The position numbers and the translations under genes were made by a program. Under the pieces are notes generated by a model that searched no databases, had not been told where the DNA came from, and worked only from the letters and a program-made list of their open reading frames with translations. A stretch of 45,919 nucleotides of DNA from an uncultured Kangiella sp. (GTDB lineage: Bacteria; Pseudomonadota; Gammaproteobacteria; Enterobacterales; Kangiellaceae). Below are positions 1-45,919 of this stretch, piece after piece. The stretch covers positions 1-45,919 of the forward strand of contig CATNCP010000025.1 of the NCBI GenBank assembly GCA_950096615.1, given 5' to 3'. Position 1 is the first letter of the stretch, and each line of letters begins with the position of its first letter.

Positions 1-91
1 TGGCGGTGAAGGAGGGATTCGAACCCTCGATACGCTACAAACGTATACACACTTTCCAGGCGTGCGCCTTCAGCCACTCGGCCACTTCACC
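1..91 (-). tRNA. tRNA-Ser (anticodon GGA)
   Basis: Read on the minus strand this is a complete class II tRNA with a long variable arm. It has a 7-bp acceptor stem, the D-arm GTGGCCGAGTGGCTGAAGG typical of serine tRNAs, the anticodon GGA at 57-55 (reads UCC/UCU), the T-loop GGTTCGAATCC and an encoded 3' CCA at 3-1. The gene ends at the window edge, but all of the mature tRNA is inside. The 5' end of the gene is repeated 170 bp upstream (240-265), and the only convincing promoter lies beyond that repeat, so the tRNA is probably made from a longer precursor. Confidence 0.96.
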
Positions 92-95
92 GTAA
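70..95 (-). repeat. 26-bp direct repeat, copy inside tRNA-Ser
   Basis: Positions 70-95 are identical to 240-265. On the minus strand the repeat holds 4 nt of leader (TTAC) followed by the first 22 nt of tRNA-Ser (acceptor 5' strand and most of the D-arm). The identity stops abruptly on both sides, which is how a target duplication or a broken tandem gene copy would look. Confidence 0.9.
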
Positions 96-120
96 ACTTT
101 TATTGAGGGGTGGTGTTTTG

Positions 121-239
121 GTAACACCTGATGTTACTTCTCTAGCGGCGCACTTCTGCGTGCGCGTTACTCGAAAGCTAATGCTTTCTCGCCCTTCGGG
201 CCGCTGGTGCATAGCCCCAGCGTTCAAACCTTTGGTTTG
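121..239. repeat. Array of six tandem small hairpins
   Basis: Six short inverted repeats follow each other with little spacing: 121-126/132-137, 148-153/160-165, 173-178/183-188, 191-194/198-201, 202-207/217-222 and 225-230/234-239. Stems are 4-6 bp and all perfect; loops are 3-9 nt. There is no T-run, so this is not a terminator. It lies exactly between the orphan tRNA 5' fragment and the intact tRNA-Ser. I see no coding potential and cannot assign it to a known repeat family. Confidence 0.75.
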
Positions 240-265
240 TCAGCCACTCGGCCACTTCACCGTAA
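240..265 (-). pseudogene. Orphan 5' fragment of tRNA-Ser (direct repeat copy 2)
   Basis: This copy carries the first 22 nt of tRNA-Ser with its TTAC leader, and is cut off after the D-arm. No anticodon arm, T-arm or 3' acceptor strand follows; the hairpin array replaces them. It begins about 5 nt after the predicted transcription start of the promoter at 273-301, the place expected for the 5' end of the original tRNA gene. It is either the relic of a first tandem tRNA-Ser gene or one side of a target duplication. Confidence 0.75.
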
Positions 266-272
266 GGCGCGT

Positions 273-301
273 AAGATAGCGGAAACTGGTGTTTATAGCA
301 A
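273..301 (-). promoter_or_regulatory. Promoter of the tRNA-Ser transcript
   Basis: On the minus strand there is a -35 TTGCTA (301-296), a 17-bp spacer and a -10 TATCTT (278-273), followed by a GC-rich discriminator ACGCGCC. This is the usual form of a stable-RNA promoter. Transcription would start near 266, just before the orphan tRNA fragment. Confidence 0.6.
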
Positions 302-308
302 GTCTAGC

Positions 309-731
309 TTAATCGGACTGCAAGTAGGACTTGTGGGGGGAGACGAGAATATCTTTCATGGCTTCTCGGCCTAGTAGCATCTTGTATCGCATTTTCTTAC
401 GGTCAGCTAAGCTAATATCAATATCCCAAGTTTTACCACCAATGGTAATCGGGGTTCTGATCACATATCTGAGCTGTGTTTGGCCATTTGAGCTTGTGAT
501 CTTTCGGTAGTCGACGATCTCAGATTCACAGCTTACCTCTTTCTTCGGATGTCGCTTATAAGGACATGTTTTAAACCTGACGAAATTTACGCCATCCTTA
601 TCGAAAGACTCTATATCATAAGCATGTAAACTAGAAGTTTTTGCGCCAGTATCAACTTTGACTTTTATAGGATCAATGTTGAGATCGGTGAGTTTGGCTT
701 CTTCTTTCCAACCAACGGTCATCTTAGTCAC
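309..731 (-). CDS. rimB: RimB-like retropepsin/zinc-protease family protein
   Basis: This 140-residue protein belongs to the family annotated as ATP-dependent zinc protease (COG4067), more recently described as a retropepsin-like protease that works with RimK. The diagnostic block is VDTGAKTSSLHA near residues 26-37, an aspartic-protease-like DTG motif; LLGREAM near residue 120 matches the family's C-terminal block. It has no signal peptide, so it is cytoplasmic. It lies 22 bp downstream of rimK on the same strand, the standard pairing. By family it trims or regulates the glutamate tails that RimK adds to ribosomal protein S6. The gene symbol rests on context and motif only. Confidence 0.8.
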   Translation of the reverse strand: MTKMTVGWKEEAKLTDLNIDPIKVKVDTGAKTSSLHAYDIESFDKDGVNFVRFKTCPYKRHPKKEVSCESEIVDYRKITSSNGQTQLRYVIRTPITIGGKTWDIDISLADRKKMRYKMLLGREAMKDILVSPHKSYLQSD

Positions 732-753
732 AGTGTTATCCTCTCGGAGTCAA

Positions 754-1668
754 TTAACCTTTGCCTTTAGGCTTATTAGGGCCTTTAAGCGAGTCTTTCT
801 CGATATGCTTAATGATCGCGCCAGCGACATCTTTTCCAGTCGCTTTTTCAATACCTTCAAGACCTGGCGATGAGTTAACCTCAATAACGAGAGGGCCGTG
901 TGCTGAGCGAAGTAAATCAACACCGGCAACGTCTAGCCCCATGACTTTCGCTGCTCTAACGGCTAAAGCTCTTTCTTCTGGTTTGAGCTTGGTTACTTCA
1001 GCGCTTCCACCGCGGTGAAGGTTTGAACGGAACTCGCCTTCTTTGGCGCTACGCTGCATGGCTGCAATAACTTTGTCGCCTACCACGAAACAGCGCACAT
1101 CTGAGCCCCCTGATTCTTTAATGAATTCTTGGACTAGGAAGTCAGCATTAAGGCTTCGGAATGCATTAATTAAACTTTCAGCGGCCTTATTGGTTTCAGC
1201 TAAAACAACGCCGTTACCATGAGTACTTTCAATAATTTTAACGATTAAAGGGGCGCCGCCAACGGACTGAATGATTTCGTCAGTGGCATCTACCGAGTGA
1301 GCGTAGCTGGTGATTGGCATGCCGACACCTTTGCGTGCCAAGAGCTGATGAGCACGTAATTTGTCGCGCGAACGAGTAATCGCAATGGACTCATTAACCG
1401 AGTAAACTCCGCCTACTTCAAATTGACGAAGTACGGCTGTGCCGTAAGCGGTAATTGACGCACCAATCCTTGGAATCACGGCATCAAAGGTAAGCTGAGT
1501 GACCTCACCTTTGACCTTGCTGTGCACGGTTGGGCGGTTCGCGGTAATGTTCATAAAGCACTTTAAAACATCAATCACCTGCGGTTCGTGGCCACGCTCT
1601 TTGGCAGCTTCGACCAAACGACTGGTTGAATAAAGTTTTGAGTTACGAGAGAGAATACCGATTTTCAT
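754..1668 (-). CDS. rimK: RimK, ribosomal protein S6 glutamate ligase
   Basis: RimK is an ATP-grasp ligase that adds glutamate residues to the C-terminus of ribosomal protein S6. The 304 residues match the usual length (about 300). Visible blocks are the N-terminal pre-ATP domain ([20 protein letters not shown]), the ATP-grasp loop [11 protein letters not shown] near residue 150, [17 protein letters not shown] near 193, and the metal-binding [16 protein letters not shown] near 264. The C-terminus is a short lysine-rich tail. It forms an operon with the downstream rimB-like gene. An extended -10 (TGCTATATT) lies upstream on the minus strand near 1716-1724. Identification is secure. Confidence 0.95.
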
Positions 1669-1804
1669 GGGATACCTTGATTTGCTTTATGAGTGTCATG
1701 ATTTTTATGTGGGTAATATAGCACACGCCTATTTAAACCATATAGCAAATAATCTTCACTTTCAAAAAGAGACCAGTGTCACAGCTTTGAGTTGAGCCAT
1801 AGTT

Positions 1805-1855
1805 CTGTCACCAAGTTGCAACCGTATTGTCCACTCGCTGTCACGATAACGTCAC
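1805..1855 (+). promoter_or_regulatory. Tandem Pho box (PhoB binding region)
   Basis: Five 7-bp half-sites start at 1805, 1816, 1827, 1838 and 1849, exactly 11 bp apart: CTGTCAC, TTGCAAC, TTGTCCA, CTGTCAC, ACGTCAC. The known Pho box is a pair of CTGTCAT-like repeats with 4-bp spacers, i.e. an 11-bp period. The 1838-1855 pair is the best match. It sits 55 bp before the start of an alkaline phosphatase gene, the classical PhoB target. A -10-like TAATAG or TATAGG follows at 1864-1876. Confidence 0.65.
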
Positions 1856-1910
1856 CTTGTCCTAATAGCCTATAGGCGCTTAATAAACAACTCCATTGAG
1901 GATAAAATTT

Positions 1911-3482
1911 ATGCGACGCCTAAGTAAAACTATAATAGCTTCGGCGGTAACATGCGGACTAGTTTCAGTTGCGCACTCTGCCGTTCTTCCAGACGTTCAG
2001 TCGAATAGCCCGTGGTTCACAGATGGCCAAAGCGCTATTGAAAAACAACTTAATCAAGCGCCAAAAAATAATGCAAAAAATGTCATCTTATTTGTTGGTG
2101 ACGGCATGGGAATTTCTACTATTACAGCTGCGCGTATTTTAGCGGGGCAGCGTGAAGGAAATACTGGCGAAGAGAACGTCCTTTCATTCGAAACAATGCC
2201 CTACAGTGCCCAAGTCAAAACCTATAACACTAACCAGCAAACTCCTGACTCAGCCGGCACTATGACAGCGATGATGACGGGAGTTAAAACGAAGGCTGGC
2301 GTTATTAATATTGCACCAGATACTGACCGAGCTAATTGTGATACTGCAACCGGTTACGAACTAAAAACAGCAATAGAGATGGCAGAAGAGAAGGGCTTGT
2401 CTACGGGAATCATTTCTACGGCTCGCGTAACTCACGCCACCCCCGCAGCGACCTATGCAAAAGTCCCAGAGCGCAACTGGGAGAGTGATGATGGTTTGCC
2501 TGAAGAAGCGAAAGACCTAGGCTGTAAAGATATTGCTTCTCAGCTGGTTGAGCTGGAGGCGGGAGATGGTATTGATGTGGTGATGGGCGGTGGCCGTCGT
2601 CATTTTATCCCTGAAACCGTTACGGACTCGGAAGGGAAGTCAGGAAAGCGAACTGATGGACGCGACTTAACGAATGAGTGGCTTGAACGTTACAACGATC
2701 AGGCAGCGTTTTACGTCGAAGACCAAGCAAGCTTTTCTGGACTTGATTTAGCCAACACTGACAAGTTATTAGCTTTGTTTAACTCATCTCACATGCAATA
2801 TAACGCTGATCGTCTAAAAGATGTTGGTGGTGAGCCAACGGTAACAGAAATGACGGAAGGTGCTTTAGAAGTTCTTAAAAAGAACGACAAGGGTTATTTT
2901 TTGATGGTGGAGTCTGGCCGTATTGACCATGGCCACCACGCTGGTAATGCATACCGCGCTTTGGACGACACCATTGAGTTTGCTAACGCTATTCAATACG
3001 CCATGGATAATACCAATCCTGAAGACACTTTAATTATGGTCACAGCGGACCACAGCCATGTGTTTACGATTGCTGGTTATCCGCAGCGAGGCAATCCAAT
3101 TTTGGGTTTGGTTAAATCTACTGACGGAAGCGGGCAACCAGAATCAGCGCCATCTTTAGCGTCAGACGGCATGCCATATACCACTGTTGGTTACACCAAT
3201 GGACTAGGCTTTGCTGATTATGGTGATGGTAATGGTGGTGATCAGCGTTATGCTGACGATCCACATACTGGCCGCGTTGATTTAGCTTCAACCGATACCA
3301 CTCAATCTGGCTTCCATCAAGAAGCGCTGGTTCCTTTAGGCTCTGAAACTCATGCTGGTGAAGATATTACGATTCATGCTCGTGGCCCCGGTGCTCACTT
3401 GCTGCAAGGGGTTATTGAGCAGAACGTTATCTTCCACGTGATCAATCAAGCGGCAGCGCTCGGTGGCGAAGCTTATCAATAA
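1911..3482 (+). CDS. Secreted alkaline phosphatase, PhoA superfamily
   Basis: A zinc/magnesium phosphomonoesterase that would release phosphate from organic esters outside the cytoplasm. I chose the ATG at 1911 (523 residues): GAGG at 1898-1901 is a well-spaced ribosome-binding site, while the longer TTG start overlaps that site. The first 24 residues form a Sec signal peptide ending AHSA. Active-site blocks follow in order: FVGDGMG (metal Asp), DSAGTMTAM with nucleophile Ser114, THATPAATYA, PERNWESDD (phosphate-binding Arg), VESGRIDHGHHAG, TADHSHVF and GSETHAGED (metal ligands). It is followed 45 bp later by a close paralogue and preceded by a tandem Pho box, so phosphate starvation control is likely. 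Confidence 0.93.
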   Translation: MRRLSKTIIASAVTCGLVSVAHSAVLPDVQSNSPWFTDGQSAIEKQLNQAPKNNAKNVILFVGDGMGISTITAARILAGQREGNTGEENVLSFETMPYSAQVKTYNTNQQTPDSAGTMTAMMTGVKTKAGVINIAPDTDRANCDTATGYELKTAIEMAEEKGLSTGIISTARVTHATPAATYAKVPERNWESDDGLPEEAKDLGCKDIASQLVELEAGDGIDVVMGGGRRHFIPETVTDSEGKSGKRTDGRDLTNEWLERYNDQAAFYVEDQASFSGLDLANTDKLLALFNSSHMQYNADRLKDVGGEPTVTEMTEGALEVLKKNDKGYFLMVESGRIDHGHHAGNAYRALDDTIEFANAIQYAMDNTNPEDTLIMVTADHSHVFTIAGYPQRGNPILGLVKSTDGSGQPESAPSLASDGMPYTTVGYTNGLGFADYGDGNGGDQRYADDPHTGRVDLASTDTTQSGFHQEALVPLGSETHAGEDITIHARGPGAHLLQGVIEQNVIFHVINQAAALGGEAYQ

Positions 3483-3527
3483 TAAGCGTTTAGTATTTAC
3501 AGCAGAATTTAATTTGAGGATATAAAG

Positions 3528-5177
3528 ATGAGTATTATTGAAAAGAAGCAGAGCTCGAAGAAGTATGCTTATAAATTATTAAGCGTTTTGATATCGGCAA
3601 CTGTGTTAACCGCATGTTTCGGTGATGATGACGATGATGAGCAAACGCCTGATCCTGAACCGCCTGTATCGAGCATAGACTGGGCCAAAACCAATCAATG
3701 GTTCAATCAAGGCAAGTCTCGTGTAGATGCTGCTTTGGAAACTGAAGAAGTCTTAACAAAAGGCTCTGCTAAAAACGTGATTCTTTTTGTGGGTGATGGC
3801 ATGGGCGTTTCGACCGTCACTGCTGCTCGAATATTCGCTGGACAGAAAGAGGGCGCTACTGGCGAAGAGTATCAACTGAGTTTTGATAAATTTCCCGTCG
3901 CGGGCTTTGCTAAAACCTATAACACCAACCAACAGACACCGGACTCAGCAGGAACTATGACGGCTATGGTGAGCGGTGTTAAAACGAAGGCGGGCGTTAT
4001 TGGTTACCCAGACAGCGCTCTGAGAGCTAACTGTAATTCTGCAAAAGGTAACGAGTTGGTCACAGCCGTTGAGCTTGCGGAAATGGCTGGCATGTCGACA
4101 GGGGTTGTGTCTACGGCACGCATCACGCACGCCACGCCAGCCGCTACTTATGCTAAGTCTCCTGAACGTAACTGGGAAAGTGACGATAGCTTAACGGACG
4201 AAGCAAAAAACAATGGCTGTAAAGATATTGCTACCCAGCTGGTTGAATTTTCTTTTGGCGATGGCATAGACGTTGTTATGGGCGGTGGTCGTCGCCATTT
4301 CATTCCGAATACAGTAACCGATGAAGAAGGTAAAACTGGCAAACGTACCGATGGAGTTAATTTGATTGATTCTTGGAAAGCTAAGTATGCGGTTGGTAAC
4401 TATGTGTATGACCAAGCAGGGTTTGATGCGCTGGGTGCCGACTCGGCAACGAAGGTTCTAGGCTTGTTTAACTCATCGCACATGGAGTATGAAGCCGATC
4501 GCGCTAATGATGTAGCGGGTGAACCGTCATTAAGCGAGATGACGTCTAAGTCGATTGATATTTTAAGCAAAAACGACAAAGGATTTTTCTTAACAGTCGA
4601 GTCAGGGCGAATTGATCATGGCCACCATGCCGGAAATGCTTATCGTGCGCTTGAGGATGCGGTTGAGTTCGCTGAAGCAGTACAGGCTGCTGTAGATAAA
4701 GTGGATTTAAATGAAACCTTGATTATTGTGACCGCTGATCATAGTCATGTTTTTACTTTGGCCGGCTACCCGACACGAGGTAATCCAATTTTGGGTGTGG
4801 TTAAAGGTAATGATGACGCCGGACACGCGGAAGATGAAGCTGTCATGGCTGCCGATGATATGCCATACACCACAGTGGGGTATGCCAATGGTTTAGGCTT
4901 TGCCGATTATGGCGAAGGCAATGGTGGCGATCAGCGATATGGCGATGCAGGAGCTGCCGGACGTCATGATTTAGATGGTATTGATACTGAGTCTTCCGGT
5001 TTTCACCAAGAAGCACTAATTCCCTTGGGCTCAGAAACACACTCTGGCGAAGATGTTGGTATCTATGCTGTAGGTCCAGGCGCTCAGTTGTTACGCGGTA
5101 CTCATGAACAGAGCAATATTTTCCATGCAATGAATCATATTGCTGATTTAGTCGGTAAAGCAGAAGCTGCACAATAA
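3528..5177 (+). CDS. Lipoprotein alkaline phosphatase, PhoA superfamily
   Basis: A 549-residue paralogue of the preceding gene, sharing all its catalytic blocks (FVGDGMG, DSAGTMTAM with Ser140, THATPAATYA, ERNWESDD, VESGRIDHGHHAG, TADHSHVF, GSETHSGED). It differs at the N-terminus: residues 1-30 form a lipoprotein signal with lipobox VLTAC, followed by an acidic spacer (FGDDDDDE) and a proline-rich linker, so it should be anchored by lipid. Residue +2 is Phe rather than Asp, consistent with outer-membrane sorting. GAGG lies at a good distance from the ATG. It is co-transcribed with the first phosphatase and presumably arose by tandem duplication. Confidence 0.93.
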   Translation: MSIIEKKQSSKKYAYKLLSVLISATVLTACFGDDDDDEQTPDPEPPVSSIDWAKTNQWFNQGKSRVDAALETEEVLTKGSAKNVILFVGDGMGVSTVTAARIFAGQKEGATGEEYQLSFDKFPVAGFAKTYNTNQQTPDSAGTMTAMVSGVKTKAGVIGYPDSALRANCNSAKGNELVTAVELAEMAGMSTGVVSTARITHATPAATYAKSPERNWESDDSLTDEAKNNGCKDIATQLVEFSFGDGIDVVMGGGRRHFIPNTVTDEEGKTGKRTDGVNLIDSWKAKYAVGNYVYDQAGFDALGADSATKVLGLFNSSHMEYEADRANDVAGEPSLSEMTSKSIDILSKNDKGFFLTVESGRIDHGHHAGNAYRALEDAVEFAEAVQAAVDKVDLNETLIIVTADHSHVFTLAGYPTRGNPILGVVKGNDDAGHAEDEAVMAADDMPYTTVGYANGLGFADYGEGNGGDQRYGDAGAAGRHDLDGIDTESSGFHQEALIPLGSETHSGEDVGIYAVGPGAQLLRGTHEQSNIFHAMNHIADLVGKAEAAQ

Positions 5178-5183
5178 CGTGGT

Positions 5184-5240
5184 TGACGTCCTAGCTGGTG
5201 AGAAACGACTTATAGTCTGTTTCATAAGAGCAGGACGTCA
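5184..5240. repeat. Nested palindrome downstream of the phosphatase operon
   Basis: The outer arms TGACGTCCT (5184-5192) and AGGACGTCA (5232-5240) are perfect 9-bp inverted repeats. Inside them GAAACGACT pairs with AGTCTGTTTC around a 3-nt loop with one bulge. No T-run follows, so it is not a standard terminator. It may stabilise the phosphatase mRNA 3' end or be an operator. Confidence 0.55.
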
Positions 5241-5276
5241 CTTTGACGTGATCAATTATTAAAAAGTGACACAATT

Positions 5277-5816
5277 ATGTTTCAATCCAATAAATTATTA
5301 ACCCTATCATCCATTCTGTGCTTTTTAGCATTGGCGTTGTCCAGTCTCGCCATCGCTCAACCAGAGTCCGTGGCGAAAAGAGCAGAGTATGTCGTCACCA
5401 AGAGTGATAAATCATCTTTAATAACGGTCTGGTTTTCTACTGACATGATTGCTTTCTCAGAACAGGGATCTAGCAAGGTCGCATTGTGGCAACTCTGGCA
5501 AACAAACCATCCAAGCTTTTATCAAGTCTATACTGATGTTGGCTATAGAATTGAGTTTGACCGCTTAACCAGTCAGGAGATGCAACCTGTTTTAGACGAG
5601 TTAAAACAGTTAATCAATGGTGATGATTTTAATGACGAGTTCGTGATTAATGATAAACGGTTTGAGTTATCTTCCCTCGAAAGTGGCGAGTCTGTTGAGG
5701 GTTATATGAAGGAATGGAAAGCCTATAAAACATATGACTATGCAGACATTGGTGATAATGAAGCGGATCCAGTATTGGGCAAGCTGATTCAACAAGGTTT
5801 TACCCAAGGGCTTTAG
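5277..5816 (+). CDS. Exported protein of unknown function
   Basis: I do not recognise this 179-residue protein. The first 27 residues form a clear Sec signal peptide (basic start, leucine-rich core, cleavage near SLAIAQ), so the mature protein should be periplasmic or secreted. The mature part is mixed and soluble, with several Trp/Tyr residues (VWFSTD, LWQLWQTNHPSFYQVY) and an acidic C-terminal half. There are no cysteines after the signal peptide and no lipobox. It follows the phosphatase genes after a 99-bp gap containing a palindrome, so it is probably a separate unit. The next gene is the SRP RNA. Confidence 0.7.
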   Translation: MFQSNKLLTLSSILCFLALALSSLAIAQPESVAKRAEYVVTKSDKSSLITVWFSTDMIAFSEQGSSKVALWQLWQTNHPSFYQVYTDVGYRIEFDRLTSQEMQPVLDELKQLINGDDFNDEFVINDKRFELSSLESGESVEGYMKEWKAYKTYDYADIGDNEADPVLGKLIQQGFTQGL

Positions 5817-5849
5817 AGATTTAGATTCATTATTTTTGCCATCTAGGGC

Positions 5850-5878
5850 TTTATTATTGAAATGGTTTGAGGGATAAT
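5850..5878 (+). promoter_or_regulatory. Probable promoter of SRP RNA
   Basis: A -10 GATAAT at 5873-5878 is followed directly by the GC-rich discriminator GCGCGC, as in stable-RNA promoters under stringent control. The -35 at 17 bp spacing (TTTATT, 5850-5855) is weak. Transcription would start near 5885, matching the 5' end of the RNA. Confidence 0.45.
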
Positions 5879-5884
5879 GCGCGC

Positions 5885-5988
<104 letters not shown>

Positions 5989-6020
5989 TTATCATCTTTG
6001 ATGAGATATACTAAGATTTT

Positions 6021-6057
6021 AAAAAGTCGCTAGTGGAAACACTGAGCGGCTTTTTTT
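6021..6057 (+). terminator. Rho-independent terminator after ffs
   Basis: A stem with arms AGTCGCT...AGCGGCT, with an inner AGTG-GAAA-CACT hairpin, is followed by seven Ts. The rest of the gap to dnaX (6058-6292) holds no gene that I can see; its only visible structure is a short inverted repeat TTAACAG/CTGTTAA near 6124-6160. Confidence 0.8.
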
Positions 6058-6292
6058 GTTGGTTTATTGTATTACCCATATCTCTCCTAATTAAGAGCTA
6101 CCACAAAAAGACGGTTAAAAGATTAACAGTGTTCGGTGCTACGAAAGCTCTGTTAAAATCCTATCTATTTGATTTGTATGATTAAAAGTCTTTTGCCGAC
6201 TACCCCATAGGCTACAAATAGATTTTCCAACGACGTAAAGTGTGCTATGGTTTCTTCACTAAAACGATAAGCATTTCTATACTGATTAATTT

Positions 6293-8617
6293 ATGAGCTA
6301 TCAAGTGCTCGCCCGAAAATGGCGCCCCAAAAACTTCCAAGAACTCCGTGGCCAAGAACATGTTAGCCGTGCCTTGGTTAATGCGATCGAAAGCGGCCGC
6401 TTGCACCATGCTTATCTATTTACGGGCACACGCGGTGTCGGTAAAACTACTATTGCTCGAATCTTATCCAAATGTCTCAACTGTGAAGCTGAAGGCGTTA
6501 CGGCAACTCCTTGTGGTCAATGTGGGAGCTGTTCTGAAATTGATGAAGGACGATTTGTTGACCTGATTGAGGTAGATGCTGCTTCAAGAACTAAGGTCGA
6601 TGATACCCGCGAATTATTGGAAAATGTTCAATACCGTCCAACTCGTGGGCGTTATAAAGTTTACCTAATTGATGAGGTTCACATGTTGTCTAACAGTTCG
6701 TTTAACGCACTGTTAAAGACTCTTGAAGAGCCGCCTGAACATGTGATTTTCCTTCTAGCGACTACTGATCCGCAAAAACTACCGGTTACGGTTTTATCAC
6801 GTTGCTTGCAGTTCCACCTCAAGCACATGGACGAAGAAACCATTGCTAATCATTTGACGTTTATCCTTGAGCAAGAGTCACTCGATTTTGAAGAACCAGC
6901 ATTACACCTGATTGCTCAGTCTGCTGAAGGCAGTATGCGTGATGCCTTAAGCTTGTTGGATCAAGCTATTGCTTACGGTCAGGGCAAAGTTTTAGAAGAA
7001 GATATTCGTACCATGCTTGGTACTATCGACCATAAGTTTATGGTTCGTTTGCTTGAAGCGTTAGCCAGTAAAGACAGTGTGATGGCGATTAAAGCTATTG
7101 ATGACATGAGCCATTATCCCGTTGACTTTGCTGATGCACTCAAAGAGCTATTAAGTCGAATTCATCAGATCGCAGTCTATCAAGCGACACAAGTAATGCT
7201 AGATACCGCTGCTTCTTATGTGCCTGAATTTGCTGATATCTTTGATGCGGCTGATTTACAGATGTATTATCAGCTTGGGTTGCATGCGCGTCGTGATCTT
7301 GAGTGGGCTCCAACGGCGAAACAAGGTTTAGAAATGGCCTTATTGCGCATGCTGGCATTCCAAATTGACTCTGGTTCAGATCAAGGTCAACAAGCGCCAA
7401 AAAAAAAAGTTAGCCTAAACCAACCAAGCCAGAGTGAAGCTTCCTCTAGCAGTGTCGCCAAAGAACCTTTGACGAATCGTTCCGAAGCCGAAAGTTCTAC
7501 TTCCGACAAACCTCAGACAGAAGTTTCTGAGCAAAAAGATGTTCACGCCTCCGATGTTAAGAAGCAGTCTTTGGAGCAAGCTCAACCTCCAGAGCAAAGT
7601 GCTGATGATGAATTTTCAGGTTATGAGCAATTTATTCAGCAGGAAGAGCAAGGGGATCACGATGAGGAAGACGCTGTATCGTTTGCTTTTTCTGACTCTA
7701 CAGAATCCAAAGCATCATCTATCACGGAACAGCCTTCAGCTGATCTTCAAAAAGACAGTGAAAATACTGTCGCTGAACAAAGTAGTTCATCACAAGAGAG
7801 TGAAAACGATGATGCTTTAGCCAGCCTTCACTCGGCTCTTGGTCTTAGCTTTGGCAACGAGCCTTCGGCGAGTTCGCAAACCACCAAGCCCAAGCAAGAA
7901 GAAGCCAAGGAAGATGCAACGTTACCAGCTGAAGACGCAACTAATATAGCTAATAACTCGGAGCCTTCTGCCGATCAGGAGCCGGTGAAAGAGCATCCGG
8001 AGCAAACTTCACCGTCAGGAGGTGAGGTCACAAATTCTAAACCCATTCAGAACAAGCCTACTGAAAGCTATGATAGCGATATAGAGCGTATGATGCAGGC
8101 GAGTAATGAGCCTGATAACTCGCCTGAACCGTTGAATGACGGAGGTAATTCTGGTGCGGCTTCCATGAACCAGTTTGGGGGCGCAGATGAACCTGAAGAA
8201 CCAGCGTTTGTCCCCGAGTTAAATGTCCCTGAAGAAGCATTAGAGTGGGCGAATTTGGTTCAGAAGCTTGAATTAGATGGCACTTACCACCAAATAGCAC
8301 AGTCAAGCTGCGCTATTTGGAGTTCTGATCAAAACTTGGTATTGGAATTATCGCCAGACCAAGAGATCTTACTTACCGATAGTGCGAAATCGAGTGTGAA
8401 GAGTGCTTTGGACTCTTTTTTAGGCAAGAGTATTACGATTGACTGGCAGTTAAAAGAGCCTAGCATTGATACTCCTGCTCAAATTTGGCAGCACCAGGCT
8501 AAGCTAAGATTGCAAAAAGCGTGTGAAGATTTAAATCAACACCCGTTCAGTCAACAGTTACAACAGCAGTTTGGTGCTAAAATAGATCGTGAGTCGGTCA
8601 CTTATTTAGATGATTAG
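6293..8617 (+). CDS. dnaX: DNA polymerase III subunits gamma and tau
   Basis: The clamp-loader ATPase of the replicative polymerase. The N-terminal part (residues 1 to about 365) has Walker A GTRGVGKTT, a four-cysteine zinc site (CLNCEAEG...CGQCGSC), Walker B YLIDEVHML and the LSRC arginine-finger motif. Residues about 370-650 are a long low-complexity linker rich in Ser, Glu, Gln and Lys; the C-terminal 120 residues are the alpha-binding domain. At 774 residues tau is longer than the 643 of E. coli, mainly in the linker. A run of ten As (7399-7408) lies at the end of the ATPase part; a -1 slip meets TAG at 7411-7413 and would give a gamma form of about 373 residues. Followed by ybaB and recR, the usual order. 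Confidence 0.97.
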   Translation: MSYQVLARKWRPKNFQELRGQEHVSRALVNAIESGRLHHAYLFTGTRGVGKTTIARILSKCLNCEAEGVTATPCGQCGSCSEIDEGRFVDLIEVDAASRTKVDDTRELLENVQYRPTRGRYKVYLIDEVHMLSNSSFNALLKTLEEPPEHVIFLLATTDPQKLPVTVLSRCLQFHLKHMDEETIANHLTFILEQESLDFEEPALHLIAQSAEGSMRDALSLLDQAIAYGQGKVLEEDIRTMLGTIDHKFMVRLLEALASKDSVMAIKAIDDMSHYPVDFADALKELLSRIHQIAVYQATQVMLDTAASYVPEFADIFDAADLQMYYQLGLHARRDLEWAPTAKQGLEMALLRMLAFQIDSGSDQGQQAPKKKVSLNQPSQSEASSSSVAKEPLTNRSEAESSTSDKPQTEVSEQKDVHASDVKKQSLEQAQPPEQSADDEFSGYEQFIQQEEQGDHDEEDAVSFAFSDSTESKASSITEQPSADLQKDSENTVAEQSSSSQESENDDALASLHSALGLSFGNEPSASSQTTKPKQEEAKEDATLPAEDATNIANNSEPSADQEPVKEHPEQTSPSGGEVTNSKPIQNKPTESYDSDIERMMQASNEPDNSPEPLNDGGNSGAASMNQFGGADEPEEPAFVPELNVPEEALEWANLVQKLELDGTYHQIAQSSCAIWSSDQNLVLELSPDQEILLTDSAKSSVKSALDSFLGKSITIDWQLKEPSIDTPAQIWQHQAKLRLQKACEDLNQHPFSQQLQQQFGAKIDRESVTYLDD
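7399..7413 (+). promoter_or_regulatory. A10 slippery tract with immediate out-of-frame stop in dnaX
   Basis: In frame the codons are CCA AAA AAA AAA GTT AGC. After slipping back one base the next codons are AGT TAG; after slipping forward one they are TTA GCC TAA. Both alternative frames stop within three codons, just at the boundary between the ATPase part and the tau linker. In other bacteria dnaX makes gamma by ribosomal frameshifting or by polymerase slippage on A-runs. Confidence 0.65.
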
Positions 8618-8666
8618 AGCGAAGTGCTCGAGTCAGTAACAGTTAATACATTATTGAGGTATAGCC

Positions 8667-8996
8667 ATGTTTGGTAAAGGTGGTTTGGGCAATATGATGA
8701 AGCAAGCCCAACAAATGCAAGAAAAGATGCAAAAGGCACAAGAGGAAATCGCTAAGCTAGAGGTTACGGGCGAAGCTGGCGCTGGTATGGTCAAAGTTAC
8801 TATGACTGGTCGTCATGACGTGAAGCGCGTTGAGATTGATCCAAGCCTGATGGACGATGACAAAGAGTTGCTTGAAGATTTAGTGGCGGCAGCGATTAAT
8901 GCGGCGGTACGCAAGGTTGAAGAGACGACTAAAGAGAAAATGGCTGGGGCGACGGATGGGATGAATCTTCCGCCAGGGATGAACCTACCATTTTAA
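8667..8996 (+). CDS. ybaB: YbaB/EbfC nucleoid-associated protein
   Basis: A 109-residue DNA-binding protein of the YbaB/EbfC family, which forms dimers that bind and bridge DNA. The start [20 protein letters not shown], the coiled-coil helix that follows, the [20 protein letters not shown] strand region and the PPGMNLPF end are all family-typical, as is the length. It lies between dnaX and recR, the conserved position. GAGG before the ATG is a good ribosome-binding site. Confidence 0.95.
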
Positions 8997-9011
8997 CTTG
9001 CCTATTTGGCT

Positions 9012-9093
9012 TTCTTCGGGGCTGGTTTTGTGCTCGAGCCATCACGTATCGTTAATACGCTCAATCTCTGTGCGCAAAACCGCCCAAGAAGAA
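9012..9093. repeat. Long imperfect palindrome between ybaB and recR
   Basis: Left arm 9012-9033 and right arm 9072-9093 match in 17 of 22 positions as an inverted repeat. Inside, CGTAT (9045-9049) and ATACG (9055-9059) form a further small hairpin. It fills most of the gap between ybaB and recR and has no T-run. It could act on mRNA stability or partial termination. Confidence 0.55.
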
Positions 9094-9148
9094 AATTCAA
9101 ATATTCTGCGTTAAAACTGACGTTTAAGATAATGACATAAGATTAAAT

Positions 9149-9748
9149 ATGCAGTCTCCGTTGATTAAAAAATTAGTTGATGCCTTTACTTGTTTGCCAG
9201 GTGTTGGGCCGAAATCGGCACAGCGTATGGCGTATAACTTGCTAGAGCGCAATCGTGATGGTGGGCAGCATTTGTCTTCTGCGTTGGCTGAGGCTATGGC
9301 GGGAGTTGAGCACTGCCAACGTTGCCGTGACTTTACTGAGAGTGATTTATGCGGAATTTGCCAGTCAGAAAGACGTGATAAGAGCTTATTGTGTATCGTT
9401 GAAAGTCCAGCTGACGTGTTAGCGATTGAAGCGACAGGAGGCTTTCAAGGAACTTACTTTGTCCTAATGGGACACTTGTCTCCCCTAGATGGAATAGGCC
9501 CAGAGGATATCGGGCTTGATCAACTTAAACTTTTGATTAATAAGGAAAAGCCTGCTGAAATTATTCTAGCGACTAATTCTACGGTGGAAGGTGAGGCGAC
9601 GGCTCATTTTATTGCAGAAATGTTGAAGGGAACCGGTACAGCACTGTCTCGTATTGCTTCCGGAGTACCACTTGGCGGTGAGCTAGAATATATCGACGGA
9701 GGTACTTTGATGCACTCTTTTTCCGGAAGAAAGCCCTACCTATCATAG
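9149..9748 (+). CDS. recR: Recombination protein RecR
   Basis: RecR (199 residues, normal length) acts with RecF and RecO to load RecA at single-strand gaps. Visible features in order: the N-terminal helix-hairpin-helix [17 protein letters not shown] (residues 17-33), a four-cysteine zinc finger (CQRCRDF...CGICQ, residues 57-72), and the Toprim domain with [11 protein letters not shown] and the GIGPEDIG loop. The C-terminal block [18 protein letters not shown] is diagnostic. It lies downstream of dnaX-ybaB, separated by a long palindrome. Confidence 0.97.
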
Positions 9749-9845
9749 TTTTCAGTCATTTCGATACAATTTGATACTTTTTACTTAATCCTGAGTTTTG
9801 TTGTATATTGGACCTGTGTCTAAATATTTTACAAAGGTATGTATC

Positions 9846-11459
9846 ATGAATACAGAAAAACTAAGAATAAAATTATTATCGCTTGCAGCAACAGGTTTAT
9901 TACTAACCGCATGTGGCGGTGGTGGCGACTCCGACACACCTGAACCAGAACCGCCAACAAGCGAGGCGCCTACATGGACAGCGGGGGTATTTGCTGACGA
10001 AGATAATTTCAAAGATCGCTGTGAGACGCCTCGTTCGGGAACAGATATTGATGGTGTTCCATGGCCTGACCAAGCAGGAAGTCACCTGTACGAGAAGCAC
10101 TGGTTACGCTCTTGGAGTAATAATACTTACCTTTGGTATGATGAGATTCAGGATCGGGATCCTGCAACTTTTGGTGTTCCAACCGAGTACTTCGATGTTC
10201 TTAAAACTGATGAACTTACAAGTTCAGGTGCCCAGAAAGACAACTTCCATTTTTTTCAGGATACTAACGATTACCAACAGCGAGTATCCTCAGGAGCAAG
10301 CTCAGGCTATGGCGCTCGCTTCTTTTTAATTCAAAATGCGCCACCACGTAAAATTGTTATTGCCTATACAGAACCAAGCTCACCAGCTACAGGTGCCGGC
10401 CTCACTCGCGGTGCTGAAATTATAGAAGTTGATGGTGTTGAAGTTGTAGATGGTGACGCAAATACATTAAACGCGGGTCTTTTCCCAGCTAATGATGGTG
10501 AAACGCATGAATTTGTGGTTCGTGATTTAGGTGCTGCAAGCACTCGTACAATTACCATGACATCAGCTACTGTAACTGCTGACCCTGTTCAAAATGAACA
10601 GGTGTTCAATACTGCAAGTGGAAAGGTTGGTTATATGCAATTCAATACTTTCGGTACTCGTATTGCTGAACAGGAAATTATCGATGCGTTTGTCGACTTC
10701 TCTAACGAGGGCGTTCAAGACTTAGTAGTTGACCTACGTTATAACGGCGGTGGCTTTTTGTTTATCTCTAGCCAGCTTGCTTATATGGTAGCCGGACCTG
10801 CTCAAACACAAGGTCAAATTTATGAAGAGAGTGTATGGAATGATAAACATCCGAATGTTAATCCAGTGACAGGTCAGCAGCTTAGCCCAATTCCATTTTA
10901 TGATACAACCTCAGATGAGGCCACAGCTCCTGGTGGAGTATTACCATCTGTTAACTTAAACCGTGTATTTGTACTTTCTACAGGTGGCACTTGTTCAGCG
11001 AGTGAAGCATTCATTAATGGTTTGCGTGGTATTGACGTAGAAGTTGTTCTTATCGGAGATACTACCTGTGGTAAGCCTTATGGCTTCTTTGCAACTGATA
11101 ACTGCGGTACAACGTACTTTACAATTCAGTTCCGTGGTGAGAACCAGAAAGGTTTCGGTCAGTATGCGGACGGTTTTGTTCCATCTTCCACAGACAACGG
11201 CCAAGATTTTGTGAAAGGCTGTGCGGTAGCTGATGACTTCGATCACTTACTGGGTGACCCTAATGAAGCCATGTTAGCAGCTGCGCTAGAATATCAGAGT
11301 TCAGGAACTTGTCCTGCAACCGTGACAAAAACTGCTCAACGTCACTCGTATAAAGGCTACATGCCTGAAAATTCACTTCTTAAATCACAGCGTGTTCAAG
11401 AGCGACTCTTCTTAGAGCAAAATCGTATTATGAATACGCCTAAGGAGTTACAGCAATGA
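9846..11459 (+). CDS. S41 family peptidase lipoprotein (C-terminal-processing protease type)
   Basis: A serine protease with a Ser-Lys dyad, related to tail-specific proteases. The ATG at 9846 (537 residues) is chosen because AAAGG precedes it and the protein then begins with a lipoprotein signal (LLSLAATGLLLTAC) followed by GGGGDSD and a Pro/Glu linker. Order: N-terminal S41 helical region (LRSWSNNTYLWYDEI), a PDZ-like segment (GLTRGAEIIEVDGVEV), then the peptidase core with DLRYNGGG, nucleophile Ser384 in GGTCSASEAF and Lys410 in TTCGKPYGF. Several cysteines near the active site (CSASE, TTCGK, DNCGT) suggest disulphides. It overlaps the next lipoprotein gene by 4 bp. The substrate is unknown. 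Confidence 0.9.
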   Translation: MNTEKLRIKLLSLAATGLLLTACGGGGDSDTPEPEPPTSEAPTWTAGVFADEDNFKDRCETPRSGTDIDGVPWPDQAGSHLYEKHWLRSWSNNTYLWYDEIQDRDPATFGVPTEYFDVLKTDELTSSGAQKDNFHFFQDTNDYQQRVSSGASSGYGARFFLIQNAPPRKIVIAYTEPSSPATGAGLTRGAEIIEVDGVEVVDGDANTLNAGLFPANDGETHEFVVRDLGAASTRTITMTSATVTADPVQNEQVFNTASGKVGYMQFNTFGTRIAEQEIIDAFVDFSNEGVQDLVVDLRYNGGGFLFISSQLAYMVAGPAQTQGQIYEESVWNDKHPNVNPVTGQQLSPIPFYDTTSDEATAPGGVLPSVNLNRVFVLSTGGTCSASEAFINGLRGIDVEVVLIGDTTCGKPYGFFATDNCGTTYFTIQFRGENQKGFGQYADGFVPSSTDNGQDFVKGCAVADDFDHLLGDPNEAMLAAALEYQSSGTCPATVTKTAQRHSYKGYMPENSLLKSQRVQERLFLEQNRIMNTPKELQQ

Positions 11460-11833
11460 GACTAGCGGGTTTACTCATCTCAGTTATGGCTTTAGGGCTA
11501 GTTGGTTGCAAATCAACAGAATGGAATAAAGAGCACGCTGTACCAGCAGTAGCTGTCGGCTTTGACTCAGAAGCGAAAGCTGAAATCGCTGGAATTGTTG
11601 ATAATGCCATGCCAGGTGCTAATGTTAAGTTAGCCGATGACATTTTTAGCGATGATCATAGGCTCTTTATTCAGCGTGAGCCTACAATGGTGGATGGTAA
11701 TCCGGCTCAAGGTAGAATAACGGAAATGCCACGCAAGTTTGAACTTTATCATTTAGAAGACTCATGCTTTTTTTATGACGCTAAGACTGAAGACATCTAT
11801 TTACTAGCATCGGTTCAATGTAAACCGAAGTAA
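11456..11833 (+). CDS. Small lipoprotein of unknown function
   Basis: A 125-residue protein that starts with a lipoprotein signal (lipobox LGLVGC at residues 13-18, followed by KSTEW). I do not recognise the mature part; it is soluble and includes two further cysteines (DSCFFYDAK and a C-terminal VQCKPK) that could form a disulphide. Its ATG overlaps the stop of the S41 protease gene (ATGA), so the two are translationally coupled and probably act together at the membrane, for example as partner or inhibitor; that is inference only. A strong terminator follows. Confidence 0.8.
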   Translation: MRLAGLLISVMALGLVGCKSTEWNKEHAVPAVAVGFDSEAKAEIAGIVDNAMPGANVKLADDIFSDDHRLFIQREPTMVDGNPAQGRITEMPRKFELYHLEDSCFFYDAKTEDIYLLASVQCKPK

Positions 11834-11858
11834 AGCTTAAACAGAGCAAAGTCTAATC

Positions 11859-11893
11859 AGCCAGCTTGTCTTAATCGGACAGCTGGCTTTTTT
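11859..11893 (+). terminator. Terminator after the S41 protease operon
   Basis: Arms AGCCAGCT (11859-11866) and AGCTGGCT (11881-11888) pair perfectly, with TGTC/GGAC partly extending the stem, followed by six Ts. Confidence 0.88.
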
Positions 11894-11917
11894 ATGCTAG
11901 ATTCTATGTTTTAAGTA

Positions 11918-11944
11918 TTGAAAAACGATTTAAAGTCCCCATTT
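11918..11944 (+). promoter_or_regulatory. Heat-shock (sigma-32) promoter of htpG
   Basis: TTGAAA (11918-11923), a 13-bp spacer and CCCCATTT (11937-11944) match the sigma-32 consensus (CTTGAAA-N11-16-CCCCATNT) closely. Transcription would start near 11951, giving a leader of about 31 nt to the ATG at 11982. Confidence 0.85.
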
Positions 11945-11981
11945 TTTTGACATCGTGGTAACTATGTGTGAAGTAAAAGCT

Positions 11982-13883
11982 ATGTCAGAAACAACTACTA
12001 AACAAAAACATTCTTTTCAAACTGAAGTAAAGCAACTGTTGCACTTGATGGTGCATTCATTGTACTCGAACAAAGAAATTTTTCTACGTGAGCTAATCTC
12101 TAATGCTGCTGATGCTGCTGATAAGTTGCGTTTTAAGGCGTTGAAAGATAACAGTCTGTATGGCAATGATAGCGAGTTAGCGATACGAATTACGACTGAT
12201 AAAGACGCTAAAACCATTACTATTTCAGATAATGGTATCGGCATGACTGAGCAGGAGGTTATCAATAACCTCGGCACAATCGCGAAATCAGGAACAGCAG
12301 ACTTCTTGCAGCAACTTACCGGAGATCAGAAAAAAGACTCTAAACTAATTGGTCAGTTCGGGGTTGGTTTTTATTCTGCCTTTATTGTCGCGGATAAAGT
12401 CACGGTGACAACTCGTGGTGCAGGCGCTGGGATCAATGAAGCGGTTATCTGGGAGTCAACCGGGGATGGAGAGTTTACTATTGAGCAGATAGAAAAAGAC
12501 TCTCGTGGTACTGATATCACGCTTCACCTAAAAGAAGGTGAAGAAGAGTTCCTAGAAGAGCTTCGACTAAGAAATATTATCGGTAAATACTCGGATCATA
12601 TTTCACTGCCCGTTGAAATGCATAAGATTGCCTCTGACGAAGATGATGCTGATGAGAAGCCTGAGTTTGAGGCTGTTAATAAAGCAACTGCGCTGTGGAC
12701 TAGAGCTAAGGCTGATATTAGTGATGAAGAGTATCAAGAGTTCTATAAGCACATCTCACATGACTTCCAAGAGCCATTAACGTGGAGTCACAATCAGGTA
12801 GAGGGTACCCAAGAGTACACCAGCTTGTTGTATATCCCTTCAAAAGCACCGTTTGATTTATGGAACCGTGACCGCGTTCGTGGCGTCAAGTTGTATGTCC
12901 AACGTGTTTTTATTATGGATGACGCTGAACAATTCTTACCAGTGTACCTGCGATTTGTCCGTGGTTTGCTCGACTCAAATGACTTGCCGCTAAATGTTTC
13001 AAGGGAAATCTTGCAAGACTCTAAAGTGACTCAATCACTCAGAAATGCAACGGTTTCTCGCATTTTAAAAATGTTGGAACAGCTCGCGAAAAAAGACAAA
13101 GAGAAATATCAGCAGTTCTGGGATGAGTTCGGTCAGGTGCTAAAAGAGGGCACAGGCGAAGACTTTGCGAATAAAGAAAAAATTGCCAAACTATTCCGCT
13201 TTAGTTCGACTCATACTGACGCTAAGGAGCAGAATGTATCGCTTGATGACTACATTGAGCGTATGAAACCCGAACAAGAGAAGATCTATTACATCGCTAC
13301 AGACAGTTTCTTGGCGGCAAAGAATAGCCCGCATTTAGAAATTTTCCGCAAAAAAGGCATTGAAGTTTTATTGATGCACGATCGTATTGATGAATGGACT
13401 ATCTCACACTTGAACGAATACGAAGGTAAGCAGTTTGTTTCAGTCACGCAGGGTGATCTTAATTTAGGTAACCTAGAAGATGCAGAAGACAAGAAAGCTC
13501 AGGAACAAGCCACAGAAGAGCACAAGGCACTGGTTGAGAGAGTGAAAAATGTACTCTCTGACAAGGTCGCAGAAGTCAAGGTGACCATGCGCTTAACCGA
13601 TACGCCTGCGTGTATTGTTGCTGGTGAGGGTGATATGCCTCTGCAGATGGTGAAAATGTTACAAGCTGCGGGTCAAGAAGTGCCAGATGTTAAGCCAGTG
13701 TTTGAAATTAACCCTGAGCATGCTCTGATTAATTTGATCGAGAAAGAGCAGAGTGAAGAGCAATTCTCTGAATGGGTCGATGTCTTGTTTGACCAAGCGC
13801 TTTTGGCGGAGCAGGGGCAGCTCGATGACCCTGCGAGCTTTGCTAGTAAGCTCAATAAACTCTTGCTAAAATTAGCGCATTAA
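11982..13883 (+). CDS. htpG: Chaperone HtpG (Hsp90)
   Basis: The bacterial Hsp90, an ATP-driven dimeric cytoplasmic chaperone. I start at the ATG at 11982 (633 residues; E. coli has 624) because the sigma-32 promoter places the transcript start near 11951, leaving no room for a leader before the GTG at 11955; an ATG at 11964 is also possible. GHKL ATPase motifs are clear: [39 protein letters not shown] and RGTDITLHL. The middle domain has [11 protein letters not shown] with the catalytic Arg, and the C-terminal dimerisation domain is complete. It is flanked by terminators and so is a single-gene heat-shock unit. Confidence 0.97.
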
Positions 13884-13893
13884 GTTCGCGAAT

Positions 13894-13917
13894 AGCCGCC
13901 CTTGAGGCGGCTTTTTT
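13894..13917 (+). terminator. htpG terminator that abuts the next start codon
   Basis: The stem AGCCGCC (13894-13900) / GGCGGCT (13906-13912) with loop CTTGA is followed by six Ts, and the ATG of the VanZ-like gene comes immediately after at 13918. The 3' arm contains GAGGCGG, which is also the only ribosome-binding site for that gene. Confidence 0.85.
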
Positions 13918-14283
13918 ATGAAAGCATTTCTATCAAGCAAGTTATTTAAAGTTTTGTTCGTTCTGGGAGTAGTGATTATTGCTATTGGCTCAGTAATGCC
14001 TGGCAAACAATTGCCCAGCGGATTACCGTGGGACAAAGCACTACACTTTGTGGGCTACTTTGGGCTAGGTTTTCTGGCGCGGATGGGCTCTGAAAGACGG
14101 CCTGCGTGGTTGTTGATCATTGCTTGTATCGCTTTTTCCCTCGCTATTGAGATCGCTCAAATGTTTATTCCTAATCGAGGGTTCGAGTGGCAAGACTTAC
14201 TCGCTAACAGTTTAGGCGTGATTTGTGGTGTTTTAGTTGGGGTTTTGGGTAAAAAGCTATTTATTAAACCTGTAATGAGATAA
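13918..14283 (+). CDS. VanZ-like membrane protein
   Basis: A 121-residue inner-membrane protein of the VanZ family, with about four hydrophobic segments (residues 9-26, 42-56, 64-84 and 96-112). The conserved VanZ features are DKALHFVGYFGLGFL (residues 39-53) and the acidic helix IEIAQMFIPNRGFEWQDLLAN (about 80-100). The biochemical role of chromosomal VanZ-like proteins is unknown; the founding member affects teicoplanin resistance. Its ribosome-binding site lies in the 3' arm of the htpG terminator, so its expression may depend on read-through or on an internal promoter. It has its own terminator downstream. Confidence 0.85.
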   Translation: MKAFLSSKLFKVLFVLGVVIIAIGSVMPGKQLPSGLPWDKALHFVGYFGLGFLARMGSERRPAWLLIIACIAFSLAIEIAQMFIPNRGFEWQDLLANSLGVICGVLVGVLGKKLFIKPVMR

Positions 14284-14315
14284 GTTCTAAGGGACTATTT
14301 TTTCAACTAAACTCT

Positions 14316-14345
14316 GCCTAATAAGCCCGTATTTAGGCATTTTTT
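14316..14345 (+). terminator. Terminator after the VanZ-like gene
   Basis: GCCTAA (14316-14321) pairs with TTAGGC (14333-14338) and a T-rich tail follows (14340-14345). The stem is short with an 11-nt loop, so strength is moderate. Confidence 0.6.
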
Positions 14346-14413
14346 ACTTGAGATACTGTGCTATTCCAAGTATCTTTAGCGCCTACAAAGTCAATATTTA
14401 CAGATAAGGCTAG

Positions 14414-15082
<669 letters not shown>

Positions 15083-15112
15083 TTTTGAAAGCGACCATAA
15101 GCGAGTAATAGA

Positions 15113-16105
15113 TTGAAAAAACAGGGTGTTTTACTATGTAATTTAGGAACTCCTGATGAGCCAACGCCACAAGCGGTTCGTCGATATTTGTCTGAGTTCC
15201 TTCATGATAAACGCGTAGTGTCTATTTCTCGCTGGGTATGGTGCCTAATTTTACATGGCATTATTTTAAGAGTTCGCCCATCGCGAGTAGCGAAAGCTTA
15301 TAAGAAAATCTGGATGAAAGAAGGTTCTCCGTTACTTGTTATCACTCAAAAGCAACGCCAGAAGTTGCAAAATGAGATTAATGAGCGCTTCGTAGACCAA
15401 CGTTACGGCAAGCATGTCCCAGTCGAAATCGCCATGGCTTATGGTAACCCATCGATTCCAGATGCCTTGCAGGCGTTAAAAAATCAAGGGTGTGAGCGTA
15501 TTATTGTTTTGCCGCTGTACCCGCAATACTCCTCAGCAACAACCGCATCAATATTTGATCGAGTGGCTAAGCATTTTAAAGAAGAATTCTATGTTCCTGA
15601 GATCACCTATGTTGGTGACTATCATGATCACCCGCACTATATTCATTCATTAGTTCGATCTGTGCAGCGATTTAGAGAGCAGAATGGTCCTTCAGAAAAG
15701 TTATTATTTTCATTTCACGGAGTGCCAGAACGTTTTTCTCAAAAAGGTGACCCTTACGAAGCTCAATGCCGCAAAACCGCTGAGCTTGTGGTAAATGAAC
15801 TTGAGCTAAAGGACGAAGAATATGATATCGCATTCCAGTCACGCTTTGGTAAAGAAGAGTGGGTAAAGCCTTATACCGACGAGTTATTAACTTCTTGGGC
15901 TAAGGATGGCGTTAAGTCAGTTCAAGTGATTAGCCCCGCTTTCAGCGCTGACTGCCTAGAAACTCTTGAAGAATTGGCAATAGAGAACCGAGATACCTTT
16001 ATCGAAAATGGTGGTGAAGACTATCAGTATATTCCTGCGTTAAATGATGATCGCGGGCACATTGAGCTAATGTTACAGCTCATAGAGCAACGCTTGCTCA
16101 AGTAA
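15113..16105 (+). CDS. hemH: Ferrochelatase
   Basis: Inserts Fe2+ into protoporphyrin IX, the last step of protoheme synthesis. 330 residues, the usual bacterial length. Visible motifs: VLLCNLGTPDEPTPQAVRRYL at the N-terminus, the catalytic His block LLFSFHGVPERF (about residues 196-207), QSRFGKEEWVKPYT and the metal-site Glu in SADCLETLEELA. The start codon is TTG at 15113 because the protein begins right at the family start (MKKQGVLLCNLGTP) and no ATG is near. It lies 30 bp after adk and 16 bp before the helicase gene. Confidence 0.96.
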   Translation: MKKQGVLLCNLGTPDEPTPQAVRRYLSEFLHDKRVVSISRWVWCLILHGIILRVRPSRVAKAYKKIWMKEGSPLLVITQKQRQKLQNEINERFVDQRYGKHVPVEIAMAYGNPSIPDALQALKNQGCERIIVLPLYPQYSSATTASIFDRVAKHFKEEFYVPEITYVGDYHDHPHYIHSLVRSVQRFREQNGPSEKLLFSFHGVPERFSQKGDPYEAQCRKTAELVVNELELKDEEYDIAFQSRFGKEEWVKPYTDELLTSWAKDGVKSVQVISPAFSADCLETLEELAIENRDTFIENGGEDYQYIPALNDDRGHIELMLQLIEQRLLK

Positions 16106-16121
16106 CTTTGTAGCTAACGAC

Positions 16122-18116
16122 GTGGCCGAAACTTCAGATTCCTTAAAATTAGACCAACTATTTTCTTCGGAAGGTCCTCTCTCCAAAATATTTTCTAATT
16201 TCAAGCAAAGAGATGAGCAGCTTGAGATGGCGCAGGCCATCGAGTCTGTCTTAGACTCTGATGAGTCTATTTGTATTGAAGCAGGTACTGGGACAGGTAA
16301 AACATTCGGTTACCTTGTGCCAGCACTTAAAGCTTGGTACTTAGACGATAAAAAAGTGATTGTTTCAACCGGTACAAAAAACCTCCAAGACCAATTGTTT
16401 TATCGCGACCTTCCTAACATGAGGGACGCTTTAGGCGTTTCGCCAAAAACCGCTTTGCTCAAAGGTCGAAACAATTATTTGTGTAGCTATCGGATGGACC
16501 AAAGTCTTGACTCTGGTCAGTTCCAGAGTCGCTCTATGGTTGATACCTTGGCAAAGGTTAAAGCATGGTCCGGTCAAACGAAAAGTGGTGACTTAACTCA
16601 ATGTAAAGACTTAGCTGATAACGACCCTTTGTGGCCTTATGTAACATCGACTAACGACAACTGCCTTGGGGTTGAGTGCCCTGACTTTGCTGATTGCTAT
16701 GTTGCTAAGGCCAGACAGAAAGCCACAGCTGCCGATGTAGTTGTGGTTAATCATCATTTGCTTTTAGCTGATATGGTTTTGAAAGATGATGGTTTTGGAG
16801 AGTTACTGCCTGATGCTGATACCGTTGTTGTGGATGAAGCTCACCAATTAACGGATATCGCTCACGCGTTTTATGGCCAGCGCTTAACCAGCCGCCAGTT
16901 AATGGAATTATGTCGTGACACGGAACTGGAAGCTTTAACGACAGCCAAGGATGATCGTCAGCTTAGTGTGGCTGTACGTCGTGTTGAGGGAGCTGTTAAT
17001 GAGGTCAGGTTACAACTCGGGGAAGCGGGCAAAAAGATTAACTGGCAGCTTATTGCAACACCAACGCTACAGTCTGCTTTAAAAGAACTCGAAAAAGAAG
17101 TCTTGGCATTATGCGAACGGTTAGAGCGTCACGCCAGCCGCTCCAAAGGATTGGATAGCTGTCATCGTCGTTGTGAAGAGTCATTGCAGGCTCTGGCTTT
17201 GTTTAACAGTACCTTTAACCAGTCTAGTGATGATCAAGCATATGCCGCTGTACGTTGGGTAGAAACCTATCGCAATGGTTTTGCGGTGTTAGAGACTCCG
17301 CTTAATGTGTCTGAATCATTTTCGCGCAGTCGGAAAGAACATGCCGCTCGAAGTTGGATATTTACCTCAGCGACACTAACCCAAGCGGATGATTTTAGCT
17401 TATTTAAGGATGAGTTAGGGCTATCGGAAGCCCGTGACTTAGTCTTGCCAAGTCCTTTCGACTATGACTCGCAGGCAATCCTTCATATTCCGAGAAGTTT
17501 GCCTGACCCACGAGATAGAGCTTACGTCGACAGCTGGCAGAAACAAGTATTGCCCTTGGTTAAAGCAAACTCAGGTGGAACGTTTGTGCTGTTTACCAGT
17601 TATGCAGCACTCAACAAGGTCAAAGAACTGTGGCAAGAAAAACTTGATGATAAAACCGTCTTTGCCCAAGGCGATCTTCCAAAAAACGAATTAATCGAAC
17701 AGTTTCGAGATGCTGGAAATGCAGTTTTATTGGCAACCTCAAGTTTCTGGGAAGGGGTCGATGTCAAAGGCGATGCTTTAAGCTTAGTGGTTATTGATAA
17801 GCTTCCGTTCTCAGCGCCTGACGAACCATTAATTGAAGCAAAAATACAAGCCGCTCGAAAGTCGGGGAAAAATCCTTTTTTTGATATACAAATCCCAGAG
17901 GCTATTATCGCCCTAAAGCAGGGAGCGGGTCGTTTGATCCGTGATTATGACGATAAGGGCGTTTTAGTGTTATGTGATCCACGGCTTATAGCTAACAACT
18001 ATGGACAGAAGTTTCTAAAGAGCTTACCGCCTATGAAACGTACGCGTGAGCAAGCTGTTGTGATAGAATTTTTAAAGCAATTATCTGAAGAAATCCTCGT
18101 CGACAATAACGGTTAA
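16122..18116 (+). CDS. yoaA: DinG/YoaA-family ATP-dependent DNA helicase
   Basis: A superfamily 2 helicase of the XPD/DinG type with an iron-sulphur cluster, acting in DNA repair. 664 residues, nearer to YoaA (636) than DinG (716). Motifs in order: Walker A EAGTGTGKTFGYLVPAL (residues 54-70), the four cluster cysteines (YLCSY, DNC, EC, DC in residues about 125-192), VVDEAHQL as the DEAH box (about 238), TSATL, and motif VI QGAGRLIRDYDDKGVLVLCD near residue 600. The start is GTG at 16122. In E. coli YoaA pairs with HolC (the polymerase chi subunit). Here tsaB follows after 7 bp, the same neighbour as in many gamma-proteobacteria. Confidence 0.92.
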   Translation: MAETSDSLKLDQLFSSEGPLSKIFSNFKQRDEQLEMAQAIESVLDSDESICIEAGTGTGKTFGYLVPALKAWYLDDKKVIVSTGTKNLQDQLFYRDLPNMRDALGVSPKTALLKGRNNYLCSYRMDQSLDSGQFQSRSMVDTLAKVKAWSGQTKSGDLTQCKDLADNDPLWPYVTSTNDNCLGVECPDFADCYVAKARQKATAADVVVVNHHLLLADMVLKDDGFGELLPDADTVVVDEAHQLTDIAHAFYGQRLTSRQLMELCRDTELEALTTAKDDRQLSVAVRRVEGAVNEVRLQLGEAGKKINWQLIATPTLQSALKELEKEVLALCERLERHASRSKGLDSCHRRCEESLQALALFNSTFNQSSDDQAYAAVRWVETYRNGFAVLETPLNVSESFSRSRKEHAARSWIFTSATLTQADDFSLFKDELGLSEARDLVLPSPFDYDSQAILHIPRSLPDPRDRAYVDSWQKQVLPLVKANSGGTFVLFTSYAALNKVKELWQEKLDDKTVFAQGDLPKNELIEQFRDAGNAVLLATSSFWEGVDVKGDALSLVVIDKLPFSAPDEPLIEAKIQAARKSGKNPFFDIQIPEAIIALKQGAGRLIRDYDDKGVLVLCDPRLIANNYGQKFLKSLPPMKRTREQAVVIEFLKQLSEEILVDNNG

Positions 18117-18123
18117 TGACCTA

Positions 18124-18825
18124 ATGGCTAATTTACTTGTAATAGACACAGCGACAGAAGCTTGCTCAGTCGCGCTACAATATCAAGACCAACTTTTCAC
18201 TCGCTCCAAAATAGCCCCTCGTGAGCACGGTGAGCTAATTTTGCCGATGGTTGATGATGTGTTGTCTGAAGCTGGAATTAAGCTGACACAGCTCGATGCC
18301 ATCGTCTATGGGCAAGGTCCGGGTGCGTTTACGGGCTTACGCATATGCATCAGTGTTGTTCAAGGGCTGGCCTTTGGTGCCGAGCTGCCTGTTATTGGAG
18401 TGTCTAGTCTGCAAGCAATGGCTCAGGCTGCCCACGATAGATTGGGAGCTGATAATGTTTTGGCTGCGATTGACGCCAGAATGGGGGAAGTATACTGGGG
18501 GCAATATGAGTCAGATGCTAACGGCTTGATGCAGCTGGTGGGGCAGGAAGCGGTTTGTCCACCAAATCTTGTCACAGTTTCAAAGCCTGACTCGTCTAAA
18601 ATATACAGAGCAGTCGGTACCGGCTGGCAGACTTATGCAAAAGAGTTGTCAGAAACAATAAACTTACCGACAGTGATAGAGAAAGAGCCTCTTTACCCGT
18701 TTGCTGAAGCAATGCTTCCTATAGCCAGTGTGCAGTTCAAACAAGGTAGGGCGATTTCCGCTGAACAAGCATTGCCAGTATACCTAAGAGATAATGTGGC
18801 GAAAAAAGCAAAAGCAAAGTCGTAA
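18124..18825 (+). CDS. tsaB: TsaB, tRNA threonylcarbamoyladenosine synthesis
   Basis: Part of the TsaBDE complex that makes the t6A37 modification on ANN-decoding tRNAs. 233 residues, normal length. The N-terminus NLLVIDTATEACSVAL and the block GPGAFTGLRICISVVQGLA (about residues 64-82) are diagnostic of the ASKHA-fold TsaB subfamily, which lacks the metal-binding histidines of its partner TsaD. It is the last gene of the adk-hemH-yoaA-tsaB series. Confidence 0.95.
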   Translation: MANLLVIDTATEACSVALQYQDQLFTRSKIAPREHGELILPMVDDVLSEAGIKLTQLDAIVYGQGPGAFTGLRICISVVQGLAFGAELPVIGVSSLQAMAQAAHDRLGADNVLAAIDARMGEVYWGQYESDANGLMQLVGQEAVCPPNLVTVSKPDSSKIYRAVGTGWQTYAKELSETINLPTVIEKEPLYPFAEAMLPIASVQFKQGRAISAEQALPVYLRDNVAKKAKAKS

Positions 18826-18935
18826 CAACCGCGCGTAATGGTTTTATGCTTATTCAGGTTAAATTCACAGAGCAAAAGTTAAAATCATAGTAAGCTGGTT
18901 AAGCTGATACTAAAGCATTCTGAAGGAGAGTTATC

Positions 18936-19649
18936 ATGGGCAAGTTATTGAAATTGACGTTTGTTTTGATGGGAGGAGCCTTGTTAGCAGCATGCGCAAG
19001 CACACCAAAACAAATTGACTTTGATAAGCCAAACCTCAACTTTACAAAAGTTGCTCAAAACCCTGAAGCATTTAATAAGCAAGAAGTCCGCTGGGGCGGT
19101 ATCGTCGCTCGAGTAGAAAACCTTGAGAAAGATACACTAATTGAGGTCGTAAACTTGCCTTTAGGAAGACAGGCACGTCCAGTAGCGAGCCAAGAGACGG
19201 GCGGGCGCTTTATTGCCCGTGTTCCAGGTTTTCTTGATCCTATGATTTATAAGCAGGGTAAAGAAATTACTGTTGTTGGCATGCTAGCTGAGCCAATGCC
19301 GGGTAAAGTTGGTGAACATAAGATAAACTTTCCTGTTGTAGACACAAGAGGTCATCAGTTATGGGAAGAGCGTCCTAACTACGAATATGTTGAAGTCTAT
19401 TCAGCGTGGGATCCATATTGGTTTTATCACCGCCCTTACTACTGGCCATATCATTACCGTTACCGCGTCATTCGACATGATTATCGGCATGACCGTCGTC
19501 GCGACATGAATCGTGATGCACTGAACCCTGACACTGAAAATTACCGAGGTGTTCCCGTCGAACCGCGAGTCAGAAGAGATATACCAAAGCCAAGTAGAAA
19601 GGCTCAAAGTTCGTCGAGCCGGAAAGCTGATATATTAAAGCAAAAGTAA
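18936..19649 (+). CDS. Slp family outer-membrane lipoprotein
   Basis: A 237-residue lipoprotein related to Slp/YeaY, starvation-associated outer-membrane lipoproteins. The signal peptide ends with lipobox LLAAC at residue 20. The Slp core is visible as VRWGGIVARVENLEKDTLIEVVNLPL, GRFIARVPGFLDPMIYKQGKEITVVG and HKINFPVVD. Past residue 150 there is a Tyr/Trp/His-rich segment (YEYVEVYSAWDPYWFYHRPYY) and a basic Arg-rich tail not usual in E. coli Slp. AGGAG precedes the ATG. It appears as a single gene with a strong terminator after it. Confidence 0.88.
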   Translation: MGKLLKLTFVLMGGALLAACASTPKQIDFDKPNLNFTKVAQNPEAFNKQEVRWGGIVARVENLEKDTLIEVVNLPLGRQARPVASQETGGRFIARVPGFLDPMIYKQGKEITVVGMLAEPMPGKVGEHKINFPVVDTRGHQLWEERPNYEYVEVYSAWDPYWFYHRPYYWPYHYRYRVIRHDYRHDRRRDMNRDALNPDTENYRGVPVEPRVRRDIPKPSRKAQSSSSRKADILKQK

Positions 19650-19660
19650 CGTTAACAACC

Positions 19661-19688
19661 AAAAAAGGAGCCGCTCGGCTCCTTTTTT
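19661..19688. terminator. Bidirectional terminator between slp-like gene and queH
   Basis: AGGAGCC (19666-19672) and GGCTCCT (19677-19683) form a perfect 7-bp stem with a 4-nt loop. Ts follow and As precede it, so it can serve both converging genes. Confidence 0.85.
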
Positions 19689-19704
19689 GATATATAAAGA
19701 CTTT

Positions 19705-20415
19705 TTACTCAGGCTTGTCATGCCCGTAAAATTTAATATTGCGTTTGATGCGATCGCGGCCATTCTCTTTTCGCCAGCGATTAGTATCGCGTAGGGAATA
19801 AACACAACCGCAATATTCCTGTTGATAAAACTCCTCGCGCTTGGAGATCTCAATCATTCGCTGGGCTCCGCCTTTTTTGCGCCAGTTGAATGTCCAGTAA
19901 CGAACATCATCATAACGGTTGGCGGCTCTTACGCCACAATCATTGATTTGCTCCATGTTTTTCCAGCGCGAAATGCCTAAAGTGCTCGTAATGAGGTCGA
20001 AATTATTTTCTGCGGCATATAGCGCGGTACGCTCAAAGCGCATGTCAAAGCAGACTGTGCAGCGTGCGCCACGCTCTGGCTCATCTTCAAGCCCTTTGAT
20101 GCGCTCAAACCAGTTATCCTTATCATAGTCAGCATCGATAAACTCGATACCCAGTTTATCGCAAAAGCGCTTATTCTCGTTTTTACGAATTTCGTACTCT
20201 TCAATCGGGTGAATATTAGGATTGTAGAAGAAAACTGTTTGTTGGATGCCTGATGCATGAACCGCTTCCATGACTTCAGCTGCACAAGGTGCGCAACATG
20301 AGTGCATCAATACTTTGCTTTCACCTTCTGGTGTTTCAAGTAATGGGCGCTGATAGTTATCGACTGAATAAGGGTTCACACTAAACTCCGAGAGCTTTAA
20401 GCTCATGTCTTGCAA
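19705..20415 (-). CDS. queH: Epoxyqueuosine reductase QueH
   Basis: The last step of queuosine synthesis: reduction of epoxyqueuosine in tRNA. QueH (formerly DUF208) is the non-B12 alternative to QueG. 236 residues. The family marks are the two cysteine pairs, [11 protein letters not shown] (near residues 38-48) and the later CTVCFDMR, plus [10 protein letters not shown] near the C-terminus; these Cys ligate iron-sulphur and metal centres. [19 protein letters not shown] is also family-specific. An in-frame second Met lies three codons after the first; neither has a strong ribosome-binding site. It follows the MATE gene by 56 bp. Confidence 0.92.
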
Positions 20416-20471
20416 ATGTAACGTCTAGGCGTAATGGTAAACTCATGTGGAATAACTCGCAAGTCAATCCA

Positions 20472-21836
20472 TTACTGGCTTTGGGCAAATTTAATGGCAA
20501 ATTTTGACCGACGGATGAATCGAGATAGCAAAAGAACTGCCGCAATGGACAAGCCGACAATGATACCTATCCAAAAGCCTTGAACCTTAAAGCCTTGATA
20601 TTCAGCTAAGTAATAACCGATAGGGAAGCCAAATAGCCAGTAAGCGACAGCCATATAAATCATCGGTACTTTGGTATCTTTCATACCGCGAAGGGCGCCA
20701 GCGCTATTGATCTGCAATCCATCTGAAAACTGAAATATTGCTGCTAAAAAGATTAAACTCGCTGCAATATTGATCAGTTCAGGGTTGTCAGTATAAAAGC
20801 CAACGAAATCATATCTAAAGAGTAGCATTAGTGCGACTGATAGGGCTTGGAAAAACACGCTAAGTCCTATCCCACAAAAGCCCGCAAGTCGCATTTGACG
20901 AAAATCTTGCTTCCCTCGCCAAAAACCAACCCGTGCCGTTATTGCAACGGACAGTCCTAGTGGCACCATAAAGGCAACAGTCGCGATGTTCATGGCTATT
21001 TGATGGGCGCCGGTTAAGTCAACGCCATAGCGAGCGACCATAATGCCGATGACCCCAAATAAACCGACTTCCATTAACATGCCGACGGCTATAGGGGTGC
21101 CAATGGAAAAGTATTCTTTAATTAAACTGACTTTTGGCCAATGAATGTTCTTAAAAATCCCTAAATGTTCATAGCGTTGGTTTTTGTAAGTGTAAATCAA
21201 CAAAAAGACAAAAAGTAAGGTCCAGACAAGACTGGTTGCATAGCCAACGCCTACAGCTCCCATTGCCGGTAAACCAAGCCCACCGTAAATAAACCAAGTA
21301 TTAAATAAAATATTAAAAGGAATCACCAAGAAGGAGCAAATCATGATGGCTTTGGTTGAAAAAAGTCCTTCGTTAGATGCTCTGAGCGCTAGGAACAAGA
21401 AAGCAGGGAGCGTGCCCCAGCTCATTGCTGAAAGGTAGTCAGCGGTTAGTCCTGCTATATCAGGAGTGACGCCCATTAATAGCAATGGTGCTTCCATGTT
21501 TCGTAAAAGAAAGAAGGCTACAACAGCAAAAGCGACTGCTATAAATGCACCCATTTGGAAGGTTTTGCCGATTTGCTTGAACTGACCCTGGCCATTGAAG
21601 TGTGAAACCATAGGGTTTAGCGCGAAACTTAATCCTAGGTATAAGGCGAAAATGATCATGAAAGTATTCGCGCCCGTACCCACGGCAGCCAGCGCATGTT
21701 TGCTGTAATTACCCGCCATAAGCGTATCAACGACGCCTAGCGTCATCTGAGCTAATTGCGCAAGAATTGCAGGTATCGCCACTTTGATCAGTGCGCTACT
21801 TTCTTCACCAATTTGGCGTAATGAATGTTTTTCCAT
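20472..21836 (-). CDS. MATE family efflux transporter (NorM type)
   Basis: A 454-residue inner-membrane exporter with about 12 hydrophobic segments in two similar halves, as in NorM. Typical blocks are AIPAILAQLAQMTLGVVDTLMAG near the start, VGTGANTFM and, in the second half, GAHQIAMNIATVAFMVPLGLSVAITARVG. MATE proteins export cationic drugs and metabolites against a Na+ or H+ gradient; the substrate here is unknown. It starts 19 bp downstream of roxA on the same strand and probably belongs to the roxA-MATE-queH transcription unit. Confidence 0.92.
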   Translation of the reverse strand: MEKHSLRQIGEESSALIKVAIPAILAQLAQMTLGVVDTLMAGNYSKHALAAVGTGANTFMIIFALYLGLSFALNPMVSHFNGQGQFKQIGKTFQMGAFIAVAFAVVAFFLLRNMEAPLLLMGVTPDIAGLTADYLSAMSWGTLPAFLFLALRASNEGLFSTKAIMICSFLVIPFNILFNTWFIYGGLGLPAMGAVGVGYATSLVWTLLFVFLLIYTYKNQRYEHLGIFKNIHWPKVSLIKEYFSIGTPIAVGMLMEVGLFGVIGIMVARYGVDLTGAHQIAMNIATVAFMVPLGLSVAITARVGFWRGKQDFRQMRLAGFCGIGLSVFFQALSVALMLLFRYDFVGFYTDNPELINIAASLIFLAAIFQFSDGLQINSAGALRGMKDTKVPMIYMAVAYWLFGFPIGYYLAEYQGFKVQGFWIGIIVGLSIAAVLLLSRFIRRSKFAIKFAQSQ

Positions 21837-21855
21837 GGCTTTGGTCTTGGTACTG

Positions 21856-23019
21856 TTAGCTGTCAGGGCTACTTAAAGTTAGCGCACCTAACGCGATTCC
21901 GTGTGTCAGGAACTCGCCTAATGGCAGGCGGGGAAGCTCAGACAAGTCTTCTGGTGTCAGCCTATGTTTTTGGTTCAACGTTTGGATGGCTTGTTCCAGA
22001 CCTTTAGGAAACTGGAAATAAACGCCATTGATGAATGTTAATAAGGCTTGCTCATGTTCAAAGTAAGCAATTCGAGCTAATAAATTTAACTCAACGCCTT
22101 CAGTTAAGGCGATCTCTGACAGCTCTTGAGACTTGGGTAAATTAACCGGTTCAAGAACTTCAGGATATTTTAGCTCGGTAACGGTTTTGCCGGCGGCAAT
22201 AAGTAGCTCTCTCCGGTTTAACAGGTGCTGAAGTTCATCAAGCGCCCAGTCAGGCATTTCTGAGTGTAACGCTCCAAAAGCATGGTACTTTTTCAGCTTG
22301 CCATTGTCTTGCCATAAGCTATCAAACTCAAGAGATGCAGAGCTCAGCACTGAATCAAGAATTGAACCAATATTAGGCGCTCTAAAACCAATGGAGTAGG
22401 TAATACTATTATCCACTGAAACGCCCCAATGCGGAGTATTAGGTGGGATATACAATACATCGCCTGGGTTGACGATAACGTCCATGGTCGCTTCAAAAGG
22501 CGCAACCTGTGCGATCTGAGGATGAGGATTTAGGGTGCTGACTTTTTGATCTTTAAAGCCAACGCGCCAACGTCTTTGGCCTTGGCCTTGGACTAAAAAT
22601 ACATCGTACTTATCAAGGTGTGGCCCGACACCGCCATTAGCTGTTGCAAAGGACACCATAATGTCATCTAGGCGCCAGCGTGGTAAAAAATTACAGGCTT
22701 TGGTCAATGTTTGAAGCGGGGGGTGGAAATAGTCTAGAGACTGCAACAGCAGGGTCCAGTTTTCCTCTCCTAACTCTTCAAAAGCAGTCTCCTCTAGCGG
22801 CCCATGAGATAGCTGCCAGCGTTGCTGCTGGGAGTTGTGTTGAATGAGTCGTGACTCAATATCATCATCTAAACTGTAACCCGCTAACTCTTCTGGAGTA
22901 ATAAGCGCAGGATCACCAGAAAAACCACCACGGATAAGTAGAGGTTTCTTTTGCCAATAGTCCGAAAGAAACTCTTCCGGACTAATATCGCCTAACATGT
23001 TAGATTGGATTTGAGCCAT
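21856..23019 (-). CDS. roxA: Ribosomal protein uL16 arginine hydroxylase
   Basis: A JmjC-type cupin, 2-oxoglutarate/Fe(II) oxygenase (YcfD/RoxA) that hydroxylates an arginine of ribosomal protein uL16. 387 residues versus 373 in E. coli. The N-terminal block FLSDYWQKKPLLIRG, the iron site HxD in GPHLDKYDVFL, the product-pocket strand GQRRWRVG, DVLYIPPNTPHWGVS with the third iron His, and YSIGFRAP are clear. The C-terminal winged-helix region is also present. It starts 22 bp downstream of purB, so the two are probably co-transcribed. Confidence 0.93.
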   Translation of the reverse strand: MAQIQSNMLGDISPEEFLSDYWQKKPLLIRGGFSGDPALITPEELAGYSLDDDIESRLIQHNSQQQRWQLSHGPLEETAFEELGEENWTLLLQSLDYFHPPLQTLTKACNFLPRWRLDDIMVSFATANGGVGPHLDKYDVFLVQGQGQRRWRVGFKDQKVSTLNPHPQIAQVAPFEATMDVIVNPGDVLYIPPNTPHWGVSVDNSITYSIGFRAPNIGSILDSVLSSASLEFDSLWQDNGKLKKYHAFGALHSEMPDWALDELQHLLNRRELLIAAGKTVTELKYPEVLEPVNLPKSQELSEIALTEGVELNLLARIAYFEHEQALLTFINGVYFQFPKGLEQAIQTLNQKHRLTPEDLSELPRLPLGEFLTHGIALGALTLSSPDS

Positions 23020-23041
23020 AATCTTTTGATTTATATAAGGT

Positions 23042-24415
<1,374 letters not shown>

Positions 24416-24523
24416 TTATCCGTAAAAGCTAAAGTTAATCAATTGTTTGAAGGGGCCGATCATACCTTAACTGCTTACTTTTAGCACCTTTTGTCACAAT
24501 AAAAGTATTCATGCAACGCATAA

Positions 24524-24548
24524 CAAAAACCAGTCGAAACTGGCTTTT
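24524..24548 (-). terminator. Terminator after the CigR-like gene
   Basis: On the minus strand CCAGT-TTCG-ACTGG (24543-24530) is followed by TTTTTG. The TTCG loop makes a stable hairpin. Confidence 0.75.
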
Positions 24549-24571
24549 AGAGAGGCGCGTAAGGTTAAATC

Positions 24572-25033
24572 TTATTGATGAATATTCAACACATCGAGAA
24601 TCACTCGAGTACTTTGCATGACCCTAATGATTTTTCCTTCTAGCTTTATGATTTTACTATCAGCAGGGCCAGTAGGCAGGTTTTCCTGCAATCCAGCTGG
24701 AATTTCGCGACCATGCTCATAAATATCTATTGGAAGTACTTTTCCACGCTGAATGCTCTTTTGCCAATCAGGTGGTAACTTCCCAGTTCTCTGAGGTTTC
24801 TTTTGTATGCTTTTGGGGATTACTGTTCTACCAGAGTCGTAGCGATGTCTGTAGTAATAGTCTTGAATGAGGTCGCGTTCTTCTGTGGTAAATGTATGAT
24901 CTGGCTTTGTTTCGCTCATAGACGCAGACTTGTTTGTAGGCTTAGCTTCTTCATTTGTCATCGCATGTGCTAAAGGGCTGCTGATAGTCAGTAGTCCGGC
25001 AATGCAGATAGTTTTTAATAGCGGATACTTCAT
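24572..25033 (-). CDS. CigR/RcnB-like exported protein
   Basis: A 153-residue protein with a Sec signal peptide (residues 1-24, ending PLAHA). The mature part has a charged, low-complexity start, then a tyrosine-rich helix (RDLIQDYYYRHRYD), then the repeated proline pattern LPPDWQK...LPIDIYEHGREIPAGL...LPTGP and the ending IIRVMQSTRVILDVL. That order resembles the CigR family of envelope proteins, studied in Salmonella as an anti-virulence factor, and more distantly RcnB. The similarity is from pattern only. It is a single gene with its own terminator, divergent from acnB. Confidence 0.65.
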   Translation of the reverse strand: MKYPLLKTICIAGLLTISSPLAHAMTNEEAKPTNKSASMSETKPDHTFTTEERDLIQDYYYRHRYDSGRTVIPKSIQKKPQRTGKLPPDWQKSIQRGKVLPIDIYEHGREIPAGLQENLPTGPADSKIIKLEGKIIRVMQSTRVILDVLNIHQ

Positions 25034-25135
25034 ATACTTTATTCCAGATAGCTATTGAGACATCAACTTATCTTATTATTGAGGAGCTTAATAGGGTCTT
25101 AATAAGTAGTGCCTCACATTCGTCTTAGGCTGTGT

Positions 25136-25141
25136 TATAAT
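25136..25141 (+). promoter_or_regulatory. Probable acnB -10 element
   Basis: TATAAT at 25136-25141 is a perfect -10; the -35 at 17 bp (CCTCAC region) is poor, so an activator may be needed. Transcription would begin near 25148 and leave a leader of about 136 nt before acnB. Confidence 0.5.
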
Positions 25142-25161
25142 CAGCCGCCGATTTTCGGAGG

Positions 25162-25242
25162 AAGTGGCTTTGAAGTGCTTAAAATTTGCACAAAAGTGGC
25201 TAAAATGCCTTAATTGATAGCTAAAGGCGGCTAAATGCACTT
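25162..25242 (+). repeat. Three phased imperfect repeats in the acnB leader
   Basis: AAGTGGCTTTGAAGTGCTT (25162-25180), AAAGTGGCTAAAATGCCTT (25193-25211) and AAAGGCGGCTAAATGCACTT (25223-25242) share the pattern AAGTGGCTAAAATGC.CTT. They start 31 and 30 bp apart, close to three helical turns. AGCCGCC at 25143-25149 is complementary to GGCGGCT in the third copy. The block lies between the -10 and the acnB ribosome-binding site. Function unknown. Confidence 0.65.
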
Positions 25243-25283
25243 CTTCTGTAACAGATTGAATTTGCCAATATGAGGAAACTAGC

Positions 25284-27896
25284 GTGTTAGAAGCATACAG
25301 AAAACATGTAGCAGAACGTGCTGAGCAAGGTATTCCACCTTTGCCTTTGAGCGCCGAGCAAGTAAATGAGCTTGTTGAGTTATTGAAAAATCCACCAGCT
25401 GGTGAAGAAGAGTTCTTGGTTGAACTATTAACTGACCGAGTACCTCCTGGTGTTGATGAAGCTGCTTATGTGAAAGCTGGCTTCTTGGCTGCGATAGCGA
25501 AAGGTGAAGCTGAGTCTCCACTTGTGAATAAAGAGCACGCAGTAAAGCTTCTTGGCACAATGCTTGGTGGTTATAACATCGCCACGCTGGTTGAGTTGCT
25601 AGATAATAAAGAATTGAGCTTATTGGCTGGTGAAAAGCTTAAAGATACTTTGTTAATGTTTGATGCATTCCACGATGTGGCTGAAAAAGCCGACGCTGGA
25701 AATGAAGTAGCAAAAGACGTGATTAAGTCATGGGCTGAAGGTGAGTGGTTCACTAAAAAGCCAAAAATTGATGAGAAAATCACGTTAACCGTATTTAAGG
25801 TGCCCGGCGAGACGAATACTGATGATTTGTCGCCTGCGCAAGACGCATGGTCACGCCCTGATATTCCTTTGCACTCGTTAGCAATGTTGAAGAACTCTCG
25901 TGAAGGTATTGATGCTGATAAAGAAGGTGAAATTGGCCCTATCAGCACAATCGAGAAGCTTGAAGAAAAAGGTCACCCAATCGTTTACGTTGGTGACGTT
26001 GTGGGTACAGGCTCTTCGCGTAAATCCGCGACTAACTCAGTATTGTGGTTGATGGGTAATGATATTCCTCATGTACCTAACAAACGTGCTGGTGGTTTCT
26101 GTTTTGGTAATAATATTGCTCCAATTTTCTATAACACCATGAAAGATGCTGGTGCAATGCCAGTTGAGCTTGATGTGTCGAAGATGGAGATGGGCGACGT
26201 TATCGATTTTTACCCGTATGAAGGTAAAGTGACTAAAAACGGCGACGTTATTGCTGAATTCGAATACGGCAGTAAAGTAATTTTCGATGAAGTCCAAGCA
26301 GGTGGTCGTATTCCTCTTATCATCGGTCGTGGCTTAACTGAGCGCGCTCGTGAATACTTAGGTTTGGAAGCAACGGACCTATTCCGCAACGCGGAAGAAG
26401 TAACGGATTCAGGTAAAGGTTTTACATTAGCACAAAAAATGGTTGGCCGAGCTTGTGGTCTTGAAGGCGTTCGTGCTGGTCAGTATTGTGTACCAAAAAT
26501 GACGACAGTAGGTTCGCAAGATACAACAGGACCTATGACTCGTGACGAGTTAAAAGATTTGGCTTGCTTAGGTTTCTCTGCAGATTTAGTGATGCAGTCA
26601 TTCTGTCACACAGCGGCTTATCCAAAGCCTGTGGATGTGGGCACCCAGCACACACTTCCTGATTTCATCATGAACCGTGGCGGTGTTTCGCTGCGTCCAG
26701 GCGACGGTATTATCCATAGCTGGTTAAACCGTATGCTGCTACCTGATACTGTCGGTACAGGTGGTGATTCGCATACACGCTTCCCGTTAGGTATTTCTTT
26801 CCCAGCAGGTTCTGGTTTAGTTGCTTTCGCTGCAGCGACGGGCGTTATGCCACTTGATATGCCTGAATCTGTATTGGTACGTTTCAAAGGTAAACGTCAG
26901 CCAGGTATTACATTACGTGATTTAGTTCATGCGATTCCTTATCAAGCGATTCAAGATGGTCATTTAACGGTTGAGAAAGCGGGTAAGAAGAACATTTTCT
27001 CTGGCCGTATCCTTGAGATTGAAGGTCTAGAAGACTTAACCGCTGAGCAAGCATTTGAGCTTTCTGATGCGTCTGCTGAACGTTCTGCTGCTGGTTGTAC
27101 GATTAAGCTGAGCGATGAATCAGTTGCTGAATACCTTGAGTCAAACATTGTGTTATTGAAGTGGATGATCTCAAACGGTTACGGCGATGAGCGTACGCTT
27201 GCACGCCGTATCGAGAAAATGCAAGAGTGGTTGGATAATCCAAGCTTGTTATCAGCGGATGCGGATGCAGAGTACACTGAAGTTATCGAAATCGACATGG
27301 ATAACTTAAAAGAACCTGTGCTTTGTGCGCCAAACGATCCAGATGATGCGCGTTTATTGAGTGAAGTCGCTGGCGACAAGATTGATGAAGTATTCATCGG
27401 TTCTTGTATGACTAATATTGGTCACTTCCGTGCGGCTGCGAAATTACTTGAAGATATTGAAGCCGGTACTTTACAGACACGTCTGTGGATTGCGCCGCCG
27501 ACTAAGATGGATGAGCATCAGTTGATGGAAGAAGGGCATTACAATACTTTCGGCCGCTCAGGTGCGCGTTTGGAAATGCCGGGCTGTTCACTGTGCATGG
27601 GTAACCAAGCACGTGTTGCTCCTAAGTCTACCGTGGTTTCTACTTCAACACGTAACTTCCCGAACCGCTTAGGTCAGGGTGCAAACGTTTACTTGGCTTC
27701 AGCTGAGTTAGCTTCTGTTGCCGCCGTTATGGGCAAGTTACCGACAGTAGAAGAGTACATGGAGTACGCTAATAAGATTGACTCTATGGCTGAGGATATC
27801 TACGTTTATATGAACTTCCATCAGATGGAAGAGTATAAGCAGCAAGCAAACAAGGTCACTATTCCAGTCAGTAATCAAGTTACTGTTGGTGCTTAG
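25284..27896 (+). CDS. acnB: Aconitate hydratase B
   Basis: The main TCA-cycle aconitase, turning citrate into isocitrate through a [4Fe-4S] cluster; it also takes 2-methylcitrate intermediates. 870 residues (E. coli 865). The N-terminal HEAT-like domain (MLEAYRKHVAERAEQGIPPLPL) and swivelling domain come first, as in AcnB. Cluster cysteines are in GSCMTNIGHFRAAA and MPGCSLCMGNQARV; GRSGARLEMPGC and FPNRLG(Q)GANVYLASAELA are typical. The start is GTG at 25284, eight bases after GAGG. The leader has three phased repeats, and a strong terminator follows the gene. Confidence 0.97.
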   Translation: MLEAYRKHVAERAEQGIPPLPLSAEQVNELVELLKNPPAGEEEFLVELLTDRVPPGVDEAAYVKAGFLAAIAKGEAESPLVNKEHAVKLLGTMLGGYNIATLVELLDNKELSLLAGEKLKDTLLMFDAFHDVAEKADAGNEVAKDVIKSWAEGEWFTKKPKIDEKITLTVFKVPGETNTDDLSPAQDAWSRPDIPLHSLAMLKNSREGIDADKEGEIGPISTIEKLEEKGHPIVYVGDVVGTGSSRKSATNSVLWLMGNDIPHVPNKRAGGFCFGNNIAPIFYNTMKDAGAMPVELDVSKMEMGDVIDFYPYEGKVTKNGDVIAEFEYGSKVIFDEVQAGGRIPLIIGRGLTERAREYLGLEATDLFRNAEEVTDSGKGFTLAQKMVGRACGLEGVRAGQYCVPKMTTVGSQDTTGPMTRDELKDLACLGFSADLVMQSFCHTAAYPKPVDVGTQHTLPDFIMNRGGVSLRPGDGIIHSWLNRMLLPDTVGTGGDSHTRFPLGISFPAGSGLVAFAAATGVMPLDMPESVLVRFKGKRQPGITLRDLVHAIPYQAIQDGHLTVEKAGKKNIFSGRILEIEGLEDLTAEQAFELSDASAERSAAGCTIKLSDESVAEYLESNIVLLKWMISNGYGDERTLARRIEKMQEWLDNPSLLSADADAEYTEVIEIDMDNLKEPVLCAPNDPDDARLLSEVAGDKIDEVFIGSCMTNIGHFRAAAKLLEDIEAGTLQTRLWIAPPTKMDEHQLMEEGHYNTFGRSGARLEMPGCSLCMGNQARVAPKSTVVSTSTRNFPNRLGQGANVYLASAELASVAAVMGKLPTVEEYMEYANKIDSMAEDIYVYMNFHQMEEYKQQANKVTIPVSNQVTVGA

Positions 27897-27922
27897 TCGC
27901 TATTGTTTGTAGATGTGTAAAG

Positions 27923-27954
27923 AAAAAAGCCCGCTTTATTAGCGGGCTTTTTTT
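27923..27954. terminator. Bidirectional terminator between acnB and the GGDEF/EAL gene
   Basis: AGCCCGCT (27928-27935) and AGCGGGCT (27941-27948) form a perfect 8-bp stem with a 5-nt loop; As precede it and Ts follow, so it serves both converging genes. Confidence 0.92.
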
Positions 27955-27968
27955 ATTAGAGAGAGATA

Positions 27969-30638
27969 TTATTTATTGTTGGAGCGTTTTGAGTAGTGCT
28001 CAAGATGAACCACCTTGGTATTTTTGGTTACCGATTTATGGAGCTTACCGAAATACCTTTCCTCAATTTGCTCTAGAGCAATTGGTGGATCAAAGTAAAA
28101 ACCTTGGAAGAGGCTGCAATGCTCCTTAATCAAGTAATCAAGCTGCTCTTTGGTTTCTACGCCTTCTGCAATGACTTCCAAGCCCATATCAAGACTCATT
28201 CCAATAACTGTTCGAATAATGGTCTCACTATCAGGATCACCGGGAATATCTTTAACAAACGAACGATCGATTTTAAGCTTATCGAGTGGCAATTTCTTCA
28301 AGTAAGTTAGTGAAGAGTAACCCGTACCAAAATCATCAATAGACAGTTTTACGCCCAGTTTTTTTAATTCGTTAAGGACATCGACAGAGACTCTAGCCTC
28401 ATGCAATAAGACGGTTTCTGTGACTTCTAATTCAAGCAGATGAGGAGGGATTTTTGTCTGTTCAAGGAGCTTTTTAATATAGTTAACCAGATCGGAGTTT
28501 CGTATCTGAACAGCTGATAGGTTAACCGTGATAAAAGGGGAGTGGCCATGTTGTTCGAGCCAATGCTTAATTTGGTAGCAAACCTGCTTTAAGACCCACT
28601 CGCCAATCGGAATAATTAAATGATTCTCTTCTGCAATAGGTATAAATTCAGCAGGGGAGATAATACCTTCAGTGGGATGGCTCCAGCGCAATAAAGCTTC
28701 AGCGCCAATAAATTTATTGCCGTCTTGTGTAATTTGGGGCTGATACCTAATAATAAAGCGTGATTCGGCTAAAGCCTTGCGTAATTCTTTTTCAAGCACA
28801 TGCTTTCTAACGACGGCTTTTTCCATGGCTTTTTTAAATACAGCATATCGATTACGGCCCATTGACTTTGCATAATACATGGCGGTATCGGCACGTTGAA
28901 TTATGGCCTCCTCATTTTCTGCATCTCTGGGATATATAACGACCCCAATACTTGCGGTGGAGAATAACTTGTTTCCGCTAACGTTGTATTCTTGCGCCAA
29001 AGTGAAGTTAACTTTTTCAGCAATTCTGCAAGCGACTTGTTCGGCCTTATCTGGATCGCCGGATAGTTGATTAAGTTGCACAATAAATTCATCGCCACCT
29101 AAACGAGACACTGTATCACCGTCTCTTACAATCGTTTGCAGGCGCTCTGCGACTTCTTGGAGTAGAGTATCGCCAGCTATGTGGCCCAGTGAGTCATTGA
29201 TGGTTTTAAAGTAATCTAGATCAATGAAAAGAACGGCGCCGCTATGTCCATAACGTTTAGTTAACGCTAGCGATTGGTGGATACGATCGTTGAGAAGTAG
29301 ACGATTGGGAAGCTCTGTTAATGAATCATGCTGAGCCATGTGTTGTATTTGGCGTTCGTACTCTTTCGACTCAGTAATGTCGACACCAACCGTCACTATA
29401 GAAGGAATACGACTATAACGGGTAATAAAGGGGACCTTGGAAATGTTTAACGTGGCTTTATGACCATCAATATTGAAGGTATCTATTTCCTTTTGTATGG
29501 CATGAGCATCTTTGCGTAAAAGTAGGGCTTCGTCTTCAAAGAGATTGCTTGAGTTAGGGTGGCGTTCAATTAAGTCTTTTTGATAACAACCCTCGATTTC
29601 TGACATAGGAATCCCAAAAAAGTTAGCCGCATATCGGTTAGCTAAAATTAATTTACCGTTAGCATTTGTTGCAAAAATCATATGTGGAACAAGATTGATT
29701 ATTTGTCGAATTTTGTCACTCTGATCTTCGAGGTCTTGGGTTTGTTTCTTGACTTGTCTTTTTAGCAGAATCGCGACTAGCGCGGCAAATATCAGTAAGC
29801 TAAGGACAAACAATAAAGTGTAAATTAGCCAGTTTGGAAATGCAGATCTCTCTTCTATGATTCCTTTCAAGTATTTGTCTTTAAGTTGATAATAAGGAGA
29901 GCTTCCATCAAAGCGCCAAAGTTTTGTATAACGATCTATTGTCGCTAGAACATTAGTGTTAGTGTTTTTCGCAGTGGCAAAGAGGACTTTTCTTGGCTCA
30001 AAAACGATAGGTGTTCTTTTTACATAAGGATTGTTATGAGTATAACTAACTAAATTACTGGTGACGGCGGCGGCTACGTTTTGGTTTTCGATAGCACTCA
30101 GAGCTTCTTTATAAGTTTGAACCTCAACAAAGTTGCATTCTATATCGAACAAGTCGCATAAGTTTTTTAGTTTTAGGCCGTAAACTTCATTTTTTATCAC
30201 GGCAATTTTTTGACCTGACAAGCTAATGATGTTTTCAGGGGCTTCTGCATCGACATGGACATAGACCTGCCCCCAACCGGTAAGAATGCCTTCTTCATTG
30301 TAATCAAGGTATTCGGCTCGATCTTCAGAGTAGGCAATAAAAGGGATTAGGTCAAGTTCGTGATTGAGGGTTTTAGGGATGACTTCTGGCCAGTTGAGCT
30401 TGACCCACTCTATGTTCCAACCTTCTTGAGCAGCCATGGTTTCTAAGAGCTCAACCATAAAACCGGCGTTGGTTCCATCTTGCTCGACAATCATGATTGG
30501 AGGAGCGTTAAACATAGCAACTCTTAAGGAGCGTTTCGGCTCCTTACTTAAATCGCTAGCCAATGCGTCAAGCGTTAGTAAGTTACTTACAGACAGTAAT
30601 ATTATTAACGCAAGGGTCTTGAAGTATGTTTTCTGCAA
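27969..30638 (-). CDS. Periplasmic-binding sensor with PAS, GGDEF and EAL domains
   Basis: A membrane protein for making and/or breaking cyclic di-GMP. Order: signal peptide (residues 1-27), a periplasmic solute-binding domain of the amino-acid (SBP_bac_3) type (about 37-255), one transmembrane helix (about 272-295), a short coiled coil, PAS (about 310-420), GGDEF (about 435-600) and EAL (about 615-865). The cyclase site RLGGDEF is intact and preceded by an RxxD inhibitory site (RDGD, five residues before GGDEF). The EAL part keeps EALLRW, NLSAVQ, ELEVTET, DDFGTGYSS, KIDRSFV and EGVET, so both activities are possible. The ligand might be an amino acid, which would suit this peptide-degrading genome region, but that is a guess. 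Confidence 0.9.
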   Translation of the reverse strand: MQKTYFKTLALIILLSVSNLLTLDALASDLSKEPKRSLRVAMFNAPPIMIVEQDGTNAGFMVELLETMAAQEGWNIEWVKLNWPEVIPKTLNHELDLIPFIAYSEDRAEYLDYNEEGILTGWGQVYVHVDAEAPENIISLSGQKIAVIKNEVYGLKLKNLCDLFDIECNFVEVQTYKEALSAIENQNVAAAVTSNLVSYTHNNPYVKRTPIVFEPRKVLFATAKNTNTNVLATIDRYTKLWRFDGSSPYYQLKDKYLKGIIEERSAFPNWLIYTLLFVLSLLIFAALVAILLKRQVKKQTQDLEDQSDKIRQIINLVPHMIFATNANGKLILANRYAANFFGIPMSEIEGCYQKDLIERHPNSSNLFEDEALLLRKDAHAIQKEIDTFNIDGHKATLNISKVPFITRYSRIPSIVTVGVDITESKEYERQIQHMAQHDSLTELPNRLLLNDRIHQSLALTKRYGHSGAVLFIDLDYFKTINDSLGHIAGDTLLQEVAERLQTIVRDGDTVSRLGGDEFIVQLNQLSGDPDKAEQVACRIAEKVNFTLAQEYNVSGNKLFSTASIGVVIYPRDAENEEAIIQRADTAMYYAKSMGRNRYAVFKKAMEKAVVRKHVLEKELRKALAESRFIIRYQPQITQDGNKFIGAEALLRWSHPTEGIISPAEFIPIAEENHLIIPIGEWVLKQVCYQIKHWLEQHGHSPFITVNLSAVQIRNSDLVNYIKKLLEQTKIPPHLLELEVTETVLLHEARVSVDVLNELKKLGVKLSIDDFGTGYSSLTYLKKLPLDKLKIDRSFVKDIPGDPDSETIIRTVIGMSLDMGLEVIAEGVETKEQLDYLIKEHCSLFQGFYFDPPIALEQIEERYFGKLHKSVTKNTKVVHLEHYSKRSNNK

Positions 30639-30696
30639 ATTTTACCCCTTTATGACTTTTACCTTATTATTTTTTCTAATGCTTGGCAATAAGTTA

Positions 30697-31173
30697 TTAG
30701 TGAGGGTAGTTGCTTCCTGGGTTGGAGCTTAGCCACTTTCTGGCTTGTAATTCTGTGGCAAAAACGCCAATCGGGTAGTGAGATTTTACGAGTTTGGATG
30801 ATCTCTGAGAACGGTATATAAATAATTGCTCTAAATAATGTCGTTCCAACACAGACATGTTGCCTTTGCCTAGAACAAAGGCAACAGCGTCATATGACTG
30901 CTGATGCTCTATTGATTGAAGATATTCGTTACAGTCCTGATCAAGCTCTGCAATACCATCTAGCTGGATTAGTAACTGTGGCAGGCGGTCATGGTACCGA
31001 TGATACTTTTCTTGTAGTAAGTTGTCTTGGTGTTGTAGTAACTCCGTGCTCAGGACAACATTATACGGATAGTTTACAAGGATTAAGTTATCACTTATGT
31101 CTTGAATACTAATCGTCTGCAGTTTCCTTTGCCTTAGCGTATGTGAACGGACTGGTAATCGTTGCTTATCCAT
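30697..31173 (-). CDS. Unknown protein, possibly STAS/SEC14-like fold
   Basis: I do not recognise this 158-residue cytoplasmic protein with confidence. It has no signal peptide or membrane segment. Its lay-out (strand VNYPYNVVLS, long Gln/His-rich helix, strand LLIQLDGIAELD, helix, strand YDAVAFVLGKG, helix, and a C-terminal HYPIGVFATELQARKWLS) resembles single-domain STAS or SEC14-like proteins, where the last block precedes the C-terminal helix. Gln, His and Tyr are abundant. It lies 58 bp upstream of the GGDEF/EAL gene on the same strand, so a link to that signalling protein is possible. Confidence 0.6.
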   Translation of the reverse strand: MDKQRLPVRSHTLRQRKLQTISIQDISDNLILVNYPYNVVLSTELLQHQDNLLQEKYHRYHDRLPQLLIQLDGIAELDQDCNEYLQSIEHQQSYDAVAFVLGKGNMSVLERHYLEQLFIYRSQRSSKLVKSHYPIGVFATELQARKWLSSNPGSNYPH

Positions 31174-31268
31174 TTGCAGAACCTCTCTGTGCGGTAACGA
31201 CGAATCGAGGTTATTATAGACAACAACTGGTCAGATGATTGTTATATTGTTTAAAATGTATACAAATG

Positions 31269-31288
31269 GAGCAGCTCGGAAGCTGCTC
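31269..31288. terminator. Hairpin after the S46 peptidase gene
   Basis: GAGCAGCT (31269-31276) and AGCTGCTC (31281-31288) form a perfect 8-bp stem with loop CGGA. On the minus strand it is downstream of the peptidase stop codon, but the following bases are not a clean T-run, so termination strength is uncertain. Confidence 0.45.
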
Positions 31289-31327
31289 TATTAACTGTGA
31301 TATTGTAGGATTTGTTAAATCATTAAC

Positions 31328-33496
31328 TTATCGAACAATCTTCATTTCTTTAATGAGGTTATCGGCATTATCGATATGCTCCATGACCCACAGCATATAA
31401 GCACTGCTGACATGAATCGAACGATTTAAGTTTGGATTGTAATCCCAATCGCCAATAATTGACTCATAAACACCATCAAACAATAGCCCCACAAACTCGG
31501 CATTAGCGTTCATCGTTGGTGAACCAGAGTTACCGCCTGTGGTATCAACAGTACTTAAGAAGTTAACCTGGACACTGTTCAGTGCTGAATCTTCATATTC
31601 ACCGTACTGCTTTGCTTTGATGAGCTCTAGCTGTTTTTGAGGCGAGTTAAAAGGCTCTTCACCAGTGTGTTTAGCTGAAAGACCTTCCAGCGTCGTAAAA
31701 GGGGTAGCCTTTAAGCCATCTTGTGGAGAATACCCTTTAACATTGCCGTAAGTTACACGAAGCGTGCTATTTGCATCAGCATAAACCGCTCTGTCTTGTG
31801 ATTCATAGTAGTCAATGATGGCTGCCATATATTGAGGGCGAAGCTTTTTGAATTTGCCTGATTGCTCTTTATCTTCAAGCTCTTTCTTATGCTTTTCATC
31901 ATACGTCGCAACGGCCAATTCAATAAATGGATCATCAGAACTTCTGAATTCTTCAACAGACTTGCCAACCCAATTCAAACGAACGTCTTGGTCGGTCAGC
32001 TTAGTTTCAGCGAACATGCTCTCAACTTTTGCATTGAATGCTGTTGCATCAAATGCGCCATCGATTCCCATGTATTTATCATAGCTTTTGACTCGGTCTT
32101 CAACCGGTAATTTAGCGTATTCAGCGACAAAGTGCTTATAAAGCGCTTTTTCTACAGCTGCGTCCCAGCGACGGTTCATACGCTTTAAGCCTTCTTTGAT
32201 ACGCGTAATATCACGTTCTTGGTAACCAGGCTCACGCTCTGCGTCGGGCTTTTCACTTTCAATAGCAAGACGGTACAGCTGGGCTGCTGTTCCTGAGAGA
32301 GTATCGCGGTTCATGCCCCATTTTTTTAACTCAACCGCTTGGTCTTTAAGGTCTTCTTTAATTAAAGCATCAAGCTGCGCTAGAGCATCGCCGTGCTTTT
32401 CTTTCATTTCAGGGTTATCTAAAAGCCATGCTTCTAGGTCAGCTTCAAGCTTTTGACGGCGTTCTAATAAATCACCTTTACCGTAGCTTTTGATCATGCT
32501 GCCCCAGTTCTTCTCGGCATTATTTAAACCTGCTAGTGTGCTTGCGTATTTCACGCGCGCGTCGCTACCTTCTGGTGCATTCTCTTTAATGATGTCAATG
32601 TACTTATGAAGAATGGTGCGGAAAGTAGGGTAGCGCCATTCGAACTGGTTCTTGACTTCTGCGCTGGTGCGATAGCGATTTGTGCGACCCGGATAGCCAG
32701 TAACCATCACGAAATCACCTTTAGCAACACCGCTCGCATTTACTTTTAAAAAGTGCTCAGGTTCGTAAGGAACATTGTCTTCAGCAAAGTCAGCAGGCTT
32801 ACCGTCTTGACCTACGTAGGCGCGGTAGAAAGCGAAGTCACCAGTGTGACGAGGCCACATCCAGTTATCGACATCACCACCATACTTACCAATGTGTGAC
32901 GACGGTGCATACACTAAACGAACATCACGAATTTCCATTTGCTTGATTAAGTAGTACTCAAGTCCACCATGAAAGCCATAGACATTACAGCGGTAGCCTT
33001 CTTCAGCTTCGCAGTCAGCTACAAGTGATTTCTCTTTCTTCTCAACGGCCTTATAGCGATCCATGCCAGACATCTCATCGTTGAGGCCGTCATTAATGGT
33101 GTCAGTGACGTTTGTGACGTCAGTTGTCACGTAAACACGTGATCCTGGCGCTGCGGCTAACTCTTCAGAGAAGTCTTTAGCTAAGAAGCCTTTTTCTAGA
33201 AGATTGTTTTCAGCAGTAGAGTTAAATTGGATACTGCCGTACGCACAGTGGTGATTTGTCGCTACTAAGCCTTTCGGCGAAAGGAAAGATGCAGTACAGC
33301 CACCTAGACTAATTACCGCGCCCATTGGGAATTCGGTTAATTTGCTCAAATCTTCTGGATCAATCTTTAAACCAGCATCTTCAAGCTGATCTTCAATTAA
33401 AGGTAGCTGGTTTGGTTGCCACATACCTTCATCCGCCATCAATGGCGAAGCTGCAGTCGCTACAGAAAGTGCTGCAACCGTAAGTAACTTCTTCAT
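31328..33496 (-). CDS. S46 family dipeptidyl-peptidase (DPP7-like)
   Basis: An exopeptidase that removes dipeptides from the N-terminus of peptides. The ATG at 33496 (722 residues) is chosen because AGGGG precedes it and the protein then starts with a Sec signal (MKKLLTVAALSVATAASPLMA). Chymotrypsin-like triad blocks: His in ATNHHCAYGSIQ (residues 79-90), Asp in GDVDNWMWPRHTGDF, and Ser in TTGGNSGSPTMN. After the Ser, the block GLLFDG has Gly where DPP7 has Gly and DPP11 has Arg, suggesting preference for hydrophobic rather than acidic P1 residues. Between lies the long alpha-helical cap. S46 peptidases are typical of asaccharolytic, peptide-using bacteria. Confidence 0.93.
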   Translation of the reverse strand: MKKLLTVAALSVATAASPLMADEGMWQPNQLPLIEDQLEDAGLKIDPEDLSKLTEFPMGAVISLGGCTASFLSPKGLVATNHHCAYGSIQFNSTAENNLLEKGFLAKDFSEELAAAPGSRVYVTTDVTNVTDTINDGLNDEMSGMDRYKAVEKKEKSLVADCEAEEGYRCNVYGFHGGLEYYLIKQMEIRDVRLVYAPSSHIGKYGGDVDNWMWPRHTGDFAFYRAYVGQDGKPADFAEDNVPYEPEHFLKVNASGVAKGDFVMVTGYPGRTNRYRTSAEVKNQFEWRYPTFRTILHKYIDIIKENAPEGSDARVKYASTLAGLNNAEKNWGSMIKSYGKGDLLERRQKLEADLEAWLLDNPEMKEKHGDALAQLDALIKEDLKDQAVELKKWGMNRDTLSGTAAQLYRLAIESEKPDAEREPGYQERDITRIKEGLKRMNRRWDAAVEKALYKHFVAEYAKLPVEDRVKSYDKYMGIDGAFDATAFNAKVESMFAETKLTDQDVRLNWVGKSVEEFRSSDDPFIELAVATYDEKHKKELEDKEQSGKFKKLRPQYMAAIIDYYESQDRAVYADANSTLRVTYGNVKGYSPQDGLKATPFTTLEGLSAKHTGEEPFNSPQKQLELIKAKQYGEYEDSALNSVQVNFLSTVDTTGGNSGSPTMNANAEFVGLLFDGVYESIIGDWDYNPNLNRSIHVSSAYMLWVMEHIDNADNLIKEMKIVR

Positions 33497-33666
33497 GGAG
33501 TAGTCCCCTGATATTGTCATTTTGAGTTATTGCAGCCAACAATATAAAGGGATCGAAGACAATTTCCAGTAGGGTTGAGTAGTAAAATGTAAATAAGTGT
33601 TGCAGGGTTAGAAATAGGTTGGGAGGTTTATTAGGAGGTGTGTTGAAGGAGTAATCTGAAGAGTGG

Positions 33667-33752
33667 CGGTGTGACGAGTCAAAACGAGACAGAAGCGCTC
33701 AGCTTATAAATTAATATGAGCATTTTAGTCTGTTTTTAACAAAGTCACACCG
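33667..33752. repeat. Nested long palindrome downstream of the liu operon
   Basis: Outer arms CGGTGTGAC (33667-33675) and GTCACACCG (33744-33752) are perfect. Between them GTCAAAACGAGACAG roughly pairs with CTGTTTTTAAC, and GCTCA with TGAGC. It lies 16 bp after the last liu-operon stop codon (scoB) with no T-run. The stretch 33521-33666, upstream of the S46 gene, shows no gene. Confidence 0.55.
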
Positions 33753-33768
33753 AGTGTAGCCAGTTACA

Positions 33769-34425
33769 TTAAACGTTCATTTCTGGAACGTTATCTGGAA
33801 CAACTAAGTCACCGTCAGTTTTCTCTTGAATCTCTTCAACCGATACGCCTGGAGCACGCTCAATGAGGTGGAAGGCGCCATCTTTGATTTCCATCAAGGC
33901 TAGTTCGGTGATCACACGTTTAATGCACTGTGCGCCCGTTAGCGGTAACGTACACTCTTTAAGAATCTTAGATTGTCCGTGCTTATTGGCGTGAGTCATA
34001 GTAACAATGATGTTTTCTGCGCCAGCCACTAAGTCCATCGCGCCGCCCATACCTTTAACCAATTTTCCAGGAATCATCCACGAAGCGATGTTACCTTGTT
34101 GGTCAACTTCAAAAGCGCCTAAAACGGTAAGATCTACGTGTCCGCCACGAATCATAGCGAAGCTTTCTGCTGATGAGAAAAATGCTGCACCCGTTGCGGC
34201 TGTAACCGTTTGTTTACCCGCGTTGATTAAGTCTGGGTCAATCGTTTCTTCGGTCGGGAATTCGCCCATGCCGAGTAAACCGTTTTCAGACTGCATCATT
34301 ACTTCGACGCCTTTAGGAACATAGTTAGCGACGAGGGTAGGGATGCCGATTCCTAAGTTTACATAGAAACCGTCTTCAAGTTCTTGCGCCACTCGCATGG
34401 CGATTTGTTCACGTGATAGTGCCAT
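33769..34425 (-). CDS. scoB: 3-oxoacid CoA-transferase subunit B
   Basis: The catalytic beta subunit of succinyl-CoA:3-ketoacid CoA-transferase, which activates acetoacetate with CoA from succinyl-CoA. 218 residues, the usual bacterial size. The catalytic glutamate lies in MMQSENGLLGMGEFP (near residue 46), and YVNLGIGIPTLVANY and GGAMDLVAGA are family blocks. It follows scoA after 11 bp and is the last gene of the leucine operon, where acetoacetate is the end product of HMG-CoA lyase. That setting favours acetoacetate over other 3-oxoacids such as 3-oxoadipate. Confidence 0.92.
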   Translation of the reverse strand: MALSREQIAMRVAQELEDGFYVNLGIGIPTLVANYVPKGVEVMMQSENGLLGMGEFPTEETIDPDLINAGKQTVTAATGAAFFSSAESFAMIRGGHVDLTVLGAFEVDQQGNIASWMIPGKLVKGMGGAMDLVAGAENIIVTMTHANKHGQSKILKECTLPLTGAQCIKRVITELALMEIKDGAFHLIERAPGVSVEEIQEKTDGDLVVPDNVPEMNV

Positions 34426-34436
34426 GATTGCGCTCC

Positions 34437-35138
34437 TTATGCTTTAACTGTGCGTTGTTCGATGCGTTTCTCAAAGTTATTGCCTTTGATCACGCGCTGA
34501 ACGTAAATACCAGGAGTATGGATATAGTTAGGATCTAACTCGCCTGGCTCAACAATTTCTTCGACTTCAGCAACAGTGATTTTACCAGCTGTCGCCATCA
34601 TTGGGTTAAAGTTCATCGCTGTCTTGTTAAAGATTAAGTTACCCATAGTGTCGGCTTTCCATGCTTTAACTAAAGCAAAGTCAGCAGTTAACGAAGGCTC
34701 TAGAACATAATCACGACCATCAATATTGCGAGTCTCTTTGCCTTCGGCAACTTTAGTGCCGAAACCTGTCGCCGTGAAGAAAGCAGGGATACCAGCGCCG
34801 CCAGCTCGAATTTTTTCAGCCAAAGTACCTTGTGGCGTTAGAATCACTTCCATCTCGCCAGAAAGCAGCAGCTTTTCGAACAATTCGTTCTCGCCAACGT
34901 AAGAGCCGATCATAGTGCTGATTTGGCGTTTCTCTAACCATTTGCCTAAACCAAAACCGTCGACACCTGCGTTGTTTGAAATGGCAGTAAGGCCTTTATT
35001 GCCCATCTTGTAAACTTGATCGATCAAGCCTTCTGGAATCCCACAAAGGCCAAAACCGCCAATCATCACGGTCATATCATCTTTGAAACCTTCTAAGGCT
35101 TCTTCGTAACTATTTACGACTTTATTAAAACCTGACAT
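34437..35138 (-). CDS. scoA: 3-oxoacid CoA-transferase subunit A
   Basis: The alpha subunit partner of scoB. 233 residues. The block [17 protein letters not shown] (residues about 26-42) is the CoA-transferase family I signature; [16 protein letters not shown] and [16 protein letters not shown] are also typical. Gene order scoA-scoB with 11 bp between them gives a heterotetramer in known cases. It lies 59 bp after liuE, inside the same minus-strand operon. Confidence 0.93.
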
Positions 35139-35197
35139 TTTAATTCCTCGTCATATTTTAAGAGTATTTTTTACCTGTTTACTGTTGCTGTTTGCAA

Positions 35198-36136
35198 CTA
35201 TCTTTTAGCCAAAACAGCATTCGCTACGCGCGATACAGGTTTACGTCCTAGTTGATCAGAAATATAAACGCCTGCATCAACTAGCTTATCTAAATCAATT
35301 CCTGTCTTAATACCAAGACCATTTAGCATGTAGACCACGTCCTCAGTCGCCACGTTGCCTGTAGCACCTGGTGCGTATGGGCATCCACCGAGACCAGCCA
35401 CGGAGCTGTCTATGGTTGAGACGCCAAGCTCTAAGCAAGCATATAGATTTGCTAGCGCTTGTCCATAGGTATCGTGGAAATGGCATGCTAATTTGTCCAC
35501 TGGTACAACCTTAGACACGGCTTCTATCATGGCCTTGGCTTTTGCTGGAGTACCGACACCGATAGTGTCGCCCAGCGATATTTCATAGCAGCCTAAGTCA
35601 TAAAGGTCTTTAGCGACTTTGGCGACTTGCTCTGGTGCAATCTCACCATCGAAAGGGCAGCCGAGTACACAGGACACATAGCCGCGAACTTTGATGCCGT
35701 TTTCTTTAGCCGCTTCCATCACTGGCTTAAAGCGCTCGATAGACTCAGCGATAGAGCAGTTGATGTTCTTTTGCGAAAAGCCTTCTGAAGCTGCGGCAAA
35801 TACTGCCACTTCCTCAGCATTACCCGCTAAAGCACCTTCGAAACCTTTAGTGTTGGGCGTCAACACAGGGAAAGTAACTTCTGGATGAGCTTCTTTCAAA
35901 GGTTTCAGAGCTTGCATCATCTCGTGGTGATCCGCCATCTGCGGCACCCACTTAGGAGAAACGAATGCTGTCGCTTCAATATCCTTCTCACCCGCGTCGA
36001 TTAAGCGCTTAATCAACTCAACTTTAACCTCGGTCGAGACAGGTTGCTTTTCATTTTGCAAACCATCACGAGGGCCCATTTCAACAATGCGCACCTCGTT
36101 TGGTAAATGTTCTATGTGGTCGTCTACTAGAACCAT
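35198..36136 (-). CDS. liuE: Hydroxymethylglutaryl-CoA lyase
   Basis: Splits HMG-CoA into acetyl-CoA and acetoacetate, the last step specific to leucine degradation. 312 residues. Family motifs: EMGPRDGLQNEK (metal and substrate site), the HFHDTYGQALAN metal histidines, and the signature GLGGCPYAPGATGN with the catalytic Cys; here GAT replaces the more common GAS. It lies 15 bp downstream of liuD in the operon. LeuA-type or homocitrate synthases share the TIM barrel but not the GGCPYA signature. Confidence 0.95.
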   Translation of the reverse strand: MVLVDDHIEHLPNEVRIVEMGPRDGLQNEKQPVSTEVKVELIKRLIDAGEKDIEATAFVSPKWVPQMADHHEMMQALKPLKEAHPEVTFPVLTPNTKGFEGALAGNAEEVAVFAAASEGFSQKNINCSIAESIERFKPVMEAAKENGIKVRGYVSCVLGCPFDGEIAPEQVAKVAKDLYDLGCYEISLGDTIGVGTPAKAKAMIEAVSKVVPVDKLACHFHDTYGQALANLYACLELGVSTIDSSVAGLGGCPYAPGATGNVATEDVVYMLNGLGIKTGIDLDKLVDAGVYISDQLGRKPVSRVANAVLAKR

Positions 36137-36151
36137 TAAGCTTCTCCAGTA

Positions 36152-38173
36152 TTAGTCTGTTGCATCAAGAATCAACAACTCAGCACCATCATTGACTAAA
36201 TCGCCAGCGTTGTATAAGACTTCCGCGACAGTTCCTGCTGTTGGTGCATTAATCGTATGCTCCATCTTCATTGCTTCGAGGATAATCAATGGCTGACCGG
36301 CTTCAACGCTGTCGCCTTCCGCGACTTTAACTTCGATAACCGTACCTGGCATTGGCGCTGTTAAGCTACCGCCAGCATCTTCAGAATCACCGTCCAGACC
36401 ACGCTCAACTTTTTCGAGCATCTGGTAGTTGCCGTTGACGAAAATATGCAAACTTTTACCATCGTCTACTACTCTCGCATTGAAACGCTTACCAGCAGCA
36501 TCTAAGCGTAGGTTATTGTCATTTAACTCGGCAGCGTGAATTTTGATTTCTTTAGATGGTAACTCTAATAAATAGAGGTGGTCATGGGTAACGTCGCGAT
36601 AATGTGTCGTCACAGAGACTTCATTAGGAATACTATCGACATAATCAATGTATTCAAACGCATGGTGGTTATCGGTATTTAATCGCCATCCGCTAACCGA
36701 GTTCCATGGTGAGTACGGATCAGCGCTGTTTGCTGCCGCTTCTTCTGCTGCTTGCTGACGTTGAACTAATTGATAAACTGTCGCTGCAACAAGCGCATCT
36801 TCGTCAGATGGCGCGTCTTCAAGAATTAACTCATCACGATAACGCTCGATAAAGTTAGTGTCTAAATCACAATCTTCGAATGCTTGGTTGTTAGCTAAAG
36901 CCGACAAAAACTCAACGTTAGTGGTTAAGCCGACTACTTGGTATTGCGCTAAGGCACCACGAAGGCGGGCGAGGGCAGCGTTACGATCATGATCCCATAC
37001 GATTAACTTAGCAATCATTGGATCATAGTGTACTGACACTGTGTCGCCTTGGCGTACGCCAGTATCGATACGAATGTGCTCGCTTTCTTCTGGAGTGCTT
37101 AAATGCAGTAATGAACCGGTTGCAGGCAAGAAGTCCTGACGTGGATCTTCAGCATAAATACGAACCTCAAAAGAATGTCCGTTAATGCTTAAGTCTTCCT
37201 GCTTTGCAGGCAGATTCTGACCTGAGGCTACTTTTAACTGCCACTCGACTAAATCTTGCCCTGTGACTTTTTCAGTAACAGGATGCTCTACCTGGAGACG
37301 CGTGTTCATCTCCATGAAGTAGAAAGAACCATCTTCGTCATACAAGAATTCAACCGTACCCGCGCCAACATAACCAATCGCTTGTGCCGCACGAATAGCC
37401 ACTTCGCCCATCTTCTGGCGGTTCTCTTCAGCCATGCCCGGAGCCGGTGCTTCTTCGATGACTTTTTGGTGACGACGTTGCACAGAGCAGTCGCGTTCAA
37501 AAAGGTGAACCGCATTGCCGTGTTTGTCGGCGAACACTTGAATCTCAACGTGGCGCGGTTTGGTGATGTACTTTTCAACCAGAACCTTGTCATCGCCAAA
37601 CGAAGCGGCAGACTCACGTTTACAGGACGCTAAGCTTGATTCAAATTCTTCGGCTTTCCAAACGATGCGCATCCCTTTACCACCGCCACCAGCTGTGGCT
37701 TTGATGATAACAGGGTAGCCAATTTCGTCAGCTTGTGATTTTAAGAAATCAGGCTCTTGGTTTTCGCCGTGATAACCTTTAACTAAAGGCACGCCTGCTT
37801 CGTCCATGATTTCTTTGGCCGCAGACTTTGAGCCCATGGCAATGATCGCGCCTTCAGGCGGTCCGATAAACTCAATGTCTGTATCAGCTAGTGCTTTCGC
37901 AAATCCAGCGTTCTCAGATAAGAAACCATAACCAGGGTGCACCGCTTGTGCGCCAGTTTGTTGCGCGGCTTTGATAATAAGCTCAGGCTTTAAGTAAGAA
38001 TCTTTTGCTGGAGCAGGGCCTAAATAAATCGCTTCGTCCGCCATCGCGACGTGACGAGCATTTTTATCCGCCTCAGAATAAACCGCGACGGTGCGGATGC
38101 CTAACTTTTGCGCGGTCTGAATCACACGACAGGCGATTTCACCACGGTTTGCAATTAATATTTTAGTAAACAT
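36152..38173 (-). CDS. liuD: Methylcrotonyl-CoA carboxylase, biotin-carrying alpha subunit
   Basis: The biotin carboxylase and carrier subunit of 3-methylcrotonyl-CoA carboxylase. 673 residues. Order: biotin carboxylase N-domain (FTKILIANRGEIACRVIQTA), ATP-grasp with KATAGGGGKGMRIV (about residues 159-172), EMNTRLQVEHPVTE, the C-domain, the BT linker domain, and the biotinyl domain with EAMKMEH (Lys about residue 641) near the C-terminus. Together with liuB it fixes CO2 on 3-methylcrotonyl-CoA. Propionyl-CoA carboxylase alpha subunits look alike; the neighbours liuA, liuB, liuC and liuE settle the assignment. Confidence 0.95.
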   Translation of the reverse strand: MFTKILIANRGEIACRVIQTAQKLGIRTVAVYSEADKNARHVAMADEAIYLGPAPAKDSYLKPELIIKAAQQTGAQAVHPGYGFLSENAGFAKALADTDIEFIGPPEGAIIAMGSKSAAKEIMDEAGVPLVKGYHGENQEPDFLKSQADEIGYPVIIKATAGGGGKGMRIVWKAEEFESSLASCKRESAASFGDDKVLVEKYITKPRHVEIQVFADKHGNAVHLFERDCSVQRRHQKVIEEAPAPGMAEENRQKMGEVAIRAAQAIGYVGAGTVEFLYDEDGSFYFMEMNTRLQVEHPVTEKVTGQDLVEWQLKVASGQNLPAKQEDLSINGHSFEVRIYAEDPRQDFLPATGSLLHLSTPEESEHIRIDTGVRQGDTVSVHYDPMIAKLIVWDHDRNAALARLRGALAQYQVVGLTTNVEFLSALANNQAFEDCDLDTNFIERYRDELILEDAPSDEDALVAATVYQLVQRQQAAEEAAANSADPYSPWNSVSGWRLNTDNHHAFEYIDYVDSIPNEVSVTTHYRDVTHDHLYLLELPSKEIKIHAAELNDNNLRLDAAGKRFNARVVDDGKSLHIFVNGNYQMLEKVERGLDGDSEDAGGSLTAPMPGTVIEVKVAEGDSVEAGQPLIILEAMKMEHTINAPTAGTVAEVLYNAGDLVNDGAELLILDATD

Positions 38174-38183
38174 AGATGCTTCC

Positions 38184-39047
38184 TTAACTGTCGCTCTGTT
38201 CGGATGTGGATTTGGTTTTATGTGAAGAACCCACTGACCAGTCAGCAGAGCGCTTCTCTAAAAATGCGTTCAGACCTTCTTTACCTTGTTCGCTGGCGCG
38301 AATGTCAGCGATACGTTTTGCAGTCTCGTCTAAAACGTCTTGATTGATGTCTTTACCCGCAACGGCTTTGATTAAGCTTTTAGCAGCACGAACCGCTTGC
38401 GGTCCGCTCGAAAGTAGTCCTGCAATCATCGCATTCGATTTTTCAACAAGCTCTTCTTCGGCCACCACTTCGTGAACTAAGCCAAAGGCTTGTGCTTGTG
38501 GTGCCTTGAAACGCTCAGCCGTTAAAAAATAGCGTTGAGCTTGGCGCTCGCCAATCGCTTTAACCACATAAGGACTGATTACTGCTGGAATTAGGCCAAG
38601 CTTCACTTCTGATAGACAGAAGCTGGCGCGCTCAGAGGCCATGACGATGTCGCAACAAGCGACTAAACCGACGCCGCCACCAAACGCTGCACCCTGAACG
38701 ACAGCTACCGTCGGTTTGCTCAAGTTATAAATGGTGTGCATTAATTCAGCTAAGCCTTGGGAGTCTTTGTAGTTCTCGTCCCAAGTATAGTCTGCCATGC
38801 GGCGCATCCAGTTTAAGTCAGCGCCAGCGGAAAAACTTTTGCCTTCGGCTTCTAACACCACAACTTCAACGCTTGGATTCGCATCCATACGGCGGAAAGC
38901 CTGAGTTAAGTCGGCAATCAACTGATCATCAAAAGCGTTGTGAATCTCGCCACGAGTCATGGTGATACGCCCAACGCCACGGCCTTCGGAGCCGATGTCT
39001 TTGGTATCAATAGTAATGTTAAGTGCTTCAGTCATATCGTTACTCAT
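38184..39047 (-). CDS. liuC: Methylglutaconyl-CoA hydratase
   Basis: A crotonase-fold hydratase that adds water to 3-methylglutaconyl-CoA to give HMG-CoA. 287 residues, slightly longer than usual because of a Ser/Lys-rich C-terminal tail (about residues 270-287). Oxyanion-hole blocks are FSAGADLNWMRRM and GAAFGGGVGLVACCDIV; the glutamate in FCLSEVKLGLIPAVISPYV is typical of the LiuC/AUH group. It lies 10 bp after the liuD start side and 15 bp from liuB in the same operon. Confidence 0.93.
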   Translation of the reverse strand: MSNDMTEALNITIDTKDIGSEGRGVGRITMTRGEIHNAFDDQLIADLTQAFRRMDANPSVEVVVLEAEGKSFSAGADLNWMRRMADYTWDENYKDSQGLAELMHTIYNLSKPTVAVVQGAAFGGGVGLVACCDIVMASERASFCLSEVKLGLIPAVISPYVVKAIGERQAQRYFLTAERFKAPQAQAFGLVHEVVAEEELVEKSNAMIAGLLSSGPQAVRAAKSLIKAVAGKDINQDVLDETAKRIADIRASEQGKEGLNAFLEKRSADWSVGSSHKTKSTSEQSDS

Positions 39048-39062
39048 ATCCAGTGATTCACC

Positions 39063-40673
39063 TTACATTCTAAAGACGCCGAATTTAGTCTCTTCAGCTT
39101 CTTTATTCATTGCAACTGAAAGGCCTAAACCTAATACCATGCGCGTATCGGCTGGATCGATGATGCCATCGTCCCACAAGCGTGCGCTTGAGTAATAAGG
39201 ATGACCTTGCTTTTCGTACTGATCTTCAATGGGCTTCTTGAACGCTTTTTCTTCGTCTTCTGACCACATCTCTTCGCCACGACGTTCAAAGTTGTCGCGC
39301 TTAATTTGTGCCAAAACGTTAGCTGCTTGTTCGCCACCCATCACAGAAATACGTGAGTTTGGCCACATCCACAAGAATTTAGGGCTGTAAGCGCGACCAC
39401 ACATACCGTAGTTACCGGCGCCGAAACTTCCGCCCACGATAACTGTGAACTTAGGTACTTTGGCACAAGCAACAGCCGTCACCATTTTCGCACCATGCTT
39501 GGCGATACCTTCGTTTTCATACTTACGACCGACCATGAAGCCAGTAATGTTTTGTAAGAAAACCAGTGGAATACCACGTTGCGAGCATAACTCAATAAAG
39601 TGTGCGCCTTTTTGCGCCGACTCTGAGAATAAAATACCGTTGTTGGCAACGATTCCGACGGGGTAGCCGTGAATACGTGCAAAGCCACAAATTAGAGTTG
39701 TGCCGTACATGGCTTTAAACTCATCAAGCTCTGAGCCATCAACAACGCGAGCGATGATTTCACGAATATCGAAAGGCTTACGCGGATCTTTGTTGATCAC
39801 GCCGTAAAGTTCTTCAGCAGGGTACAAAGGCTCGACAGGTTTTTTTACCGTAACGAAAGGTTCTTTCTTACGATTTAAATTGGTGACGACTTGGCGTGCT
39901 AATTTCAGAGCATGCTCATCATTCAAAGCATAATGATCGGTAACGCCAGAGTTTTTACAGTGAACGTCTGCGCCACCTAAATCTTCGCTCGATACCACTT
40001 CGCCCGTCGCTGCTTTAACCAGAGGAGGGCCGCCCAAGAAAATGGTGCCTTGTTCTTTAACGATGATAGATTCATCAGCCATGGCAGGAACGTAAGCGCC
40101 GCCAGCCGTACAAGAACCCATTACTACTGCGATTTGTGGGATGCCTTTGGCTGACATATTCGCTTGGTTGTAGAAGATACGACCGAAGTGATCTTTGTCT
40201 GGGAATACTTCGTCTTGCTGTGGTAAGTTTGCGCCGCCTGAGTCTACTAAGTAGATACAAGGCAGGTTGTTTTCTTCGGCGATTTCTTGTGCTCGCAAAT
40301 GTTTTTTAATCGTTTCAGGGAAATAAGTACCGCCTTTAACGGTGGCATCATTCGCCACGATCATGCACTCAACGCCAGACACGCGGCCAATACCAGCGAT
40401 TAAGCCTGCTGCTGGAACCTTGTTGTCGTACATGTCCCATGCTGCCATTTGTGAGATTTCTAACAAAGGCGAACCGACGTCTAATAATTTTCGGACACGA
40501 TCACGAGGTAATAGTTTGCCACGCGAAAGGTGCTTTTCTTGATACTTAGGGCCACCACCTTGAGTGATGTACTCCATCTTGTCGCGCAAGTCATCGACTA
40601 AAGCGCTCATGGCTTCAGAGTTTTCGATAAATGATGCGCTACGCGAATTAATCGAAGATTTAATTACTGGCAT
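39063..40673 (-). CDS. liuB: Methylcrotonyl-CoA carboxylase, beta (carboxyltransferase) subunit
   Basis: Transfers the carboxyl group from biotin to 3-methylcrotonyl-CoA. 536 residues, the usual size. The two crotonase-like halves are visible: the first with [24 protein letters not shown] and [16 protein letters not shown], the second with [15 protein letters not shown] and [18 protein letters not shown], then [19 protein letters not shown]. These blocks distinguish MCC from propionyl-CoA carboxylase beta subunits. It lies between the second acyl-CoA dehydrogenase gene and liuC. Confidence 0.96.
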
Positions 40674-40689
40674 ATTGAATCCTTAGCTT

Positions 40690-41826
40690 TTAATCGGAGC
40701 TAATTGCACGCGCGATGACCATTTTCTGAACTTCGCTCGTACCTTCATAAATTTGTGCAATGCGAACGTCACGATAAATGCGTTCAACAGGGTAGTCCTT
40801 AAGATAGCCGTAACCACCTAATACTTGTATTGCTTCGGAGCAGACTTTTTCCGCGACTTCTGAAGCGAAAAGCTTCGCCATACAAGCTTCTTTCAAACAA
40901 GGTTTTTCAGCGTCACGAAGTTGTGCGGCGTTGAGAACCATATTACGCGCTGCTTCAACTTGGGTTGCCATTTCGGCCAGTTTGAACTGGACTGCCTGAT
41001 GTTTAAAAATAGGTTTACCAAAAGAGGTTCTGTCTTTGGAATACTCAAGCGCGTATTCATAAGCGGCACGAGCCATGCCAACCGCTTGCGCTGCGATACC
41101 AATACGACCACCTTCAAGGCCAGAAAGCGCGATTTTATAGCCTTCGCCTTCTTTACCCAGTAAGTTTTTGGCTGGAATTTTGCAATCTTCAAACACAATT
41201 TGCGCCGTGTCAGAAGCGTTCTGGCCCATTTTGTCTTCAATATTGGCGACAATGTACCCGGGCGTATCGGTCGGCACGATAAAGGCACTAATGCCTTTTT
41301 TACCTGCGCTTGGATCGGTTACTGCGAAAACGATAGCAATCTGACCATTTTTGCCCGACGTAATAAATTGCTTAACGCCGTTAAGAATATAATGGTCATC
41401 TTGTTTGACGGCTTTGGTTTTCAGATCGGCAGCATCAGAACCTGCGTGTGGCTCGGTTAAACAAAAAGCACCAAGAGCTTCACCGGAAGCCATCGGCTTT
41501 AAAAACTTTTCTTTTTGCTCATCGTTACCGAAGTTCAAAATAGGCATACAGCCTACAGAGTTAGTCACCGAAATAACCGTTGAACAGGCACCGTCGCCAG
41601 CAGCGATTTCTTCTAAAACCAATGCTGCTGCAGTGTAACCAATTTCGCTGCCACCCCATTGTTCAGGGACTAACATGCCGTAAAAACCTAGCTCACCAAG
41701 GCCTTGTAAGGCTTCAGCAGGAAAGGTTTTGTTCTTGTCCCACTCTTCAGAGAAGGGAGCTATTCGTTCTTGAACATAGCCACGAGCCATGTCCTGAATC
41801 ATTGTTTGTTCTTCTGTCAGAATCAT
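40690..41826 (-). CDS. Acyl-CoA dehydrogenase (short/branched-chain type)
   Basis: An FAD flavoenzyme of 378 residues. The family blocks [51 protein letters not shown] and [20 protein letters not shown] are clear. The catalytic base is probably the Glu of [11 protein letters not shown] (near residue 364), the position used by short-chain and 2-methyl-branched-chain enzymes. It is therefore different from isovaleryl-CoA dehydrogenase (liuA in this operon), whose base lies elsewhere. In the operon it could handle 2-methylbutyryl-CoA, isobutyryl-CoA or butyryl-CoA. A 158-bp gap with a palindrome separates it from the thiolase gene upstream. Confidence 0.92.
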
Positions 41827-41897
41827 AAATCCATCTCAATTTGGAAATATTATTTACTGCAAGTCATAAAATGAGAGTTTTTATTCAAGAGCGAGGC

Positions 41898-41957
41898 AGT
41901 TACGCGCGCAAAACCCTGAGTGCACTCTTGGGCATGATGATGTTTGAGCACGTAACT
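41898..41957. repeat. Palindrome between thiolase and acyl-CoA dehydrogenase genes
   Basis: Outer arms AGTTACG (41898-41904) and CGTAACT (41951-41957) are perfect; the pairing extends imperfectly over about 17 bp (GCGCAAAAC with GTTTGAGC). In the middle lies the perfect 10-bp palindrome GAGTGCACTC. It fills the only large gap inside the liu operon and has no T-run. Confidence 0.5.
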
Positions 41958-41984
41958 AACAAAGCTATTGGATAAAAAATCCAT

Positions 41985-43166
41985 TTAGATTAGTTCAACT
42001 GCTAAAGCTGTCGCTTCACCACCACCAATACACAGTGACGCAACACCTTTAGACTTACCATATTTACGCAACGCTTCTAACAAAGTAACAACGATACGCG
42101 TACCAGAACAACCGATAGGGTGGCCTAGTGCACATGCACCGCCGTGAACGTTGACTTTAGCGTGATCTAAATCCAGCTCTTTCATTGCTGCCATGGTGAC
42201 GACGGCAAACGCTTCGTTAATTTCAAATAAATCAACGTCGTCTTTCGTCCAACCAGTTTTCTCTAGCACTTTTTCAATAGCGCCTACGGGAGCGATAGTG
42301 AACTCTGCTGGGGTACGTGCGTTGGTAGTGTGTGCATGAATTTTTGCTAATGGTTTAAGGCCACGCTTTTCCGCTTCTGATTGACGCATCATTACTACAG
42401 CCGCCGCACCATCTGAAATAGAGCTAGCGTTTGCCGCTGTTACTGTGCCGTCTTTTTTGAAAGCTGGACGTAGCGCAGGAATTTTGTCTGGACGCGCTTT
42501 TAAAGGCTGTTCGTCGGTATCAACTTCAACATCGCCTTTACGAGATTTAACGGTTACCGGCGTGATTTCATTTTTGAAAGAACCTTCTTCAATGGCCTTG
42601 TTAGCACGCGCCAACGATTCAATAGCAAAGTTGTCTTGGTCTTCACGAGTAAAACCGTACTTCTCAACCGTTTGTTCAGCGTAAACACCCATAGCTTGGC
42701 CTTCGTAGGCATCTTCCAAGCCATCAAACGCCATGTGATCAAGGGTTTTACCATGACCAAAGCGCTGTCCTGTTCTGCCTGTTGGTAATAAGTATGGTGC
42801 TAAGCTCATGCTTTCCATACCACCAGCAACCATTACCTCATTGGTGCCAGCAACTAGCAAGTCGTGTGCTAGCATGATGGTTTTCATGCCTGAGCCACAG
42901 ACCTTATTCACTGTTGTGGCACCCGTTGTCTTAGGAATGCCTGCGCCTAAAGTTGCTTGACGAGCCGGTGCTTGACCTACGCCAGCAGGTAAAACACAAC
43001 CCATGATAACCTCTTGAATATCTTCAGGTTTTAGCGTTGCGCGCTCTACGGCTGCTGCGATGGCGTTTGCGCCTAGTTCTGTTGACTTAACAGTTGAAAG
43101 AGAGCCGCCAAAGCCACCCATAGGCGTTCTAGCTGCGCTGACAATTACGATAGGATCCTGAGACAT
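41985..43166 (-). CDS. Acetyl-CoA C-acetyltransferase (thiolase)
   Basis: A biosynthetic/degradative thiolase of 393 residues that interconverts two acetyl-CoA and acetoacetyl-CoA. Active-site cysteine in NKVCGSGMKTIM (near residue 88), NEAFAVVTM, the His in GGACALGHPIGCSGTR (near 348) and the second Cys in SLCIGGGEATA (near 378) are all present. In this operon it would cleave acetoacetyl-CoA made by ScoAB. Length and sequence fit the AtoB/PhbA group, not the long-chain FadA group. Confidence 0.95.
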   Translation of the reverse strand: MSQDPIVIVSAARTPMGGFGGSLSTVKSTELGANAIAAAVERATLKPEDIQEVIMGCVLPAGVGQAPARQATLGAGIPKTTGATTVNKVCGSGMKTIMLAHDLLVAGTNEVMVAGGMESMSLAPYLLPTGRTGQRFGHGKTLDHMAFDGLEDAYEGQAMGVYAEQTVEKYGFTREDQDNFAIESLARANKAIEEGSFKNEITPVTVKSRKGDVEVDTDEQPLKARPDKIPALRPAFKKDGTVTAANASSISDGAAAVVMMRQSEAEKRGLKPLAKIHAHTTNARTPAEFTIAPVGAIEKVLEKTGWTKDDVDLFEINEAFAVVTMAAMKELDLDHAKVNVHGGACALGHPIGCSGTRIVVTLLEALRKYGKSKGVASLCIGGGEATALAVELI

Positions 43167-43178
43167 ATAATAACCACC

Positions 43179-43568
43179 TTAAATTTTATTGCTGTGAAGC
43201 GAGTAGGGCAGAGCCATAAATACTCGCTCCGATAAGACATATGATGAAAACACCTTCGAAGCTATTGGCTTCATAGAAAAAAGCCTGACTTGAAGGTAGG
43301 CACGGATAAAGAACATCATCGTTATAAAAACAAGAATGAAGTTACCGAGCCTTGTATTAAGTAGTTCAGTTTGAAAAAAGAATGATAGCACTGCAAAAAA
43401 GGCGAAAATCAACATTAATACAATGTTCATCGCTTGTACTGCGCCTTGATTCACTGGATGCAGTTTTGCTAGCTGTCGTTTCCAGTCAAACAAACGCCAA
43501 AACAGTCCATGAAAGACTGTTAAGGCGAGTAGCAGGATAGCGCCTGCTATTAATAGTGCGTTACTCAT
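43179..43568 (-). CDS. Small membrane protein of unknown function in the liu operon
   Basis: A 129-residue protein that I cannot assign. It has four hydrophobic segments (about residues 3-24, 45-66, 76-93 and a weaker one near 105-120), a basic loop after the first (FDWKRQLAKLHPVNQG) and a basic stretch RLFSMKPIASKVF. No metal or catalytic motif is visible. It lies 32 bp after liuA and 12 bp before the thiolase, so it is surely co-transcribed with leucine catabolism genes. No clear ribosome-binding site precedes its ATG. A role in membrane transport or electron transfer to the quinone pool is conceivable but not shown. Confidence 0.75.
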   Translation of the reverse strand: MSNALLIAGAILLLALTVFHGLFWRLFDWKRQLAKLHPVNQGAVQAMNIVLMLIFAFFAVLSFFFQTELLNTRLGNFILVFITMMFFIRAYLQVRLFSMKPIASKVFSSYVLSERVFMALPYSLHSNKI

Positions 43569-43600
43569 CTAGTTTCGTTGTGTACTCTTTAACTTGTTGC

Positions 43601-44761
43601 TTAAGCTGTTTCGTTGAATAGCTCGCGCCCAATCAACATGCGACGAATCTCACTAGTACCAGCGCCGATTTCATACAATTTAGCGTCACGAAGTAGGCGA
43701 CCTGTTGGGTACTCGTTGATGTAACCGTTACCACCTAGAATCTGAATCGCGTCTAACGCTAACTTTGTTGCGTTCTCAGCAGCGAATAAAATAGCCGCCG
43801 CAGCGTCTTTACGAGTCGTTTCGCCACGGTCACAGGCTTTAACTACTGAGTATACGTAAGCGCGGCTTGCGTTCATGGTCGTGTACATATCAGCGACTTT
43901 GCCTTGAATAAGCTGGAAGCTGCCGATGGCTTTACCGAACTGCTTACGCTCGTGTACATAAGGAACCACAACGTCCATACAAGCGCGCATGATGCCTAGT
44001 GGGCCTGCAGAAAGAACGGCGCGTTCATAATCCAAGCCACTCATCAAGATTTTAACACCTTGGTTAACTTCGCCCATGACGTTTTCGACAGGTACTTCAC
44101 AATCTTCAAATACTAATTCACACGTATTCGAACCGCGCATACCCAATTTGTCGAGTTTTTGCGCCGTACGGAAGCCTTTCATGCCTTTTTCGATGATGAA
44201 AGCTGTAATACCTTTAGAGTGCGCTTCCATATCCGTTTTGGCGTAAACCACTAATACATCAGCTTCTGGACCGTTAGTGATCCACATTTTATTACCGTTT
44301 AGAACGTAATGATCGCCTTTAAGTTCAGCTTTAAGCTTCATGCCCACCACATCAGAACCAGCGCCTGGCTCAGACATCGCCAAAGCACCGACGTGATCGC
44401 CAGAACATAGCTTTGGTAGGTATTTTTGCTTTTGTTCTTCATTACCGTTACGGCGAATCTGGTTAACGCAAAGGTTTGAGTGTGCGCCATAGCTCAGGCC
44501 GATTGAAGCACTGGCGCGGCTGATTTCTTCCATCGCCACCACGTGTTCAAGGTAACCCATGCCAGAGCCACCGTACTCTTCTTCAACAGTGATACCTAGA
44601 AGACCTAAGTCACCTAACTTTTTCCACATCTCATGGGGGAAAAGGTTGTCCTCATCCGTCTTTTCTGCGATTGGAGCAATTTCTTTCTGTGCAAAGTTGC
44701 TGACCATGTCGCGGATCATGTCAGCAGTTTCGCCTAAGTCGAAGTTAAGTGATGGATACAT
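43601..44761 (-). CDS. liuA: Isovaleryl-CoA dehydrogenase
   Basis: Oxidises isovaleryl-CoA to 3-methylcrotonyl-CoA, the first CoA-level step special to leucine. 386 residues. It starts [20 protein letters not shown], as in bacterial LiuA. The catalytic Glu sits in [18 protein letters not shown] (near residue 243), the position that marks isovaleryl-CoA dehydrogenase, whereas [15 protein letters not shown] at the C-terminus lacks Glu at the short-chain-enzyme position. [17 protein letters not shown] and [19 protein letters not shown] are family blocks. Electrons pass to ETF. It is the second gene of the operon, after liuR. Confidence 0.96.
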
Positions 44762-44794
44762 GTTATGTCCTCTACTAAATCTTGATAATGTTGA

Positions 44795-45181
44795 TTATTC
44801 TGACTGATGGCTAGCAGTTAACTTTTCTTCTAGCACATCAAATTCATTAAGTAAGTATTTGATATCTTTAAGTTGTTGCTTCAAGGAATCACGGCGAACT
44901 TTGATCAACTCTAACAAACGCTCGGTTTGTTTCTGCTCGCCTTCCATGCCATAGATATCGATGATTTCTTTAATTTCAGCTAGCGAAAAGCCTAATCTTT
45001 TACCCCGCAATATCAGCTGCAAACGTACTCGATCTCGTGTGTTGTAGATGCGATGCACGCCACGACGTAGTGGGGTAATGAGCTTTTCATCTTCATAGTG
45101 ACGGATAGAACGTGATGTAATCTCAAACTCTTTGGCCAAGTCACTAATGGTGTATTCGGTTTTCTCATCGCTCATGAGCAT
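44795..45181 (-). CDS. liuR: LiuR, MerR-family regulator of leucine degradation
   Basis: A transcription factor of about 128 residues with an N-terminal winged-helix MerR domain (YTISDLAKEFEITSRSIRHYEDEKLITPLRRGVHRIYN) and a C-terminal dimerisation coiled coil (about residues 80-120). No metal-binding cysteines are present, as expected for LiuR, which responds to a branched-chain acyl-CoA intermediate. AAGGA lies just before the ATG at 45181; the ATG at 45175 is also possible, and an upstream GTG/ATG at 45202 is unlikely. It leads the liu operon, and a matching palindrome lies in its promoter, so it regulates itself and the genes after it. Confidence 0.92.
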   Translation of the reverse strand: MLMSDEKTEYTISDLAKEFEITSRSIRHYEDEKLITPLRRGVHRIYNTRDRVRLQLILRGKRLGFSLAEIKEIIDIYGMEGEQKQTERLLELIKVRRDSLKQQLKDIKYLLNEFDVLEEKLTASHQSE

Positions 45182-45205
45182 GGTTTCCTTAACAATAACC
45201 ACAAT

Positions 45206-45234
45206 ATTCTAGCTTACCTTTACGCAAACGTAAA
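45206..45234 (-). promoter_or_regulatory. liu operon promoter with LiuR palindrome
   Basis: TTTACG-CAAA-CGTAAA (45219-45234) is a perfect inverted repeat with a 4-nt centre, close to the LiuR operator type known from comparative studies of gamma-proteobacteria. On the minus strand the TTTACG arm acts as -35 and TAGAAT (45211-45206) as -10, with a 17-bp spacer. The operator therefore overlaps the -35 and spacer, as is usual for MerR-family regulators. Confidence 0.7.
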
Positions 45235-45394
45235 CTTCGTATCAGTGTCAGTGGCCTTATAGATGACTGTTCAGATGAGTTCATATAAGACTTTATAGAG
45301 TTTGAGCCACTTTAAATGCTAAAAAACAGCAAGATACGACCTTTTTATCGAGTTCACTTTAATAGAGCCTAGTAAGCTTTTAACACGAATTTTT

Positions 45395-45568
45395 TATAAT
45401 GATTTTGTGAACTTTTACTGCAAAACCCCCTCAAAAGGGTGTAATCTGATTAAAAGGTAAACGATTGTATTAGGTAGGTATGGCTCAAATCATCACCACA
45501 CAATTACAGCTGAAGCGAAATAGTATTAACTAAAGCCGATAACTCTTAACGAGTAGTCGGCTTTTTTT
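45395..45568 (+). ncRNA. Putative small transcript (sRNA or mini-ORF) before rmf
   Basis: In the 413-bp gap between the liu promoter and rmf, a perfect -10 TATAAT (45395-45400) and a strong terminator (45534-45568) bracket about 160 nt with no ordinary gene. A hairpin-prone ACCCCCTCAAAAGGGT lies at 45425-45440. A 17-codon ORF, 45480-45533 (MAQIITTQLQLKRNSIN), has AGGTAGGT before its ATG and ends directly at the terminator stem. This could be a regulatory RNA, a leader peptide or a gene relic. The rest of the gap (45235-45394) shows nothing I can name. Confidence 0.4.
45534..45568 (+). terminator. Terminator of the small transcript before rmf
   Basis: AGCCGATAACTC (45534-45545) and GAGTAGTCGGCT (45551-45562) form a 12-bp stem with one mismatch and one G-T pair around a 5-nt loop, followed by seven Ts. 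No annotated gene on the plus strand ends before it. Confidence 0.85.
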
Positions 45569-45647
45569 ATGCTTATCGTTTGCCGATCAGCAACTTAAAA
45601 CAGCAAGACCATAAATCCATAACTATGTGTAAAAAGGGTATGTATCA

Positions 45648-45830
45648 ATGAAAAGACAGAAAAGAGATAAGCTACAAAGAGCACACGCCAAAGGTTTTCA
45701 TGCAGCGATGCAAGGTCAGTCAAAAGAAGTCTGCCCGCATGAAGATATAAACGCAAAAGAAGAGTGGCTTGGCGGATGGAGAGAGGGGCGCGAGGCCTTT
45801 ACGCAAAATGGAATGAAAAACTACTTATAA
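45648..45830 (+). CDS. rmf: Ribosome modulation factor
   Basis: RMF binds 70S ribosomes in stationary phase and drives formation of inactive 100S dimers. 60 residues (E. coli 55). The start MKRQKRDKLQRAHAKGF, the block SKEVCPH and the ending EWLGGWREGRE match the family closely. AAGGG precedes the ATG. It is a single gene with its own terminator. In E. coli its transcription rises with ppGpp and slow growth; no operator can be named here. Confidence 0.95.
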   Translation: MKRQKRDKLQRAHAKGFHAAMQGQSKEVCPHEDINAKEEWLGGWREGREAFTQNGMKNYL

Positions 45831-45858
45831 ATACTGTATAGCTACAACCAATATAATT

Positions 45859-45882
45859 AGCCCAGCACATGCTGGGCTTTTT
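45859..45882 (+). terminator. Terminator after rmf
   Basis: AGCCCAGC (45859-45866) and GCTGGGCT (45871-45878) form a perfect 8-bp stem with loop ACAT, followed by five Ts. Confidence 0.9.
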
Positions 45883-45919
45883 GTTTTGTCATGTTTGTTG
45901 TATATTTCTGACAGCTTTA

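Follow-up and report, generated by a model that had tools for sequence, protein, structure and literature searches.

The contig end studied here raises the question of what a chain of short hairpins is doing between a fragment of a tRNA gene and the intact gene. The locus belongs to a 45,919-nucleotide stretch of DNA from an uncultured Kangiella species (hereafter the window, meaning the whole stretch analysed), in which six inverted repeats follow one another at positions 121–239. The original prediction, made from the letters alone, had considered an RNA element, a mobile non-coding cassette or a device for precursor processing. The explanation that we find best as a whole, with a probability of about 0.7, is that of a relative of the tRNA-linked repeats (TLR/RtT) attached to the 5′ side of its tRNA gene: a cassette of approximately 71 bp would interrupt a decayed extra copy of tRNA-Ser(GGA), and the unit would be mainly a DNA-level element with a leader RNA as its by-product.

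The hairpin array ahead of tRNA-Ser(GGA)

All six inverted repeats were recovered where they had been reported. A scan for hairpins with loops of 3–8 nt returned five of them (121–137, 148–165, 173–188 and 225–239, with stems of 6 bp each, and 191–201, with 4 bp), all perfect and with loops of 3–6 nt; the perfect GCTGG/CCAGC inverted repeat at 203–221 was left uncounted because its loop, of 9 nt, exceeds the limit of the scan. Such a density had been held to be far from chance, shuffled sequence being named as the control, and the dinucleotide shuffles and fold z-scores agree with this. At least five hairpins with stems of at least 4 bp appeared in 3 of 2000 shuffles, none of the 2000 matched the 28 paired bp or contained four stems of at least 5 bp, and the same number of hairpins was not reached; the z-scores were −4.71 (117–239, plus strand) and −3.76 (96–269, minus strand), with 0 of 200 shuffles as good in either case. 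When the window was sampled in 119-bp stretches at steps of 60 bp, four stems of at least 5 bp were present in 2 of 764, namely in the array and in the one starting at 31261. The latter (31261–31379) includes one terminator-like stem.

The features of the unit lie on the minus strand, the plus strand of the array being antisense to the tRNA transcript. Intact tRNA-Ser(GGA) occupies positions 1–91, and its CCA end is the contig end. The tRNA fragment noticed beside the array proved to be an exact 26-bp copy (240–265, repeating 70–95), which consists of TTAC and nt 1–22 of tRNA-Ser, i.e. the 5′ strand of the acceptor and the D-arm up to GGCTGA. Further upstream, a probable tRNA promoter was read by eye at 273–301 (TTGCTA at 301–296, 17 nt, TATCTT at 278–273, then ACGCGCC); a strict consensus scan of the window locus returned no promoter, and TATCTTACGC stands upstream of the array in all nine unit-bearing Kangiella loci. 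Inside the D-loop of the tRNA copy lies the RtT/TLR-related cassette (169–239, approximately 71 bp), which runs from CAAACC to GAGT and holds four hairpins. Hairpins 1 (225–239, CAAACC-AAA-GGTTTG), 3 (191–201, GCCC-GAA-GGGC) and 4 (173–188, GAAAGC-ATTA-GCTTTC, then GAGTAA) were delimited by the scan, and hairpin 2 (202–222, CGCTGG...CCAGCG with an inner GC-TAT-GC) by the fold and by reading of the sequence.

The tRNA sequence GGCTGA-AGGCGCACGC corresponds in the unit to GGCTGA-cassette-A-ACGCGCACGC, with the junction at GGCTGA^A. ACGCGCACGC itself stands at 167–158, in a tRNA-derived remnant (148–167) recognised by comparison with the tRNA; because the unit resumes with it at the point where the tRNA has AGGCGCACGC, hairpin 5 (148–165) is a remnant of the tRNA anticodon stem, an origin that had been overlooked together with the known relatives RtT and TLR. 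Past the anticodon stem, the tRNA copy of the window unit is unrecognisable, and the remaining spacer (96–147, delimited by identity comparison) varies by species and carries hairpin 6 (121–137) and an A-rich leader. The order on the tRNA strand is promoter (301–273), tRNA 5′ copy (265–240), cassette (239–169), ACGCGCACGC, spacer to 96 and intact tRNA; the window unit duplicates the 5′ half of tRNA-Ser and holds a cassette in the D-loop of this duplicate. Elsewhere in the window, a small SRP RNA was found at 5890–5986 of the plus strand (Rfam RF00169, 73 bits), and the adjoining long ORFs at 1896–3482 and 3528–5177 (plus strand), which are mutually similar, presumably resemble alkaline phosphatases.

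Kinship with known repeats and occurrence in Kangiella

Two models were used for the searches. R1 was made of ten Kangiella units, with the tRNA-Ser 5′ end filling 22 of its 116 positions; since it favours serine units, a second model without tRNA letters, R2, was built from 11 cassettes, one of them from the window, which it matches at 167–239 with 68.1 bits. Each model recovered all three repeats of the tyrT locus of E. coli K-12, in which every repeat ends in the tRNA-Tyr 3′ end, with scores of 20.0–20.9 bits for R1 (next match, 10.5) and 28.4–29.1 bits for R2 (next, 10.1). The hairpin cassette that marks TLRs is thus also that of the Kangiella unit, and these matches demonstrate, at the level of nucleotide similarity, its homology with the E. 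coli tRNA-linked repeats (TLR/RtT). The Rfam family RtT (RF00391; gathering score, 45 bits) has matches in 11 of the 20 Kangiella genomes, and in six of these they exceed the gathering score. At one locus (L087), the matches of R1 and RtT coincide on the 3′ side of a tRNA (RtT, 55.4 bits), and another 3′-placed relative (L013) matched RtT with 52.4 bits; no RtT match was present in the genome of the window, nor at E ≤ 5 in window positions 92–270. The best Rfam match of the window unit was RF02902 (AaHKsRNA22), to which it corresponds hairpin for hairpin with 32.8 bits (E 8e-5, 179 bases), below the gathering score of 39.8 bits.

Intact units stand between promoter and tRNA in nine of the 20 Kangiella genomes (the window genome G000, and G001, G005, G007, G009, G012, G016, G018 and G019); G008 has a unit remnant only, nine genomes have no unit at tRNA-Ser(GGA), and in G011 the tRNA-Ser(GGA) locus was not found. 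As with TLRs, there may be one to several copies, in Kangiella one to three in tandem: one in the window, three in G018 (identical, 167 bp each) and G012 (differing solely in the tRNA copy), and at least two in G009, whose two contigs break within the array with an overlap of 127 bases. Unequal recombination between the direct repeats would alter this number. In G019, G016 and G012, the D-stem of the tRNA has T10-A25 in place of G10-C25, and the units of these genomes carry the same bases. A poorly resolved gene tree of 12 rows (7 of 19 genomes yielded no neighbour gene) suggests that some of the absences are losses.

R2 has three matches in the genome of the window. A second cassette lies there 3′ of tRNA-Arg(ACG) on contig C18 (L064), between GAGTTCGA and AATCCTTC (R2, 34.4 bits). 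Three contigs of the same genome (the window contig, C31 and C37) end 0–4 bases from the CCA end of a tRNA (Ser, Met and Lys), as expected because further tRNA 3′-end repeats, if following, would break the assembly. Palindromic repeats resembling GTAGGTTGGTG, which stand ahead of tRNA-Ser in two genomes of Kangiella (L010, approx. 900–1000; L012, approx. 1350–1400), are another repeat family.

Placement of the cassettes and interrupted tRNA copies

In the order, R1 matched 43 of 394 genomes, and in the class, 51 of 369; R2 had matches in 149 of 339 class genomes, representing 124 of 256 genera. In the order sample, 97 of 135 R1 matches were classed (Kangiella 5′ units, matches in tRNA genes, weak matches and a single duplicate were left out): five lie ahead of a tRNA, 13 lie behind one and share its orientation, three are oriented against the closest tRNA, and for 76 the stretch retrieved contains no tRNA. 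The class sample gave 23 preceding, 46 following and one opposite, with 15 lacking a tRNA within 420 bases (85 rows, 2 of 87 being left out as duplicates). The 5′ end of the own tRNA is copied in 18 of these 23 preceding rows, with 0–1 mismatches of 18 in 16 of them and 4–5 in two; all 18 are serine, a count that is biased because R1 contains the tRNA-Ser 5′ end. With R2, 87 rows from the top of the list (2 of 89 were left out as duplicates) fell into 15 preceding, 33 following, four opposite and 35 without a tRNA within 420 bases, and seven of the 15 carry the 5′ end of their own tRNA, six being serine (one GGA, one GCT and four TGA) and one arginine (G587). The 5′ linkage is called mostly serine because of these figures and of a valine case (L081), by which a linkage to serine only is ruled out. 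The R2 placement set comprised 68 loci, i.e. 30 first returned and 38 of 40 further down the list (L321 was left out, and L304 dropped as a repeat of L280). A cassette-free pattern, two serine 5′ motifs 125–155 bases apart, occurred in 9 of 394 genomes, and its reversed control in none.

A list restricted to serine tRNAs, with class rows admitted at a distance below 200 and with no more than 5 mismatches in 18, comprises 30 5′-linked units (GGA 20, GCT 9, TGA 1) in 28 genomes, 20 genera and 16 families according to assigned labels. The 12-nt stretch after their cassettes has 2.59 mismatches with the own serine tRNA versus 4.25 with other serine isoacceptors (n=29; G661 was skipped). At three loci, tRNA is found on both flanks of the cassette: a near-complete copy of tRNA-Arg(CCG) before the intact gene, with the cassette in its T-loop (G587), and two copies of tRNA-Ser(TGA), one with the cassette in the anticodon loop after TTGA (G706) and the other in the D-arm (G516). 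Because the tRNA sequence continues on both sides in these three, the cassette interrupts extra tRNA copies there, and they support, together with a T-loop case at tRNA-Val (G034), an insertion into such copies. YGA stands directly before the cassette in 56 of 87 R2 rows (CGA 40, TGA 16), a rule that was formulated after the sites had been seen and to which G440 (TTA) and G516 and G696 (cut at GA^G) are exceptions. Among distinct serine tRNAs, 60 of 61 have the motif YGAA in the D-arm, as opposed to 0 of 94 others; 111 of all 155 have it in the T-arm.

Two geometries were discarded. In the 3′ units, the 3′ strand of the T-arm is specific to the linked tRNA (1.56 versus 5.69 mismatches); the 5′ strand is not tRNA-specific (3.44 versus 3.60), which rules out that these units split the T-arm of the linked tRNA itself. 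A general position within a larger hairpin was rejected as well, and ‘always in a hairpin loop’ is unsupported because the flanks pair no better than re-paired ones (4.45 versus 4.30).

For the window locus, we infer that an extra copy of tRNA-Ser(GGA) arose by duplication upstream of the intact gene, that an RtT-type cassette then entered the D-loop of this copy after GGCTGA, and that the remainder of the interrupted copy decayed. In a wider sense, the RtT/TLR cassette may be a very small mobile DNA element that encodes no protein and inserts into extra tRNA copies just after GA, usually YGA, in a tRNA loop, a site offered by the T-loops of most tRNAs and also by serine D-loops and the tRNA-Ser(TGA) anticodon; we put this forward tentatively, giving it somewhat less than an even chance. 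To our knowledge, no mobilising enzyme of the cassette has been reported, and no pair of filled and empty sites was seen within one species. If true, mobility would explain the known 3′ repeats as well as an undescribed, mostly serine 5′-linked class across the Gammaproteobacteria; this mirror class at the 5′ end and the two-sided tRNA flanks provide a concrete idea of how TLRs enter, i.e. by insertion into spare tRNA copies. Among the three readings first offered, the mobile non-coding cassette seems to fit best, given a core present in many genera, located 5′ and 3′ of tRNAs and away from them, interrupting extra tRNA copies and occurring in identical or near-identical form at several sites within one genome.

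Identical or nearly identical cassettes were seen at four inspected sites each in G643 (L316–L319) and G519 (L299 and L310–L312), inside longer shared repeats, the flanks on either side being largely common over approximately 40 bases; in these two genomes, the cassette travels within longer repeats. In G208 (L150), two cassettes lie 3′ of tRNA-Leu(TAA) in the opposite direction, each beside a copy of its 3′ end. An origin from phages or plasmids was rejected: the window unit had three weak matches at E 5 in the phage collection and none among plasmids, and one dispersed cassette gave partial matches to 26 Pantoea plasmids, 7 Gordonia phage records and 2 Salmonella records.

RNA or DNA element, and comparison with known systems

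Over 36 species pairs, the mean identity was 0.80 for the core and 0.56 for the spacer, versus 0.51 for shuffled spacer; that of the adjacent gene was 0.73 over 28 pairs, in 24 of which the core was higher. Loops and linkers are conserved as well as stems, and compensatory changes across relatives, which the original prediction had proposed as a check, are present in 10 of 29 predicted base pairs (both sides altered, pairing kept). Conservation of the core speaks in favour of some role that a by-product would not have. In stems that are selected as RNA, G-U is expected to exceed A-C, and the control of acceptor stems from 78 tRNAs has a G-T:A-C ratio of 16:1. Dispersed cassettes gave 18:14 and 0:2 in sequence-only alignments (Fisher p 0.004 versus tRNA) and 8:10 in a strand-neutral scan; the G-U excess typical of RNA helices is absent from them, and for this reason they look like DNA palindromes. 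The same scan gave an interior ratio of 9:3 in the 30 5′-linked units, which rests on few cases and does not differ from the tRNA control (p 0.28), and the 11 distinct Kangiella units gave 3:2; the 97 versus 33 from model-fitted alignments is biased by the model. An RNA element is plausible from the position in a tRNA leader, the compensatory changes and the conserved core, with the negative G-U test of the dispersed units speaking against it. In the reading that we prefer, transcription from the tRNA promoter would include the unit as a leader of the pre-tRNA, to be removed by cleavage at the 5′ end of the tRNA, with RNase P as the probable enzyme; we propose that this leader is tolerated because an intact tRNA follows. 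The unit would act mainly at the DNA level, the leader RNA being a by-product, with some constraint on the core. A number of serine-tRNA precursors would then probably have a structured leader.

Three alternatives were considered. According to the accessible text of PMC8144298, three E. coli TLRs (RrA/B/F) are transcribed and processed, and their RNAs bind Hfq and CsrA through GGA motifs, and the window unit might likewise release a functional small RNA from the pre-tRNA that titrates CsrA and/or Hfq. In many relatives of the cassette, the loops of hairpins 1 and 4 do contain GGA, dispersed copies typically reading CAAAATCG..GGA..CGATTTTGAACATCGGAGC...GCGACGATGGCCCGNAGGGCGAG...GAGTAA, and the conserved core and the 9:3 ratio point the same way; however, the window unit contains no GGA, the ratio rests on few cases, and an intact unit is present in just nine of the 20 Kangiella genomes, so that we consider such an RNA unlikely. 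A cis-acting leader that tunes the supply of tRNA-Ser, through slower transcription or delayed RNase P processing, would agree with the promoter upstream of the array in nine Kangiella loci and with PMC2965389, whose accessible part links rtT-like repeats to BIMEs and attenuation, names them as candidate attenuators and refers to an attenuating effect of BIMEs in front of a tRNA reporter; we judge it less likely still, as no terminator-like site was found in window positions 1–420, the copy number varies and many relatives are without a unit. Least likely is a neutral relic with hairpins kept perfect by template-switching in replication and no selection, which would suit the missing G-T excess of dispersed stems, the patchy presence and the remnants in G008, G001 and G005, but not the conserved loops and linkers, a core identity above that of the adjacent gene in most pairs, or the single unit copy in the window genome.

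How the unit, taken as a cassette in a decayed tRNA copy, relates to known systems can be summarised as follows. E. coli TLRs, first described in 1978, number 22 at ten loci, and their function was still unknown in 2021, as stated in the accessible text of PMC8144298. No description of 5′-linked TLRs was found in the literature searched, which included few subscription papers. The accessible parts of PMC8250186 and PMC7657543 use RtT RNA as a structure example. In common with the E. coli TLRs (rttR in tyrT; rrA/rrB/rrF), the window unit has a homologous hairpin cassette ending in GAGTAA and a copy of one terminus of the linked tRNA, may occur in tandem and lies within the tRNA transcription unit. 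Whereas the known TLRs come after the gene and repeat its 3′ end (the last 18–19 bp of a TLR are identical to the 3′ terminus of the gene behind which it stands; PMC8144298, accessible part), the window unit precedes its tRNA, copies the 5′ end of this following gene and has the cassette in a D-loop. As TLRs are defined by the copy of the 3′ end, we do not file it as one, though it has the TLR cassette. RtT (RF00391) shares its place with the R1 match at L087 and leaves the window unit unmatched; AaHKsRNA22 (RF02902) matches it hairpin for hairpin but below the gathering score, as compared by sequence. Arrc20 and Arrc21 of A. pleuropneumoniae are likewise RtT-family RNAs upstream of tRNA genes, seen on Northern blots, but the tRNAs are Asn and Lys, and the accessible part of PMC4986893 describes no copy of a tRNA 5′ end. 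With the cassette of TLRs and the opposite end of the tRNA, the window unit represents a new variant within TLR/RtT, a mirror image of the known form.
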